Shown here: one piece after another, positions 1 to 64,000 of the stretch
Layout: each line of letters opens with the position of its first letter
Numbering within the stretch: the first letter of the stretch is position 1
Source: Gemmatimonadales bacterium
GTDB taxonomy: Bacteria > Gemmatimonadota > Gemmatimonadetes > Gemmatimonadales > GWC2-71-9
NCBI GenBank assembly: GCA_036500345.1
Contig: DASYCE010000013.1
Coordinates: 1 to 64,000 of the forward strand
Length of the DNA: 64,000 nt
Direction: 5' to 3'
Made by a program: the position numbers and the translations under genes
Notes under the pieces: generated by a model
Databases searched by the model: none
The model's input: only the letters and a program-made list of their open reading frames with translations
Told to the model about the DNA's origin: nothing

Positions 1-659
1 TCCGATTCTCCCTCGGGATTGAGCAACACCGTCGACGCGGCATGCCAGATCGGCTTCCGCGATGCCGGCGCCGTCCGAGCCGATGCGGGCCGCGATTCGG
101 GGAGCCAGATCCACGCGGCAATGACGTTGACGAAACAGAGAGCGGACGCAATGAACCCCGGGGCCTGCCGTCCCCAGTGCGTGGTGAGCGACGCGATCCC
201 GGGGCCGAGGATCACGCCGGCATTCGTTGCCGCCGACAACCATCCCAGTGCCCGCGCGCGGTGTTCTCGTTCCACGGTGTCCGAGACGTAGGCCTGCGCG
301 ACGCCGGTCGTTCCACCGCCGAGCCCCTGCACGACCCGCGAGAGAAAGAGGAGCCAGAGGGAGTCCGCGAGTCCGAAGACGAGAAATGCCACCGACGATG
401 CCAGCAGGCCGATGATCAGCGCGGGGCGCCGTCCATATCGATCGGAGACTCGTCCCCACAGCGGTGCCGCCACCAGCTGCGCGATCGAGAATGAGGCGAT
501 CAGCCATCCGACCGTCTCGGCCGTGGCGTGGAAATGAAGGGCGTAGAACGGGAGGAGCGGGATCACGATCAGTGATCCGAGCATGTCGACGAAGTTGAGC
601 CCGATCAGGACGCTCAACTGGTTGAACTGTTCCCGTTTGGTGCGCGGTGCCGCATTCAT
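1..659 (-). CDS. MFS transporter, TetA-like drug/metabolite exporter (C-terminus outside window)
   Basis: This is the N-terminal 219 residues of a major facilitator transporter, running off the left edge without a stop codon. It begins MNAAPRTKREQFNQL and continues with strongly hydrophobic helices. A classic motif A loop (GRVSDRYGRRPALI) lies between helices 2 and 3, followed by a helix-4 segment reading SRVVQGLGGGTTG, which is the TetA/DHA1 pattern. These features place it among 12-helix proton antiporters of the inner membrane; the substrate cannot be read. The ATG (659-657) overlaps the TGA of the upstream permease gene by 4 nt, so it is the last visible gene of the operon starting at 7155. 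It may be an unlinked exporter or may efflux the compound handled by the ABC system. Confidence 0.85.
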   Translation of the reverse strand, partial: MNAAPRTKREQFNQLSVLIGLNFVDMLGSLIVIPLLPFYALHFHATAETVGWLIASFSIAQLVAAPLWGRVSDRYGRRPALIIGLLASSVAFLVFGLADSLWLLFLSRVVQGLGGGTTGVAQAYVSDTVEREHRARALGWLSAATNAGVILGPGIASLTTHWGRQAPGFIASALCFVNVIAAWIWLPESRPASARTAPASRKPIWHAASTVLLNPEGES

Positions 660-2299
660 GCGATTCGACGACTCCGTTCGGCCAGCAGGAATGCCCCGGT
701 GCTGATCACGGTGAGGACCACACCGTACGCCGCCGCTTCGCCGAACGCCCCACCCCGGATCGCACCCAGGATCTCGAGCGAGACCGGCCGGGTGTCGTAG
801 GTGTAGAGAATGATCGACGTCATGAAATCTCCCAGCCCCGTCACAAAGGCTAATGCCGCAGCACCCGCCAGGACCGGAAGCAGGAGCGGAAAGATCACGG
901 TCCGAAATGCCCGCCACGCCCCCGCGCCCAGCGATGCCGCTGCCTCATCGAGCGACGGATCGAGCGCCCGGACCGCTGCAACCATCGGCCGCCCCACCAC
1001 CGGAAGTGAGCGGATCAGGTAGGCCAGGGGAAGGAGCCAGAGCGTGCCGATCAATACGATCCGTCCGGCGGCTGGTTGCAGCACCGAGAACATCGTCGCC
1101 AACGCAATCGCGTAGACTGTCCCCGGGACCGCCCACGGCAACGCCAGCCCGGCTTCGAGCCAGCGGGAGAATCGCCGCCGCGGATCGCGCGCCACCATGG
1201 CCACCGCGAGAGCCAGCGCCGCCGCAACGCCGGCAGCAAGTGTCGCCATCCACAGCGATGTGGCGAAGGGGCGCCACTGTACGGGATCGGTAATAAGCGA
1301 TACGTAGTTGCTGCCGGTCCATGCCGCGGGCAACGCGGTCGAGGTCCACCCGCCTTGCGCGACGAACGAAACCATCAGCAGCATGAGGTGTGGCAGCAGC
1401 AGCCAGCCGGTTACCGACCATCCGATCACACCGAGCACGATCCGCCTGCGCCGCGACCCGGTTCGTACCGGCGCCGGCGCGATCCCTTTCCCCGCCCCGC
1501 GGACGCCGGCGCCGCCAATTCGTGATGCCATCACCAGTGCCACAATCGCCAGTGCCACGAGAGACAGCGTCTCGACCATGGCGATCGGGATGTCACCGTT
1601 GAGGCGGGTGCTGACGATCTGCGTCGGGAGCACGCGAAAGCCGCCGCCGAAGACGTATGGCGCCGAGAATGACGCCAGGGACGAAAGCGCGGTGAGGAGC
1701 GCGCCGTTGCCGATCGCCGGACGCAGCAACGGGAGGAGGATCGTACGGATCGCGCGGCTGCGACCTGCACCGAGAGCAGTGGCGGCCTCAAGCAGCGCCG
1801 GGTCGAAGGTGGCCAGCGCGCCGCGCACCAGCAGATAGGTGTAGACGTACATCGTGGTGGCGTGAATGAGGATCACCGCGCCCGCGCCGTCGAATCGCCA
1901 CGGCGGCGTGTCCGAGCGGGCGATTGCCATCACGAGGTGCGCAAAGATGCCGCTCTCGCCGTAGAGGAAGAGAAAGGCGACCACGCCAACCAGCGGCGGG
2001 AGGACTGCCGGGAGCGCCAGCAGAGCGGACACAACCCGACGGCCCGGGAAGTCGGCGAGCCGGGTGAAGAGTCCGAGCGAGACGCCGAGGATGCCGCCGA
2101 GCACGACGCTGGCGATTGCGAGCCCGGCCGAGTTGATGACAGCGCGCCATTCATTCGGATCGGTGAGAAACGAGTGGATCGGCCCCGTGGTCCACGCACC
2201 GTGCACCCGGATCGCATCAACGCCGACGAGCACCATCGGCTCTACGACGAGCCACGCGAGGGCGGCGAGGAGGAGCGGCGCGATCAATCGGCGCATCAC
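656..2299 (-). CDS. ABC transporter permease, fused double BPD_transp_1 (iron(III)/thiamine type)
   Basis: A 547-residue inner-membrane permease made of two fused copies of the binding-protein-dependent transport domain. Each half carries an EAA loop that contacts the ATPase: LLEAATALGAGRSRAIRTI in the first half and LDEAAASLGAGAWRAFRTV in the second. Fused permeases of this length are typical of the Fe3+ (FbpB/AfuB/SfuB) and thiamine (ThiP) importer families. Together with the adjacent binding protein, this favours Fe3+ or a similar small anion/cation complex. Both ends overlap neighbours by 4 nt: start with the ATPase stop at 2296-2299, stop with the MFS start at 656-659. That implies translational coupling within one transcript. 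No regulator of iron uptake is visible beside it, so the substrate remains an inference from family resemblance. Confidence 0.85.
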   Translation of the reverse strand: MMRRLIAPLLLAALAWLVVEPMVLVGVDAIRVHGAWTTGPIHSFLTDPNEWRAVINSAGLAIASVVLGGILGVSLGLFTRLADFPGRRVVSALLALPAVLPPLVGVVAFLFLYGESGIFAHLVMAIARSDTPPWRFDGAGAVILIHATTMYVYTYLLVRGALATFDPALLEAATALGAGRSRAIRTILLPLLRPAIGNGALLTALSSLASFSAPYVFGGGFRVLPTQIVSTRLNGDIPIAMVETLSLVALAIVALVMASRIGGAGVRGAGKGIAPAPVRTGSRRRRIVLGVIGWSVTGWLLLPHLMLLMVSFVAQGGWTSTALPAAWTGSNYVSLITDPVQWRPFATSLWMATLAAGVAAALALAVAMVARDPRRRFSRWLEAGLALPWAVPGTVYAIALATMFSVLQPAAGRIVLIGTLWLLPLAYLIRSLPVVGRPMVAAVRALDPSLDEAAASLGAGAWRAFRTVIFPLLLPVLAGAAALAFVTGLGDFMTSIILYTYDTRPVSLEILGAIRGGAFGEAAAYGVVLTVISTGAFLLAERSRRIA

Positions 2300-3339
2300 G
2301 CCGACGCGCCCCAGGCGTGAGCACCGATCCCCGTCGGCTGCAGGCGGACTGCATCGCCTTCTGCCGCCGCATCGGGGCGCGCCGCCACTTCGATCTCCTC
2401 GCCGCTTGCGAGGCGCACCGTGAGCACAGCATTCGCACCAGCGAACCGGCGGCGAGCGACTGTTCCCGCGAGCGTGCCTGACGGCGCCAGCTCGACCGCT
2501 TCAGGCCGCACCAGGAGACGCACCGCGCCGGCAGTGCCGGGCGCTGCGGTCGCTCGCCATTCGCCACCGCCGGCGGTGACCCGGACGATATCGCCGTCAG
2601 CGCCGACAACGGTCCCGGCAAGCTCGGAAGTCCGGCCAACGAACTGCGCCACGAACGGCGTCGCCGGCTGCTGATAGAGATCCTCGGGACGCCCAAGCTG
2701 CTCGAGGACGCCACGATGGAGGAGCGCGATCCGGTCGGCCAGGTCGAACGCCTCTTCCTGTTCGTGCGTCACCAGGATCGTCGTGATCCCGGTGCGGCGC
2801 ACCAGATCACCGAGTTCCTTCCGCGTCCGCTCACGAAGCGAGGGGTCGAGGTTCGACAGCGGCTCGTCGAGGAGCAGGACTCGCGGACGTGGTGCGAGGG
2901 CGCGCGCGAGGGCGACCCGCTGCTGCTGGCCGCCCGAGAGCGATGCGATGTTCCGGGACTCGAAGCCGCTGAGATCGACCATCGCCAGCACCTCGGCGGT
3001 GCGCGCGTCGCGTGCTTCGCGCGGCATCCGCTCGGAGGCGAGACCGTACGCGACATTCTCGCCGACCGTGAGATGCGGGAAGAGTGCGTAATGCTGGAAG
3101 ACCATGCCGCAGCGACGCTCGAGCGCCGTCCGCGACGTGACGTCGTCGCCGTCGAGGATGATCCGCCCGGCGTCGACGCTCTCGAAACCGGCGATCATTC
3201 GCAGCAGCGTCGTCTTGCCGCTGCCGCTCGGCCCGAGCAGCGCGATCAGTTCACCGTTGGCGACCTCGAGCGACACGCCGGCCACGACCGTTGTCGCACC
3301 GAACCGCTTGGCCACATTGTCGAGACGGACGGTGCTCAT
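2296..3339 (-). CDS. ABC transporter ATP-binding protein (FbpC/PotA class)
   Basis: A 347-residue cytoplasmic ATPase energising the importer. The Walker A loop GPSGSGKTT is at residues 36-44. The signature LSGGQQQR is followed by Walker B VLLLDEPLSNLD and the H-loop in TILVTHEQEEAFDLADR. The last ~110 residues form a TOBE-like domain (VRPEAVELAP and beyond), as in FbpC, CysA and PotA ATPases. The reading frame stays open far upstream, but ATG 3339 is chosen because it begins the canonical MSTVRLDNVAKRFG sequence and overlaps the binding-protein stop (TGA 3338-3336) by 4 nt; the upstream extension is antisense-like and overlaps that gene. Specificity is inferred only from the neighbours. Confidence 0.9.
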   Translation of the reverse strand: MSTVRLDNVAKRFGATTVVAGVSLEVANGELIALLGPSGSGKTTLLRMIAGFESVDAGRIILDGDDVTSRTALERRCGMVFQHYALFPHLTVGENVAYGLASERMPREARDARTAEVLAMVDLSGFESRNIASLSGGQQQRVALARALAPRPRVLLLDEPLSNLDPSLRERTRKELGDLVRRTGITTILVTHEQEEAFDLADRIALLHRGVLEQLGRPEDLYQQPATPFVAQFVGRTSELAGTVVGADGDIVRVTAGGGEWRATAAPGTAGAVRLLVRPEAVELAPSGTLAGTVARRRFAGANAVLTVRLASGEEIEVAARPDAAAEGDAVRLQPTGIGAHAWGASA

Positions 3340-4427
3340 TTCCCCTCCTCGCGACGGCCAGTCCCGCGGACGCGGTGATCCCAGTATCGCATCCAGTCGG
3401 CTCCGTGCGCCGCGAGCATCGCCCAATCGATCGGCGCGGTCACCATCTGATGATCGACGTCGCGGACCCACTGCGGGACGCGATCGGCGGGGAGATCGGT
3501 GCGCGCCGGAAGACGCCAGCTCTTCTGCGCGGTGAGAATCTGCGCGTCGATGCTGCCGACAAATTCCTCGAACCGTTCGGCTGCTCGGCGGTGCTTCGTT
3601 CCCTTCACGATTGCGATGGCGTCGTCGATCACCGGTGTCCCGCTGGCGGGAAAGGTGTACCCGAACGGCATTCCCTGGCTTTGCCAGATCAGCATGTCCG
3701 GAAGATCCCACAAGGTGATGGTCCCTTCGCCCCGTGCGAGCTTCTCCGCCAGGATCGCCGGATTGAGCGCGTAGGTGCGCGTCTGCGCGTCGAGACGGCG
3801 GAGCCACGCCATCCCCTGCGCCGTGTCACCGGTCCGCTGCATGCTACGCATCACGATCATCCCCCAGATGGCACGCATGGTGCCGCTGGCGACGGGATCG
3901 CGAATCAGGATCTGGTCGCGCCATCTGGGAAGGAGGATGTCGTCCCAGTCCTTCGGCGCGTCCGCTGCGGTGACGAGGTTGCGGTTGTAGGCGATGACCG
4001 ACGGCGTCCGATAGACCGGCCAGTACAGATCGTGCGGACCGATCCCTTCGGAATCGACATTGCGCCACCAGCTGGGACGGTATGGTTCGATGAGCGAGTC
4101 GGCAACGCCGGCGTCGAAGAGGGTCGTCGGTCCGCCGAACCAGATGTCGGCCACGGGATTCGGCTTCTCGAAGCGGAGCCGATCGACGACGTCCTGGCTC
4201 CCCATGTCGAGCCAGCGGACGTCGATGTCGGGATTCGCCGCTTCGAAGGTCCGCTCCATCAGCTCCAGCAGGCCGCGATCATGCGGTGAATAGATGGTCA
4301 GGTGTTCGCGATGGTCGCGGGAGCAGGAGGAACACAACAAGATCGCGAGCGTGAGGCCGATCCTTCGACTGCGCAGGCGCTGCGCGCCCGCTCCGCTCAG
4401 GATGACAGGCTCACGACGCACGATCAC
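3336..4427 (-). CDS. Extracellular solute-binding lipoprotein, Fe3+-type ABC importer
   Basis: A periplasmic binding protein of up to 363 residues. After a short hydrophobic stretch (GLTLAILLCSSC) the mature part starts HLTIYSPHDRGLLELMERTF, the usual opening of AfuA/FbpA-like class II binding proteins. It continues with WFGGPTTLFDAGVADSLIEPY and the YWPVYRTPSVIAYNRN hinge strand. Cys35 may be the lipidated residue, but its lipobox (C-S-S-C) is poor. The start is uncertain: no ATG is available. GTG 4427-4425, overlapping the last base of the PIG-L stop, is the most economical choice, with GTG 4421 as an alternative. A REP-like palindrome supplies residues about 8-23, so the first part of the signal peptide seems to be encoded by an inserted repeat. 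The 3' end overlaps the ATPase start by 4 nt. Confidence 0.8.
   Translation of the reverse strand: MIVRREPVILSGAGAQRLRSRRIGLTLAILLCSSCSRDHREHLTIYSPHDRGLLELMERTFEAANPDIDVRWLDMGSQDVVDRLRFEKPNPVADIWFGGPTTLFDAGVADSLIEPYRPSWWRNVDSEGIGPHDLYWPVYRTPSVIAYNRNLVTAADAPKDWDDILLPRWRDQILIRDPVASGTMRAIWGMIVMRSMQRTGDTAQGMAWLRRLDAQTRTYALNPAILAEKLARGEGTITLWDLPDMLIWQSQGMPFGYTFPASGTPVIDDAIAIVKGTKHRRAAERFEEFVGSIDAQILTAQKSWRLPARTDLPADRVPQWVRDVDHQMVTAPIDWAMLAAHGADWMRYWDHRVRGTGRREEGK
4359..4406. repeat. REP-like palindromic interspersed element
   Basis: A 48-bp imperfect palindrome. The inner stem is GCGCAG (4371-4376) and CTGCGC (4380-4385) around a 3-nt loop, and the outer arms are ATCCT (4360-4364) and AGGAT (4399-4403). 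Read on the minus strand it opens GTCATCCTGAGCGGAGCG and ends AGTCGAAGGATC. I recognise this as an interspersed repeat widespread in Acidobacteria, Gemmatimonadota, Chloroflexi and metagenome contigs. It lies entirely inside the signal-peptide region of the binding-protein gene. I found no second copy in this window. Confidence 0.65.
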
Positions 4428-6838
4428 TAGTGCGCGGCAGCGTTTGGCCGCTGGCCCACCGCAAGAAGGTTCGCCCAGAGGCGCCACGCACCGGGAACCA
4501 CGACGGGGAGCTGCCGGTGGAACGACAAACCGGTGTACACCGCGATGCCCTTCCCGACGTGCGCAATCAGCAGCCCACCTTCGCGCGTGATGTCGCCGGC
4601 GTCGTGCGTTTCGAGAACAGGTGTCCACGCCGGATCCCAGCTCGCGGGGAAATCGAGGCCGCGTTCCTGCACCCAGTTGTCGAAGTCGCGCGCGCCGATC
4701 GGATTGGGCCAACGGAGCACCTGCTGTTGCGGAGCGATGAGATGCACCGGTGCGGTTTCGTCGGTCACGCGGTTCTGCGTCGGCGCGCCGATGTTGAGCG
4801 GGCGCGGCGCATATCCGCCGCGAACGTACGGCGTCTGCTGGTACTGGATGATCAGCGTCCCGCCGGCCTCGAGCCAGCGCATCAGGCGCGGATTGGCGCG
4901 ATCGAGCGACTCGTCGGCCTCGTACGCGCGCGGTCCGATCACGATCACCTTGTATGGCGCGAGCGATCCACGTTCAAGCGCATCGCCGGTGAGCAGTTGG
5001 ACGTGGAGCCCGGCGTCGGTCATCGCCTCGGGCATCAGGTCGCCGCCGCCGCGCACGTATCCGATCGTCCCGACCGGCGCGAAGGCAATGTCGGTGACGA
5101 CGATCGCGGACCTCGCATCGGTGACGATGTTCCGGTCGCGGATGTGCGGATAGCGGATTCGCTCGAGCCCGGTGTCGAGGGTGTCGTGGCCGCTGACGAC
5201 GCGCGCGGAGATCTCGTATCGCTGCGCCGGCGTCGCAGCCGGCGTGGTCACGGTGAACGCCACCGTGGCGCGTTCGCCGACGCGGGTGAAGTGGACGTGC
5301 TGCGGCGCGGCGGTGGTCCAGCCGCGCGGCAACGCCAGCGAGACGACGGCGTCGGCCGAGTCCTGTTCGAGATGCTGCAGCACCACCTGGAACTGGTGCT
5401 GGCGCGTGCTCGCCGGCCAGAGGAGTTGCGACGGCTGGAGATCGACGGTGATCGGCTGGACGATTATCACCGGATGGCGCACTTCGCCGAGGACCGGATC
5501 GCGGAATCGCGCGGCAAGTTCGCGAGTGACGGTCATGTACTGACTGCCGGCCACGTGAAAGAGGAACGCCGCTTCGATCGGTGGCGCCTCGGGTTCACCC
5601 CAGAGCGACGGCGGACCGCTCCACTGGAACATCGCTCCCGCCAGCGGCTTCTCCAGATAGTACGGCGACGAAGGCGCGGCGTGATTCGCGACCGTCATCG
5701 TTGCCGTGCATCGATAGAGCGCCCCCGGTGCAACCGACGGCATCGAGCCGGCACAATCGCCTTTCCCAATGCTCACGCCGTCGTGCGGAACGAGCGCCGC
5801 GGTCACTCGAGCGGTATCGTGGCCGGCATTCCATACGGTCAGTGTCACGGGGACCGCTTCACCAGGCGTCACCTCGTCGCGGTCGGTCGTGGCATCGACG
5901 ACGATCCCCTTCTCGATCAACTGCACTTCGTTGGCGTGCACGTCGTTTGCCGGCGGTGCTTCGCGCGGGATCCCCGCGAAGAGTGAATCGTCATTGCCGG
6001 TGATCGACGGGATCCGCTCAACCAGCCGCAGGCCGGTCCGCGAAGGGCCGAGCTCTTCGAGACCGCCCTGATTCTGGGACCGGTGCTGGGACCGGCTTCG
6101 TGCGGCGATCTGGCGCAGCGACAAGCCGACCGCGGGGTCGATCACGCCGCCGTCGAAGGTCAACGTGCCGCTCGTCCCTCGCGCATCGCGATAGAGCTTC
6201 GACGGCTGCCACGGAGGGAGATGCTCCTGCGAGACCAGCTCGGGGAATCGTGCCGGGTCGCCGGCGGCACGGTATGCCTCGGGGGTAAGAATTCCCGCGA
6301 CCTGGTGATGACCGTGCCCATCGGCCGGCGTGCCGGAGAACACGGACACCACCACCTGCGGACGGAAGCGCCGGATGATGCGCACCATGTCCTTGAGGAC
6401 CGAGTCGCGATTCCAGAAGCGGAACGTTTCGTCGGCCGTCTTGGAGAAGCCGAAGTCGAAGGCGCGGGTAAAGAACTGCTGGGCGCCGTCGATCTTCCGC
6501 GCCGACACCAATTCCTCCGTCCGCAACACGCCGAGCGACTTGCCAAGCTCGCTGCCGATCAGGTTCTGACCGCCGTCTCCGCGCGTGAGCGACAGATACC
6601 CGGCGGTGATCCCATCGCCACGCGCGAGAATGGTGAGGAGTTCGGTGTCCTCATCGTCGGGATGGGCGCCAATCATCAGGACGCGCCGCCAGCTTCCGGC
6701 GAGCTTCTGCTCCTGCGCGAGACGGGCGAGTCCGCCGGTGCCGGCACCACCGGTCTGAGCGGCAATGGGCGAAGCGACGGCTGCGATACCGACAATGAGG
6801 CACCCGGCAAACGCCAGGTGACGATATATACGAGTCAT
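4427..6838 (-). CDS. Exported LmbE/PIG-L family hydrolase with long C-terminal extension
   Basis: An 803-residue exported protein. A signal peptide (about residues 1-28, ending SPIAAQ) is followed by a PIG-L/LmbE N-acetylglucosaminyl-deacetylase-like domain. Its zinc motif HPDD is at residues 59-62 and a second histidine cluster (GHGHH) is near 174-178. The remaining ~500 residues are beta-rich and resemble NEW3/CARDB-like and ThuA-like regions (VIVIGPRAYEADESLDR; GGTLIIQYQQTPY), a layout I associate with secreted PIG-L proteins of Gemmatimonadota and Bacteroidota. Expected chemistry is zinc-dependent amide hydrolysis on an amino sugar or glycoconjugate; the substrate is unknown. ATG 6838 overlaps the stop of the upstream small membrane protein, and the TAG stop touches the binding-protein start, so it is co-transcribed with the ABC importer. 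Confidence 0.85.
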   Translation of the reverse strand: MTRIYRHLAFAGCLIVGIAAVASPIAAQTGGAGTGGLARLAQEQKLAGSWRRVLMIGAHPDDEDTELLTILARGDGITAGYLSLTRGDGGQNLIGSELGKSLGVLRTEELVSARKIDGAQQFFTRAFDFGFSKTADETFRFWNRDSVLKDMVRIIRRFRPQVVVSVFSGTPADGHGHHQVAGILTPEAYRAAGDPARFPELVSQEHLPPWQPSKLYRDARGTSGTLTFDGGVIDPAVGLSLRQIAARSRSQHRSQNQGGLEELGPSRTGLRLVERIPSITGNDDSLFAGIPREAPPANDVHANEVQLIEKGIVVDATTDRDEVTPGEAVPVTLTVWNAGHDTARVTAALVPHDGVSIGKGDCAGSMPSVAPGALYRCTATMTVANHAAPSSPYYLEKPLAGAMFQWSGPPSLWGEPEAPPIEAAFLFHVAGSQYMTVTRELAARFRDPVLGEVRHPVIIVQPITVDLQPSQLLWPASTRQHQFQVVLQHLEQDSADAVVSLALPRGWTTAAPQHVHFTRVGERATVAFTVTTPAATPAQRYEISARVVSGHDTLDTGLERIRYPHIRDRNIVTDARSAIVVTDIAFAPVGTIGYVRGGGDLMPEAMTDAGLHVQLLTGDALERGSLAPYKVIVIGPRAYEADESLDRANPRLMRWLEAGGTLIIQYQQTPYVRGGYAPRPLNIGAPTQNRVTDETAPVHLIAPQQQVLRWPNPIGARDFDNWVQERGLDFPASWDPAWTPVLETHDAGDITREGGLLIAHVGKGIAVYTGLSFHRQLPVVVPGAWRLWANLLAVGQRPNAAAH

Positions 6839-7155
6839 GGTTGCGGGGGCGGAGGTTCGACTGGTGGCGAGCCGTCGCGGGGACGGTCCTTCGGCGTCCG
6901 CTCGCGACCAATGGCGAACGCCAGAATGAATGAGATCAACGCAGCCAGGAGCAGTGTCTCTCCCGCGCCGCCGCCGCTGCCGTGCAACAGCAACAGCATC
7001 CCGACCGACGCGGAGATCGTCCCGATCCCCCGGAGGACTTCCTCCAGGTTGCGCCAATGGGTCTTGATCCCCCAATGGATGGCGCCGATCAGCCCCGCGA
7101 TCCCCATCGCCAGGATGACATACCAGATCCCAATCCAGTAGCGCTTTCCGATCAT
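6835..7155 (-). CDS. Small membrane protein of unknown function
   Basis: A 106-residue protein starting MIGKRYWIGIWYVI. It has three hydrophobic segments, at about residues 6-25, 43-58 and 66-82, and a proline-rich C-terminal tail (PPVEPPPPQP). I do not recognise the family. It is the first gene of the operon leading into the PIG-L enzyme and ABC importer, and its TGA overlaps the next ATG by 4 nt. The segment upstream (7156-7252) is short and would have to carry the operon promoter; no clear element is visible there. It may be a membrane accessory of the PIG-L protein, but that rests on position alone. Confidence 0.65.
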   Translation of the reverse strand: MIGKRYWIGIWYVILAMGIAGLIGAIHWGIKTHWRNLEEVLRGIGTISASVGMLLLLHGSGGGAGETLLLAALISFILAFAIGRERTPKDRPRDGSPPVEPPPPQP

Positions 7156-7252
7156 CGGCGACCCTGGCGCGGCGGACGGACTGCTTGGCGATGAGAGAGC
7201 GAAACCGGAACGCTAGCGGTCGATGGGACGGGCGCCAAGGGGCAACCACCGT

Positions 7253-7558
7253 TTATCCCCGGTGCTCCCGGAGGAAGTCGAACGTGTAGATCCCGGTTCC
7301 GTGACCATCGCTCCAGCGAATTCGGAGACCATAGGCGCCGACGAGTTCCAGCGCCTCGGCGTGAACATCCCCGGGAACGCTGGACGGATCGAGGATCCGG
7401 CGCCCCGACATCTCATCCACGCATGCGGCGCAGGGGCAGGCCAACCGCAGCGATCGGAGGCCAAGAATCTGCGGCTCGGCGCCCTCTCCCCAGTCGATTT
7501 CGATCGCGTCGGGCCGTCGGCGAATCGCCCGCGGGACCTGTTTATCTTGGTGGCGCAT
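7253..7558 (-). CDS. DUF971 family protein (gamma-butyrobetaine hydroxylase N-terminal-like domain)
   Basis: A 101-residue stand-alone DUF971 protein. Recognisable features are the opening strand PDAIEIDWGEGAEPQ, the cysteine cluster CPCAAC (as in the Zn-binding N-terminal domain of gamma-butyrobetaine hydroxylase), and the closing GHGTGIYTFDFLREH. In bacteria such single-domain proteins are often found near Fe-S cluster carriers such as Mrp/ApbC. Here the gene is divergent from the Fe-S enzyme aconitase, with only 24 nt between the starts, which fits an Fe-S-related role (inference). Its start lies 8 nt after a TAAGAT element, so the transcript may be leaderless or nearly so. Confidence 0.85.
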   Translation of the reverse strand: MRHQDKQVPRAIRRRPDAIEIDWGEGAEPQILGLRSLRLACPCAACVDEMSGRRILDPSSVPGDVHAEALELVGAYGLRIRWSDGHGTGIYTFDFLREHRG

Positions 7559-7572
7559 GATCGAATCTTAGC
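7542..7572. promoter_or_regulatory. Facing promoter elements of acnA and the DUF971 gene
   Basis: On the plus strand TTATCTTGG (7542-7550) looks like a -10/-7 element for acnA. On the minus strand TAAGAT (7572-7567) is suitably placed for the DUF971 gene. Each predicted transcript would run through the other promoter. No convincing -35 hexamer is visible for either. The same TTATCTTGG string recurs upstream of glgP. Confidence 0.35.
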
Positions 7573-7582
7573 CCCGGACCCG

Positions 7583-10345
<2,763 letters not shown>

Positions 10346-10350
10346 TTGCC

Positions 10351-10710
10351 CTAGCGGTGAAACCAGAGCGCTGTCGCGGCGCCGACGATCGTGACCCACA
10401 TCGTGATCCACATCGTCACCAGCCAGCGCGACTGTTCGCCGAGGCGGCGTTCGAGCATCACTTCGAGTGCGACGAGGCGATCATCGAGTCGCTTCTCCAT
10501 TCCGTGGATCATTCCGATCAATTCGGTGCGGAATTCCGCGAGCCGCTGGTTGAGCTTGGCGTCAAGCCGGTCGAAATTGCGCTCGTTCAGCTCGCGCAGG
10601 TCATTCCGATATGTGATGTCCATCTGATTGAACCAATCGACCAGCTCGCGGACGATCTGCTCGCCGAACCGGTCATAGAGGGCCTTTGAAAGTCGCGCGG
10701 TCACCGGCAT
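10351..10710 (-). CDS. Coiled-coil protein with C-terminal membrane anchor, unknown function
   Basis: A 119-residue protein. The N-terminal half opens LSKALYDRFGEQIVRELVDWF and contains NQMDITYRNDLRELNERN. A charged heptad-rich coiled coil follows (about residues 45-95), then one transmembrane helix (WLVTMWITMWVTIVGAATALWF) at the very end, as in tail-anchored proteins. I recall similar proteins in Gemmatimonadota but no function. ATG 10710 is preferred over a TTG at 10764 because an AT-rich TATTGT element on the minus strand (10744-10739) lies between them and would serve as its -10. It is convergent with acnA with 5 nt between stops. Confidence 0.7.
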   Translation of the reverse strand: MPVTARLSKALYDRFGEQIVRELVDWFNQMDITYRNDLRELNERNFDRLDAKLNQRLAEFRTELIGMIHGMEKRLDDRLVALEVMLERRLGEQSRWLVTMWITMWVTIVGAATALWFHR

Positions 10711-10794
10711 CAGTCGCTCGTGGTTGAGACGAGCGAATACAATAAAGACAGCTTTCCTGCTCAACGCAGCAGTTGTACGCGGTGGTGGTGCGAA

Positions 10795-11493
10795 TTAGTG
10801 CGAATGCGGGCCCGAGGGATCATCACCTGAAGGGGCCGAAATATCGTCCGCTCCTTTGTGCCGCGTGAACGGACCTTCGACAGTCCGCGCATTGATCCAT
10901 CCGGCAAGCGTGCTCTCATCAGGGATCGCCGCGGCGCGGTAGTACGTCTCGATCACGTTGATCGCGCGACGGCAATTGTCGATCGCCTTGCCGTAGGTCC
11001 GGACTGCACCGACATGGAGGCCGCGGCCGGTGTCGATCGTGGTGCCGGTCGCCTCGAACTGATCGAGTGCGGTGCCGAGGTCGTCGACGAAGTGATCGCC
11101 AAGGCCGAGGGGAATCAGCGTATCGACGCGGGCCGCCGTCGCTGCGAGCAGCGATCGGGCTTCGAGGAGAAAACGCTTGTTCGGGCCGGAGCGCGGCATG
11201 GAGAAGACGCCGAGAATGGTTGGATCGTCGTCGATCGCCTGGGCCGCCACGCTGACGACGCGTATCAGGAGCTCATCGCGAATCTTGCGTCGCGCGGCCC
11301 GGCGTTGAAGCACGCCTGCGCGCCGGCCGCTCCGACCGGCGGACTCCTGCAAGCCGAGATTGGTGACCAAGGTGACGGCGGCTTCGAGGCGTTGCAGCGC
11401 GACCCTGAAGCCGTTGTCGTCGATCGGGTGTCGCTGCGCGTAATCGAGGGCGCGCCGCGCGGCAGAGAGTTGTTGCCGAATCCTGGCCTTCAT
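10795..11493 (-). CDS. Unknown helical protein, 232 aa
   Basis: A 232-residue protein with no recognised domain and no signal peptide. The N-terminal part is Arg/Ala-rich and helical (MKARIRQQLSAARRALDYAQ), with basic clusters (RSGRRAGVLQRRAARRKIRD) near residue 55-75. A later part could be a four-helix-like bundle (ALDQFEATGTTID; KAIDNCRRAINVIETYYRA). The start is well defined: an AGGAGGT Shine-Dalgarno on the minus strand ends 4 nt before ATG 11493. The open frame extends further upstream, but without comparable signal. It is followed after 84 nt by the coiled-coil gene, which appears to have its own promoter. Function unknown; nucleic-acid or membrane contact is possible from the charge pattern. 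Confidence 0.7.
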   Translation of the reverse strand: MKARIRQQLSAARRALDYAQRHPIDDNGFRVALQRLEAAVTLVTNLGLQESAGRSGRRAGVLQRRAARRKIRDELLIRVVSVAAQAIDDDPTILGVFSMPRSGPNKRFLLEARSLLAATAARVDTLIPLGLGDHFVDDLGTALDQFEATGTTIDTGRGLHVGAVRTYGKAIDNCRRAINVIETYYRAAAIPDESTLAGWINARTVEGPFTRHKGADDISAPSGDDPSGPHSH

Positions 11494-12498
11494 GGTGGAC
11501 CTCCTGATTGCCCCGCCGCCTTGCGGCCGGGTAGTGAATCCGTGAGCGAGATCGGAATAACCTCGCGGGCATGCGATTGACGACATTGCGGTTGCAGCGG
11601 TCGTGCCATGAGCGATGGCGTTGTTGCGCAAGGAGTTAGCCGAGCCGTCAGGGACGGCGTCGAGAGAATCGTCCGGAAATCGGACAATGTGTCAAGTTGC
11701 GGAATGGTACGGGCGAGGTGTTGAACCACTCCGCTCACGGCGAAGTGCGGTCGGCAGCGCGAGCAAGTGAGCGGGCGCAGCGATAGGGCGGCGGTACGAT
11801 CGGCACCTGGAGGGCGATTGCCGAATCGAACGATCGGTCGATTCGAGCCGTGATTCTGCGGCGCGATCAGCGGATCGGCAGTTCAGTGACTGAGGCCGAC
11901 GAACTCGAGCAGCTGTCGGTTGCGCGATCCGCGATCCGGACGAACCAGGAACGTCGATCGACGGCGGGGCGACCTCTCCTGCAGTTGCAATCCACCCGGT
12001 GATTGCGAACCGATGAGTGCGATCGACTTCGGGACGGGCCCGGTCGGCGGATTCATCGATCCGGCAGGGGGTGTGATGATGTCGATTCGCCGAGGATCGA
12101 AGTGGATCGGATCGTACGTGAAGCGACGGCTGAGAATCGCAGCCGGGGTAGCGAAGGATGCGCGCGGTGCTGTCAATGGTCCGACCGGCGGTCGTGATCC
12201 GGTCAGTGCGGGAAACGCGGAGGTGCGGGGAGCGACAGGCTGAGGGCAGCAGCTCAGGATTGGCATCGGCACGGCGCCGCAGCTTTGGGCAGCATCGTCG
12301 CCGGGGTCGGCCGCGGGATCCTCCGGTCGGCACAGGTGGATTGGCTGCTGACAGCTCGCCGATGGGATCGATCAGACGCGGCATGTCAGGGGCGGCTGGC
12401 CGGCTGAATGACGTCAGAAGGATAGTTTTCATTGGTACCCCCTGACGCGGAACGGCCCGAAGCGACGCGTCGGAGCTAATCAATCAAAGGATTTCCAG
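11494..12498. other. About 1 kb without a convincing gene; possible decayed gene on the minus strand
   Basis: No reading frame here has the codon bias of its neighbours. On the minus strand an ATG at 12432 is preceded by an AGGGGGT Shine-Dalgarno-like string and opens MKTILLTSFSRPAAPDMPRL. The plausible continuation (RRFTYDPIHFDPRRIDII to LEFVGLSH, ending at a TGA at 11883) lies in a different frame, which would fit a frameshifted or decayed gene. A TAGTTTTC element (12423-12430, plus strand) may be the promoter of the SRPBCC gene at 12499. The left 140 nt must hold the promoter of the 232-residue protein. Confidence 0.3.
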
Positions 12499-12939
12499 AT
12501 GGCCGACCAGCCGCCGAAGCAGTTCGTCTTCTACATCGCCGCAACACCGGAGAAGGTGTGGGAGGGATTCGTCTCATCCGAGTCGAATCGAATCCTCTTC
12601 ATGGGGGCCGACCTCGAGACCGATCTCACGCCCGGCGGCCCGATGAACTGGGTCGGCAGCGGCAAGGACGGCCAGCGCGTCGCGTTTGTTCACGGGAAGG
12701 TGCTCGAAGTGGACCGGCCGAAGCGACTCCGGTACACCTTTGCAGTGGGACCGTCGGAGAAGTATTCCCGCGTGACGGTCGACCTCGTGGCCGAGAGCGA
12801 GGCGACGCAGGTCACGTTGACACACGACCAGTGGGCGGAGGACGACACCACCTACGGGGCGACCGCAGACGGGTGGCCGCGGATCCTGTCGCGGCTCAAG
12901 ACGCTGATCGAGACCGGAAAGACGTTCAAGCCGCACTGA
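12499..12939 (+). CDS. SRPBCC (AHSA1/START-like) domain protein
   Basis: A 146-residue single-domain protein of the SRPBCC superfamily, close to the Activator of Hsp90 ATPase homologue group. The typical opening FVFYIAATPEKVWEGFVSSE is followed by the beta strands carrying GGPMNWVGSGKDGQ and GKVLEVDRPKRLRYTF, and it ends with the long C-terminal helix TADGWPRILSRLKTLIETG. Such proteins form a helix-grip cavity for small hydrophobic ligands; many are encoded beside an ArsR-type repressor, but none is present here. An AAAGGA sequence (12486-12491) provides a modest ribosome-binding site. It is monocistronic, convergent with the tandem secreted paralogues. Confidence 0.85.
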   Translation: MADQPPKQFVFYIAATPEKVWEGFVSSESNRILFMGADLETDLTPGGPMNWVGSGKDGQRVAFVHGKVLEVDRPKRLRYTFAVGPSEKYSRVTVDLVAESEATQVTLTHDQWAEDDTTYGATADGWPRILSRLKTLIETGKTFKPH

Positions 12940-12948
12940 CGCAGCGAC

Positions 12949-13443
12949 TTACTGCTTCCGTCCGAACACCAGCGTCGGCGACCCCATCGACTGGCCGGCA
13001 TACACGGCTTCACGATGGATTCGCAGCTCGGTCCCGTTGGCGCCAAGCGACCATCGATCGATCTGCACCAGATCGGCATCTTCCGGGCGACTGGTGGTGT
13101 GTACCACCAGCGTGTCGCCGATCCATTCCACCTTGCTCGTGGCCTCGGTCGAGGTACCGATCAATCGAAGCGTGTTGACGCGAGGCGTTCCATCGAGCGC
13201 GTAGACGGCGTGCTGCTTCCCCGTTCCCGATGTCTCGCGATCGACGATGATGGAGTCCGCAGCCTGCGTGACGACATACGTCGCTGATTTCGGAGTGAAC
13301 GAACTCGAATCGCTGCGCGCGACGTCGAGGATCCAGGTGCCGCTCAAATCGGGATGCGATGCGCGCTGCGCCAGCGCGTTCCTGCCGCCGGCGAGGCTGA
13401 GCAGCAGGGTGACCTCCGGCGCGATCGACCGGGCGCGCGTCAT
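12949..13443 (-). CDS. Secreted tandem paralogue 3 of 3 (HPDLSGTW family)
   Basis: A 164-residue exported protein of unknown function. A signal peptide (roughly residues 1-26, ending NALAQ) is followed by the family opening HPDLSGTWILD and an all-beta body with the repeated elements SIIVDRETS, RWSLGANGTEL and a closing PTLVFGRKQ. It is the most divergent of three adjacent paralogues of nearly identical length. It lacks the HGDT string seen in the other two, having QAADSI at that position. The pattern suggests a small beta-barrel or lipocalin-like fold (inference). ATG 13443 overlaps the previous gene's stop by 4 nt, and a longer open frame upstream is ignored for that reason. Confidence 0.75.
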   Translation of the reverse strand: MTRARSIAPEVTLLLSLAGGRNALAQRASHPDLSGTWILDVARSDSSSFTPKSATYVVTQAADSIIVDRETSGTGKQHAVYALDGTPRVNTLRLIGTSTEATSKVEWIGDTLVVHTTSRPEDADLVQIDRWSLGANGTELRIHREAVYAGQSMGSPTLVFGRKQ

Positions 13444-13934
13444 GGCTTCTTCGAAAAGACCATCGTCAGCGGCACGTCCTGCCCGCCGACGTGCAGCGTG
13501 CGGAGCATCGTCATCGTCGATTTGTCGGCCGAGAGCGAGAGCCGGTTGTCTTCGCTGAACTCTGTTCCCTGAAGCGACCCACTCGAATGATCGACAAGCG
13601 TATCGTGCGACCATCCGGCGGTGGTTGACATCTCCACCGTCTGCCCTGCGACGGTGGCGGTATTCTTCCAGACCTTCCCGTCGACTCCCTCGACCGTGTG
13701 TACCGACACGTTCCCCACGGTGGTGCTGGTCTGCCGATCCATCGTAACGGTGTCACCGTGCTGGACGATGGTGTAGATCGCGGACGCCGGGAGAAACTGA
13801 CTCGCCGCACTCCGGATCGGGTCGAGCACCCAGGTGCCGCTGAGGTCGGGACGCGGGCCCTGCGCTGCGGCGGACAGCGCAATTGCGGCGGAGAGCACCA
13901 GGGCGCTCGAGAGGGTTCGGAACGAGTGTGACAT
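13440..13934 (-). CDS. Secreted tandem paralogue 2 of 3 (HPDLSGTW family)
   Basis: A 164-residue exported protein with signal peptide SSALVLSAAIALSAAAQ. The mature part opens RPDLSGTWVLDPIRSAAS, contains QHGDTVTMDRQTS and NRLSLSADKSTMT, and ends GGQDVPLTMVFSKKP. All of these align with the genes on either side. Such short PDLSGTW proteins are common as uncharacterised secreted proteins in Acidobacteria and Gemmatimonadota, as far as I recall. ATG 13934 is chosen because it starts a clean signal peptide; the frame is open further upstream but overlaps nothing useful. The stop overlaps the next paralogue by 4 nt. Confidence 0.8.
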   Translation of the reverse strand: MSHSFRTLSSALVLSAAIALSAAAQGPRPDLSGTWVLDPIRSAASQFLPASAIYTIVQHGDTVTMDRQTSTTVGNVSVHTVEGVDGKVWKNTATVAGQTVEMSTTAGWSHDTLVDHSSGSLQGTEFSEDNRLSLSADKSTMTMLRTLHVGGQDVPLTMVFSKKP

Positions 13935-13972
13935 GATGGTGCTCCGAGGTGTCGGAGGGAGCGAGCGGGAGG

Positions 13973-14470
13973 TTACGGCTTGCGATTGAACACGAGGGTG
14001 GCCGACAGCACGTTCTGTCCGCCGACATCCACCACGCGGCTTGACGTCAGCGTCTTCCCGTCGGTGCCGAGGGTCCAATGGTCGGTCTGGGTGAAGTCGT
14101 ATCCCTGCGAGGTGCCGGTCGTGATGACGACCAGTCCCTGCGAGTCGAACGTGGCGGTGCTGGTGGTGGTCACCGTTTCGGGGCCGATGGGCAGCGTGTT
14201 CTGATAGGGCTTCCCGTCGGTCGCGACAACGACATGCGAGGTCGACGTCCCGATCGTCGGCGCCGTCGTCTCGCGGTCGATCGTGATCGTGTCACCGTGG
14301 GTGGTGATCGTCCACGTGGCCGAAGTGGGGAGTGGAGCAGGTTCCGAGGTGCTCTTCGACGCGTCGAGGACCCAGGTCCCAGCGAAATCGGGGTGGGCGC
14401 CCTGCGCCGCACCCCGGTTGGCAATCATCGCGACGGCAAGGACCGCCGCGCCGATCCCGCGGCGTATCAT
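13973..14470 (-). CDS. Secreted tandem paralogue 1 of 3 (HPDLSGTW family)
   Basis: A 165-residue exported protein, first of the tandem set. Its signal peptide ends near IANRGAAQ. The mature part opens HPDFAGTWVLDASKS, contains THGDTITIDRETT and DHWTLGTDGKTLT, and ends GGQNVLSATLVFNRKP. It is clearly homologous to the two genes downstream, pointing to two rounds of local duplication. ATG 14470 overlaps the stop of the sigma factor gene by 4 nt, so its translation is coupled to a transcription factor, an unusual partner for a secreted protein. Molecular function is unknown. Confidence 0.8.
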   Translation of the reverse strand: MIRRGIGAAVLAVAMIANRGAAQGAHPDFAGTWVLDASKSTSEPAPLPTSATWTITTHGDTITIDRETTAPTIGTSTSHVVVATDGKPYQNTLPIGPETVTTTSTATFDSQGLVVITTGTSQGYDFTQTDHWTLGTDGKTLTSSRVVDVGGQNVLSATLVFNRKP

Positions 14471-15360
14471 GCGACGAGATCCTTGAGCTTTTCGCCGGTC
14501 TCACCTTCGCGCAGGCGAACGAGAGCACGATCGCGCAACTGGCGGATCCGTTCCCGCGTGACGCCCATCATCCGGCCGATCTCCTCGAGGGTACGCGGCT
14601 GGCCGTCGTCGAGCCCGAAGTAGAGGCGCAGGACCTTGGCGTCGCGCGGCGGCAGCGAATCGAGTGCGGCTTCGATGTCGGCGCTCTGCGAATTCGCCAT
14701 CGTGTGCGCATCGGTCTGTTCCTGCTCGGCCAGCGCGAAGCGCTCCATCCGCTCGTTGCCATCGCCTTCGCGCGTCGGATGATCGAGACGGACCGCCTCG
14801 GTGTTGAGCGACGACAGCGAACGAACCGCTTCCTCGGTCAACCCGGTGGCGCGGGCGAGCTCGTCGGTGGTGGGCATCCGCCCGAGCTGTTCCTTGAGAT
14901 ACGTCGTGGTCTTGCCGAGGCGCGACAGATCCGCCGTACGGTTGAGCGGCACCCGAACCGGACGGCCATGACGGGCAATCGCCGCCTGGACCGCCTGGCG
15001 GATCCACCAGACGGCGTACGAGATGAACTTGACGCCGCGATCGGGATCGAACTTCCGCGCCGCGGTCATGAGGCCGAGGTTCCCCTCGCCAATCAGGTCG
15101 ACGAGCGGCACGCCGCGGTTCTGGAACTTCTTGGCCACGGACACGACGAAGCGGACGTTGTGCCGTGCCAGCCGTTCCTGGGCGAGGATGTCACCCTGAA
15201 ACGCCCGGCGCGCCAGCGCCATCTCTTCTTCACGATTGAGCAGCGGGACCCGCGAGATCTCGTCCAGGTACAGATCGAGACTCTCCCGGCCTTCATCGAC
15301 CGCCCGGGCGATCTGCGCCGGACGGAGCGACCGCCGCTTTCCGCGAGCACGAATGGTCAC
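14467..15360 (-). CDS. RNA polymerase sigma factor, RpoD/SigA family (group 2-like)
   Basis: A sigma-70 protein of 297 residues without region 1.1. Region 1.2 is DSLDLYLDEISRVPLL-like. Region 2 has NVRFVVSVAKKFQNRGVPL, DLIGEGNLGLM and FISYAVWWIRQAVQAAI. Region 3 has RLGKTTTYLKEQLGRMPTTD, and region 4 has LPPRDAKVLRLYFGLDD with the helix-turn-helix TLEEIGRMMGVTRERIRQL. Its size fits an alternative primary-like sigma rather than the housekeeping one. GTG 15360 is taken as the start because AGGAG on the minus strand lies 6 nt upstream; the TTG 6 nt earlier abuts that site directly. It heads an operon with three secreted paralogues, which may be its targets or simply passengers. Confidence 0.9.
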   Translation of the reverse strand: MTIRARGKRRSLRPAQIARAVDEGRESLDLYLDEISRVPLLNREEEMALARRAFQGDILAQERLARHNVRFVVSVAKKFQNRGVPLVDLIGEGNLGLMTAARKFDPDRGVKFISYAVWWIRQAVQAAIARHGRPVRVPLNRTADLSRLGKTTTYLKEQLGRMPTTDELARATGLTEEAVRSLSSLNTEAVRLDHPTREGDGNERMERFALAEQEQTDAHTMANSQSADIEAALDSLPPRDAKVLRLYFGLDDGQPRTLEEIGRMMGVTRERIRQLRDRALVRLREGETGEKLKDLVA

Positions 15361-15668
15361 GTCCAACTCCTATCCCCTCGATCCCGCCGTCAGGGAGCGA
15401 CCCCAAGTCGCACCACTACGCGAGAATATCGGCCCCGCAAGCGAGGCGAAAATAACTCTGCCGCAGCACTTTAGCAAGCTATTGATCGTAAAACCCTGTG
15501 AAACATGAACTTCGCTTTGACGGTCCACCGTGAAACAGGAGCCGATCATCGGCGCTGTCATGCCACATACGCGCTCGCGGTGCCCGGCGTTCCCGGTTGA
15601 CAGCTGTCTGACATGAATGCCCGGACTGGGGCTCTCACTAGGAGACGCCCGAGCGGCGGGATTCGTCA
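15361..15668. promoter_or_regulatory. Intergenic region with the sigma-gene promoter
   Basis: This 308-nt gap separates the pntB stop from the sigma gene, both on the minus strand. A sigma-70-like promoter is visible on the minus strand: TTGCTA (15477-15472), a 16-nt spacer and TTATTT (15455-15450). It would give a leader of about 85 nt to the sigma gene. The remainder, towards pntB, is more AT-rich than the genes and shows a short ACGGT/ACCGT inverted repeat near 15520. No further gene was seen. Confidence 0.4.
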
Positions 15669-17060
15669 CTACAGCGCTTTGATCTCGGTGACGAGGCGGG
15701 TAAGCGAGGCCTTGGCGTCGCCGAAGAGCATCGACGTCCGGGGCTCGTAGAAGAGGGCGTTTTCGATCCCGGCGAATCCGGCACTCATCCCCCGCTTCAG
15801 CACGATGACGCTTCGCGCCTTGTCCACATTGAGGATCGGCATGCCATAGATCGGGGAGGATGGGTCGGTCCGCGCGGCGGGGTTGACGACGTCGTTGGCG
15901 CCGACCACCAGCGCCACGTCGCACTGCTCGAATTGGGGGTTGATCTCCTCCATGTCGAGGAGCTTGTCGTACGGCACGTTGGCTTCGGCGAGAAGGACGT
16001 TCATGTGGCCCGGCATCCGTCCCGCCACCGGATGCACGGCATACTTCACGTCGCCGCCGCGCTTCTCGATCTGTTCGGCGAGCTCCTGCACCACATGTTG
16101 CGCCTGGGCCACCGCGAGACCGTACCCCGGCACGACGATCACGCGTGAGGCATACGCCAGCTGCACGGCGGCGTCTTCGGCGGAGATGCTGCGCACCGTG
16201 AGACCGGCCGACGACGTCGTGCTCGCCGCCACCGCCTGGCCGCCGAATGCCCCGAAGAGGACGTTGGCAAACGACCGGTTCATCGCCTTCGACATCAGGA
16301 TCGACAGGAGGAAACCCGACGCGCCGTTGAGTGCGCCGGCGATGATCAGCACGTTGTTGCCGATGGCAAAGCCCGTCGCGGCGGCGGCGAGGCCGGCGTA
16401 CGAATTGAGGAGCGAGACGACCACCGGCATGTCGGCGCCGCCGATCGGCACCACGAAGAGGACGCCGATCAGCAGCGACACGCCGATCATCGCCCAGAAC
16501 GCCATCGGGTTGGCGGGATTGATCACCAGCCAGACGAAGAGGCCGAGGGTGACGGCGAGGAGCCCGATGCTGGTGGCGTTCTGCAGCGGCCAGGTGATCG
16601 GGCGGCCGGGGAGGAGTTCCTGCAGCTTCCCGAACGCCATGATCGAGCCGGTGACGGTGAGCGCGCCGAAGAGCGTCTCGAAACCGAGGGCGACCATCGT
16701 CCCGTGGCTGATCCCTGCGCCGAAACCCTGGACGATGAACTCGTTGACGCCGACCAGCGTCGCCGCGAGCGCGCCGAAGCCGTGCGAGATAGCGATCTGC
16801 TGCGGCATCGCGGTCATCGGCACCTTGGTCCCCATCGGAATGCCGATGAGCGTGCCGACGATGAGCCCCACGATGATCCATTCGTATGTCACGATCTGCT
16901 GCTGCACCAGCGTCCCGACAATGGCGAGCAACATGCCGATCGCGGCCTGATTCATCCCGCTACGGGCACGATCGGGATGAGTCAGTGATCGCAGGCCGAG
17001 AATGAAGAAGACCGACGCCGCGAGATAGGTGACCTGAGTGATCAGTTCGCGAATGTTCAC
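15669..17060 (-). CDS. pntB: NAD(P) transhydrogenase subunit beta PntB
   Basis: A 463-residue inner-membrane subunit of the proton-translocating transhydrogenase, matching the usual PntB length of about 460. The first ~260 residues form the membrane domain (ITQVTYLAASVFFILGL; AAIGMLLAIVGTLV; ISHGFGALAATLVGVNEF). The C-terminal third is the NADP(H)-binding domain III: VIVVPGYGLAVAQAQHVVQEL, KYAVHPVAGRMPGHMNVLLAEA and VALVVGANDVVNPAAR are all conserved. GTG 17060 is the start, overlapping the pntA-2 stop (GTGA). The enzyme uses proton motive force to reduce NADP+ with NADH, supplying NADPH for biosynthesis. Confidence 0.95.
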   Translation of the reverse strand: MNIRELITQVTYLAASVFFILGLRSLTHPDRARSGMNQAAIGMLLAIVGTLVQQQIVTYEWIIVGLIVGTLIGIPMGTKVPMTAMPQQIAISHGFGALAATLVGVNEFIVQGFGAGISHGTMVALGFETLFGALTVTGSIMAFGKLQELLPGRPITWPLQNATSIGLLAVTLGLFVWLVINPANPMAFWAMIGVSLLIGVLFVVPIGGADMPVVVSLLNSYAGLAAAATGFAIGNNVLIIAGALNGASGFLLSILMSKAMNRSFANVLFGAFGGQAVAASTTSSAGLTVRSISAEDAAVQLAYASRVIVVPGYGLAVAQAQHVVQELAEQIEKRGGDVKYAVHPVAGRMPGHMNVLLAEANVPYDKLLDMEEINPQFEQCDVALVVGANDVVNPAARTDPSSPIYGMPILNVDKARSVIVLKRGMSAGFAGIENALFYEPRTSMLFGDAKASLTRLVTEIKAL

Positions 17061-17371
17061 GTGCCGGACTCCGGGCGCTTCGGCTCGGAGGGTTTGTGCC
17101 GGAACATCTTGAGCATGCGATCGGTGATGGCGAAGCCGCCGACGACGTTGACCATCGCGCACGCCACGGCGATGCAGCCGAGAATGTTGCTGATCCGGTG
17201 ATCGCCGGATCCGGCGGCGACGATCGAGCCGACCAGTGAAATCCCCGAAATGGCGTTGGTGGCCGACATGAGCGGGGTGTGCAGCAGCGGCGGGACACGC
17301 ATGATCACCTGGTAGCCGAGGAACGCTGCCAGCACGAACACGTAGATCTGGATGACGGCGGTTGCGGACAT
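17057..17371 (-). CDS. pntAB: NAD(P) transhydrogenase alpha-2 subunit (PntA membrane part)
   Basis: A 104-residue membrane protein equal to the C-terminal part of a fused PntA. It has about four helices with the conserved stretches FLGYQVIMRVPPLLHTPLMS, SATNAISGISLVG and ACAMVNVVGGFAITDRMLKMF. It is encoded separately, so this transhydrogenase is the three-subunit type (alpha-1, alpha-2, beta) seen in Rhodospirillum and many non-enteric bacteria. ATG 17371 directly follows the alpha-1 stop (TGA 17374-17372) with no gap, and its own stop overlaps pntB by 4 nt. Confidence 0.93.
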   Translation of the reverse strand: MSATAVIQIYVFVLAAFLGYQVIMRVPPLLHTPLMSATNAISGISLVGSIVAAGSGDHRISNILGCIAVACAMVNVVGGFAITDRMLKMFRHKPSEPKRPESGT

Positions 17372-18445
17372 TCAGGTCACCATCGCTTTCACGATATCGT
17401 CATCGAGATTGAGCAGGAGCTTTCCGTCCTTGCGCAGCAGGTCGAGCAGGGTGATCACGTTGCGCGCGAACATCTGCGAGGCATGGATCGGCATGGTGCT
17501 CGGCAGGTTGAGCGGGCCGATGATCGTGACGCCGTTGTGCTCGACCGTTTCGCCGGGGCGAGTCAGCTCGCAGTTGCCGCCGGTCTCCGCCGACACGTCG
17601 ATGATCACCGATCCCGACTTCATCGATTCGACCATCGCCGTGGTGATCAGCTGCGGCGCGGGACGTCCCGGAATCGCGGCGGTCGAGATCACCAGGTCCA
17701 TTGGACCGATGGCGCCCGCGATCGCGGCGAGTACGCGCTGCTGCTGATCCTGCGCCAGCTCCTTCGCGTATCCGCCCGCTGTCGCGGCGTCGGCGGCGAC
17801 AGCTTCGGGGGCGAGGAATTTTGCGCCGAGCGACTTCACCTCCTCGGCAGCCGCGGGACGGACGTCGAAACCGGTCACGATGCCACCGAGACGACGCGCC
17901 GTCGCGATTGCCTGGAGACCGGCGACGCCGGCACCGAGGACGAGAATCTTCGCCGGGGTGAGCGAGCCGGCGGCGGTCGTCAGCATCGGAAGGAATCGTC
18001 CCAGCGCGCCGGCGCCAATCAGCGTCGCCTTGTACCCGGCAACCGTGGCCTGCGACGACAGGACGTCCATCGATTGCGCCCGCGTCGAGCGCGGAACCTT
18101 CTCGAGGGCGAGGAGGGTGATGCCATTGGCTGTGAGCGTCTCCACCGGCGCCGACGGTTCGCGGCCGGCGAGGGCGATCAGTACGGAGCCGCGCCGCAGA
18201 ACGTCGACCTCTCCCGGCGCCGGGCGTTGCACCTTGCAGACCACATCGGCCTGAGCGACGTCGCGCGGATCGGCGAGATTGGCGCCGGCGGTTGCATACG
18301 CGGCGTCGTCGAACCATGCCGCTGCTCCGGCGCCGCGTTCGACGGTGACGATATCACCCGCCTTGACCAGGCGCACGACCGCGTCGGGGGTGAGCGCAAC
18401 CCGGCGCTCGCGCGCAGCGGTCTCCTTCAGAACTCCGACGTGCAT
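17372..18445 (-). CDS. pntAA: NAD(P) transhydrogenase alpha-1 subunit (NAD-binding)
   Basis: A 357-residue soluble NAD(H)-binding subunit homologous to alanine dehydrogenase. It opens MHVGVLKETAARERRVALTP and carries the Rossmann motif LVLGAGVAGLQAIATARRLG and the mobile loop region DVSAETGGNCELT. It is slightly shorter than the ~380 residues typical of alpha-1. ATG 18445 is the natural start; an in-frame TTG at 18478 would add an unconserved extension. A TACCTTGG element upstream may be the operon promoter. The three pnt genes end before the sigma-factor intergenic region. Confidence 0.93.
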   Translation of the reverse strand: MHVGVLKETAARERRVALTPDAVVRLVKAGDIVTVERGAGAAAWFDDAAYATAGANLADPRDVAQADVVCKVQRPAPGEVDVLRRGSVLIALAGREPSAPVETLTANGITLLALEKVPRSTRAQSMDVLSSQATVAGYKATLIGAGALGRFLPMLTTAAGSLTPAKILVLGAGVAGLQAIATARRLGGIVTGFDVRPAAAEEVKSLGAKFLAPEAVAADAATAGGYAKELAQDQQQRVLAAIAGAIGPMDLVISTAAIPGRPAPQLITTAMVESMKSGSVIIDVSAETGGNCELTRPGETVEHNGVTIIGPLNLPSTMPIHASQMFARNVITLLDLLRKDGKLLLNLDDDIVKAMVT

Positions 18446-18474
18446 GAGGTGATGCTCCCCGATCCGAGGCGCTG

Positions 18475-18482
18475 CCAAGGTA
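18475..18482 (-). promoter_or_regulatory. Candidate -10 element of the pnt operon
   Basis: TACCTTGG on the minus strand, 29 nt upstream of the pntAA ATG, resembles the TATCTTGG strings before acnA and glgP. It lies in the 85-nt divergent region shared with thrB. No -35 element was recognised. Confidence 0.3.
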
Positions 18483-18530
18483 ACCCCCGCCGCGGTGGAC
18501 TTTCAACGGAGCATTTGACAGGTTGCGCCG

Positions 18531-19451
18531 ATGCATCAGACCGCAACGGCGTGTGCACCGGGCTCCATCGGCAACGTGGGGCCCGGGATCGACATTGTCG
18601 GGCTCGCGGTGGCGGGGCTCGGCGACCGTGTCACACTGACCCGCCGCAGCGGGACGGGGATCACAGTCGTCGCCGCGGGACATCCCGATCTGCCGACCGA
18701 TCCCGCGCGTCATTCGAGCGCCATTGCCGCGGCGGCGGTCTTCAGGCGCGCACGTTTCAACGATGGCGTCGACATGGTGGTCGAAAAGGGATTGCCACTC
18801 TCCGGCGGGCAGGGCGGCAGCGCGGCGTCGGCGATCGCCGGGGCGGTGGCGGCAAATCACCTCTGCGACGCGAAGCTCGACACCATTTCCCTGCTCGAAT
18901 GCGGACTCGAAGCCGAATCGACGGTCGCGGGTCACCACGCCGACAACCTTGCACCGGCGCTGCTCGGTGGGTTGATCCTGATCAGGTCGCTCGACCCGAT
19001 TGACCTGGTGCAGCTTCCGGTCCCGCCGCAGTTGCGCATCGTCCTGGTCCATCCGGCGCAGCAGCTTCGCACCAGCACCGCGCGCGCAGCGCTTCCCGAG
19101 ATGATCACACGGGAGATCGCCCTCACGCAGGCAGCCAACATCGCGGCGATGGTTGCTGCGGCGTACCTCGGTGACTTGGCTCTTCTCGGGCGGAGCATCG
19201 ACGATCGGATTGCCGAGCCGGCGCGCCGTCATCTCCTGCCCGGTTTTGACGATGCCAAGCAGGCGTCGCGCGAAGCAGGTGCCCTGGGCTGTTCGATCAG
19301 CGGCGCCGGGCCGACGGTCTTTGCGCTGGTGGATGATGACGAGACTGGCCGGCGCGTCGGCGACGCGATGGTTGCAGCATATCAGCGAGCCGGCGTGGAC
19401 GCGACGGCACGAGTGGAGAAGGTGGACATGAACGGCACGAGGAATGGATGA
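18531..19451 (+). CDS. thrB: Homoserine kinase
   Basis: A 306-residue GHMP-family kinase that phosphorylates homoserine to O-phosphohomoserine for threonine synthesis. The N-terminal CAPGSIGNVGPGIDIVGLAV is characteristic of ThrB. The ATP-binding GHMP motif is present as LPLSGGQGGSAAS (residues 88-100), and the C-terminal motif as GCSISGAGPTVFAL. ATG 18531 begins the conserved region. Its stop overlaps the thrC start (ATGA, 19448-19451), so the two consecutive pathway enzymes are coupled. No homoserine dehydrogenase or aspartokinase gene is in this window. Confidence 0.93.
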   Translation: MHQTATACAPGSIGNVGPGIDIVGLAVAGLGDRVTLTRRSGTGITVVAAGHPDLPTDPARHSSAIAAAAVFRRARFNDGVDMVVEKGLPLSGGQGGSAASAIAGAVAANHLCDAKLDTISLLECGLEAESTVAGHHADNLAPALLGGLILIRSLDPIDLVQLPVPPQLRIVLVHPAQQLRTSTARAALPEMITREIALTQAANIAAMVAAAYLGDLALLGRSIDDRIAEPARRHLLPGFDDAKQASREAGALGCSISGAGPTVFALVDDDETGRRVGDAMVAAYQRAGVDATARVEKVDMNGTRNG

Positions 19452-20716
19452 CCAACGCAGTGTCCTGGCAGCGGTGTGATGATTGCGGACATGAAATCGG
19501 CGAGCTGGAACGCGCCGAACGATGTCCAGTGTGTCGCGGCCTCCTTGCCGTGGTGCATCGTGTCGAGATCGACGGGCTCCGGGCGCGGCTCGACGCCAAT
19601 GGGTCGTCGTCGGGGGTGTGGCGCTTCGGTGAATTGATCATGCCGACTGGTGTGCAGGGTGCGGTGTCGCACCCGGAGGGGAACACGCCACTGCTCGAGC
19701 GCGGCGACATCTCCCGCTGGACCGGCGTGGAGCGCCTGCACCTCAAGCACGAGGGGCACAACCCGACCGGTTCATTCAAGGATCGCGGGATGACGGTCGG
19801 TGTCACGCAGGCGAAGCGGATCGGTGCGCGAATCGTCGGCTGTGCATCGACCGGCAACACGTCGGCGTCGATGGCATCGTACGCCGCACACGCCGGGCTC
19901 GCTGCACTGGTCCTGGTGCCGGACGGACAGGTGGCGCTCGGCAAGCTGACACAGGCGCTCGCGTACGGCGCGCGGACGCTGTTGATCGAGGGCGATTTCG
20001 ACCGCTGCCTGGCGCTGATGCAGGAGGCGAGCGAATCGCTCGGCGTTTATCTCCTCAACTCGATCAATCCATACCGCCTCGAAGGGCAGAAGACGATCGT
20101 CTTCGAGCTGCTGCAGCAGCTCCGGTGGGATCCTCCCGACTGGATCGCACTGCCCGCCGGCAACCTTGGCAACACGTCGGCGTTCGGCAAGGCGATCGAG
20201 GAAGCGTTCGCGTGGGGGCTGATCGATCGCAAGCCACGGATCGCGGCGATCCAGGCGGCAGGGGCTGCGCCGTTCGCGCACGCGTTCGCCCGTGGCTTCG
20301 ATCAACTGATCCCGGTGCACGCCGAGACGGTGGCGAGCGCCATCAAGATCGGGGCGCCGGCATCGTATCAGCGCGCGGTGGCAGCGATCCGGTCGACGAA
20401 CGGTGTCGTTGCCAGCGTGACGGATGCGGAGATCGTCGCGGCGAAGATCGCGATCGATCGTGCCGGCGTGGGATGCGAACCGGGGAGCGCGGCGTCGGTT
20501 GCCGGCGTGCGGCAGCTGCGCGCCAACGGGACGATCGGCGCGAACGAGCGGGTTGTTGCGGTGCTCACCGGCCACATTCTCAAGGACACCGGCATCCTGC
20601 AGCGGATTCACGAAGACGGCGCCGGGCAGTTCGACGGTGCCAATCCGCCGGTTCGCGTTGCGGCGACGGTCGGCGCAATCGGCGAGGCGCTCGACGCGAT
20701 GGTGCGCGGAGGGTAG
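19448..20716 (+). CDS. thrC: Threonine synthase
   Basis: A 422-residue PLP enzyme converting O-phosphohomoserine to threonine. It starts with a zinc-ribbon-like CxxC pair (Cys10/Cys13 and Cys26/Cys29). The catalytic core follows: EGNTPLLERGDIS, the PLP lysine in HNPTGSFKDRGM (Lys111), GCASTGNTSASMASYAAHAG and LPAGNLGNTSAFGKAIEEA. This is the compact thrC class shared with many Gram-positives and archaea rather than the long E. coli type. The start overlaps thrB by 4 nt; 5 nt after its stop comes the next gene. Confidence 0.93.
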   Translation: MTNAVSWQRCDDCGHEIGELERAERCPVCRGLLAVVHRVEIDGLRARLDANGSSSGVWRFGELIMPTGVQGAVSHPEGNTPLLERGDISRWTGVERLHLKHEGHNPTGSFKDRGMTVGVTQAKRIGARIVGCASTGNTSASMASYAAHAGLAALVLVPDGQVALGKLTQALAYGARTLLIEGDFDRCLALMQEASESLGVYLLNSINPYRLEGQKTIVFELLQQLRWDPPDWIALPAGNLGNTSAFGKAIEEAFAWGLIDRKPRIAAIQAAGAAPFAHAFARGFDQLIPVHAETVASAIKIGAPASYQRAVAAIRSTNGVVASVTDAEIVAAKIAIDRAGVGCEPGSAASVAGVRQLRANGTIGANERVVAVLTGHILKDTGILQRIHEDGAGQFDGANPPVRVAATVGAIGEALDAMVRGG

Positions 20717-20721
20717 CGAGT

Positions 20722-22554
20722 TTGCGTCGAGGCCGGTGGATACTCCTCGCGCTGGCAACGACGCTGGTACACGGCGCATCCGCGCAACGCCGCATCGCCG
20801 CGACGCTCGACACCGTCTTCATCATCCCGGGTTCGCATCTCGACATCGGGTTCACGGCGCCGATCAACGATGTGCGGCGCGAGCGGATCGCGATCCTCGA
20901 TCGCGCGATCGACCTCGCCACACGCGATCCGCATTTTGTCTGGTTCGAAGAGGGAGGCTGGTCGGTCGAAGCGTGGCTCGACCAGTATCACCACGACCCG
21001 GCGCGGATCGCCCGGTTGCGCGATCTCGTGGTGCACCACCGGATCGGCATCGGCGCCACGTTGCTCTCGCCGCATGCGGCGGCGTTTCCCGCCGCCCTGC
21101 ATCTCCTCACCATGCATCTCGACCGCGTGCAGCAGGAACTCGGCGTCCGCCCCAGCGTCGCGGTGATCAATGACGTGCCGGCGATTCCGGAGGCGATGAT
21201 CGACGCGCTCGCGACCCACGGCATTCATTACCTGCTGATGGGTCCGAACTTCAACTTCACGCCGCCATTGCCGGCTGCCATGACGCGGGACCCGTTCTAT
21301 TGGGAATCGTCGCGGGGCAACCGTGTCCTGGTGGCGATCGATCCGAAGGGGTATGGCGACGCGCTCACCAACTGGCTCCTCCCGCCCGACTGCATTCGCC
21401 ATCTCGACCCGCAGGAGTTCCCGGCAAGCCTGAGTGATGACAGCATCCTCACCCTCGGTGTGGCGCGCCAGCTCTCGGCGTGGGCAGGCCACGAGCCGTT
21501 CGGAATCATCCAGCATTCATCGGACAATGGCAGTCCCGATTGCGCAGCAACGCTCGACGCCGCGGCAGTGCGGTGGAATCGACGGCGCGGCGTTCCGCGG
21601 CTGGTGATCACCACGCCCGAGCAGTACTTCCACGATCTCGAGGCGCGCGTGGGATCACAGCTTGCGGTGCGCCGTGGCGAGTGGGGCGGTGACTGGGACC
21701 TGCTGCGAGCGAGCGAACCGGTGTGGAGCTGGAGGTTGCGGAAAGCGATCGCTGCGCTCACGCCGGCGTCGTCACGGGAGTTGCTGCTCGCCGCTGCGAC
21801 GGTGACCGATCACAATATCGGGCTCGGCCCGCGGTGGATGGACGGCGTTCCCGAGCAGGTTGCCGAAGCGCACGTGGCGCAGGTGGCGGAGCTGTACCGG
21901 ACCGTGGTCCGCGGGGCGCTGGGCGAGCGCGGGTTGACGATGGTTCCCCCGGCAATTGCGGCCCCGCCTGCCGGTCCGTGGCCCGACGCGTGGCGGCAAA
22001 TCGTCGGTGACCAGCGCGACGCGGCACGAGTGCGTGCGGGAGTGTCATTCATCTATCCGCTGGTGCCCCCTGACGCTCCAGCGATGCCGACGCCGGTCAC
22101 CGTGCGTGCCGACGCGCAGCGACTGGTGATCCACACCGCCATCGATCGGGTCGCACTGGAGCAGGCGATCGGTCCCCGCTACCAGGCGGTGATCGACATC
22201 ACCTTGCGCGCGCCGCCGGCATCGGTCCGACTTGCCCCGCGCAACTCTCCCGCGGCGCGGGCCGGACACTGGCTGACGGGAATGCCCGATCCGCGCGTCG
22301 TGGCACCCGACGGTGTCGTGGTGAACGGCCCGCAGTGGTCGATCGAAGCGAGTGGGCCGCTGATCATCGGATGGACCCTCGCCGCCGATGCGCACGACCC
22401 GTCGATCACGCACCTGCAGGCGCTTGCGGTGGTGCACGCGGTGGAGGGAACGGTCGCCGGCGGGCAGCATGTCCGAGGGCGATTTGATCAGATGTATCCC
22501 GGCGAGCCGCCGACGCCGGTCTTCGATCTCGAACTGCACCGGTTGCCGAAGTAG
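20722..22554 (+). CDS. Secreted GH38-like / DUF5054-like protein
   Basis: A 610-residue exported protein whose N-terminus after the signal peptide (ending HGASAQ) reads FIIPGSHLDIGFTAP. This matches the metal-binding His-x-Asp region of the GH38 alpha-mannosidase catalytic fold as seen in DUF5054-type proteins. Supporting segments are HFVWFEEGGWSVEAWLDQY, VAVINDVPAIPEAMIDAL, RRGEWGGDWDLLRASEPVW and VTDHNIGLGPRWMD. Starting at TTG 20722 gives a clean signal peptide; GGAGGG (20708-20713) is 8 nt upstream. A zinc-dependent glycosidase is likely, with unknown substrate. Its place directly behind thrBC is unexplained; it is convergent with the amine oxidase gene. Confidence 0.65.
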   Translation: MRRGRWILLALATTLVHGASAQRRIAATLDTVFIIPGSHLDIGFTAPINDVRRERIAILDRAIDLATRDPHFVWFEEGGWSVEAWLDQYHHDPARIARLRDLVVHHRIGIGATLLSPHAAAFPAALHLLTMHLDRVQQELGVRPSVAVINDVPAIPEAMIDALATHGIHYLLMGPNFNFTPPLPAAMTRDPFYWESSRGNRVLVAIDPKGYGDALTNWLLPPDCIRHLDPQEFPASLSDDSILTLGVARQLSAWAGHEPFGIIQHSSDNGSPDCAATLDAAAVRWNRRRGVPRLVITTPEQYFHDLEARVGSQLAVRRGEWGGDWDLLRASEPVWSWRLRKAIAALTPASSRELLLAAATVTDHNIGLGPRWMDGVPEQVAEAHVAQVAELYRTVVRGALGERGLTMVPPAIAAPPAGPWPDAWRQIVGDQRDAARVRAGVSFIYPLVPPDAPAMPTPVTVRADAQRLVIHTAIDRVALEQAIGPRYQAVIDITLRAPPASVRLAPRNSPAARAGHWLTGMPDPRVVAPDGVVVNGPQWSIEASGPLIIGWTLAADAHDPSITHLQALAVVHAVEGTVAGGQHVRGRFDQMYPGEPPTPVFDLELHRLPK

Positions 22555-22557
22555 CGG

Positions 22558-23850
22558 TCAGCGCGAGTCGAGTACTTCCTGCGCGGCGCGCCACCCCGAT
22601 TGAATTGCTCCATCCATCGTGGCGTTCGACCCTTCACCACATGTCGCCTCGCCCGCGAAGAAGAGCGTGTCGTCCAGCGGAGCGGCGAGAATCCCGTGCG
22701 CATCCAGACCGTCCACCGCCACCCAGCTGTATGCGCCGCGACTGAGCGGGTCACTGATCCAGTCGTGGTAGTGCCAGGTGCGGAGGCGTTCTCGCACCTG
22801 GTTCACCGGCCGGCCGAGTGCGTGCGCCAATGAGATCATGGCATCCTCACGGAGAACGTCCGCACCGCGCACCGCTGCGTGCGTCGATGGCGGACCGCCG
22901 ATCCAGCCGGTAATGACCGGCGACTCCTCGTCCGCCGGTGTCCACCAGGTCGGAATCGACTGGGTGTAATCCTGGAAGAACAGCGCATCGCGCAGCTCGG
23001 GGACCTCACGCCAGATCGGGCGATCGAACTGGAGGAGGAGTTTCGTCACCGGTCCCATCTGAAGCGTGTCGAAGGCATGGCGCTTCATGGTGAGTGCGGG
23101 CGAGAAGTTGACGGCGCCGTGCAAGTCTGCGGGTACCGCGAGGAGCGAAATCGGGATCGTGACGAGGAGGATCGGCGCGCTGACCGTCTCGACGCGACCG
23201 TGGTGCGACAGGTCGAGGTCGACATCCCCTCGCTGCCACCGGACGGCAAGCGCCAGTGACTCCAGTCGCAGGTCGGTATCCGGCGCGAGCGACCGGCGCA
23301 TCGCATCAATGAGAGCACCGAGTCCGCCGGGTGCCCGACATGACGCGGCGCCCGCGGGTTCGTTCGCTTCCACTTCGAGAAACCATCGGAGGCTCAGTCG
23401 TTCCGGATCGGCTGCGTGAAAACCCTGGACGTAACCGAGGAGGTCATTGCGCTCGCGTTCGAACTTGTCATCGGCGCAACAGGCATCGAGCGCCGCGCGA
23501 AGCGAGATGTCACCGGCGACCGGCGGCCGGAGCTTCGATCGGAGGGAAACAGCCTCCTCCCGATCCCAGTCGATCGGGACCAGCGCCGCTCCTTCGCGCC
23601 GGACAAACTCCCCCGGGGACTGCGCCACGTCGGCGCCGGCCTTTCGCAGCAGCTGGTGGACCGGTCCATCGTGGTCGAGCCATTCCGGTCCGAGTTCGAT
23701 CGGCACCCCCTCAGACCGCACCGGCCATGCACGGCCTCCGATCCGGTCACGGGCTTCGACAATCGTCACGGCCATGCCGGCCTCCCCGAGACGTGCCGCC
23801 GCCGCGAGTCCGGAAAGACCAGCACCAAGAATGATGATATCGCTCGACAT
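22558..23850 (-). CDS. Flavin-containing amine oxidoreductase
   Basis: A 430-residue FAD enzyme of the monoamine oxidase/phytoene desaturase superfamily. The dinucleotide-binding motif IIILGAGLSGLAAAARL (GAGLSG at residues 9-14) opens the protein and is followed by the second FAD motif VEARDRIGGRAW. The C-terminal FAD-binding region includes LFFAGEATCGEGSNATMDGAIQSGWRAAQEVL. The middle substrate domain is specific to this subfamily and does not reveal the amine. No signal peptide, so cytoplasmic. It is divergent from the M1 peptidase gene over 102 nt, which contains a TATGCT element on the minus strand that may be its -10. Confidence 0.88.
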   Translation of the reverse strand: MSSDIIILGAGLSGLAAAARLGEAGMAVTIVEARDRIGGRAWPVRSEGVPIELGPEWLDHDGPVHQLLRKAGADVAQSPGEFVRREGAALVPIDWDREEAVSLRSKLRPPVAGDISLRAALDACCADDKFERERNDLLGYVQGFHAADPERLSLRWFLEVEANEPAGAASCRAPGGLGALIDAMRRSLAPDTDLRLESLALAVRWQRGDVDLDLSHHGRVETVSAPILLVTIPISLLAVPADLHGAVNFSPALTMKRHAFDTLQMGPVTKLLLQFDRPIWREVPELRDALFFQDYTQSIPTWWTPADEESPVITGWIGGPPSTHAAVRGADVLREDAMISLAHALGRPVNQVRERLRTWHYHDWISDPLSRGAYSWVAVDGLDAHGILAAPLDDTLFFAGEATCGEGSNATMDGAIQSGWRAAQEVLDSR

Positions 23851-23952
23851 GATTCCGCCGCGACAGGTTGTCTCTCAGACGTCCAGTACGCCGTCACTGG
23901 CACGACGAGTAGCATAGGTTCCAGTGGGGCTCAGTTTTCCAGCGAGGTCAAG

Positions 23953-26403
23953 ATGCGCAACTCGTGGTTCCTCCGGGCAGTATTGGTGCTGGTCGTTCCG
24001 ATCAGCGCGTGGGCACAGGCGCCGCAATCAAACCAGGCGTTGATGGCCAACGACCATTACACGCGATCGCACGACTACGACCTGGTCCATCAGCGCATTG
24101 CAGTGTCGCATTTCGACTGGACCGCGTTGTCATTCGAGGGAACGGTGACCACGACGCTGATCGCAAGGCGCCCCGCGCTCGACTCGATCATCCTCGACGA
24201 GGGCGCGCTTCTCCGCAATACCACCGTCACCGATCGCAGCGGCGCCGCACTCGTGACCACGCGCGCCGGCGACACGGTCGTCGTGAAGCCGCGACGGCCG
24301 CTCCCATTCGGCGACACGCTGGTCTTCACCATCGCATATCACGGGACGATCAAGAACGGGGACGGGTTGACGTTCATCACGAACGATGGCCAGGAACATC
24401 GCCCCGACCAGATCTGGAGTCAGGGGGAGGACCACAACAACCATGACTGGTTCCCCACCTACGACTTTCCCAACGACAAGATGACGTGGGAGTTGAGCGC
24501 GACGGTGCCCATCGCGGACCTGGCCGTTTCCAATGGGCGGCTGGTCTCGAACGTGGTGTCGGGAGCGACCCGCACCATGACCTGGAGCCAGGAGTCACCG
24601 TCGGCGACGTACCTCGTGTCACTCGTCGTCGCACCGCTTGCCGTCGTGCACGACCGGTGGAACGGGGTACCGGTCGACTACTACACCTATCACGAGGACA
24701 GCACCCGCGCGTGGCAGCTCTTTCACGTCACGCCGGACATGATCGATACGTATTCGCGTCTCACCGGCATCCGGTACCCGTGGGCGAAGTATGCCCAGAC
24801 GACCGTCGCCGACTTCTTTGGCGGGATGGAGAACGTCAGTGCCACGACGCTGGTCGACTGGCTCCCCGCTGCCCGCGATTACGTCGACCGGCCGTGGTAC
24901 CAGTACATCCTCATTCCGCACGAACTCGCGCATCAGTGGTTCGGCGACTACGTCACCACCGAGAACTGGGCCAACATGTGGCTCAACGAGGGGTTCGCCG
25001 AGTTCATGCCGGGCCAATACTGGGGGAGCAAGCTTGGCGCACATGCCGAGGAGGATTACTACGCCGATGAATACCGGCAGTTCGAGCAGACCGAGCACCA
25101 GCGGTCGATGCCGCTGGCGTCACTCGGGTCGAACAACATCTATCCCAAGGGTGCACTGGTACTCGAGATGCTCAAGGAATATCTCGGCGCCGAGCGCTTC
25201 TGGGCATCGATCCACACCTACCTGACGGAGCACGCCCTCGGCAACGCGACGTCGGATGACCTGCGCCAGGCGGTCCTCACGGCAACCGGAGAGAATCTTG
25301 ACTGGTTCTGGTCGGAGTGGGTCTACGGTGCGGGGATGCCGCACATCACCGTGAGTGCGTCGTACGATTCGTCGCGCGCGACCGTGGCCCTCGCCATCAA
25401 GCAGACGCAGGTCGATTCATTCCACGTCGACAGCACCGGCCGGATCTTCAACACGCCACAAGCGTTCGAGATGCCGGTCGACATCCGGGTCGCGTTCGCC
25501 GGCGGCGAAGTGACGCAGCGAGTGCAGATCGCGGGACGCGAGCAGCAGGTCGTCATCCGGGGCGTCCGAAGCGCGCCGACGATGGTCCTCTTCGATGACG
25601 GAAACCGGATGGTGAAGGAGCTGTCGTTCGATCAGCCGGTGTCGTGGCTCGCCAATGAGCTTCGGCTCGATCCCGATCTCTGGGATCGGCAATGGGCGAT
25701 CGGGCAGCTTGGCCTGCATCGCGAGGACGCCGGTGCGGTCGCTGCGCTGACGCAGGCGGCCACCGGAAGTGACTATTACCTGACGCGAGTCCAGGCGGTC
25801 GGCGCGTTGGCGGATGTTCCCGGCCCCGCCGCCGCCGCTGCGATCGCGGAAGCATCACACGACACGTCTGCGGCGGTTCGCGTTGCGGCGATCCGGGCGG
25901 CGGGCAGCGCAGGCGGGGAGTCGGTCGCGACGCTGGCGCGGTCGGCGTTCACGCACGACGCCAGCGATCAGGTGCGGGCCGCCGCCGTCGCCACGCTGGT
26001 GCACGTCGATCCGGGCCATGCGCACGATGCGCTCGCCACGGCACTCGGCACGCCATCGTACCGCGACGCCATCGATGACGCGGCGTTGCAAGGGGTGGCA
26101 CAGACCAACGACACCTCACTGATTGCCGCGGTGGACGCGCTCAGCGGCCATGAAGAGACGCCGGTGCATGTGCTCGCGGTGCTCGGCGCGCGAGGCAACA
26201 CGCACGCGCTCGATCTCGTCACGGCGCACCTCAACGACAAGCGGACCGCCGTGCGCCGGTGGACGGTCAGCGCCTTCGAGAATACCATGCCGCGAGTCAA
26301 CAAGGCGGTCGCATTGCAGCGATTGCAGGGAGCGCTCCCGACGCTGACGTACGCCGACACTCGCGCGCAAGTGGTCGCGCTGATCGCAACGCTGCAGAAG
26401 TAG
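23953..26403 (+). CDS. Exported M1 family metallopeptidase with C-terminal HEAT repeats
   Basis: An 816-residue secreted aminopeptidase N-like enzyme. A signal peptide (ending ISAWAQ) precedes the beta-sandwich N-domain. The exopeptidase motif GGMEN is at 290-294, and the zinc site HELAH is at 323-327 with the third ligand Glu346 in NEGFAE. The catalytic domain ends near residue 480. After a linker, about residues 590-810 form HEAT/ARM-like helical repeats (for example RVQAVGALADVPGPAAAAAI and AVRVAAIRAAGSAGGESVATL), replacing the usual ERAP-type C-domain. ATG 23953 starts the signal peptide; an upstream open frame overlaps the divergent gene. The glycosylase gene follows after 13 nt. Confidence 0.92.
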   Translation: MRNSWFLRAVLVLVVPISAWAQAPQSNQALMANDHYTRSHDYDLVHQRIAVSHFDWTALSFEGTVTTTLIARRPALDSIILDEGALLRNTTVTDRSGAALVTTRAGDTVVVKPRRPLPFGDTLVFTIAYHGTIKNGDGLTFITNDGQEHRPDQIWSQGEDHNNHDWFPTYDFPNDKMTWELSATVPIADLAVSNGRLVSNVVSGATRTMTWSQESPSATYLVSLVVAPLAVVHDRWNGVPVDYYTYHEDSTRAWQLFHVTPDMIDTYSRLTGIRYPWAKYAQTTVADFFGGMENVSATTLVDWLPAARDYVDRPWYQYILIPHELAHQWFGDYVTTENWANMWLNEGFAEFMPGQYWGSKLGAHAEEDYYADEYRQFEQTEHQRSMPLASLGSNNIYPKGALVLEMLKEYLGAERFWASIHTYLTEHALGNATSDDLRQAVLTATGENLDWFWSEWVYGAGMPHITVSASYDSSRATVALAIKQTQVDSFHVDSTGRIFNTPQAFEMPVDIRVAFAGGEVTQRVQIAGREQQVVIRGVRSAPTMVLFDDGNRMVKELSFDQPVSWLANELRLDPDLWDRQWAIGQLGLHREDAGAVAALTQAATGSDYYLTRVQAVGALADVPGPAAAAAIAEASHDTSAAVRVAAIRAAGSAGGESVATLARSAFTHDASDQVRAAAVATLVHVDPGHAHDALATALGTPSYRDAIDDAALQGVAQTNDTSLIAAVDALSGHEETPVHVLAVLGARGNTHALDLVTAHLNDKRTAVRRWTVSAFENTMPRVNKAVALQRLQGALPTLTYADTRAQVVALIATLQK

Positions 26404-26416
26404 CGGCCGGTCGCCC

Positions 26417-27301
26417 GTGCCAGAACTTCCCGACATCACGGTCTATCTCGAACAGATCGACCGCGTGGCCGGAGGCGAGGTACTGGAACGGTTCGAGCTG
26501 TACAACCCCTTCGTCCTTCGCTCGGTTGACCCGGCTCCGTCCGAGTTGATCGGCGCGCAGCTGGAATCGACCGCGCGGATCGGCAAGCAGATCGTCCTCG
26601 GCTTCGAGGGCGACCGGTACGCAGTGATTCACCTGATGATCGCGGGCCGCCTGCGATGGAGACTGCCCGGAAAGCGGATCGCGGGGAAGCTGGCGCTCGC
26701 CGCGTGGACCTTTGCCGGTGGCACCCTCTACCTCACCGAAGCGGGGACGACCCGGCGCGCCGGGATTCATCTGGTGCGCGGCGCGGCAGCCCTTGCGGCG
26801 TTCGACCGCGGCGGACTCGATGCGCTGACGCTCGACGCGCCGGCGTTCATCGCGCGATTGCGCTCGGAAAACCACACCCTCAAGCGCGCCCTCACCGATC
26901 CACGACTCTTCAGCGGAATCGGGAACGCCTATTCCGATGAAATCCTGCACCGGGCCAGACTGTCACCGCTGCTGCTGACCTCGCGGATGACGGACCAGCA
27001 GGCGATGACGTTGCACCACGCGACCGGCGCGACGCTGGTCGAATGGACCGATCGCCTTCGCCGCGACGCTGGCGACCTCTTTCCGGAGGAGGTCACCGCC
27101 TTTCGGGACGGAATGGCAGTCCACGGGCGATTCAAGCTTCCCTGCCCCGATTGCGGCACGCCGGTGCAACGGATCCGGTATGCGTCCAACGAGACGAATT
27201 ACTGCCCCACGTGCCAGACCGGCGGAATCCTCCTCGCCGATCGCGCCATGTCACGGCTCCTCCGCGAAGACTGGCCGCGAACCCTCGGCGAGGAGAGCTG
27301 A
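26417..27301 (+). CDS. Fpg/Nei family DNA glycosylase
   Basis: A 294-residue DNA glycosylase/AP lyase for oxidised bases. After removal of the initiator residue, Pro-Glu-Leu-Pro supplies the catalytic proline and glutamate. The fifth position is Asp (PELPD) rather than the Glu of classical Fpg, as in a PELPDIxVY subgroup. The helix-two-turn-helix region SGIGNAYSDEILHRARLSP is conserved, and the C-terminal zinc finger has two CxxC pairs (CPDCG and CPTCQ). The substrate could be Fpg-like (8-oxoG) or Nei-like (pyrimidine). GTG 26417 is the only start that gives the required N-terminal proline. Confidence 0.88.
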   Translation: MPELPDITVYLEQIDRVAGGEVLERFELYNPFVLRSVDPAPSELIGAQLESTARIGKQIVLGFEGDRYAVIHLMIAGRLRWRLPGKRIAGKLALAAWTFAGGTLYLTEAGTTRRAGIHLVRGAAALAAFDRGGLDALTLDAPAFIARLRSENHTLKRALTDPRLFSGIGNAYSDEILHRARLSPLLLTSRMTDQQAMTLHHATGATLVEWTDRLRRDAGDLFPEEVTAFRDGMAVHGRFKLPCPDCGTPVQRIRYASNETNYCPTCQTGGILLADRAMSRLLREDWPRTLGEES

Positions 27302-27391
27302 GGCCGCGGGGACGCGCCCCTTACCGCCTTCCCGCGCGAGCGATACCTTCTCCCCATCGCAGTACATCCAATCACAATCCCGGAGGAACCA

Positions 27392-27973
27392 GTGAATCTG
27401 GCCGATCGTGTGAAGTCGATTCTGCTCACGCCGCGAAGCGAGTGGCGAGTGATCGATGCGGAGCCCGCGACAGTGGGTTCGCTGTACACGACGTACATCC
27501 TCCCGCTGGGTGCGATTCCGGCGGTGGCAACACTCATCGGATTCTCTCTCGTCGGCACCAGCATTCTGGGATCATCGTTCCGGATTCCCTTCGGGAGCGG
27601 AATCGAATGGGCGGTCTCGCAGTACGTCAGCACGCTGGTGGGTGTCTTCATCCTGGCGCTCATCATCGATGCGCTGGCGCCGACGTTCGGTGGCACCCAG
27701 AACCGGGTGCAGGCGCTCAAGGTGGCGGCATACTCGATGACCGCGGTGTGGCTCTGCGGGATCTTCTATCTCCTCCCGTCGCTCGCTCCGCTCGGCATCC
27801 TGGGTCTCTACTCGCTCTTCCTCCTCTTCCTCGGATTGCCGGTGCTGATGAAGGCGCCGGAGGACAAGGCGCTCGGCTACACCATCGTCAGTTGCATCGC
27901 AGCCATCGTGATCTTCGTGATCATGCGGACAATCACCGCGCGCTTCGGATACATGACCGCGATGACGCCGTGA
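27392..27973 (+). CDS. Yip1 domain membrane protein
   Basis: A 193-residue inner-membrane protein of the Yip1 family. The soluble start MNLADRVKSILLTPRSEWRV, with its LTPRxEW motif, is diagnostic for bacterial Yip1 proteins. It is followed by about five hydrophobic helices. Function in bacteria is unknown. GTG 27392 has a good ribosome-binding site (GGAGGA, 27382-27387). A TACCTT string near 27345 may be its -10. The stop overlaps the MFS gene start by 4 nt, which starts a three-gene unit with the MFS transporter and an acyltransferase. Confidence 0.87.
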   Translation: MNLADRVKSILLTPRSEWRVIDAEPATVGSLYTTYILPLGAIPAVATLIGFSLVGTSILGSSFRIPFGSGIEWAVSQYVSTLVGVFILALIIDALAPTFGGTQNRVQALKVAAYSMTAVWLCGIFYLLPSLAPLGILGLYSLFLLFLGLPVLMKAPEDKALGYTIVSCIAAIVIFVIMRTITARFGYMTAMTP

Positions 27974-29253
27974 CGCTGGGCCACGCGGTGGATGCGGACC
28001 GGACCATTGCGGCTCCGCCTTCCACCGCGTGGCGCATGCTGGTGCTCCTCACGCTGGTCAACCTCTTCAACTACATCGATCGCTACATCGTTCCGGCGAT
28101 CGCATCGTCGCTGCGCGCGTCGTCGCTGCATCTCGATCGCACGCAGATCGGCCTGCTCGCGACCGGGTTCATCGTGGTGTATGCGCTGGCATCGCCGCGA
28201 TTCGGCGCGCTGGGTGATCGCCGCCACCGGCCACGGCTGATCGCGCTCGGTGTCGCGATCTGGAGCGCCGCCACGGTCCTCGGCGGATTCGCGTGGGGAT
28301 TCATCTCGCTCTTCGTGGCGCGCGCCGTTCTCGGCGTCGGGGAAGCAGCGTACGGGTCGATCACGCCGAGCCTGCTTGCCGATGCGTTCCCGAAGGCGAA
28401 ACGGGGCCGCGTCTTTTCCATCTTCTTCGCGGCGATCCCGATCGGGTCGGCGCTCGGCTATCTCCTCGCCGGAGAGATGAATGCGCATTTTGGCTGGCGG
28501 TCGGCGTTCTGGGTTGCGGGAGTGCCGGGGCTGATCCTCGCCGCATTCCTGCTGCGGCTGCCGGAGGTTCCGCGCGGCGCGCACGATCTCGACGAACCGA
28601 CGGATACCCCGCCGTCGCCCGGTGTCGCCGGCTATCGGACCCTGCTGCGAAATATTCCATATCGCCTCACCGTGCTCGGCTACGCCGCGTACACGTTCGC
28701 GATCGGTGCGCTGGCGTGGTGGATGGCCGACTTTCTCACCGCGATGCGTGGGCTTCCCGCACAGATCGCCGACCGGGAAATCGGCCTGATCGCGGTGGCG
28801 ACGGGATTCGTCGGCACGCTGGCGGGCGGGTGGCTCGGCGACTATCTGCTGCGATATACCAGGCATGCCTACCTGCTGATGGCCGGCGTCGTGACGATCC
28901 TTGCGGCGCCGTTCGCGTATCTCGCGCTCACCGCCAGCACACCGAAGTGGTATCTCACCGGACTGATCGTGGCTGAGCTTCTCGCCTTTGCGTCGACGGG
29001 TCCGATCAACTCGGCGATCGTCAACGTCGTCGCCCCGGCGCAACGAGCCAGCGCGATGGCGCTCAGCCTGCTGCTGATGCACTTGCTCGGTGATGCACCG
29101 TCGCCGTGGATCGTCGGCTGGATCGCCGATCGCCGGCTGCATGCGGGATGGAGCGACGGCGCAGCACTCCGCCAGGGGATGCTGATCCTGCCGGTTGCAT
29201 TCCTGGTCAGCGGCGTCATCTGGATGGCCGGCGGACTCCGACGCGATTCGTAA
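27970..29253 (+). CDS. MFS transporter, spinster-like
   Basis: A 427-residue, 12-helix major facilitator protein. The first helix reads MLVLLTLVNLFNYIDRYIVPAI and motif A is FGALGDRRHRPRLI. The run FVARAVLGVGEAAYGSITPSLLADAF is typical of the spinster/Spns-like group, whose eukaryotic members export sphingosine-1-phosphate or lysophospholipids. Bacterial substrates are undefined. GTG 27970 overlaps the Yip1 stop (GTGA); no better start is available in the frame before the first helix. It is followed 3 nt later by a phospholipid acyltransferase gene, a context compatible with lipid transport, though this is inference. Confidence 0.87.
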   Translation: MTLGHAVDADRTIAAPPSTAWRMLVLLTLVNLFNYIDRYIVPAIASSLRASSLHLDRTQIGLLATGFIVVYALASPRFGALGDRRHRPRLIALGVAIWSAATVLGGFAWGFISLFVARAVLGVGEAAYGSITPSLLADAFPKAKRGRVFSIFFAAIPIGSALGYLLAGEMNAHFGWRSAFWVAGVPGLILAAFLLRLPEVPRGAHDLDEPTDTPPSPGVAGYRTLLRNIPYRLTVLGYAAYTFAIGALAWWMADFLTAMRGLPAQIADREIGLIAVATGFVGTLAGGWLGDYLLRYTRHAYLLMAGVVTILAAPFAYLALTASTPKWYLTGLIVAELLAFASTGPINSAIVNVVAPAQRASAMALSLLLMHLLGDAPSPWIVGWIADRRLHAGWSDGAALRQGMLILPVAFLVSGVIWMAGGLRRDS

Positions 29254-29256
29254 CCG

Positions 29257-30567
29257 ATGAAGCGCGCCGCGGGATTCGTCGTTCGTGTCTTCTTTCGCCG
29301 GACCGCCGTTTCGGGTAGCGAGCAGGTTCCGCGCGACGGCCCGGTCATCCTCGTACTCAATCACCCCAACGCGCTGATCGATCCGCTCTTCGTGCTCGCG
29401 TTCGCCCCGCGGCCGGTCTCGTTCCTGGCGAAGGAACCGCTCTTTCACATGCCGATCGTCGGGAGATTGGTCCGGCGAGCCGGATCGATTCCGGTCTACC
29501 GCCGGCAGGACGCGGCTGACATGTCGCAGAATCGCGCGACGTTCGACCAGGTGCGCGCCGCACTGCTCGCCGGCCGGGCGATCGCGCTCTTTCCGGAGGG
29601 AACCTCCCACAGCGACGCACGGCTGCGTCCGTTCAAGACCGGCGCGGCACGAATGGCACTCGACGCCGCCGCCGCTGGCAACGCGCCCGTCACGATCGTC
29701 CCGGCTGGCCTCTATTACACCGCGAAGGCGCGATTCCGAAGTTCCGCGCTGCTTCGCTTCGGGGCGCCGATTCGGGTCGATGCCACGATCACCGATTCGT
29801 CGGGCGAGCCCGACGCCACAGCCGTCCGGGAGCTGACAGCGACACTCGAAGCGGCACTCGCCCTGGTCACGTTGCAAGCAGATCACGACGCAGCACTGCA
29901 GCTGGTGACTCGGGCGGAACGGATCTACTCGTCCGGTGATCCGGCGCCGCGGCCGTCGCACGACCTCGCAGATCAATTCGCACTCCGCCAGCGCTTCGTG
30001 CGAGGGTACGCGCGCCTTCGGATCGACGCTCCGGCGGAACTGGATCAGCTCGAACGCCGCCTCGAACGATTCGACGGGGCACTGGCGCGAGTGAGGTTGG
30101 CACCGGAAAGCATTGCCAGTTCGTCGTCAATTCCTGCTGGTGACGTCTTGCGGCGAGGCACGGTCATCGTTGCGCTGTTTCCGATCGCCATGATCGGGAT
30201 GGTGATCCACTGGCCCGCGTATCGGATCATCGGCCCGCTGCTGACCCGCGGAATGAAGGTGGAGACCGATGCACTTGGCACGGCCAAGATTCTCGTCGCA
30301 GCGCTGCTCTTCCCGTTGAGCTGGATCGTCGCCGGCGTGCTGGTGGGTTGGCGCGGCGGATGGATCGCGGGAGTCGTTGCCGGACTGGTCGCACCGGCGT
30401 GTGGCTACGCGGCGCTCCGGTTTCTCGAATTGCTCGATCGCAGCGTGGGGATCCTCCGCGGGATCGTGCTGCGGTCGGTTCGCCCCCGGACCTTCCGCCG
30501 GCTCGAAGCCGAGCGGCGGAAGATTCGGGAAACGATCGTGGCCCTTGGAGAGCGGGCCGAACGGTAA
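29257..30567 (+). CDS. PlsC-like glycerolipid acyltransferase with C-terminal membrane helices
   Basis: A 436-residue membrane-associated acyltransferase. The catalytic motif is NHPNALIDP with His36 and Asp42 separated by five residues. This is the spacing of the Gpt2/SCT1-like glycerol-3-phosphate acyltransferase subgroup rather than the H-x4-D of classical PlsC. Motif III is present as FPEGTSHSD (around 112-120). Two long hydrophobic segments at about 303-323 and 345-375 follow a helical region. It probably acylates glycerol-3-phosphate or lysophosphatidate. It closes the Yip1-MFS-acyltransferase unit and is convergent with the DPP IV-like gene, 4 nt between stops. Confidence 0.85.
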   Translation: MKRAAGFVVRVFFRRTAVSGSEQVPRDGPVILVLNHPNALIDPLFVLAFAPRPVSFLAKEPLFHMPIVGRLVRRAGSIPVYRRQDAADMSQNRATFDQVRAALLAGRAIALFPEGTSHSDARLRPFKTGAARMALDAAAAGNAPVTIVPAGLYYTAKARFRSSALLRFGAPIRVDATITDSSGEPDATAVRELTATLEAALALVTLQADHDAALQLVTRAERIYSSGDPAPRPSHDLADQFALRQRFVRGYARLRIDAPAELDQLERRLERFDGALARVRLAPESIASSSSIPAGDVLRRGTVIVALFPIAMIGMVIHWPAYRIIGPLLTRGMKVETDALGTAKILVAALLFPLSWIVAGVLVGWRGGWIAGVVAGLVAPACGYAALRFLELLDRSVGILRGIVLRSVRPRTFRRLEAERRKIRETIVALGERAER

Positions 30568-30571
30568 ATCG

Positions 30572-32845
30572 TTACGGCGTCGCGGCGGCGTACCCTTCCT
30601 GGATCCGCTCCGGGTGCTGGATCAGGTTCTCCAGGAAGAATTCCATCATGCGCTGATTGTTGACCCCCGAGTGGCCGACGTCGGGCTGCACCTGGAGATC
30701 GAAGCTCTTGTGCGCTCCCTGCAGCGCCTGGATCACCTGCATCATGTTGGTGTTGTGCACGTTGTTGTCGATGGTGCCATAGTCGAGCATCAACCGGCCG
30801 CGCAGGTTGTCGACGTACGACATCGCCGATCCCTTGTCGTAGCCTTCCTTGTTCTCTTCCGGAATCCACATATACCGCTCGGTATAAATGGTGTCATAGT
30901 TGCGCCAGTCGGTTGGCGGCGACGACGACGATGCGACGGTGAATGCCTCCGGATGCCGGAGAATCTCCATCAGCGATGTGTAGCCGCCGTACGACGTGCC
31001 GTAGATCCCGACGCGGGCCTTGTCGATGTAGGGCCTCGGCCAGAGCGCCTTGATCCCGTTCGCCATGTCATCCATCTCGGTCTGGCCGAGCTTGAGGTAG
31101 ACGTCGTCAAGCGTCCGCTTCCCCATTCCCGGCTCCCCGCGCGACGACAGCGAGACGACGATGAAACCGTACTCCGTCTGCGCGTTGCCGCCGCTGAAAT
31201 TCTCGGTGGGGACGTTGTTGCCGGCGCCGGGACCGCCATACACCGACGTCAGTACCGGATACTTCTTCGACGGATCGAAGTTCGACGGGAACCAGATCTC
31301 GCCGTACAGCTTCGTCTTCCCGTCGGCCGCGAGATAGGTGTACATCTCGGCCTTGTGGATGCCGCGCTGGTCCATCATCGACACGTCGCTCCGGCCGAGG
31401 TCCGCGACCGGTTTTCCGGTGGCAACGCTGACCAACCGCGACACCGGCGCCTGATCGTGCGTCTGCGCCACGTCGATGAAGTACTTCCCGTCGGGCGAGA
31501 GATCGACCTGATGCGCGAACGCCGGGTCGGTGAGGCGCCGGTCGCCCTTGCCGTCGAGCCCGACCTTGTGCAGCTGGACCTTCATGAAGTTGTCGCCGTC
31601 TCGCGCGGTGTACCACAGCGTGTTGGACTTCTCGTCGACGCGCGTGATCCCCGCCACCTCGAACGGATTCGACGTGACCGTCGCGAGGAGCTGCCCGTCG
31701 AGATTGTAGAGGTAGTAGTTCTTGAACCCGCTGCGCTCCGATTCCCAGAGGAAGCGGTTGCTGTCGGCGAGGAACCGGATCGGGGGATGATTCTCGACCC
31801 ATCCGGTCGGCCACGACTCGTGAATGAGGGTGCGGCACTGGCCGGTATCGGCCGAGCAGCTGGCGAGCTCGAGGGTATTTTGCCGCCGATTCATGCGGTG
31901 AATCAGGAGATTCCTGCCGCCCGGCGCCCAGGCCACGTCGTACACGTAATAGCCGACGACATCATTGGTGAACGGCTTGCCGTCGCGCGCATCGACATGG
32001 ACGCTGCGCTTGGTGGCGACGTCGTAGACGAAGAGATCGACGACCGGATTCGGCACCCCTGGCTTGGGATACGCTTCGACATCGACCTTGGTCTGGAGCT
32101 TGGTCTCGTCCTGCGTGATGTAGAAGTCGGGGACCTTGCTTTCATCGAACCGGAAGTAGGCGAGCTTGGTGCTCGACGGATTCCACCACATCGCGGTGCG
32201 CTGGGCGAGTTCCTCGCCGTAGACCCACGAGGCGGTGCCGTACTTGACGCGATTCGCTTCGGTGCCGTCGCTGCTCACGGCGGATTCCGCGCCGCCATTC
32301 GATGCGCAGACGTACAGGTTGCGGTCGCGATACTCGGCCAGGAAGTTCCCGTCGGGCGACGGTGTCACCGACTGCTGCCGACCGCGTTCCGGCGGCGGGA
32401 CCGTCGCACCTTTGCAGTCGTGCAACTGGGCGAGTGCTGCAGAACCGCCCGCGGCGGCCGCGCCCCGCCCGCCCGCACGACCACCGCCGCCGCGCCCGCC
32501 TCGCCCACGACCGGCGCCCGCGGCATCGGCCGGCGCCGCGGCATCAGTGGCGACCTCGGTGGGCACGGTCGCGGCGAAGTCGAAGTGATAGCGCTTGCCG
32601 TTCCATGAATAGTCGACGCCCTTCCCGTCCGCGGACCAGACGACAGGATCGGCCGGCGCTGCACCGCCGCCACGTCCGCCTCGCCCCCCGCCACCGCCGA
32701 GGACAGAGCCGGAGGTGAAGTCGCCCTGATACATCGGCGACATCTTCTGGAACTGATCGTACCCCGGGAGTGCCTTGAGGCGATCCTGGGCGTGGGCCAC
32801 GACCGGAATCACGGCCAAGACGGCGACCAACCTGGCTGGCTTCAT
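30572..32845 (-). CDS. Exported S9B dipeptidyl peptidase IV-like protease
   Basis: A 757-residue secreted serine peptidase. A signal peptide ends AHAQ at residue 20. The beta-propeller domain is interrupted by two Gly/Arg-rich low-complexity loops (about 50-62 and 110-134). The alpha/beta-hydrolase domain has the triad Ser618 (GTSYGG), Asp693 (GTIDNNVH) and His725 (VGHSG). DPP IV enzymes remove X-Pro or X-Ala dipeptides from peptide N-termini and feed peptide nutrition in the periplasm. ATG 32845 has a CGGAG ribosome-binding site 9 nt upstream. A TAGTAT string on the minus strand about 85 nt upstream may be the promoter, in the region shared with the trehalose operon. Confidence 0.92.
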   Translation of the reverse strand: MKPARLVAVLAVIPVVAHAQDRLKALPGYDQFQKMSPMYQGDFTSGSVLGGGGGRGGRGGGAAPADPVVWSADGKGVDYSWNGKRYHFDFAATVPTEVATDAAAPADAAGAGRGRGGRGGGGRAGGRGAAAAGGSAALAQLHDCKGATVPPPERGRQQSVTPSPDGNFLAEYRDRNLYVCASNGGAESAVSSDGTEANRVKYGTASWVYGEELAQRTAMWWNPSSTKLAYFRFDESKVPDFYITQDETKLQTKVDVEAYPKPGVPNPVVDLFVYDVATKRSVHVDARDGKPFTNDVVGYYVYDVAWAPGGRNLLIHRMNRRQNTLELASCSADTGQCRTLIHESWPTGWVENHPPIRFLADSNRFLWESERSGFKNYYLYNLDGQLLATVTSNPFEVAGITRVDEKSNTLWYTARDGDNFMKVQLHKVGLDGKGDRRLTDPAFAHQVDLSPDGKYFIDVAQTHDQAPVSRLVSVATGKPVADLGRSDVSMMDQRGIHKAEMYTYLAADGKTKLYGEIWFPSNFDPSKKYPVLTSVYGGPGAGNNVPTENFSGGNAQTEYGFIVVSLSSRGEPGMGKRTLDDVYLKLGQTEMDDMANGIKALWPRPYIDKARVGIYGTSYGGYTSLMEILRHPEAFTVASSSSPPTDWRNYDTIYTERYMWIPEENKEGYDKGSAMSYVDNLRGRLMLDYGTIDNNVHNTNMMQVIQALQGAHKSFDLQVQPDVGHSGVNNQRMMEFFLENLIQHPERIQEGYAAATP

Positions 32846-33035
32846 CAGTTGCGCTCCGGAATGTTGACGATGGAAGATCGAGCGACCGGCGGGCGAACCG
32901 CGGCATCTCTCGGCGGGTCCATACTATCCCCCGCACCGCTGGCTGTAAAGCCGCGTTGCAGACCGACATGCGTGTACCTGGGCCGCGATCGGCTCGTCTC
33001 CCGTTTCAGAGACCATTATCACCTGGAGGCCCGCG

Positions 33036-33716
33036 ATGACCGGCAGGCAGCCCTTCGTGCTGTACGAGTGCGGCCTGGCACGCCAGGGGTGCGCCGCGAG
33101 CTGTTCGACGCTCGACGACCTCCTCCGGGCGGTCAAGACCGAATCGGACTCCGTCATCGAGCACCACATGATGCGCTGCGTGCTGGAGGATCATTTCGAA
33201 TTGCACGAGTTTCCCAACGACCTCGCCCGCTGGTGCTGGGACTCGCTCGGCGACCACGTTCTCGGCGAGCAGCTCGGCCTCGTCGACCCGTACCGGCACG
33301 CCTCGATCGCGTCGCTGCGGGAGTCGCTGGCGTCGATGATCACCGATCGCGTCGACCACCAGGAGGTGCCGCTCGTCTGCCGGCCCGGACTCGAGCTGCA
33401 GCTGATGCGGTCGCGATTGATCGCCTATCCGACCGACGAATCATTCGCCACGCCGGTGGCGCTCGCCGAAGCGCTCCCCAGCTTCTCCCTCGCCTCGATC
33501 TTCTTTCACGTGCACGAAGCGCGTCGCCGCTCCGACAATCGCACCGACGACTTCTCGCAATGGCTCGAGGAGTGCGACAGCGACCCCGGCATCGTGGCGT
33601 CGATCCGCGGCATCGACTTCTACTTTCTCAATCTGCACCAGTTGCGCGACGAGCTGCAGCGGGTCTTCCACCGGTTCATGCCCGATGCGCCGAGCGTCAC
33701 CGGAGCGGCAGCATGA
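33036..33716 (+). CDS. DUF5752 family protein heading the trehalose operon
   Basis: A 226-residue cytoplasmic protein of the DUF5752 family. It opens FVLYECGLARQGCAASCSTL and contains HHMMRCVLEDHFELHEFPND, WCWDSLGDHVLGEQLGLVDPY and SIFFHVHEARRR; the histidines and acidic residues would suit metal or ligand binding. Genes of this family regularly sit next to trehalose or glycosyltransferase genes, as here, suggesting an accessory or regulatory role for the TreT-like enzyme. ATG 33036 has a CTGGAGG ribosome-binding site. A TTATCAC string just upstream may be the promoter. The stop overlaps the next start by 4 nt. Confidence 0.75.
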   Translation: MTGRQPFVLYECGLARQGCAASCSTLDDLLRAVKTESDSVIEHHMMRCVLEDHFELHEFPNDLARWCWDSLGDHVLGEQLGLVDPYRHASIASLRESLASMITDRVDHQEVPLVCRPGLELQLMRSRLIAYPTDESFATPVALAEALPSFSLASIFFHVHEARRRSDNRTDDFSQWLEECDSDPGIVASIRGIDFYFLNLHQLRDELQRVFHRFMPDAPSVTGAAA

Positions 33717-34939
33717 CGCTGCTCGACCGGTACGAAGAGGTCGTGGGGCATCAGGCGGTGCTGCACCTGCGCCAACTCGCCGAGCGGCTGCAGGGAAAGC
33801 GGGTGGTCCATGTCAACTCGACACGTAGCGGAGGGGGTGTCGCAGAAATCCTCGGGTGGATGATCCCGCTGCTCAACGAACTCGGCGTGGAGGCGCGCTG
33901 GGAAGTGATCAGCGGCCCGCCGGAGTTCTCCCGTATCACGAAGGCATTTCACAATGGCATCCAGGGGATGCCGGTCTCGCTGTCGAAGCACGATTTCGAC
34001 CTCCATCGCGAGGTATGCCGCGACAATGCCCGGCGCCTCAACCTCGATGCCGATGTGGTCTTCGTGCACGACCCGCAGCCGATCTACGTCCCGGTGTATG
34101 CGTCCGCGAATGAGGCGCGCTGGGTCTGGCGTTGTCACATCGACGCATCGCGTCCCGACGAGGCGATCTGGAAGCATCTCGAGGGAGCGCTTCCGAAGTA
34201 CGATGCGACCGTCTTTTCCATGGCCGCGTTCGCACGGCACCTGGAGAAGCCGGCCTTCCTGATCGCGCCGTCGATCGATCCACTGTCGGAGAAGAATCGG
34301 CCGCTCACGGAGCCGGAGCGACTCGAGACGCTCGAGCGGCTCGGGATCGATCGCGACCGGCCGCTGCTGCTGCAGGTTTCCCGCTTTGACAAGTTCAAGG
34401 ATCCCCTCGGCGTCATCGAGGCGTTCCGGCTCGTCAAGCCGTATCTCCCCGAGGCGCAGCTTGTCCTCGCCGGCGGATCGGCCGACGATGATCCGGAAGG
34501 GCCTGAGGTGTACGCGAAAGTGCAGGAAGCGGCAGGCAACGATCCGGACATCAAGGTGCTGATGCTGCCGCCCGACGCTCCGCGCGACATCAACGCACTG
34601 CAGCGGTCGGCGACTATTGTGCTGCAGAAGTCGATCCGCGAGGGATTTGGCCTCACGGTCACTGAAGCGCTCTGGAAAGGCGTCCCCGTCATTGGTGGTG
34701 CGACCGGAGGGATTACGCTGCAGGTGCACGACTACCAGACCGGGTTCCTCGTCTACTCGCCTGCCGGCGCGGCGTACCGCATCCGGTATCTCATGCGCTA
34801 CGCCGACAAGCGCGAGCGGATGGGACGCGCCGGGCACGCATTCGTCCACGAACACTTTCTCCTGATTCGCCAGCTTCGCGAGGATCTGCAGATGCTGCTC
34901 TGTCTTGACCGCCCCGGCAACGAAACCCTGGTGGTCTGA
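33713..34939 (+). CDS. treT: Trehalose synthase TreT-like glycosyltransferase (GT4)
   Basis: A 408-residue GT4 glycosyltransferase resembling TreT, which forms trehalose directly and reversibly from a nucleotide-diphosphate glucose and glucose. Supporting segments are VVHVNSTRSGGGVAEILGWM near the N-terminus, VWRCHIDASRPD, LLQVSRFDKFKDPLGVIEAF, and the donor-binding IREGFGLTVTEALWKGVPV with its E-x7-E type pair. ATG 33713 overlaps the DUF5752 stop by 4 nt, and otsA follows 2 nt after its own stop. The nucleotide preference (ADP, UDP or GDP) cannot be judged. A different GT4 role in synthesis of a trehalose derivative is the main alternative. Confidence 0.85.
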   Translation: MTLLDRYEEVVGHQAVLHLRQLAERLQGKRVVHVNSTRSGGGVAEILGWMIPLLNELGVEARWEVISGPPEFSRITKAFHNGIQGMPVSLSKHDFDLHREVCRDNARRLNLDADVVFVHDPQPIYVPVYASANEARWVWRCHIDASRPDEAIWKHLEGALPKYDATVFSMAAFARHLEKPAFLIAPSIDPLSEKNRPLTEPERLETLERLGIDRDRPLLLQVSRFDKFKDPLGVIEAFRLVKPYLPEAQLVLAGGSADDDPEGPEVYAKVQEAAGNDPDIKVLMLPPDAPRDINALQRSATIVLQKSIREGFGLTVTEALWKGVPVIGGATGGITLQVHDYQTGFLVYSPAGAAYRIRYLMRYADKRERMGRAGHAFVHEHFLLIRQLREDLQMLLCLDRPGNETLVV

Positions 34940-34941
34940 CG

Positions 34942-37248
34942 ATGGGTCCAATCCAGGCGCCTCCGCGGGCCCGTTCGCAGACCAGTCGCTCGTTCCGCGC
35001 GGCAGTCATCATCGCCGTGGTGTTCGGCCTTTGCGCCACGATCCTGAAATGGCACCAGACCGAGGTGCAGAAGTCGCAGGATGTTGCCGAGGTCGACCGC
35101 CGTGCCCGCGATCTCGCCAACGGCCTCATCCCGCCGGTGCGCGAAGCGCTGGCGCGTCATGATTCAGCGGCGGTTCAGGCGCTTGCACCGCGGCTCGAAG
35201 GATTCGGCAAGGTCATCGGCTTTGCGGTCTATCGCAGCAACGGGCAGCTCTTTGCATCTGCGCGCGCCGTACGCGGCCTCGCCGACACCTTGCCGGCCGC
35301 GCTGCGGGCCGGCCTCCGGAACAACAACGAAGCGGTGACCGCGACGCGCTGGCAGGGGCTGCCGGTCCGCCTCTTCGCCATTCCGGTGCGAAGCGAAAGC
35401 GGTGGCGAACGCGGCGTCCTCGTCGTGGTGCACGACGTGTCGTACATCACCGACCTCGCGACGCAACGGCTGACCCGGTCGGCGCTCTGGATTCTCTTCC
35501 TGATGCTGCTGCTGATGATGATGGTGGTCGCCACGACGTGGCTCGTGTACGACCGCCAACTGCACAAGCTCGCCGAGTGGATGCAGCGGCTGCGCACCGA
35601 GAATGTCCCCGAATCGCCGCCGCCGGGGCTGCCGGTGGCGTTGCTGGTGAGCGAGAGCAACCGGCTGGCGGCGTCGTTGCGCGCTGCGCGATCGGTCGGT
35701 CTCTCCGAGTCGGAAGCGGCGCTGCGCGCCGAGCAGTCGTGGACCCGCGACCGGTTGCGCACCCGCGCCGTGGCGGTGCTGAAGCACGGTCAGCTCATCG
35801 TGGTGAGCAATCGGGAGCCGTATCTGCATCGCAAGGTGAACGGACGTCTTCAGGTCACTATGCCGCCCGGCGGCCTCGTGTCGGCGCTCGATCCGGTGCT
35901 GCAAGCCTGCGGCGGCCTCTGGGTCGCCAATGGGTCGGGCGACGCCGATCGCGAATCGGCCGATCAGTTCGGGCGTCTTACGGTCCCGCCCAAGGACCCG
36001 CGCTACACGTTGCGCCGGGTGTGGCTCACCGAGGAAGAGGAACAGGGGTACTACTACGGCTTTGCCAACGAAGGGCTCTGGCCGCTCTGCCATCTCGCGC
36101 ACGAACGTCCGGTCTTTCGCGCCGGCGACTGGGAGCAGTACGTCAAGGTCAACCAGCGCTTCGCCGACACCGTGGTCGAGGAGATGGGCGCCGGCAGCGG
36201 GATGGTGCTGGTGCAGGACTATCAGCTCGCACTGGTGCCGCAGATGGTGAAGGCGGCGCGTCCCGACGTTCGCGTCGGGCTCTTCTGGCACATTCCATGG
36301 CCCAATCCCGATTCGTTCCGGATCTGCCCGTATCGCGCCGAGCTGCTGAGCGGCATCCTCGCCGCCGACCTGGTCGGGTTCCACTTGCAGCAGTACTGCA
36401 ACAGCTTCCTCGACACGATCGACCGGATGCTCGAGACACGCGTCGACCGCGATCACTTCGCGGTGGAATCGCGCGGTCACACGGCGCACGTACGCGCCTT
36501 CCCGATCAGCGTGGAGAGCTGGCGCGATCGCGCACCGACCACCGAAGCGACCGAGATTCTTCTCGCCGACATTCGCGACCGGTATCTCACCCCCGGCACG
36601 CAGCTCGGTGTCGGCGTCGACCGGATCGACTATACCAAGGGCCTTCCCGAGCGGTTTCGCGCCATCCGCTGCTTCTTCGAGCGCTATCCGCAGTACCGCG
36701 AGCGCTTCACCTTCGTGCAGATCGGCGCGCCGAGCCGCACGAACATCAGCCGGTACCGGGACCTCGTGTCGGAGCTCGAACGGCTGGCCGATGAGATCAA
36801 CGGCGCATTGCAGACCGATACCTGGAAGCCGATTCACCTTCTCGTCGGTCCTGCCGACGGCGCCACGGTACACGCATTCCTCAGGCTGGCGTCGATGTGC
36901 GTCGTCTCGTCACTGCACGACGGGATGAACCTCGTCGCGAAGGAATACGTGGCGGCGCAGGAACATGACGACGGCGTGCTGATCCTCTCCGAGTTCGCCG
37001 GCGCCGCGCGCGAGCTGAGTGACGCCATCATCATCAATCCCTACGACATCGATCGCTTCGCCGACGCGATGCGCGCCGCGCTGGAGATGCCGGCGACCGA
37101 ACGGCGGGAGCGGATGCAGCGGATGCATCGCGAAGTCGAGGAGCACAACGTCTACCGCTGGGCGGCCAACCTCCTCACTGCGCTCGCGGCGATCGACCCG
37201 CTCCCCGCCACCGTGCTGGCGTCGCGCGATACCGCGATCCCCGCATGA
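34942..37248 (+). CDS. otsA: Trehalose-6-phosphate synthase fused to an N-terminal membrane sensor-like region
   Basis: A 768-residue protein. Residues 284-755 are a complete GT20 OtsA domain: VVSNREPYLHRK, the MPPGGLVSAL glycine loop, FWHIPWPNPDSFRICP, GVDRIDYTKGLPERFRAI and SSLHDGMNLVAKEYVAAQ retain the substrate residues. The first 283 residues are unlike OtsA. A transmembrane helix (about 19-37) precedes an extracytoplasmic stretch of ~140 residues (38-178, including VIGFAVYRSNGQLFASAR, reminiscent of a CACHE/PAS-like sheet). A second helix (180-203) and a HAMP/coiled-coil-like linker (205-275) follow. The enzyme should therefore be membrane-anchored with the catalytic part in the cytoplasm and might respond to an external signal. 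It is a single uninterrupted frame with uniform codon use. Its stop overlaps otsB. Confidence 0.9.
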   Translation: MGPIQAPPRARSQTSRSFRAAVIIAVVFGLCATILKWHQTEVQKSQDVAEVDRRARDLANGLIPPVREALARHDSAAVQALAPRLEGFGKVIGFAVYRSNGQLFASARAVRGLADTLPAALRAGLRNNNEAVTATRWQGLPVRLFAIPVRSESGGERGVLVVVHDVSYITDLATQRLTRSALWILFLMLLLMMMVVATTWLVYDRQLHKLAEWMQRLRTENVPESPPPGLPVALLVSESNRLAASLRAARSVGLSESEAALRAEQSWTRDRLRTRAVAVLKHGQLIVVSNREPYLHRKVNGRLQVTMPPGGLVSALDPVLQACGGLWVANGSGDADRESADQFGRLTVPPKDPRYTLRRVWLTEEEEQGYYYGFANEGLWPLCHLAHERPVFRAGDWEQYVKVNQRFADTVVEEMGAGSGMVLVQDYQLALVPQMVKAARPDVRVGLFWHIPWPNPDSFRICPYRAELLSGILAADLVGFHLQQYCNSFLDTIDRMLETRVDRDHFAVESRGHTAHVRAFPISVESWRDRAPTTEATEILLADIRDRYLTPGTQLGVGVDRIDYTKGLPERFRAIRCFFERYPQYRERFTFVQIGAPSRTNISRYRDLVSELERLADEINGALQTDTWKPIHLLVGPADGATVHAFLRLASMCVVSSLHDGMNLVAKEYVAAQEHDDGVLILSEFAGAARELSDAIIINPYDIDRFADAMRAALEMPATERRERMQRMHREVEEHNVYRWAANLLTALAAIDPLPATVLASRDTAIPA

Positions 37249-38066
37249 CGCGCGCGGGCCAGGAGATCGTCGCGCGACTCGCGACGGTGCATCGCAACGG
37301 CGGCACCGTGGTGATCCTCCTCGATTACGACGGCACCCTCACGCCGATCGTGGCCGACCCGCGCCTCGCCGTCCTCGATCCAGCGCGGCGCGAACTCCTC
37401 GCGGCGCTCGCCGCGATTCCGCGGGTCGCAGTCGGCGTGATCAGCGGACGGATGCTGGTGCAGCTGCAGGATTTTGTCGGCGTCCCGGGTCTCTATTATG
37501 TCGGCACCGGTGGGATGGAGATCGATCTCCTCGGCCGCCGGGTGCACCACCCGGCCGAACGGGAATGCGGCGAACTGATCGACACCGTCGCGCGGCAGCT
37601 GCAATCGCTGCAGGATCAGTGGGTCGGTTCGTGGATCGAGCGAAAGCCGGTCGGCATCACCATCCACTATCGCGGTGTTGCCGCTGACGCGAGGCCGCGC
37701 TTTCTCGCGGCAGTCGACACCACGCTGGCGCCGTGGATGCCGCAGCTCTCGCTGCTCGGCGGGCCGATGGCGCTCGAAGTCCTGCCGCGACTCGGATGGA
37801 ACAAGGGGAACGCGGTCGAGATCATCCTCGATCACATCGACGGCGCGCTGACAATGCCGATCTACGTGGGAGATGAAGCGAACGACGGCCACGCCTTCGC
37901 GGCAGTGATTGCTGCCGGTGGCCTGGCCGTCGGTGTCGGAGCCCAGGCGCCGGGGGCGGCCTCGTACTGGCTGGCCGATCCCGACGCGCTCCGTGACCTC
38001 CTCGGCGAGCTGCGAAGCGCGCTCGCCGCGGATCGCTCTAGCTCTTCATCGCCATCGCGTCGTTGA
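37245..38066 (+). CDS. otsB: Trehalose-6-phosphate phosphatase
   Basis: A 273-residue HAD-family phosphatase that dephosphorylates trehalose-6-phosphate. Motif I is LLDYDGTLTPIV (nucleophile Asp27, general acid Asp29). The motif VISGRMLVQLQDFVG follows, and motif IV/Mg site lies in PIYVGDEANDGHAF. The cap domain lies between. ATG 37245 overlaps the otsA stop by 4 nt. The final ~10 codons (SSSSPSRR) overlap, on the opposite strand, the end of the peroxiredoxin gene, so the C-terminal tail is probably non-essential. It completes the OtsA/OtsB route beside the TreT route in the same operon. Confidence 0.93.
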   Translation: MTRAGQEIVARLATVHRNGGTVVILLDYDGTLTPIVADPRLAVLDPARRELLAALAAIPRVAVGVISGRMLVQLQDFVGVPGLYYVGTGGMEIDLLGRRVHHPAERECGELIDTVARQLQSLQDQWVGSWIERKPVGITIHYRGVAADARPRFLAAVDTTLAPWMPQLSLLGGPMALEVLPRLGWNKGNAVEIILDHIDGALTMPIYVGDEANDGHAFAAVIAAGGLAVGVGAQAPGAASYWLADPDALRDLLGELRSALAADRSSSSSPSRR

Positions 38067-38610
38067 TCGCCCGGCCGAGGGCGGCATATGCCATCGGGTC
38101 GATCACGTTGAACGCCGACACGTAGGTCACCTTTCCATTCGGTGCGACCACGAAGACAAATCGACGCTCGTAATTTCCCTGGGCAGGCCAGGTGCCGTAC
38201 TCGTGGCCCGCTTCGCCGGCTGCGTCGGAGAGGAAGGTGAACTGGAAATGCGCTTCGGCCGCCCACGAATTGAGGTCCGCCGGCGGATCCGAACTCACGG
38301 CGAGAAGGCGGACTCCCTTGCCCGCGTGGAAGAGCGAGTCGTACTCGTCGCGGTAGGTCTCCATCTGCTTGGTGCAGCCGCTGCTCCGCTGCTTGGGGAA
38401 GAACGCGATCACCACGGTCTGTCCCTTGAGACTGGACAGCTTGAGCGGTGTCGAATCGATTCCCTTCGCATTCGCCGCCGTCAGGGAGAAATCCGGCGCC
38501 ATGTCGCCGACCTTCGGCATGTTGGCCGGGGGCGCCGCCATCTGCTGCGCCATGAGTCCCGCCGGCATCAGGAGTGCTGCAGCTGCCAGTGTGTAAATCG
38601 TGGTGCGCAT
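38038..38610 (-). CDS. Exported AhpC/TSA-type peroxiredoxin
   Basis: A 190-residue thioredoxin-fold protein with a signal peptide (MRTTIYTLAAAALLMPAGLM, cleavage near AQQ). The core opens VGDMAPDFSLTAANAKG and has the peroxidatic Cys79 in FFPKQRSSGCTKQ, in the position used by Bcp/PrxQ proteins. It contains no other cysteine in the mature part, so it would act as a 1-Cys peroxiredoxin needing an external reductant. It likely detoxifies peroxides in the periplasm. It lies 1 nt downstream of the PQQ-type dehydrogenase gene and is co-transcribed with it. Its 3' end overlaps otsB by 29 nt on opposite strands. Confidence 0.88.
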   Translation of the reverse strand: MRTTIYTLAAAALLMPAGLMAQQMAAPPANMPKVGDMAPDFSLTAANAKGIDSTPLKLSSLKGQTVVIAFFPKQRSSGCTKQMETYRDEYDSLFHAGKGVRLLAVSSDPPADLNSWAAEAHFQFTFLSDAAGEAGHEYGTWPAQGNYERRFVFVVAPNGKVTYVSAFNVIDPMAYAALGRAINDAMAMKS

Positions 38611-38611
38611 G

Positions 38612-39853
38612 CTATTGCCTCGCGTTCGTGGGAACTACGCGCCAGATCTTGCCGGCGCCATCGGAACCAATGTAGAGCGCGCTTCCATCGGGAGCCATCG
38701 CCACCGCACTTATACGGGCATCGGTCCCCGCACCCTGCGCGAATGTCGAGTAGGTGCCGACCGCCTTCCCCCTCTTGAACGGAATGAAGACGAGCCGGTA
38801 TCCGGCCTGCGGCAGCGGCGCGCGGTTCCATGATCCATGGAAGGCGAGGAACGCACCACCGGTGTACTCCGCTCCAAAGTTCGCGTTCGGTACGAAGGCG
38901 AGCATCATTGGCGCCCAGTGGCCCGGAAAGCCGATCGCCGGCTGCGTCTTGCCGGCGCAATCGCCCTGCTTGATCCCGTCGCCGCCATACTCCGGTGCCT
39001 GCACCTTCTTCCTGGTGATCGGGTCGAAGTAGCAGTATGGCCAGCCATAGTCCGCGCCCTTCGGGACCGGCCCGAATTCCTCGGCCGGCTTCTCGGCGTT
39101 GTCCTCGTTGGAGAAGCCCCAGTTGTCGCCGAGCTGGTCGCGCCCGTGAATGGCGGCCCAGAGTTCTCCGGTCTGCGGATTGATCGCCAGCGCCTCGGCG
39201 TTGCGCATGCCGAACCCCCAGTGCTCGCCGGTTGCGGGCGTCTGTCCCGGTTTCCGCGAGTCATAGCGCCAGACGCCGCCGCGCATGTCGCGTTCCTTGC
39301 AGGGATTGATTCCGGGAACGTGGGCGGTGCGGTCCTTCTCCTGACATGAATTCGTCGCCGATCCGTGATCGACGAAGAGCGAGCCGTCCTTCCCGAGCGC
39401 CATCGTCTTGGCCGGGTGATTCCCGCCGACCGGGAGTCCGGTGATGATCGCGGTCCCTCCATCGCTCGGCGTGAGCGATCCCGGCTGCCAGGAGAACCGT
39501 ACCACCTTGTCGTTCGGCGAGAAGAAGATCGCGTCGGAGCTGAGTGCCACGCCGGTCCCCGCGCCGAATGATTCGCCGAAGGTCACCATGCTATCGGAAT
39601 GGCCATCGTGGTCGCGATCACGGAGCGCGGTGACGCCGGGGCGCCGCTGCATTCCGGCAAAGACGTCGCCGTTGGGCGCGACGACAATGTTGCGCACGCC
39701 GGGCACTGACGCGAAGACGGTGGCACAAAACCCCTTGGGGAGGGTCAGGCCGCCGTTGTTGGCGTCGCATGCCGGCGGCGGCGAGGGTCGATGGGCGGCG
39801 AGGGCGGCGGCCGCGATGACAGGGACAACCAGAAGAGCGAGACGTCGATGCAT
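38612..39853 (-). CDS. PQQ-dependent sugar dehydrogenase-like (sorbosone dehydrogenase family) protein
   Basis: A 413-residue exported beta-propeller protein of the soluble glucose/sorbosone dehydrogenase group. After the signal peptide come [51 protein letters not shown] and [19 protein letters not shown]. Then come [10 protein letters not shown] and [18 protein letters not shown], all family hallmarks. Several cysteines in the insert around [18 protein letters not shown] may form disulfides. It would oxidise a sugar or aldehyde in the periplasm using PQQ, but no PQQ synthesis gene is present in this window. ATG 39853 begins the signal peptide; a further upstream start would overlap the ettA promoter region. 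Confidence 0.85.
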
Positions 39854-39990
39854 GGGCCCCAACCGGGTCAGGAGTAAAGGCGCAGACGGTGCCACGGCGC
39901 GCAGGGAGACCGGCCCCAAAGATATCGGTGCACTGGCGGCGCATCGCGTGCCCTCGCCCCGGCGCCGGGAACCACTATGTTCTCTCCCCC

Positions 39991-41667
39991 ATGGCCGGCG
40001 AATACATCTTCACGATGCGGGACCTGCGCAAGATCGTCCCGCCGCAGCGCGAGATCCTCAAGGGGATCTCCCTCTCGTTCTACCCCGGCGCCAAGATCGG
40101 CGTCATCGGCTCGAACGGGTCCGGGAAGTCGACGCTTCTCAAGATCATGGCGGGTGTCGACCAGGACTTCCTCGGCGAAGCGAAGCCGATGGACGGGGTC
40201 CGCATCGGCTACCTCCCGCAGGAGCCCGCCCTCGACGCGTCCAAGACGGTGCGCGGCAACGTCGAGGAGGCGCTGCAGCCGATCCGCGACCTGCTGACCC
40301 AGTTCGAGGCGATCAGCGCAAAGTTCGCCGAGCCGATGGACGACGACGCGATGCAGACCTTGCTCGACAAGCAGGCGTCACTGCAGGACCGGATCGATGC
40401 TGCCAACGCCTGGGAACTCGATCACACCATCGACATCGCGATGGACGCCTTGCGTCTCCCGCCGGGCGATGCCGATGTCGCGCATCTGTCGGGCGGCGAG
40501 AAGCGCCGGACCGCGCTCTGCCGGCTGCTCCTCTCGAAGCCCGACATGCTGCTGCTCGACGAACCGACCAACCATCTCGATGCCGAATCAGTGGCGTGGC
40601 TCGAACGGTATCTCAAGGAGTTCCCGGGAACGGTCGTGGCGATCACGCACGACCGCTACTTCCTCGACAACGCCGCGGCGTGGATCCTCGAACTCGATCG
40701 CGGCGCCGGCGTCCCGTGGAAGGGGAACTATTCCTCGTGGCTCGAGCAGAAGGAGAAGAAGCTCGAGGTCGAGGAAAAGCAGGCGTCGGCGCACCGTCGG
40801 ACGCTCGAGCGCGAGCTCGAATGGGTGCGGATGTCACCGCGCGCGCGCCAGGCGAAGAACAAGGCGCGTCTCTCCGCGTACGATGCCCTCGTCGCCGAAG
40901 AGGAGAAGGCCGACGACAAGGCGCATGAGATCCTGATTCCCCCCGCGCCGCGCCTCGGCGACGAAGTGGTGATTGCGAAGAAGCTGACCAAGGGATTCGG
41001 CGACCGGCTGCTCTTCGACCAGCTCGATTTCTCGTTGCCGCGCAGCGGGATCGTCGGCGTGATCGGCCCGAACGGCGCGGGCAAGACGACGCTCTTCCGG
41101 ATGATCGTGGGCCAGGAGCAGGCCGACGGCGGCGAACTCGTGGTCGGCAAGACGGTGCAGCCGGCGTACGTCGATCAGTCGCGCGAGGCGCTCGACGGCG
41201 ACAAGACCGTCTACGAAGAGATCGCCGGCGGCCTCGACTCGCTGCAGTTCGGCAACCGGTCGATCAACTCACGCGCCTATTGCGGCTGGTTCGGCTTCCG
41301 CGGCAGCGATCAGCAGAAGAAGGTCGGCTTGATGTCCGGCGGTGAGCGCAACCGGCTGCATCTCGCCAAGCTGCTCAAGGCCGGCGGCAATCTTCTTCTC
41401 CTCGACGAACCGACCAACGATCTCGACGTCGACACGCTGCGGGCGCTCGAGGATGCCCTGCTCACCTTCTCCGGGTGCGCCGTGGTGATCTCCCACGATC
41501 GCTGGTTTCTCGACCGGATCGCAACGCACATTCTCGCCTTCGAAGGCGATTCCGAGGTGGTCTGGTTCGAAGGGAACTACCAGGACTACGCCGCCGATTA
41601 CCGCAAGCGCAAGGGTGTCGCGGTCGACCAGCCCCACCGGATCAAGTACCGCAAACTGACGCGGTAG
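39991..41667 (+). CDS. ettA: Energy-dependent translational throttle protein EttA (ABC-F)
   Basis: A 558-residue ABC-F ATPase, almost exactly the 555 residues of E. coli EttA. Both nucleotide-binding domains are complete: Walker [14 protein letters not shown] and [13 protein letters not shown], signatures [13 protein letters not shown] and [13 protein letters not shown], and Walker [13 protein letters not shown] and [12 protein letters not shown]. The EttA arm (about residues 95-135) and the interdomain linker with the basic run [17 protein letters not shown] are present. It gates entry of the ribosome into elongation in response to the ADP/ATP ratio, binding the E site. A TATGTT string (39977-39982) 8 nt before the ATG could be a -10, which would make the transcript leaderless. 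Confidence 0.95.
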
Positions 41668-41686
41668 CCGCGCGCGCCGGGTCGCA

Positions 41687-41742
41687 CTCCCCTAGATGTT
41701 CTGAGGAAGCAACGGTATACTCCCTTAGCGCATCTAAGGGAG
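41687..41742 (+). promoter_or_regulatory. Two tandem 23-bp dyad operators flanking a -10 element (probable PadR sites)
   Basis: The downstream dyad (41720-41742) is a perfect 9-bp inverted repeat, CTCCCTTAG and CTAAGGGAG, around a 5-nt spacer. The upstream dyad (41687-41709) has the same 9-5-9 geometry, CTCCCCTAG and CTGAGGAAG, matching 15 of the 18 arm bases. The two are 33 bp apart, about three helical turns. A TATACT -10 element (41716-41721) lies between them, and the second dyad covers the expected transcription start. The second dyad ends 1 nt before the padR ATG. Autorepression by the PadR protein is the obvious reading. Confidence 0.7.
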
Positions 41743-41743
41743 C

Positions 41744-42100
41744 ATGCCCGTGGCCAATGATTCCATCGACCTCCTGCAGGGGTCACTCGACCTCCTGGTC
41801 CTCAAGACCCTCTCGTGGGGCCCGATGCACGGGTTCGGCATCGCGCGCTGGCTGCGGCAGCTGACCGACGACGCGCTGCAGGTGGAAGAGGGATCGCTCT
41901 ATCCGGCGCTCTACCGGATGGAGAACAAGGGGTGGATCGCTTCGGAATGGCGCGTCACCGAAAACAATCGGCGCGCCAAGTACTACCGGCTTACTCCTGC
42001 CGGCCGGCGCCACCTCACCGCCCAATCGAACCAGTGGCTCCGCTTTGCCGGGTTGATGATCGAAGTCCTCGGCATGCGCGAGCAACCTGCACCGCAATGA
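41744..42100 (+). CDS. PadR family transcriptional regulator
   Basis: A 118-residue winged-helix repressor of the short PadR-s2 type. The DNA-binding domain contains DLLQGSLDLLVLKTLSWGPMHGFGI, then LQVEEGSLYPALYRMENKGWI, and the wing RRAKYYRLTPAGRRHL. The dimerisation helix is short. ATG 41744 or GTG 41750 could be the start; the right arm of the operator (AAGGGAG) is 1 nt from the ATG but 7 nt from the GTG, so the GTG may be used. It overlaps the permease gene by 4 nt. Such PadR-permease pairs are repeated many times in Acidobacteria and Gemmatimonadota genomes. Confidence 0.93.
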   Translation: MPVANDSIDLLQGSLDLLVLKTLSWGPMHGFGIARWLRQLTDDALQVEEGSLYPALYRMENKGWIASEWRVTENNRRAKYYRLTPAGRRHLTAQSNQWLRFAGLMIEVLGMREQPAPQ

Positions 42101-44754
42101 ACCTCGGCCGGCGGATCGTCCACCTCTGGCGACGCGACACCGACGTCGAGATCGCCGAGGAGTTGCGATTCCATCTCGACGCGACGGCGGACGAGGAAGT
42201 CGCCCGCGGGATGACGCCGACTGCGGCACGCGCTGCCGCCACACGGCGGTTCGGCGATCTGACCACGATCACTCACACGCTTGCTTCGTTGAGAGAAGAG
42301 GGAGATCGGATCATGGGACGCAAGGAATGGTTCGAAGCGCTGGCGCAGGATGCCCGATTCGGCGCGCGCCAGTTGCGCAAGCATCCCGGCTTCAGTGCGG
42401 TGGCGCTGCTGACCCTGGCGCTCGGGATCGGTGCGAGCACCGCGATTTTCTCTCTGGTCTACTGCGTCCTGTTGCGCCCGTTGCCGTATCAGGACGCCGA
42501 TCGCGTCGTTTCGCTCGGTCAGGTGCTGACCTCCGGCGACGCACAGCGGTACGTGCCGGTGCCGAACTTCCTCGCGTGGGAAGCGCAGAACCGCACGCTG
42601 AGCGCGATCGGTGCCACCGACCAGCGCTCGATGACGTTGACCGGCCACGGCGACCCGTTGCGACTGCGCGGCAATAACGCGACGTCGGGGTACTGGCGCG
42701 CTGCGTACCTGCCGCCGCGACTCGGCCGCTACTACGACGCGACGACGGATCACCCGGGATCGAGTCACGTGGTTGTCCTGTCTTACGCGACCTGGCAGAC
42801 TGCGTTCGGCGGCGACACGACGATCGTCGGCCAGCTGATCCATCTCGACGGTGAACCGTACACCGTGGTGGCGGTCGCACCAGACGCCTTCTCGACAACC
42901 ACCAACGGACCGGCGTTCTGGACGCCGCTCGCCCCGTCGCCCGACGACGCCGTGCGGTGGGGCGACCACGAGTTGACCGTCACTGGCCGGCTCAAGCCGG
43001 GGGTCACGCCCGTCGCAGCGGCCGCCGATCTCGGGCGAATCGAAACCGCCGCACGGGTGGCGCATCCGGACGACGGGCTCACCGGTGCCATCGCAGTGCA
43101 GCCGCTCCTCGACGCGACGGTCGGCGTCACGAATCAGCGACAGCTGCTGATCCTCCTCGCCGCCGTCGGGCTGGTGCTGCTGATCGCGTGCGGCAACGTG
43201 GCGAACCTGCTGCTGGCGCGAGCGGTGGCGCGGCGCGGTGAAATCACGGTTCGCCGCGCGCTCGGAGCCGGGCGTCGGCGCCTCGTCCGCCAGCTGATGA
43301 TCGAGAGCGGCATCCTCGCCGCAGGTGGGGTGGTTCTCGGCGTGGGTGTCGCAGCGCTGGGGCTGCGCCTCCTGCTCGCCAACGCGCCGGCTGGAGTGCC
43401 GAGACTCAAGGATGCGTCGCTCGACACGCCGGCACTCCTCTTCGCGATCGGCGTCGCGGCACTGTCGGCGCTGCTCTTCGGGCTGATGCCGGCGCTGCAG
43501 GCGGCCGGTCGCGATCTCCAGACGACGATCCGTGAAAGCGGGCGCGACAGCCGCGGTGGGCGCGATCCGCTGCGCCGCGGGCTGATCGTGGCAGAGATTG
43601 CCCTCGCGCTGGTGTTGCTCACTGGCGCGGGCCTGCTGCTGCGCAGCGCAGCACGGATGCACGCCGAACCGACCGGCTTCGTTGCGGGAAATCTGCTGAC
43701 GGCGCGCGTGGCGTTGCCGGAAAGCCAGTACGCGACGGATGCCGCCGTGGTGGCGGGGTTCAATCAGGTCCTGACACGGGTCCGCGCCGTTCCCGGTGTT
43801 GCGTCGGCGGCGTTCATCTCGCGGGTGCCGATCGGCGCCGGCGGTGCCGATTGTACCGTTGCGCCGGCGGAGCGGCCCTACGAGTCAGCGTCGGGAGTTG
43901 ACGCGGATTTCCGCAGCGTCTCGGATCGCTACTTCAGCACGATGGAGTCGCCAGTCCTCCGCGGCCGCGCCATTGCTGCCGCCGATGATGCGACCGCACC
44001 ACCGGTCGTGATGATCAATGCGTCGCTGGCGGCCAAGCTGTTCGGCAACGCCGATCCGATCGGACGGCAGGTCCGTCATTGCATCGGACTCGGCAACGGC
44101 TATTCCAATAACACCGTGCGCACGGTGGTCGGCGTCTTCGCCGACGTCCGGGCCAACGGCCTCGATCAGGAGCCGGTCGATCAGGTCTTCTATCCGGTCG
44201 CACAGTTCTACGAACGGCAGATGACGCTGGTCGTTCGGGGATCGGTGCCGGTCACCTCGCTGGTGCCGTCGCTGCGGCGTGCGATCGCGGCCGTCGATCC
44301 GCAGCTGCCGCTCGCCGCGCCGATCACCATGGGTGACGTGATCAGGCAGTCGACCGCGGTATCGCGCTTCACCATGCTCCTGCTGCTGGTCCTCGGCGTG
44401 AGCGGTCTCTGCCTGGCCGCGACCGGCATCTACGGTGTGGTGTCGTACCAGGTCGCCCAGCGGGTGCAGGAGATGGGGATCCGCCTCGCACTTGGCGCCA
44501 CGCCGGGTCAGGTCCGCGGCCTCGTGCTGCGCAACGGCTTCACCACGGCGCTGATCGGCGTCGCGATCGGGGAGGCGGCGGCGGTGGTCGGAACGCGGGC
44601 ACTGCGCGGGCTGGTGTACGGCATCACGACCCGGGACCCGGTGACGTTCGTGTCGGTGGGCGGCGTGCTGGCGTTGACAGCCGTGGTGGCGAGCATCGCG
44701 CCGGCGCTGCGCGCCACGCGGATCGACCCGGTCAAGGCGCTGCGCGGGGAGTAA
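42097..44754 (+). CDS. ADOP-type orphan permease (duplicated MacB_PCD/FtsX)
   Basis: An 885-residue membrane protein of the acidobacterial duplicated orphan permease type. It begins with a cytoplasmic prefix (RRDTDVEIAEELRFHLDATA, RGMTPTAARAAATRRFGD). Two MacB_PCD/FtsX units follow, with membrane helices near residues 95-120 (HPGFSAVALLTLALGIGAS), 350-450, 495-515 and 750-880. The typical FtsX string VLLIACGNVANLLLARAVARRGE and the C-terminal ELGIRLALGA-like QEMGIRLALGATPGQVRG are present. No ABC ATPase is adjacent, as usual for this family. Function is unknown; export of peptides or macrolides by analogy with MacB is speculative. Controlled by the coupled PadR. Confidence 0.9.
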   Translation: MNLGRRIVHLWRRDTDVEIAEELRFHLDATADEEVARGMTPTAARAAATRRFGDLTTITHTLASLREEGDRIMGRKEWFEALAQDARFGARQLRKHPGFSAVALLTLALGIGASTAIFSLVYCVLLRPLPYQDADRVVSLGQVLTSGDAQRYVPVPNFLAWEAQNRTLSAIGATDQRSMTLTGHGDPLRLRGNNATSGYWRAAYLPPRLGRYYDATTDHPGSSHVVVLSYATWQTAFGGDTTIVGQLIHLDGEPYTVVAVAPDAFSTTTNGPAFWTPLAPSPDDAVRWGDHELTVTGRLKPGVTPVAAAADLGRIETAARVAHPDDGLTGAIAVQPLLDATVGVTNQRQLLILLAAVGLVLLIACGNVANLLLARAVARRGEITVRRALGAGRRRLVRQLMIESGILAAGGVVLGVGVAALGLRLLLANAPAGVPRLKDASLDTPALLFAIGVAALSALLFGLMPALQAAGRDLQTTIRESGRDSRGGRDPLRRGLIVAEIALALVLLTGAGLLLRSAARMHAEPTGFVAGNLLTARVALPESQYATDAAVVAGFNQVLTRVRAVPGVASAAFISRVPIGAGGADCTVAPAERPYESASGVDADFRSVSDRYFSTMESPVLRGRAIAAADDATAPPVVMINASLAAKLFGNADPIGRQVRHCIGLGNGYSNNTVRTVVGVFADVRANGLDQEPVDQVFYPVAQFYERQMTLVVRGSVPVTSLVPSLRRAIAAVDPQLPLAAPITMGDVIRQSTAVSRFTMLLLLVLGVSGLCLAATGIYGVVSYQVAQRVQEMGIRLALGATPGQVRGLVLRNGFTTALIGVAIGEAAAVVGTRALRGLVYGITTRDPVTFVSVGGVLALTAVVASIAPALRATRIDPVKALRGE

Positions 44755-44761
44755 TCGGCGG

Positions 44762-44767
44762 TATCTT
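44762..44767 (+). promoter_or_regulatory. Candidate -10 element of the S9D peptidase gene
   Basis: TATCTT, 26 nt before the GTG start at 44794, in the 39-nt gap behind the permease gene. It matches the elements upstream of acnA, glgP and the N-carbamoylputrescine amidase gene. No -35 element was recognised. Confidence 0.3.
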
Positions 44768-44793
44768 CAGGGATCCGCCACAGGAGTCGTTCG

Positions 44794-47517
44794 GTGCGCT
44801 CCATCTTCGTCCGCAGCATTCCCTGCCTCGGCGTTGCCGCGGCTGCCATCGCCCTCCCGGTTGTCCTGGCCGCACAGGGTCCGGAATCGGCGCGCACCAC
44901 GGCGTCGAGGCCTGCTGCCGCGCCAACGACCAGCGACGCCATCCTCGCCAAGGAAGGGTACGTCGCACCGCCCGATCCGATCGCACGCCTCGTGAACGCG
45001 CCGCGCCAGTCGAACTACACCTACACCGCGGTCACGCCCGGCACGCGACGCTATCTCGTCCACCTGCTGAGCGATGGGCTCCCCACGCTCGACGAACTGG
45101 GGCGCCCGCATTACAACCTCGGCGGATTCCAGGTCGACTACGTCGCCAATCGCGCGCGCGCACTCAACACCAGCAGCGACGTCGGCCTGCAGCTGTATGA
45201 CTGGGCTTCGGGGAAGACCACGTCGATCGAGATTCCGAGCGGTGCGCGGATTTCGCGGACGCTGGCGTGGTCGCCCGAGGGAAATACCGTCGCATTCCTC
45301 GCCGAATTGCCCACGTCGAATCAGATCTTCCTCGCCGACCCGGCAACGGGCAAGTCTCGTCAGCTGACCACGACGGGACTGCTTGCGACCGAAGTGACCA
45401 ATTTCGAGTGGACCGCGGATGGCAAGTCGATCGTCGCGGTGCTGGTGCCCGATGCGCGCGGTGCCGAGCCAAAGGACGCACCGATCGCGACCGAGCCGCT
45501 GGTCCGGTTGAATGAGGGGCGGAAGCTTCACACCGAAGTCTTCCCGTCGCTGCTCGATTCGCCGCGCGACAAGGCGCTCCTCGAGTACTACACCACCGGA
45601 CAGCTGGCGGTGATCGACGTGAAGACGCGCGCGATCCACAGGATCGGGGGGGCGGGAATGATCCGCACGCTCGATGCATCGCCGGATGCGACGTATTTCC
45701 GCGTCTCCTACCTCGACAAGCCGTTCTCGTATCTCCTGCCGGTGTCGAGCTTCGGCACCACCGATCTCATCATCGACGGCGCGGGGAAAGTGCTGACACG
45801 AATCACCAACCGGCCACTGCGGGAAAACCCCGATACCACGACAACGGCGCGTCAAGGGGGTGCTCCGGGCGGGGGGCGTGGCGGGATCACTGCCGTCGAC
45901 ACCGGCAAGCGCGATCTGACGTGGCACCCGGTGGATGACGCGCTGGTCTACTTCCAGGTGGCGCCAGGTGCCGCGGGGGCGCGGAACGATTCCGCATCGG
46001 CTGCGCGCCGCGACGACCGGATTATCGAATGGATGCCGCCGTTCGATTCGTCGGCGGCGAGCGAGAAGGAGCTCTATCGCACGTCGGGACGGGTGACCGG
46101 AGTGCAGTTCTCCGACAATGGCCGGATCATGTTCGTGAGCCAGACCGGCGGCAATGCCAGTGAAGTCGCGGTCTATTTCGACGAAGCGAACAAGGCGTAC
46201 CCGGTCGTTGCCGCGGCGAATGGGCGCGGCGGTGCGCGCGGCGGACGCGGCGGAGCCGCCGGCGGTGGCGGCCGCGGCGGCCGAGGTGGCGCGGTGGCAG
46301 CGCTGGTGTCGAAGACCGGCACCCACGGCTCGGCGGTGGCGATGCTGTCGAGTGATGGGCAGCATGTCTTCATGCAGGGCGGCGGCAACGCGCCGGCCGC
46401 ACCGGACGCTGCCGACAGCACTGAGGGACGCCCCACACCAAAGGCGTGGGTCGACCGGATTGCCATCAAGACCGGCGAACGCGAGCGGATCTACGAGAGC
46501 ACCAGCGATCTCGCCGAGACGATCGCGGCGCCGCTCGACGATGACTTCAACAAGGCGGTGATCACGCGCGAATCCGCGACGGTGGTGCCGCAGTCGTTCA
46601 TCCTCGATCTCAAGACGAAGGACGCGAAGCAGATCACCAGCAATCGCGACTTGATGCCGGAGATCACCAGCGCGATCCGGAAGACGGTGATCGGCCGCCG
46701 CGCCGACGGGCACTCGTTCAAGATCATGGTCACGCTCCCGGCCGATTGGCGGCCCGGCGTGAAACTCCCGGCACTCTTCTGGTTCTACCCACGCGAGTAC
46801 GACAGCCAGCAGGCGTACGATCGTCCCGCGGCCGGGGGCGGTGGCGCGGCCGCCAACCGTTTCCCGAACTACGGGCCGCGGTCGATGGCCTTCATCGTGA
46901 CCGACGGCTACGCGTTGATCGAGCCCGACACGCCGATCTTCGCGCAGAACGGCCAGCTCCCCAACGATCACTATGTCGACGACCTGCGTGACGATCTCGC
47001 CGCGACGATCGACGCGCTCGATACCCTCGGGATGATCGATCGCAACCGGCTCGCGATCGGCGGGCACAGCTACGGTGCGTTCAGCACGGCGAACGCGATG
47101 GTGCATACGCCGTACTTCAAGGCGGGGATCGCCGGCGACGGCGACTACAATCGCACATTGACGCCGACCGGCTTCCAGAACGAGCGGCGCGACCTCTGGC
47201 AGGGGCGCGAGACCTACCTCGACATGTCGCCGTTCCTCTACGCCGACCACCTGAGCGGTGCGCTCCTCATGTATCACTCCGAGGAGGACCAGAACGTCGG
47301 CACGGCGCCGATCAACTCGATCCGGATGTTCCAGGCACTGCAGTCGCTCGGCAAGACCGCGGCGCTGTACATGTATCCGTACGAGGATCACGGTCCGATC
47401 ACGCGGGAGACCGATCTCGACCAGTGGGCCCGGTGGATCGCGTGGCTCGACAAGTACGTCAAGAACGCCGGACGGACCGGCGATCCGATGGCGACGCCGG
47501 CATCGACGAAGCAATGA
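44794..47517 (+). CDS. Exported S9D-type (glutamyl endopeptidase-like) serine peptidase
   Basis: A 907-residue secreted prolyl-oligopeptidase-family enzyme. The signal peptide ends VLAAQG and a long beta-propeller region follows. A Gly/Arg-rich low-complexity insert occupies about residues 474-502. The hydrolase domain carries Ser759 (GGHSYGAF), Asp832 (SEEDQNVG) and His866 (YEDHGP). The segment DYNRTLTPTGFQNERRDLWQ strongly resembles the plant chloroplast glutamyl endopeptidase (S9D) branch, suggesting cleavage after acidic residues. GTG 44794 has AGGAG 8 nt upstream. It is probably a stand-alone gene between the permease and the glycogen operon. Confidence 0.9.
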   Translation: MRSIFVRSIPCLGVAAAAIALPVVLAAQGPESARTTASRPAAAPTTSDAILAKEGYVAPPDPIARLVNAPRQSNYTYTAVTPGTRRYLVHLLSDGLPTLDELGRPHYNLGGFQVDYVANRARALNTSSDVGLQLYDWASGKTTSIEIPSGARISRTLAWSPEGNTVAFLAELPTSNQIFLADPATGKSRQLTTTGLLATEVTNFEWTADGKSIVAVLVPDARGAEPKDAPIATEPLVRLNEGRKLHTEVFPSLLDSPRDKALLEYYTTGQLAVIDVKTRAIHRIGGAGMIRTLDASPDATYFRVSYLDKPFSYLLPVSSFGTTDLIIDGAGKVLTRITNRPLRENPDTTTTARQGGAPGGGRGGITAVDTGKRDLTWHPVDDALVYFQVAPGAAGARNDSASAARRDDRIIEWMPPFDSSAASEKELYRTSGRVTGVQFSDNGRIMFVSQTGGNASEVAVYFDEANKAYPVVAAANGRGGARGGRGGAAGGGGRGGRGGAVAALVSKTGTHGSAVAMLSSDGQHVFMQGGGNAPAAPDAADSTEGRPTPKAWVDRIAIKTGERERIYESTSDLAETIAAPLDDDFNKAVITRESATVVPQSFILDLKTKDAKQITSNRDLMPEITSAIRKTVIGRRADGHSFKIMVTLPADWRPGVKLPALFWFYPREYDSQQAYDRPAAGGGGAAANRFPNYGPRSMAFIVTDGYALIEPDTPIFAQNGQLPNDHYVDDLRDDLAATIDALDTLGMIDRNRLAIGGHSYGAFSTANAMVHTPYFKAGIAGDGDYNRTLTPTGFQNERRDLWQGRETYLDMSPFLYADHLSGALLMYHSEEDQNVGTAPINSIRMFQALQSLGKTAALYMYPYEDHGPITRETDLDQWARWIAWLDKYVKNAGRTGDPMATPASTKQ

Positions 47518-47551
47518 CGCCGTAGCCGGTCACCCGGCCTGCATGACTCCC

Positions 47552-47560
47552 TTATCTTGG
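47552..47560 (+). promoter_or_regulatory. Candidate promoter element of the glycogen operon
   Basis: TTATCTTGG, identical to the string upstream of acnA, ends 31 nt before the glgP ATG. A GGAG ribosome-binding site (47582-47585) lies between. No -35 hexamer is evident. This would be the promoter for the five-gene unit ending at 56864. Confidence 0.35.
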
Positions 47561-47591
47561 GCGAAGCAGCTCACCGTTGTCGGAGTCATGC

Positions 47592-49754
47592 ATGACCGGA
47601 TCGCACTCGAAGATTCCCGCGCTGCCGTCGCGGCTCGAAGGACTGGCGGCGCTTGCAGTCAATATTGCGTGGAGTTGGCATCGTCAGGCCCGGGCGCTTT
47701 TCCGCCGCGTTGACGAAGCGCTCTGGCGCGATTCCCATCACAATCCGATCGTCCTGTTGCGAGGCGTCGCGCCGGAGCGTCTGGAGGCGCTCGCGCGCGA
47801 TGCCGATTTCTGTTCGCACTACGATGAAGTCATGGAATGGTTTGCCGGAGAGCAGTCGCGCGCGTCGGGGTGGTTCCGCGATCACTACGCCAGCATCGAC
47901 GGCGAGCATCCGGTGGCATACTTCTGCGCCGAGTTCGGGTTGCACGCCTCGGTGCCGATCTACTCCGGCGGTCTCGGCATCCTGGCCGGAGATCACTGCA
48001 AGGCGGCGTCGGATCTCGCCGTGCCATTCGTGGGCATTGGCCTCTTCTACAAGAAGGGGTATTTCGACCAGCGGATCACGCCTGATGGGTGGCAGGAGGA
48101 CTCGGATCAATCAGTCGACCCCGACAATACGCCGCTGACCCGCGTCGAAGGGGCCAACGGTACGCCGTGGGTCGCCATCCTCAACTGCTTCGGACGCGCG
48201 GTGCACATCGGCGTCTGGTCGATGATGGTGGGACGGGCGCCGGTGTACTTCCTCGACACCGACCTCGACGACAATCACCCCGATGATCGGCCGCTCACGT
48301 CGCGCCTCTACTCGGGCGGCGCCGAGATGCGCCTGCGGCAGGAGTGGATCCTTGGCACCGGCGGCGTTCGCGTCCTCCGCGCCCTTGGCGTCCAGCCGGC
48401 TGCGTGGCATGCCAACGAGGGCCACGCAGCGTTCATGATGCTCGAGCGGCTGCGGGAATTGACCGGCTCGGGGACGCCGCTCGCCGAGGCGACTGCCATG
48501 GTACGGCGCACCTCGATCTTCACCACCCACACGCCGGTCCCCGCCGGGCACGACACCTTCGATGTCGGGCAGTTCGCCGAGTGCGCCGGCGCACAGTATC
48601 TCGCCGATTTCGGCGCCGATGCCGAGCGGGTGGTGCGCCTCGGTGTGCATCCGCACCACGACGAGCGCGAGTTCCACATGACGGTTCTGGCGATCAGGCT
48701 GGCCGGGCACGTGAACGGAGTGGCGCAGCGTCACGGCGTGGTGTCACGCGAGTTGTGGGGGCAACTCTGGGGCGATCGTCCCACTGACAAGGTGCCGATT
48801 GGCGCAGTAACCAACGGCGTTCACCTCGCCACGTGGATGGCCAATCCGATCATGCGGATGCTCGACTACCATCTCGGCGACGACTGGGGGCTTCGTCTCG
48901 ACGAGGCTGCGATCTGGGATGCCGTGCTCGGGCTCGACGCGCGCGAAGTCTGGTTCACGCATGAAGAGTTGAAGCACACGCTACTCCGGTATCTGCGCGA
49001 GGAGGCGCGGCGCCGCTGGCGCGATGAATGGCGCGAAGCGGGACAGGTCGTGGCGGCAGGAACGCTGCTTGATCCCACCGTTTTCACCATCGGGTTCGCG
49101 CGGCGGTTTGCAACGTACAAGCGCGCCAACCTCCTCTTCCGCGATGTGGAGCGGCTGCGTGCGTTGATCACTAATCCACGACGTCCGGTCCAGATCGTGA
49201 TCGCAGGAAAGGCGCATCCTCAGGACACGCCCGGCAAAGAGGTGCTCCAGTCGCTGTATCACTTTGCACGGCACGCCGAGTTCGAGGGACGAATCGCGTT
49301 CCTCGAGGACTACGACATGCACCTCGCGCATCTGCTGGTGCAGGGAGTCGACCTCTGGCTCAACGTGCCGCGCGTTCCGCTCGAAGCTTCGGGCACCAGC
49401 GGGATGAAGGCAGCACTCAACGGCGTGCCGCAGCTCAGCACGATCGATGGGTGGTGGGAGGAAGGGTTCAACGGCAAGAACGGGTGGGCGATCGCCAAGG
49501 CCGAGCCGGGCCAGGATGCCGACGCCGCCGATGCCGCGAATCTGTATCAACTATTGGAGAACGACATCGTCCCGCTCTGGTACGACCAGGACGACAACGG
49601 AATCCCGCGGCGCTGGGTGCAACGGATGAAGGAGGCGATCCGGGTTGCCGGTCATCAATTCACCGCGCGTCGGATGCTGCAGGACTACGTGGAGCGCTAC
49701 TACGCGCCGATCCTTCGTGGCGACCCGTTTGTCGATGATCCCCCGCTCGGATGA
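47592..49754 (+). CDS. glgP: Alpha-glucan (glycogen) phosphorylase, short TIGR02094-like type
   Basis: A 720-residue GT35 phosphorylase that releases glucose-1-phosphate from glycogen or maltodextrins. It belongs to the shorter branch typical of archaea and Thermotoga, shown by HPVAYFCAEFGLHASVPIYS and GGLGILAGDHCKAASDLAVP. The catalytic/PLP region retains TIGFARRFATYKRANLL and LEASGTSGMKAALNGVPQL, whose lysine carries PLP. ATG 47592 with GGAG 6 nt upstream is preferred to a TTG 15 nt earlier. It is the first of five genes for glycogen turnover; glgA follows 4 nt after its stop. Confidence 0.93.
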   Translation: MTGSHSKIPALPSRLEGLAALAVNIAWSWHRQARALFRRVDEALWRDSHHNPIVLLRGVAPERLEALARDADFCSHYDEVMEWFAGEQSRASGWFRDHYASIDGEHPVAYFCAEFGLHASVPIYSGGLGILAGDHCKAASDLAVPFVGIGLFYKKGYFDQRITPDGWQEDSDQSVDPDNTPLTRVEGANGTPWVAILNCFGRAVHIGVWSMMVGRAPVYFLDTDLDDNHPDDRPLTSRLYSGGAEMRLRQEWILGTGGVRVLRALGVQPAAWHANEGHAAFMMLERLRELTGSGTPLAEATAMVRRTSIFTTHTPVPAGHDTFDVGQFAECAGAQYLADFGADAERVVRLGVHPHHDEREFHMTVLAIRLAGHVNGVAQRHGVVSRELWGQLWGDRPTDKVPIGAVTNGVHLATWMANPIMRMLDYHLGDDWGLRLDEAAIWDAVLGLDAREVWFTHEELKHTLLRYLREEARRRWRDEWREAGQVVAAGTLLDPTVFTIGFARRFATYKRANLLFRDVERLRALITNPRRPVQIVIAGKAHPQDTPGKEVLQSLYHFARHAEFEGRIAFLEDYDMHLAHLLVQGVDLWLNVPRVPLEASGTSGMKAALNGVPQLSTIDGWWEEGFNGKNGWAIAKAEPGQDADAADAANLYQLLENDIVPLWYDQDDNGIPRRWVQRMKEAIRVAGHQFTARRMLQDYVERYYAPILRGDPFVDDPPLG

Positions 49755-49758
49755 CGCC

Positions 49759-51255
49759 ATGACCAGACCCTCCGCGGTGGCACTTCCTTCGATCGGCGGC
49801 GAAGCGCCAATGGTCGTGCACCTCGCCGCGGAGTATTACCCGTACGCTCGCACCGGCGGATTGGCCGAGGCTGCGTGGGGACTGCACCGTGACCAGCACC
49901 GCTCCGGACTCGCGACGATGGCGATCGTCCCGCTCTACCGGGCGGCGCGCGCGCACCTGCGCCACCTCGACCCTGTCGGCGATCCCTTCACACTGCAGCT
50001 TGGTCCGACGCCGGAGACCTTCCGGCTCTGGCGCGAGCGGGATCCGGCGTCGGAAACTCCGACCTGCTTCATCGAACACGACGGGTTCTTCGGCCGCAAC
50101 GGCCTGTACGGCGAAGGCGGCGCCGACTATCCCGACAATTACCGGCGCTTCGCGGCATTCGCTGCGGCATCAGTCGCGGCCCTTCCGCGCCTCACCAGTG
50201 GACCGGTGTTGCTGCACGCCCACGACTGGCACGCAGCACTGGCGCCTGTGTATGTCCGCACCTGGTTCCGCGGCAATCCATGGTATGATCGGATTCCGCT
50301 GGTTCTCTCGGTCCACAACGGCGGCTACCAGGGGCACTTCCCGCCGGAGGTGATGCCCGACATCGGCCTGCCGTGGTCGATCTGGACGCCCGAGAAGATG
50401 GAGTGGTATGGCAAGACGAATTACCTGAAGGGCGGCCTCACGCACGTCGACATGGCGACAACGGTGAGTCCGACGCACGCCGAAGAGTTGCGGACGCCCG
50501 CTGGCGGCTTCGGCCTGCACGACGTATATGAATGGATGGGACACCGCTTTACCGGCGTGCTGAACGGGATCGACCAGAGCGTGTGGGATCCGCAAACCGA
50601 TGGGCAGATTGCTGCGCGGTTCAGCGCCAACGCGATGGAGGGGAAACGCGCCTGCAAGACAACGTTGCAGCGGCGATTCGGGCTCCCGGAGAATCCGTTC
50701 ATTCCCCTCATCGGGTTCATCGGACGGATGGCGACGCAGAAGGGGCTCGACATCATCGTCCACAACACCGCGCTCTTCCACTTCGCGGCGCAGTACGTCT
50801 TCCTCGGCAGCGGTGATCGCCGGCTCGAAGAATCAGTGCATGCGTTGCACGCCGCATTGCCAAGCCGGATCGGCGTCGAGACGACATTCGCCGATCCCCT
50901 CGAGCATGAGGTGATCGCCGGCGCCGATCTCTATCTCATGCCGTCGCAGTACGAGCCGTGCGGGCTCACGCAGATGCGCGCCCAGCGGTACGGCACCATT
51001 CCGGTCGCCCGGCGCGTCGGCGGTCTCGCGGACACCATCGACGACGGCGTGACCGGATTTCTCTTCGAGGCGTTCGACGAGCGTGCCGTGGTCGGCGGCG
51101 TGTGGCGGGCGATGACGGAACATCGGTCGGCCAGTGCGTGGCGCGAGATGCAGCGCGAGGCGATGTCGCGGGATTTCGGATGGGACCGCGTCGCCGAGCG
51201 ATACATCGACATCTATGTCCGCGCCATTGCGCTGGCGGCAGGGCGTGGCGGGTGA
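49759..51255 (+). CDS. glgA: Glycogen synthase (GT5), GlgA-like
   Basis: A 498-residue GT5 enzyme elongating alpha-1,4-glucan from a nucleotide-glucose donor. The domains are complete: VVHLAAEYYPYARTGGLAEA at the N-terminus, LLHAHDWHAALAPVYVRTW, GVLNGIDQSVWDP, GFIGRMATQKGLDII and the catalytic SQYEPCGLTQMRAQRYGTIP. The usual donor-binding lysine of KTGGLADV is replaced by arginine here (Arg31, YARTGGLAEAA), which may affect donor choice. ATG 49759 lies 4 nt after the glgP stop; an earlier in-frame ATG would overlap it. Its stop overlaps the next start (GTGA). No glgC is in this window to supply ADP-glucose. Confidence 0.92.
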   Translation: MTRPSAVALPSIGGEAPMVVHLAAEYYPYARTGGLAEAAWGLHRDQHRSGLATMAIVPLYRAARAHLRHLDPVGDPFTLQLGPTPETFRLWRERDPASETPTCFIEHDGFFGRNGLYGEGGADYPDNYRRFAAFAAASVAALPRLTSGPVLLHAHDWHAALAPVYVRTWFRGNPWYDRIPLVLSVHNGGYQGHFPPEVMPDIGLPWSIWTPEKMEWYGKTNYLKGGLTHVDMATTVSPTHAEELRTPAGGFGLHDVYEWMGHRFTGVLNGIDQSVWDPQTDGQIAARFSANAMEGKRACKTTLQRRFGLPENPFIPLIGFIGRMATQKGLDIIVHNTALFHFAAQYVFLGSGDRRLEESVHALHAALPSRIGVETTFADPLEHEVIAGADLYLMPSQYEPCGLTQMRAQRYGTIPVARRVGGLADTIDDGVTGFLFEAFDERAVVGGVWRAMTEHRSASAWREMQREAMSRDFGWDRVAERYIDIYVRAIALAAGRGG

Positions 51256-52922
51256 GTCTTCGGTTTGTCCTGACGCTTCATAGCCACCTCCCGTGGGTGC
51301 TCAATCACGGCCGGTGGCCGCACGGCAGCGACTGGATCTGCGAAGCGGCGCTCGATAGTTATCTCCCGCTTATCGCAATGCTGGAGCAGCTCGAAGCGGA
51401 ACACGTCCCCGCGGCGCTCACCCTCGGCATCACACCGATTCTCGCTGCACAGTTCGCGGACCCGGCGTTCCGCGACGAGCTCGATCATTACTTCGCCCAT
51501 CGACTCGAGACGATTGACGAAGCGCCGGCATCGCTGCGTTCGACCGGTGACGACGATCTCCTCCCGCTGGTGTCGTACTGGCGCGACCATACGCTCGGAC
51601 TGCGCGCGATCTGGGAGCGGGTCGACAAGGACCTGATCGGTGAGTTCCGCCGTCACGCCAACGACGGACGGATTGAATTGATTTCGTCCGCAGCGACACA
51701 CGGCTTTCTTCCGCTCCTCGGCCGTGATGAAAGCATCCGGCTGCAGCTGCTCGTGGGTCGCGCCGAACATGCCCGCCATTTCGGCGATCTTCCGCGCGGC
51801 TGCTGGGCGCCGGAATGTGCCTATCGCCCACGCGGCCCGTGGCGGCCGATCCCGGGTGCACCGTCAGCGACGATCCGCGGCGGCACTGAAGAACATCTTC
51901 GATACGCCGGATTCGGGTGGTTCTATATCGACGCGCATCTCGCCGATGCCGGTGAGAGCATCGATCAGTACGGCGGGGCGCCGCGGGCGCGACGCACCGA
52001 GCCAGCCACGCGCTCGCCGTACCGCGGCTACCAGGTTGGCGTCGCCCCGCGCGGTGGACGCCCGGTCTATGCGCTGGTCCGGGATCCGCGATCGACCGAG
52101 CAGGTCTGGAGCCGGCACGGCGGCTACCCCGGCGATGGACGGTACCTCGAATTCCACAAGATCAGGTTTCCCGGGGGATTGAAGTACTGGTCGGTCACCG
52201 ATGCCAACGCAGACCTCGGCTCCAAGGCACCGTATCAGCCGGATCGCGCTCGCGAAGCTGCGGCGATCCATGCAGCGCATTTCCAGGAGATCCTCGATCA
52301 GCTGAGCGCGGGAGCCGAGCGTGGCGACGATGCGATCATTGCGCCGTTCGACACCGAACTCTTCGGCCATTGGTGGTTCGAGGGGATCAATTTCCTCCGC
52401 TACCTGTTCGAGGACCTGACCGCCAATCGCGACACGGCGAACGGTTCGTCCCCGTCGACATCCGGCGCGGCGCTCCGGGCTGCTCCGCCGACTACGGCGG
52501 TGCGTCTGGCGGAAGGATCGTGGGGGAAGGACGGCGACTTCTCGATGTGGATGAATCCGGAGACCGAATGGACGTGGCGCCGGCTCTGGCCGCTGGAAGA
52601 TCGCTTCTGGAATGCGGTGCCGTCCGCCTTGCAGCGATGGGACGCGCGACCGATTCTCGAACAGGCGGCGCGCGAACTGCTCCTGGCGCAAAGCTCTGAC
52701 TGGCAATTCATCATTTCGACCGGCGCCGCCGGCGACTATGCCACCAAACGCTTCGTCGAGCATTGTGACGCGCTCGAGCGGCTGCTCCCGTTCGTCGAAC
52801 ACGGCGACTCCGATCTCGGCGCCGGCCGCCAGCTTGCGGCCGAACTCTTCGCGATCGATGGGCCATTTGCGGAGCTGGGTGGCGCGATCGCCGCCGCTTC
52901 GGACGTTCGCACCCGCGCCTGA
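51252..52922 (+). CDS. GH57 1,4-alpha-glucan branching enzyme
   Basis: A 556-residue GH57 branching enzyme of the TK1436 (Thermococcus)/DUF1957 type, which creates alpha-1,6 branches. The N-terminal FVLTLHSHLPWVLNHGRWPH is diagnostic. The nucleophile Glu188 is in CWAPECAYRP and the acid/base Asp367 in APFDTELFGHWWFEG. The C-terminal domain, with SSDWQFIISTGAAGDYATKRF, is that of DUF1957. It appears to take the place of the usual GH13 GlgB, which is absent here. GTG 51252 overlaps the glgA stop by 4 nt and the next gene starts 2 nt after its stop. Confidence 0.92.
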   Translation: MSLRFVLTLHSHLPWVLNHGRWPHGSDWICEAALDSYLPLIAMLEQLEAEHVPAALTLGITPILAAQFADPAFRDELDHYFAHRLETIDEAPASLRSTGDDDLLPLVSYWRDHTLGLRAIWERVDKDLIGEFRRHANDGRIELISSAATHGFLPLLGRDESIRLQLLVGRAEHARHFGDLPRGCWAPECAYRPRGPWRPIPGAPSATIRGGTEEHLRYAGFGWFYIDAHLADAGESIDQYGGAPRARRTEPATRSPYRGYQVGVAPRGGRPVYALVRDPRSTEQVWSRHGGYPGDGRYLEFHKIRFPGGLKYWSVTDANADLGSKAPYQPDRAREAAAIHAAHFQEILDQLSAGAERGDDAIIAPFDTELFGHWWFEGINFLRYLFEDLTANRDTANGSSPSTSGAALRAAPPTTAVRLAEGSWGKDGDFSMWMNPETEWTWRRLWPLEDRFWNAVPSALQRWDARPILEQAARELLLAQSSDWQFIISTGAAGDYATKRFVEHCDALERLLPFVEHGDSDLGAGRQLAAELFAIDGPFAELGGAIAAASDVRTRA

Positions 52923-52924
52923 CC

Positions 52925-54895
52925 ATGCATCACGTCATCATCCACGGCCATTTCTACCAGCCGCCGCGCGAGGATCCGTGGCTCGACCTCGTCCCGCCCG
53001 AACCGAGCGCCGCGCCAGCCCATGACTGGAATGAGCGCATTACGCGCGAGTGCTATCAGCCGCTCGCCGCGGCGCGCGTCCTCGGCGCCGACGGCAAGAT
53101 CATCGACGTCGTCAACGCGTACGCGTGGTGCTCCTTCGACGTCGGCCCCACCCTGCACCGCTGGCTCGATCGGTACGCACCTGCGGTCGGCGCCGCCTTC
53201 GTGGAGGGCGATCGTGCCTCGGTTGCGCGACTCGGCCATGGCAACGCAATGGCGATGCCGTACCACCACGTCATCCTGCCGCTGGTGTCACGGCGCGACA
53301 AGGTCACCGAAGTGCGCTGGGGAATCCGCGATTTCACCACGCGCTTCGGCCGGCCACCGGAAGGGATCTGGCTCCCCGAGACTGCCGTCGATGAGGAGAC
53401 GCTCGATGTCGTCGCCGGCGAGGGGATTCGCTTCACCGTCCTGGCGCCGAGCCAGGTCGATGTCGTCCCGGCATTCGGGCGGCCGGGTCGGTGGCGCGGC
53501 AGCGCCGGGCGCGAGCTGGCGGTCTTCGTCTACGACGGGATGCTGGCCCACCAGGTTGCATTCGGCGATGCGTTGACACGCGCCGACGAATGGGAGAAAT
53601 CGCTCACAAGTCCGTTTCCCTCGCGCGACGGCGGCCCGAGCGTGGTGTCGATCGCCACCGACGGCGAAACATTCGGCCACCACCACCGATTTGGCGATCT
53701 GGCGCTCGCCGCGGTGATCCATCGCATCGGCCGCCGCTCCGACGCGTCAATGACGAACTACGCGACAGTGCTCCGCGCATCGCCACCGCAGCACGATGTG
53801 AGGATCGTGTCCCCGAGCTCGTGGAGCTGTCCGCACGGCGTCGACCGCTGGCGGCTGGCGTGCGGGTGCCGGATATCGGCCGGATCCTCGCAAGAATGGC
53901 GCGTCACGCTGCGGCAGGCGCTCGATCGGTTGTACGCCGGGATCACGGCCGCGGTGGAGCACCGCTGGCCGTCCGCCGCGGGCGACCTCTGGAACGCGCG
54001 GGACGCAGCTGGCCCATCGATCGAGCATGTCGACGCGCTGCCGGCCGAGGCGCGACGGTTGCTGGCTGCTGAGTCGCACGCGCTGGCGATGTTCACGTCG
54101 TGCGCCTGGTTCTTTGACGATCTCGGACGCATCGAACCGGCGATCGTAATGCGACACGCCGCGCGCGCGTTGCAACTGCTCGGTCCGGAGGATCGCACGC
54201 AGCTCGAGGGCACGCTGGTCGAGACGCTCGCTGGTGCGCACAGCGCCGACCCCGCGAAGGGGAGCGGCGCTGCGATCTGGCATCGAGACGTGATCACCGG
54301 CGCCGATGGGTTTGTGAAGCTGGCGGCCGGCCTCGGTGCGATGCGTGCGCTCGCACCAGACCTCCTTGACGACATCGCAGTGCCGCCGCATCGCTGGCGC
54401 CTCGACGGCGACGACATCGTCGTGACCGACGGAGAATCCGGCGAAGAACTCCGCTGGCGCGTCGACGTGGTCACGCCGGGAATTCTCCCCTCCGTCGCCT
54501 CCGTTCGCGCGATTCCAGGCCACAGCGCGGTCCGGGTCACGGCCCGCGAGTATCCCGATCCAATCCGCACGGCACTCCGTGATGTCGTTACGCCAATGGC
54601 GTACGACGCGGCACTGCTGCCGAGCGATGCGGCCCTCGTTCGCGCCGGGCTTCTGGACATCCCGTCCGCGCGGTTGCGCGCGGTTGCCGGCGCCTGGGCA
54701 TTGATCGACCGCGACGGAATCGATGAAGCGGGAGTCGTTCTGCACGCGGCACTCGATCTGTTCGACGCTGACGGAACGCCGATTCCCGATGAGGTTCGCA
54801 CCCAGGGATACCTCCGATTGTTCCCGCTCGCCACGTCACCAGCGCGCCAATCTCTCGCCGACCGATTGGGAGTGAAGGTTGCCCACGCGCGCTGA
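52925..54895 (+). CDS. GH57 family DUF3536 protein, probable alpha-glucan-active enzyme
   Basis: A 656-residue member of the GH57/DUF3536 family. The N-terminal HGHFYQPPREDPWLDLV, then HDWNERITRECYQPLAAARV, WLPETAVDEETL (putative nucleophile Glu152) and SIATDGETFGHHHRFGDLA (putative acid/base Asp246), give both catalytic carboxylates expected of GH57. The family signature SSWSCPHGVDRWRLACGC follows. It is shorter than many relatives, which approach 800 residues. Biochemical activity of this family is not established as far as I know; its place between a branching enzyme and a glucanotransferase suggests action on glycogen branches or maltodextrins. Its last 17 nt overlap the next gene. Confidence 0.88.
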   Translation: MHHVIIHGHFYQPPREDPWLDLVPPEPSAAPAHDWNERITRECYQPLAAARVLGADGKIIDVVNAYAWCSFDVGPTLHRWLDRYAPAVGAAFVEGDRASVARLGHGNAMAMPYHHVILPLVSRRDKVTEVRWGIRDFTTRFGRPPEGIWLPETAVDEETLDVVAGEGIRFTVLAPSQVDVVPAFGRPGRWRGSAGRELAVFVYDGMLAHQVAFGDALTRADEWEKSLTSPFPSRDGGPSVVSIATDGETFGHHHRFGDLALAAVIHRIGRRSDASMTNYATVLRASPPQHDVRIVSPSSWSCPHGVDRWRLACGCRISAGSSQEWRVTLRQALDRLYAGITAAVEHRWPSAAGDLWNARDAAGPSIEHVDALPAEARRLLAAESHALAMFTSCAWFFDDLGRIEPAIVMRHAARALQLLGPEDRTQLEGTLVETLAGAHSADPAKGSGAAIWHRDVITGADGFVKLAAGLGAMRALAPDLLDDIAVPPHRWRLDGDDIVVTDGESGEELRWRVDVVTPGILPSVASVRAIPGHSAVRVTAREYPDPIRTALRDVVTPMAYDAALLPSDAALVRAGLLDIPSARLRAVAGAWALIDRDGIDEAGVVLHAALDLFDADGTPIPDEVRTQGYLRLFPLATSPARQSLADRLGVKVAHAR

Positions 54896-56864
54896 TCTCT
54901 CTCCAGCTCCTGGCGCGTCGGGCGCGGCTACCGAACCGCTCCGCTTCTCGTTCGCACTCCACCTGCATCAGCCGGTCGGGAATTTCGACTCGGTCTTCCA
55001 GCAGCATCTGGACGACGTCTACCGGCCGCTCCTCTCTGCGCTCATGTCAGGTGAGTGCTGGCCGGTGGCGATGCACATCTCCGGGCCGCTTCTCGAGTGG
55101 CTGGAACACCACGCTGGCGATTTCGTCGACGAGATCGGCCTCTACGCAGCGGCCGGACGGCTCGAACTCCTCGCCGCGGGTCACGACGAGCCGATTCTCG
55201 CCGTGCTGTCGCGCGAAGACCGGATCGAACAGGTGGTGCGGCACCGCGAATGGCTGCGACGACGCTTCGGTGTCGACGCGGTGGGGCTCTGGCTAACCGA
55301 GCGCGTCTGGGAACCGACGATCGCCGAAGACCTTGCCACCGCTGGTGTGCAGTTCGTCCTGGTCGACGACCGCCATTTCCGCGTGACTGGCTTCACGCAG
55401 GACGAACTGCATCGGCACTTCATGTCGGAGTCGGGTGGCAAGGTGATCCGGATTTTCCCGATCGACGAGAAACTCCGATATCTCGTGCCATTCCGTCCAC
55501 CGGTGGAACTGGCCGAATACTTCCGTGCACTTCGCGCCCGCGGACACTCGCTGGCCGTCCTCGGCGATGACGGCGAGAAGTTCGGCGGGTGGCCGGGGAC
55601 GCGCCAATGGCTCTACGACGAGGGATGGCTTGACTCGTTTCTCGGCACGATGCGTGAATTGCGCGATCGCGGCGAGGTGCATCTCACTCGCTTCGACGAT
55701 GCCATCCGCCGGACGCCGTCGGCCGGTCTCGCCTATCTCCCGACGGCATCGTACCGCGAGATGGAAGGATGGTCGCTCCCGTTCGAGCCTGCCCGCGCGC
55801 TCCTGCGGCTCGAAGAAGCGTGGAACGGCGAACGACTCGACGGCGTCGAGGGCGGGCTGCTGCGCGGCGGCCACTGGCGACATTTTTTCGTCAAGTACCC
55901 GGAAAGCAACCGGATGCACAAGATGATGCTCGCGCTCTCCGCGCTCTGCCGCGAGCGTGGCGACCCGGAACCGGTGCGGCGCATGATCGGCCAGGCGCAG
56001 TGCAACGATGCCTATTGGCACGGCGTGTTCGGTGGGCTCTATCTCCCCTTCCTTCGCGGCAGCGTCTGGTATCACCTCGCGAAGGCCGAAGCCGCCCTTC
56101 GAATCAATGAATCGCTGACCGCCGAAGTTCGTGATATCGACGTCGATGGACACGACGAGGTCTGGGTGCACTCGTCAAAGATCAGCGTCGTCTGGGCGCC
56201 GGCGCGCGGCGGGATGATCGACCTCTGGCTTGATCTCGACCGAGCGGAGAACTTGCTCAATGTCGTCGCGCGACACCGCGAGGCATATCACGAACCGCTC
56301 ACCGGGCTGGACGACGGTGCACCGATCGAACCGGCGCCCGGCGACGACGACGCAGCAGGCGGCGCGCCATCGATTCACGACCTGGAAAGCCAGCTGATCG
56401 AGATTCCGCCGCGCGACTCCGCACCGCGAGGCCTTTTCGTCGATCGCATCGTCCCCGCGAAGACGACGCGGGACGACTTCATCGCCGGAGAGGTCTCGTC
56501 GATCCGGAGCTGGTCGACCGAAGTGATGAGCTCGTCACATCAAATGACCGGCGATCGGATCGAACTGGTGGCCGATGCAGACGACCTGCACAAGGTGATC
56601 TCGGTTGGAGACGACGGGGTGATGCGCTGCCGGTGGCAATGGCCGGCCGCGCGATTCCCTGACGGTGCCTGGTTTGCGACGGAGCTATCGTCGTCGGCCG
56701 AATTCACGATCGATGCACCGGGCGCGGAGCAATGGGAGTACCCGATCGAGACGGTGGCGAAGAGTGAGAAGGGTTTCGATCGGACCGTGCAGGGGAACGC
56801 GGTCGTGCTGCGGTGGCCGGCCCGCGCCGGCGAGGCGTCGCTTACTCTGCGGGCACCGACGTAA
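54879..56864 (+). CDS. GH57 4-alpha-glucanotransferase / alpha-amylase (DUF1925/DUF1926 type)
   Basis: A 661-residue enzyme close to the Thermococcus litoralis 4-alpha-glucanotransferase. The opening FSFALHLHQPVGNFDSVF is typical, the nucleophile Glu141 lies in LWLTERVWEP, and the acid/base Asp lies in LGDDGEKFGGWPGTRQW (Asp230 or 231). Substrate-loop residues follow in GGHWRHFFVKYPESNRMHKMM. The C-terminal beta-sandwich (DUF1926) begins near residue 450. It would shuffle maltodextrins between glycogen chains, preparing ends for the phosphorylase. TTG 54879 is the likely start, with GGGAG 6 nt upstream. The final 23 nt overlap the convergent outer-membrane gene. Confidence 0.9.
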   Translation: MPTRADLSPAPGASGAATEPLRFSFALHLHQPVGNFDSVFQQHLDDVYRPLLSALMSGECWPVAMHISGPLLEWLEHHAGDFVDEIGLYAAAGRLELLAAGHDEPILAVLSREDRIEQVVRHREWLRRRFGVDAVGLWLTERVWEPTIAEDLATAGVQFVLVDDRHFRVTGFTQDELHRHFMSESGGKVIRIFPIDEKLRYLVPFRPPVELAEYFRALRARGHSLAVLGDDGEKFGGWPGTRQWLYDEGWLDSFLGTMRELRDRGEVHLTRFDDAIRRTPSAGLAYLPTASYREMEGWSLPFEPARALLRLEEAWNGERLDGVEGGLLRGGHWRHFFVKYPESNRMHKMMLALSALCRERGDPEPVRRMIGQAQCNDAYWHGVFGGLYLPFLRGSVWYHLAKAEAALRINESLTAEVRDIDVDGHDEVWVHSSKISVVWAPARGGMIDLWLDLDRAENLLNVVARHREAYHEPLTGLDDGAPIEPAPGDDDAAGGAPSIHDLESQLIEIPPRDSAPRGLFVDRIVPAKTTRDDFIAGEVSSIRSWSTEVMSSSHQMTGDRIELVADADDLHKVISVGDDGVMRCRWQWPAARFPDGAWFATELSSSAEFTIDAPGAEQWEYPIETVAKSEKGFDRTVQGNAVVLRWPARAGEASLTLRAPT

Positions 56865-57942
56865 CGTGCCGGTGGCCGAGGATCACATCCATCGGCGCAC
56901 GAATCACAAGCCGGTACGAGATTTCCCAGTGCGTGTTGAAGAACGCGATGCTCTTCAGGTTGTCGATGTTGTGGAAACGGAACTCGGCGTCGAACGTCAC
57001 TCCGCCTTCGATCGGTGTCCGGCGGATCATCCCGATCTCGGTGTACACGCGGTGAGGCTGGTAGAAGGTCGGATCGTAGCCCGTTGAGTTGTAGTTGTTG
57101 TCGCCGTCATCCCCGTTGTAGTCCTGCCCGATCCAGTGAATCGCGAAGACTTCCGCCCAGTTCCATGGATTGATCGACGCCCGCAGATAGGTCCCGTGCC
57201 CATGATCGGGGCGGCCCGGCGGAGTGTCGGGGTCGATATGTCCCTGGCTCCAAAGTGCCCACGCCGCCAGCGATATCGGGCCGAGCCACCCGAGTGAATC
57301 GTGCGCCTCGGCGCCGAGCGCTTCCGCGTGATTGTTGGTCACCGGCACCGGATTGAAGAGCTGCCCGCCACGATGGTACCAGAGATGCTGACCCTGCAGA
57401 TCGAAGTATTTCCCGGCATTCACGCGGAGAACATTGCCGATCTCGAATTGCTCTCGCTGCGTCGGCGTGTTGAGCTTCTGCCAGTTGATCCAGCTCTCGG
57501 CGTGCACGGGACCGGCATTCTCGATCCATTGACCACCGTACTCGATCGGCGTCGTCAATTCGCGAGTGGTGACCATCAGCGGTTCGAGGAGGCCGTGCCG
57601 GTTGACCGTTTCCAGCGTCCCGAAGACGCCGAGCGCGTGCCGCGTCTGGTAACGGAAGGCGAGAATCGGCTTGACGGAATCGGCGACCGCACTTGAGCCC
57701 CAGCGGCGGTCGGCAAAGACACCGAGGCGCAGGGTGGTCCGCGGACCGGGCTGGTCGGCGAGCCAGGTGGAGACTTGCCCTCCGAGGATCGTCTCCCCCA
57801 CGCGGTACGGCGTGAAGAATTCGGTGTTGTCGGCGTAGAACGTGGCGCGCGTCTGCCACGAGTACTGCTGCGCTCCCAGCGGGAGGGCGGCAATGAGGAG
57901 TAACGAGGCGGTGGCGAATGGGCTCCGACGAAGCACGGTCAC
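56842..57942 (-). CDS. Probable outer-membrane beta-barrel protein
   Basis: A protein of about 366 residues with a signal peptide (LRRSPFATASLLLIAALPLGAQ) and alternating beta-strand pattern rich in aromatic residues throughout. Examples are YSWQTRATFYADNTEFFTPY, WAEVFAIHWIGQDYN and VTFDAEFRFHNIDN, ending in the strand YRLVIRAPMDVILGHRHV. This is the layout of a carbohydrate- or lipid-related outer-membrane barrel without a recognised family. Starts GTG 57942 and GTG 57936 are both possible; neither has a Shine-Dalgarno. The gene is divergent from the N-carbamoylputrescine amidase, sharing a 15-nt region, and convergent with the GH57 glucanotransferase. Confidence 0.72.
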   Translation of the reverse strand: MTVLRRSPFATASLLLIAALPLGAQQYSWQTRATFYADNTEFFTPYRVGETILGGQVSTWLADQPGPRTTLRLGVFADRRWGSSAVADSVKPILAFRYQTRHALGVFGTLETVNRHGLLEPLMVTTRELTTPIEYGGQWIENAGPVHAESWINWQKLNTPTQREQFEIGNVLRVNAGKYFDLQGQHLWYHRGGQLFNPVPVTNNHAEALGAEAHDSLGWLGPISLAAWALWSQGHIDPDTPPGRPDHGHGTYLRASINPWNWAEVFAIHWIGQDYNGDDGDNNYNSTGYDPTFYQPHRVYTEIGMIRRTPIEGGVTFDAEFRFHNIDNLKSIAFFNTHWEISYRLVIRAPMDVILGHRHVTSVPAE

Positions 57943-57950
57943 TATCTTAG
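57943..57950. promoter_or_regulatory. Overlapping divergent -10 elements
   Basis: TATCTT on the plus strand (57943-57948) and TAAGAT on the minus strand (57950-57945) occupy the same bases inside ACTATCTTAGT. With starts at 57958 (plus) and 57942/57936 (minus), both transcripts would be leaderless or nearly so. Confidence 0.4.
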
Positions 57951-57957
57951 TCGCACC

Positions 57958-58846
<889 letters not shown>

Positions 58847-58854
<8 letters not shown>

Positions 58855-59896
58855 CCCGCGTTCACCCGCCGCCCGCGGGTTCCGGATGCCGGCGGAATGG
58901 GAGCGGCACCGCGGCACGTGGCTCTCGTGGCCGCACAAGGAGGCGTCGTGGCCCGGCAACTTCGCGCCGGTCCCGGGGATCATCGCCGAGATGATCCGGC
59001 ATCTCGCCGCGGTCGAGGAAGTCCATATCAATGTCAGCGGCGACGCCATGGAGCAGCAGGCGCGCTTCGTCCTGACCGACGCGCACGTTGCCGCGCACAA
59101 CGTCGTCTTCCATCACAACCCGACTGACGATGCGTGGTGCCGCGACCATGGGCCGATCTTCGTGCAGCGGGAGTACCGTGGCGCGACGGAGCAGCTGATT
59201 CTCGACTGGGGATACAACTCCTGGGGCGGTAAGTATCCGCCGTTCGACCAGGACGACGTAATTCCGTCGCGGATCGGCGCGGCGCTCGACATTCCGGTCG
59301 AGCATCCCGGGATGATCCTCGAGGGGGGCTCGATCGACGTAAACGGGCGCGGGACGCTGCTCACGACCGAGGCGTGCCTGCTCAACCCCAACCGCAATCC
59401 AGAACTCTCGCGTCACGACATCGAGCAACGGCTTCGCAACTATCTCGGCGTCACCAACGTCCTCTGGCTCGGCGATGGGATTGTCGGCGACGACACCGAT
59501 GGGCACATCGATGACCTGACCCGCTTCGTCGATCCGCACACCGTTGTCACTGTACTAGAGAATGATATAGCTGACGAGAATCACGCACCGCTCGCGGAGA
59601 ACCTGCGGCGATTGCAGGAGATGCGTGACCAGGACGGCGAGCCGCTGCGCGTCGTCGAGCTGCCGATGCCGCCGGCGCTGTACTACGAGGAGCAGCGCCT
59701 CCCGGCGAGCTACGCGAATTTCTATATCGCGAACGGACTGGTCCTGATGCCGGGGTACGATGCGGCGACGGATCGACTGGCGGCCGACGTGCTGCAGCGG
59801 TGTTTCCCGCACCGGCAAGTCATCACGATCGATTGCCGGGCGCTGGTGTGGGGATTGGGGGCGTTTCACTGCCTGACGCAGCAATGGCCGGGGTAG
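58847..59896 (+). CDS. aguA: Agmatine deiminase
   Basis: A 349-residue guanidino-group-modifying enzyme that converts agmatine to N-carbamoylputrescine and ammonia. It has the family opening GFRMPAEWERHRGTWLSWPH, the substrate residues in DDAWCRDHGPIFV, the strand LEGGSIDVNGRGTLL and the catalytic Cys342 in LGAFHCLTQQ. TTG 58847 (8-nt overlap with aguB) retains the conserved GFRMPAEWE region; the in-frame ATG at 58886 would cut into it, so the TTG is preferred though no Shine-Dalgarno is visible. No arginine decarboxylase gene accompanies the pair. Confidence 0.94.
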
Positions 59897-60019
59897 CGGA
59901 TGAGCCTACCTGCTCGGCGCGGCTCAGTGGTCCTTGTGACCCGTCATCGCCAAGTTCAATTCCAGACTCCCCCGTGCCACCGTTGCAACCTCGCGGCCCG
60001 GTAAAGCGTCCCATCTGAT

Positions 60020-60595
60020 GTGACGACACTTGCGATGACTCTTCCCGCCCTCCACCGTGCCACCACGACGATCGTCGACGCCGACGCGCTCGACGCCCGG
60101 CGCGCGGCCACGGGCGACCACGCCGCCTTTGAGCGGCTCTACCGGAAGCACGTCGCCCGGATCCATACCCTGGTCCGCCGGATGGCAGGCCCCGGCCCAG
60201 CCGATGACCTGACCCAGGACGTTTTCATCCGCGCCTGGGACAAGCTGGCGTCGTTCCGGGCCGAGAGTGCCTTCGGGACCTGGCTCTACCGCCTGGCGGT
60301 GAATGTGGTCCTGTCGCGTCGCCGGAGCGAAAAGAACGAGCGGATCTGGATCATGGAGGACGAGGTTGCCGCGGAGATGGTCGGCACCGTCAGCCATCAC
60401 CCCGCGGCGCGGATCGATCTCGATACCGCGATCGCCCGCCTCCCCGACGGCGCGCGAAAGGTGTTCGTGCTGCACGACGTCGAAGGATGGACGCACGAAG
60501 AGATCGCCGAGGAGATGGGACTGGTACCGGGGACGTCGAAGTCGCAACTCTCACGGGCGCGGGCCGCGTTGCGGAGGATGCTCGATGCATCGTGA
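60020..60595 (+). CDS. ECF-type RNA polymerase sigma factor
   Basis: A 191-residue extracytoplasmic-function sigma factor. Region 2 has FERLYRKHVARIHTLVRRM, DDLTQDVFIRAWDKLASF and FGTWLYRLAVNVVLSRRR; region 4 has LPDGARKVFVLHDVEGWTHEEIAEEMGLVPGTSKSQLSRA. It belongs to the RpoE-like branch that is commonly controlled by a co-encoded membrane anti-sigma factor. GTG 60020 or ATG 60035 may be the start; neither has a clear ribosome-binding site. Its stop overlaps the next gene by 11 nt. The 123 nt upstream hold no other gene and no element I can name with confidence. Confidence 0.9.
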   Translation: MTTLAMTLPALHRATTTIVDADALDARRAATGDHAAFERLYRKHVARIHTLVRRMAGPGPADDLTQDVFIRAWDKLASFRAESAFGTWLYRLAVNVVLSRRRSEKNERIWIMEDEVAAEMVGTVSHHPAARIDLDTAIARLPDGARKVFVLHDVEGWTHEEIAEEMGLVPGTSKSQLSRARAALRRMLDAS

Positions 60596-61154
60596 TCACG
60601 ACAACGATCCCGGGCTCGCGGACGAGATCGCATCGCTCCGCAATGCCCCGCCTTCCACCGACCTCTGGCCGGGGATCGCCCGACAACTCGAGCCGCGGCA
60701 GCCGCGTGGCACGCTGCTCATTCGCTGGCCGGTCGCGATTGCTGCGGGGCTGGTCCTTGCAGTGGCGACATCGGCCGGGACACTGATTGCGTTGCGGTTG
60801 ACGCGCAGTCCGGCCGCACCCGCGGCCACGACGACCGTTGCCGCGGCGCCCACCGCACCGGCGGGTACCAGCCCGGCCGTCGCCGCCTCATTTGCGCCGG
60901 CGGATTCGGCGCTCGCAGGCGCCATCAACGACCTGGAGCGCGCGGTGCGCTCCAACCTCAGCCACGTCGACCCCGAGGCGCGCAACAGCATCAACCAGAG
61001 CCTCACGCTGCTCGACCAGGCGATCGCGCAGGCGGCAGCGCGGCAAAGTGCCGCACCCAACGACCCGCGCGTCGCGAGCTATCTCACCAGCACGCTGCGC
61101 AAGAAGCTGCAGCTGTTGCGCACCGTGTCCGAACTCACCCGGCGGGAGAGCTGA
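60585..61154 (+). CDS. Probable membrane anti-sigma factor
   Basis: A 189-residue single-pass membrane protein directly behind an ECF sigma gene. A short cytoplasmic part (residues 1-45, DEIASLRNAPPSTDLWPGIARQL) is followed by a transmembrane helix (WPVAIAAGLVLAVATSAGTLIAL, about 48-70). An Ala/Thr/Pro-rich linker comes next, then a helical periplasmic domain (LAGAINDLERAVRSNL; RKKLQLLRTVSELTRRES). It lacks the HxxxCxxC zinc motif of ZAS anti-sigma factors, so the assignment relies on position and topology. GGAGG (60574-60578) 6 nt before ATG 60585 supports the start. Confidence 0.72.
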   Translation: MHRDHDNDPGLADEIASLRNAPPSTDLWPGIARQLEPRQPRGTLLIRWPVAIAAGLVLAVATSAGTLIALRLTRSPAAPAATTTVAAAPTAPAGTSPAVAASFAPADSALAGAINDLERAVRSNLSHVDPEARNSINQSLTLLDQAIAQAAARQSAAPNDPRVASYLTSTLRKKLQLLRTVSELTRRES

Positions 61155-61156
61155 TC

Positions 61157-62056
61157 ATGTCGATTGCACTACTGGCCATCGCTGCCGCACTCACCGGTCG
61201 CGACGTCGACACCACCGTCCATCTCCCCCGCAACGGCGCGGTCGAGATCGACACGAGGAACCGCGACGTGGTGGTGCGAATCGGCAGCGGCGACCAGGTC
61301 ATCATCCGCGGTGGTTCGGGCGAACTCGACGGCGGCACGCTGCAAGTCGACGGTGAGAGCCGGCGCGGCCATGGCTCGGGCGGCGGTGCGGTCGACATCA
61401 CCGTCCCGTCCTGGGCGCGGGTCGAGGTCAACACGATCAGCGGGAACATGACCTTCAATGGCACGCCGGCGTCGCTCGACGCGCAGTCGGTCAACGGATT
61501 CATTCACGTAAACGGCGGATCGGGCACGGCGGACGTCGAGACGGTGGCCGGCGAAGTGACGGTCAACGATTTCCATGGGACCAAGCTCTCGGCGAGCACC
61601 ACGGGCAGCAACCTGACGATCACCAACTCGACCGGCGAGATCGACGCCGAGAACGTCAACGGCGACGTGACGCTGCGCGGCGTCCGGTCGACGCATGTGT
61701 CGGCGTCGACGGTGAACGGAGGAATCGCATTCGAGGGTGCGTTCGTGACGGACGGGTCGTACGAGTTCGAGAGTCAGAACCGCGACGTCACGCTGACTGT
61801 CCCGGGCGACGTCAGCGCCCGCATGAAGATCTCGACGATGAATGGCCAGCTCATCTCACCGGATATTCCGGCGACGACCTCGGGCGGCCGCGCTCGCGAT
61901 CAGATGGCCGGCGGCAAGGGGAAGCACAAGGGAAGCAGCAACAGCGACGATGACGAGCACGACTTCACCGTCGTCTACGGCAGCGGATCGGCGCGGGTGA
62001 GCGTCGACGTCTTCAACGGCAACGTCGTCGTCCGCCGCGCCGATCGGCGCCCCTGA
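61157..62056 (+). CDS. DUF4097 family beta-helix protein
   Basis: A 299-residue protein of the DUF4097 (putative adhesin) family. A short N-terminal hydrophobic stretch (MSIALLAIAAALTG) may be a signal peptide. The rest is a series of short repeats of the type NVNGDVTLRGV, TVNGGIAFEGA and SVNGFIHVNGG, forming a parallel beta-helix, with a low-complexity charged loop (KGKHKGSSNSDDDEHD) near residue 255-270. Such proteins often sit in ECF sigma/anti-sigma operons and may monitor the envelope. It starts 2 nt after the anti-sigma stop, so the three genes form one operon. Confidence 0.85.
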   Translation: MSIALLAIAAALTGRDVDTTVHLPRNGAVEIDTRNRDVVVRIGSGDQVIIRGGSGELDGGTLQVDGESRRGHGSGGGAVDITVPSWARVEVNTISGNMTFNGTPASLDAQSVNGFIHVNGGSGTADVETVAGEVTVNDFHGTKLSASTTGSNLTITNSTGEIDAENVNGDVTLRGVRSTHVSASTVNGGIAFEGAFVTDGSYEFESQNRDVTLTVPGDVSARMKISTMNGQLISPDIPATTSGGRARDQMAGGKGKHKGSSNSDDDEHDFTVVYGSGSARVSVDVFNGNVVVRRADRRP

Positions 62057-62059
62057 ACC

Positions 62060-63868
62060 TCAGGAGAACTTCGGCGGGCGGCGGGTATGAATGTCGCTCG
62101 CCGTCTGCCAGGCGTGTGCCAGCCGTAGCAGCAGGTCTTCTCGATAGAGTGCCGCGACGAACGAAATCCCCTGATTGCCAGGATCATTCGCGGCCGCCCC
62201 CTCCCGCACCACCAGCGGTGCCACGACCTGCGGATGCCCGGTCAGGTTGGTCGCACCGAGATTTCCGCCGCCGACCACGATATCGACGTCCTTGAAGAAA
62301 TCGTCGTAATGGTTGATCAGCAGCGTCCGCGCGCGGTTGGCGAGGACGTAGTCGACGGCGGAGACGAGCGTCGCCGACCGGAAGGTGGTGGGCCACGCGT
62401 TGGCATCCTGCAGGACCATCTTGTCGACGGTGTTGTCGCGGGTGATGTCGGCGAACGCCGCGCCCGCTTCGACGTTGAGGATGCACGACAGCGCGTTGGT
62501 CGACGGCTCGGTCGGCCAGGTGATCGGGACGAATTTCGCCCCCTGCTTGGCGAGCGCGTCGAGGACCGTCTTGGTCGCCTGGTAGTTCGCCATCGCCGCC
62601 GCAGGATTCCCGCCGCGGCCGCGTCCTCCCCCGGCGCCGCCGCCACCACTCGCGGCCGCCGCGCGCATCGCCGCAGTGTCGGGCGGCTGCATCATGTTCT
62701 GCGGCACACCGATCCGGATCGACGCCAGCGGAAGCGCCGGATCGAACTCGAACGGCATCGTTCGCGTCGACGGATCGCGCGGATCGGCGCCATTGATCGC
62801 CGCGAAGACGAGCGCGAGATCCTCCGCACTCCGTGCGATCGGCCCGATCTTGTCCATCGTCCACGAGAGCGCCATCGCGCCGTATCGTGAAACGCGCCCG
62901 TACGTCGGCCGCAGCCCGCTGACGCCGCAGCGAGTGGACGGCGAGATGATCGAACCCTGGGTCTCCGTGCCGATGGCGAATGGATACAGACCTGCCGAGA
63001 CACCGCTGGCCGAGCCGGCTGAAGATCCGCTTGATCCTTGCGCAGTATTCCAGGGATTCTTCGTCTGCCCGCCAAACCAGGTGTCGTCCTGGGCGAACTC
63101 ACCGAGCGAGGTCTTGGCGACGAGCACCGCGCCCGCGGCGTCGAGCCGCTCGACCACTGCCGCCGTCACGTCGAGGACCTGGTCCTTGTAGATCGGCGAT
63201 CCCCACGTCGTCGGATACTTCGGCACCGCGAAGAGATCCTTGGCACCGTACGGAATGCCGTGGAGCGGGCCGCGGAACTTCCCCGCCTTCGCTTCGGCGT
63301 CCATCCGGTCGGCCTGCTCAAGGGCGCGTTCGCGAGTCGGCGTGATCACGGCGAGGAGCTCGGGGTTGTACTTCTCGATCCGGGCGAGCGACCGCTCCAC
63401 CAGCTGCCGCGAGGTCACGGCGCGGGAGTGAATCAGCCGGCTGAGCGTCGCGACGCCGGCGTACGCCCAGTCCGATTCCGTGGTCGGGCGCTTCGCTGCG
63501 GGGGCCGAACGCGCCGCTCGTGGAGCGCGATGCGGCTGGCCGACGGGCTCCTTCCCCACCGGCACCGGGTCGAAGTGGAAGGCGGGCGGCACGACGTTCG
63601 ACATCGGGATCGCGTGGAGCGCCGCGTACCCGGCCAGATTCCGTTGCAACCCCCGGAGCATCAGGTCGCGATCCTTGTCGCGCCACGACAGGCCGAGGAC
63701 GTTCTCGGCCGCGGCGATCTGCTCCTTGGTGATCGGATCGAGGGCCACCACCGCATCGTCGTCCGCGCCCGGCGCCGTCTCGGCCCAGAGCTGATGCGAG
63801 AAATCGAGCGGAAGGCCTACGGCGGCGCAGGCCGCCAGGAAGGAGCGGCGATCGACGAGGGTAGACAT
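62060..63868 (-). CDS. Tat-exported amidase (amidase signature family)
   Basis: A 602-residue amidase with a Tat signal peptide (DRRSFLAACAAVGLP). The amidase-signature triad is Lys210 (GIPYGAKDLFAVP), cis-Ser282 (QGSSGSSAGSASG) and nucleophile Ser306 (GTETQGSIISPST). The first 130 residues after the signal are an extra, proline/alanine-rich segment. A Gly/Arg-rich low-complexity loop is inserted at about 402-424 (SGGGGAGGGRGRGG). Substrate unknown; periplasmic hydrolysis of amides or peptide amides is likely. ATG 63868 has a CCGGAG ribosome-binding site. The gene is convergent with the DUF4097 gene, 3 nt apart. Confidence 0.92.
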   Translation of the reverse strand: MSTLVDRRSFLAACAAVGLPLDFSHQLWAETAPGADDDAVVALDPITKEQIAAAENVLGLSWRDKDRDLMLRGLQRNLAGYAALHAIPMSNVVPPAFHFDPVPVGKEPVGQPHRAPRAARSAPAAKRPTTESDWAYAGVATLSRLIHSRAVTSRQLVERSLARIEKYNPELLAVITPTRERALEQADRMDAEAKAGKFRGPLHGIPYGAKDLFAVPKYPTTWGSPIYKDQVLDVTAAVVERLDAAGAVLVAKTSLGEFAQDDTWFGGQTKNPWNTAQGSSGSSAGSASGVSAGLYPFAIGTETQGSIISPSTRCGVSGLRPTYGRVSRYGAMALSWTMDKIGPIARSAEDLALVFAAINGADPRDPSTRTMPFEFDPALPLASIRIGVPQNMMQPPDTAAMRAAAASGGGGAGGGRGRGGNPAAAMANYQATKTVLDALAKQGAKFVPITWPTEPSTNALSCILNVEAGAAFADITRDNTVDKMVLQDANAWPTTFRSATLVSAVDYVLANRARTLLINHYDDFFKDVDIVVGGGNLGATNLTGHPQVVAPLVVREGAAANDPGNQGISFVAALYREDLLLRLAHAWQTASDIHTRRPPKFS

Positions 63869-63893
63869 GGTGGCTCCGGAGGTGTGAAGGCCT

Positions 63894-63910
63894 GCAACCC
63901 TTGAGGTTGC
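63894..63910. other. Short hairpin in the amidase leader
   Basis: GCAACC (63894-63899) and GGTTGC (63905-63910) form a 6-bp stem with a 5-nt loop, about 25 nt upstream of the amidase ATG on the minus strand. It lacks a T-run, so it is not an obvious terminator. Possible leader structure only. Confidence 0.2.
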
Positions 63911-63970
63911 CGGGCACGTCTCAGTCTTCAGAAGATCGCGCCACTTACCTGTTCAGCCAAGGACGTGTCG

Positions 63971-64000
63971 ATGCGGACCACCCTCGTTCTGACCCTCGCG
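63971..64000 (+). CDS. Start of an exported protein gene (rest outside window)
   Basis: The last 30 nt read ATG followed by codons for RTTLVLTLA, the typical n- and h-region start of a signal peptide. The gene is divergent from the amidase, with 102 nt between. Nothing more can be said about its product, and the start is unconfirmed because no strong ribosome-binding site precedes it. Confidence 0.45.
   Translation, partial: MRTTLVLTLA

Follow-up and report, generated by a model that had tools for sequence, protein, structure and literature searches.

Can the synthesis of an osmolyte be driven directly by a membrane receptor? Bacterial osmolyte synthesis is normally described as governed by transcription or by intracellular ions and metabolites, and the question is raised by one gene in the window (the whole stretch of 64,000 nucleotides of Gemmatimonadales DNA that was analysed). 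This gene is a single uninterrupted open frame (34942..37248, 768 aa), and a first-pass annotation had read it as a transmembrane (TM) helix, an extracytoplasmic part of ~140 residues, a second TM helix, a HAMP-like linker and a GT20 trehalose-6-phosphate synthase, OtsA. Hydropathy peaks and the Pfam match bear out this layout. TM1 (residues 17-37; 34990..35052) begins the helix 16-71 of the structural model and is followed by an extracytoplasmic single PDC/Cache domain (38-178; 35053..35475), TM2 (180-203; 35479..35550), a HAMP-like segment (204-256; 35551..35709), the end of the signalling helix together with the N-terminal helix of the enzyme (257-283; 35710..35790; invariant W267 and L272) and the GT20 domain (284-748; 35791..37185), all on the + strand. 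A receptor-type sensing half and an OtsA enzyme are thus certainly united covalently in one gene.

The annotation had proposed a search for homologous fusions and their spread, and had named misassembly or a frameshift as one danger to its reading. A tblastn-type scan of ~85,000 species genomes returned at least 582 relatives, a figure which counts any GT20 similar enough to pass. Among the best 80 of these the query is covered almost end to end in unrelated assemblies, in single frames of ~750 residues with the same N-terminal part, the exceptions being L018 (broken frame) and L081 (gene cut by the contig end). These 80 come from Pseudomonadota, Acidobacteriota, Planctomycetota, Nitrospirota, Myxococcota, Elusimicrobiota, Omnitrophota, Bacteroidota, Rokubacteria, Methylomirabilota, Krumholzibacteria, Edwardsbacteria and Goldbacteria. 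More than 90 full-length relatives share the layout across about a dozen phyla, and their hosts are mostly uncultured lineages from soil, groundwater and wastewater. Most are metagenome-assembled genomes, so single taxonomic placements may be wrong, and the same origin is what could be said for the fusion being an annotation, misassembly or frameshift artefact of two adjacent genes. Against more than 90 independent single-frame copies in about a dozen phyla, which form one consistent tree, the probability of such an artefact is close to nil, and the number of these copies excludes a frameshift or misassembly.

The enzyme half is intact. PF00982 matches residues 284-748 with 422.6 bits against a curated cut-off of 32.5 (E 2.6e-126; Pfam). 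In an alignment with E. coli OtsA (from NC_000913), to which the window protein is 33% identical over the aligned part (151/458), all eleven residues which we take from general knowledge of the E. coli enzyme to form its donor and acceptor sites are identical (R9, G22, Y76, W85, D130, H154, R262, K267, R300, D361 and E369, E. coli numbering), and the same eleven are identical in 78/78 relatives. The earlier description of a complete GT20 OtsA with its catalytic residues retained therefore holds for the window protein and extends to its family. The score for TIGR02400, the OtsA equivalog, is 440.4 bits and lies under the cut-off of 564.85, for which reason the protein is filed as an OtsA-like GT20. 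Its product would be trehalose-6-phosphate, formed from glucose-6-phosphate and an NDP-glucose, judging by the catalytic residues and the neighbouring OtsB gene. Glucosylglycerol-phosphate synthase was ruled out, as it scored lower (287 bits vs a cut-off of 569) and OtsB adjoins. As in the window's genome, the fusion is the sole GT20 match in 46/49 genomes of relatives tested; the remaining three hold, one each, a second match far under the family cut-off, a second fragment and a second long copy.

Structure prediction and comparison with Cache and HAMP profiles had been suggested for the N-terminal part. An AlphaFold2 model of residues 1-300, built from 76 aligned relatives, reached a mean pLDDT of 87 (~90 in the extracytoplasmic part), and in it a long N-terminal helix followed by an antiparallel sheet, the signature of the PDC fold, is predicted between the two TM helices. 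In comparisons with Foldseek and VIA-align, 260 residues of the N-terminal module, among them the TM helices and the HAMP region, aligned with an integrative model of whole WalK (Z 16.1, rmsd 4.2). VIA-align Z scores were 14.2 for the crystal WalK receptor domain, 14.0 for DctB, 13.6 for CitA, 13.1 for KinD and 13.0 for DcuS; by entry, PDB 4ywz gave Z 14.2 (rmsd 2.6 over 131 residues) and 8biy gave Z 13.6 (rmsd 2.2 over 115). Because of these structural matches the extracytoplasmic part is assigned as a single PDC/Cache domain, and a double (dCache) fold was set aside since the model has one PDC domain. Where the annotation had allowed that the homologues might share no conserved fold, a Cache fold was thus found.

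At the level of sequence profiles the resemblance is faint. All matches of the family profile to known proteins had E values above 0.01, namely WalK (0.033), KinD (0.083), DcuS (0.3), a HAMP-bearing chemoreceptor (0.09) and the AF1503 HAMP (0.6). The window protein itself misses the Pfam Cache cut-off (dCache_1, 14.3 bits vs 45); individual relatives match sCache_3_2 (25/76) or dCache_1 (23/76), with a best E value of 8.9e-06. The conserved ectodomain residues G93, Y97, D165 and S167 look structural or generic to Cache domains and region 108-150 is variable, which made an attempt to deduce a ligand from conservation fruitless. A common ligand for the family is unlikely, because the ectodomain evolves faster than the enzyme and the putative ligand region varies.

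The segment that follows TM2 was examined in the same way. Pfam returned no HAMP match for the window protein and weak ones for 21/76 relatives (best E 6.4e-05). The segment nevertheless has the features of HAMP, with two helices after TM2, a starting proline (P206 in 77/79 family proteins, replaced by Q206 in the window protein) and a glutamate in the second helix (E238 in 78/79), in register with proven HAMP domains in a gap-poor kinase alignment. The comparison with profiles therefore yielded both a Cache fold and a HAMP-like segment, the window protein itself lying under the Pfam cut-offs. A profile search of 395 genomes of the window's phylum found, besides the fusions, other frames, mostly of ~500 residues, which matched over positions 1-253 with E values of ~1e-26 to 1e-34. 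These run on into kinase domains, and the one scanned with Pfam carries HAMP (44.9 bits vs a cut-off of 25), HisKA and HATPase_c. The alignment of fusions with kinases starts at TM1 and continues through HAMP with about one gap, and this end-to-end, nearly gapless match to HisKA/HATPase kinases indicates that the sensor module is homologous in its entirety to the input module of a kinase. Histidine kinases with the Cache-TM-HAMP module of the fusion include L105:798-2300 and similar frames in L106-L113 and L122; in genome G254 the L105 kinase lies ~2 kb upstream of a sensor-OtsA gene. At L116:3681-4613 the sensor module is truncated within HAMP and stands in frame with what appears, by eye, to be a GH15 glucoamylase tail, through either a deletion or an assembly error.

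Spacing along the module is strongly constrained. From D165 to position 206, that is, across TM2 into HAMP, there are exactly 41 residues in 79/79 proteins, and from E238 to W267 there are 29 in 76/79. The HAMP connector between 206 and 238 varies from 30 to 36 residues, as the ectodomain varies too. Fixed TM2-HAMP and E238-W267 spacing around a variable connector is the pattern expected of phase-locked signalling helices, not of a loose anchor. Pairwise dN/dS, estimated with a simple counting method under which several pairs were saturated, ranged over 0.08-0.63 in the ectodomain, 0.015-0.44 in HAMP and linker and 0.03-0.13 in GT20. In most pairs no part evolves faster than the ectodomain, which is under purifying selection, every finite estimate of its dN/dS lying below 1. 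Between L054 and L070 the GT20 domains are 91% identical and the ectodomains 42%, which suggests that the sensing part has changed rapidly or been exchanged.

In trees of the GT20 domain a weakly supported branch (64/58) has the sensor-fused enzymes to one side, so a single origin of the fusion is compatible with the data but not shown. The window copy groups with those of Gammaproteobacteria, Acidobacteriota and Planctomycetota (100/100) and not with the sensor-OtsA proteins found in its own genus (G004) and order, and for this reason it has probably been laterally exchanged. The nearest sensor-less enzymes, of ~500 residues and 44-49% identity, keep the W267 helix, and a full-length model agrees (pLDDT ~93 for this helix). 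The helix therefore belongs to the enzyme, and its use as a sensor-specific signal linker was ruled out because plain OtsA sisters have it as well. The annotation had counted the whole of residues 1-283 as non-enzyme; its TM helices, ectodomain and HAMP-like segment stand, and its last helix (~264-283) passes to the enzyme. Several sensor-less sisters sit in the same OtsA-OtsB-DUF5752-TreT operon, from which it follows that the sensor is an add-on that the operon can do without.

In the window the genes overlap or nearly touch, and DUF5752-TreT-sensorOtsA-OtsB looks like one operon. On the + strand, a DUF5752 protein (33036..33716, 226 aa; PF19027, E 9e-51) overlaps by 4 bases with a TreT-like GT4 glycosyltransferase (33713..34939, 408 aa; PF21269, E 1.1e-49; NF041139 362 bits, under its cut-off of 775); both precede the fusion gene, which in turn shares 4 bases with the trehalose-6-phosphate phosphatase OtsB (37245..38066, 273 aa; TIGR00685, 127.8 bits, above its cut-off of 68.05). 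Among 44 loci with 3.5 kb or more of flank on either side, OtsB is present in 38 and DUF5752 together with TreT in 26. The order sensorOtsA-OtsB-DUF5752-TreT occurs in 19 of them and that of the window in 3, while in 11 OtsB alone adjoins the fusion gene and in 3 all three partners are absent. The DUF5752 protein reaches ~460 residues in five relatives, and an MscS beta-domain was found in all three that were checked. In these (L017:3258-4634, L023:9015-10418 and L060:8762-10150) MscS-type channels encoded beside trehalose genes have DUF5752 as their C-terminal half, an arrangement suggestive of an osmotic function for DUF5752; the MscS genes of the window's genome are located away from the fusion operon. 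The osmotic link of sensor-OtsA is drawn wholly from such neighbours.

Other arrangements were seen around these loci. GH15 trehalase-like genes or fusions adjoin some of them, and in a planctomycetote (L010:3215-5992) OtsB is fused to a trehalase-like GH15 directly upstream of sensor-OtsA, which places synthesis and possibly breakdown in one locus. A frame from the window's genus (L119:3250-5370, - strand), considered as a further sensor fusion, proved to be an S6PP-like HAD phosphatase ahead of a divergent GT20, the reverse of the usual synthase-phosphatase order. In Acidobacteriota, the phylum of G439, proteins of ~910 residues join a Na+/H+ exchanger (PF00999, E 5e-23 to 2e-18, ~10-11 TM segments) to the same GT20 OtsA subfamily (L161:4144-6876:-, L162:2586-5342:+, L163:3856-6585:-, L160:4067-7051:- and L146:3795-7430:-). 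With L150, L157 and L158 included on grounds of homology, such antiporter-OtsA fusions occur in at least eight genomes, and L146 and L150 branch just outside the group of sensor-OtsA and plain OtsA.

The whole N-terminal module and the intact enzyme fit direct switching by an outside signal, and the fusion is probably a signal-regulated one-component membrane receptor whose output would be trehalose-6-phosphate synthesis. The Cache domain would bind a ligand or register an envelope or osmotic change, and this would shift TM2 and the HAMP helices within a parallel dimer, as in kinases. The two GT20 protomers could then pack or oligomerise differently, which would change trehalose-6-phosphate output, with control exerted through neither a phosphorelay nor a transcription step, and OtsB would next free trehalose. 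By analogy with the TPSP-GT-MSC operon of Thermoproteus tenax, the same membrane complex may also include the TreT-like GT4 and the DUF5752/MscS partner. OtsA enzymes form monomers, dimers and tetramers, and in mycobacterial OtsA an allosteric site lies at the interface of protomers (PMC6879718); control via dimer geometry is therefore plausible. The structural half of the annotation's receptor idea is sustained by the Cache fold with its HAMP-like segment, the end-to-end kinase homology (E ~1e-30), the phase-locked spacing and the wide spread. Purifying selection on the ectodomain, invariant catalytic residues, a fusion that is the sole GT20 match in nearly all genomes tested, operon conservation and the MscS-DUF5752 fusions also support a receptor. 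It is weakened by the failure of the window protein to reach the Pfam Cache and HAMP cut-offs, by Q206 in place of a near-invariant proline, by an ectodomain that evolves faster than the enzyme and varies in its ligand region, and by the sensor-less sisters, which make the sensor dispensable for the pathway as such.

These sisters could also be expected if the N-terminal module were only a membrane anchor or scaffold that holds OtsA at the inner membrane near the TreT-like GT4 and DUF5752/MscS and passes no signal. The rapid evolution of the ectodomain points the same way, as do the antiporter fusions in the same subfamily, since attachment to a membrane protein may itself be selected. However, an anchor has no need of a Cache fold, of a kinase-type TM2-HAMP register kept in 79/79 proteins or of conserved HAMP positions, nor does it account for purifying selection on the ectodomain, and a mere anchor is considered unlikely. 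A role for the sensor in regulated assembly, in which it would govern how the GT4 (and the MscS/DUF5752 partner) is brought to OtsA, and not OtsA geometry, is in keeping with the conserved neighbours and the MscS-DUF5752 fusions, and has a possible precedent in T. tenax, where TPSP is active only in complex with the GT of its operon (PMC3634074). Yet with OtsB as the only neighbour in 11/44 loci and none of the three partners in 3/44, this explanation appears quite improbable. As to the broader proposal of a widespread receptor class, in which Cache sensors would allosterically switch a membrane trehalose-6-phosphate synthase within a trehalose/mechanosensitive-channel operon, with a parallel class fused to Na+/H+ antiporters, the case is evenly balanced.

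If a receptor does drive the committed enzyme directly, this would be a third route of osmolyte control, fast and free of a phosphorelay, by which the cell may switch on trehalose, a stress protectant, straight from an outside signal. The idea is directly testable with the natural sensor-less and antiporter-fused sister enzymes, the former being a natural control, and DUF5752 gains a likely role in osmotic or envelope stress. The annotation knew of no characterised example, and no description of a Cache/HAMP-OtsA was found among the open-access papers searched, a result that falls short of proving that there is none. Of the Geobacter sulfurreducens protein GSU2337 it is said only that it contains a TPS-like domain (PMC2700814). 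Both halves are known, the receptor module and OtsA, and it is their union that is undescribed within the open-access literature searched.

Compared with known systems, the fusion resembles the OtsA of E. coli and Mycobacterium in catalytic residues, fold and OtsB neighbour, whereas the known enzymes are soluble, and those that have been studied are governed by transcription or small metabolites (e.g. PMC6879718); here the enzyme is fused to a sensor. With histidine kinases of the WalK/YycG, DcuS, CitA and KinD type it shares the fold and order of the whole TM-Cache-TM-HAMP input module, and with kinases of the window's own phylum direct sequence homology, but the output is a GT20 enzyme instead of HisKA-HATPase and would involve no phosphorelay. 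The closest characterised parallel is the msc-gt-tpsp operon of T. tenax, which gathers TPS, TPP, a GT4 and a mechanosensitive-channel-like protein and in which an operon partner controls TPS activity (PMC3634074); OtsB and the TreT-like GT4 of the window, and the MscS-DUF5752 proteins of some relatives, may correspond to these partners. The T. tenax TPS forms one protein with TPP, next to a separate channel gene, whereas here the sensor module is covalently attached to TPS. The HAMP-containing one-component receptors, namely diguanylate and adenylyl cyclases and chemoreceptors, offer the same combination of transmembrane sensor, HAMP and direct output. Their outputs make or relay signals, whereas here the output would be an end-product pathway, and the fusion may be regarded as a variant of the one-component transmembrane receptor whose output, a biosynthetic enzyme, falls into another class.
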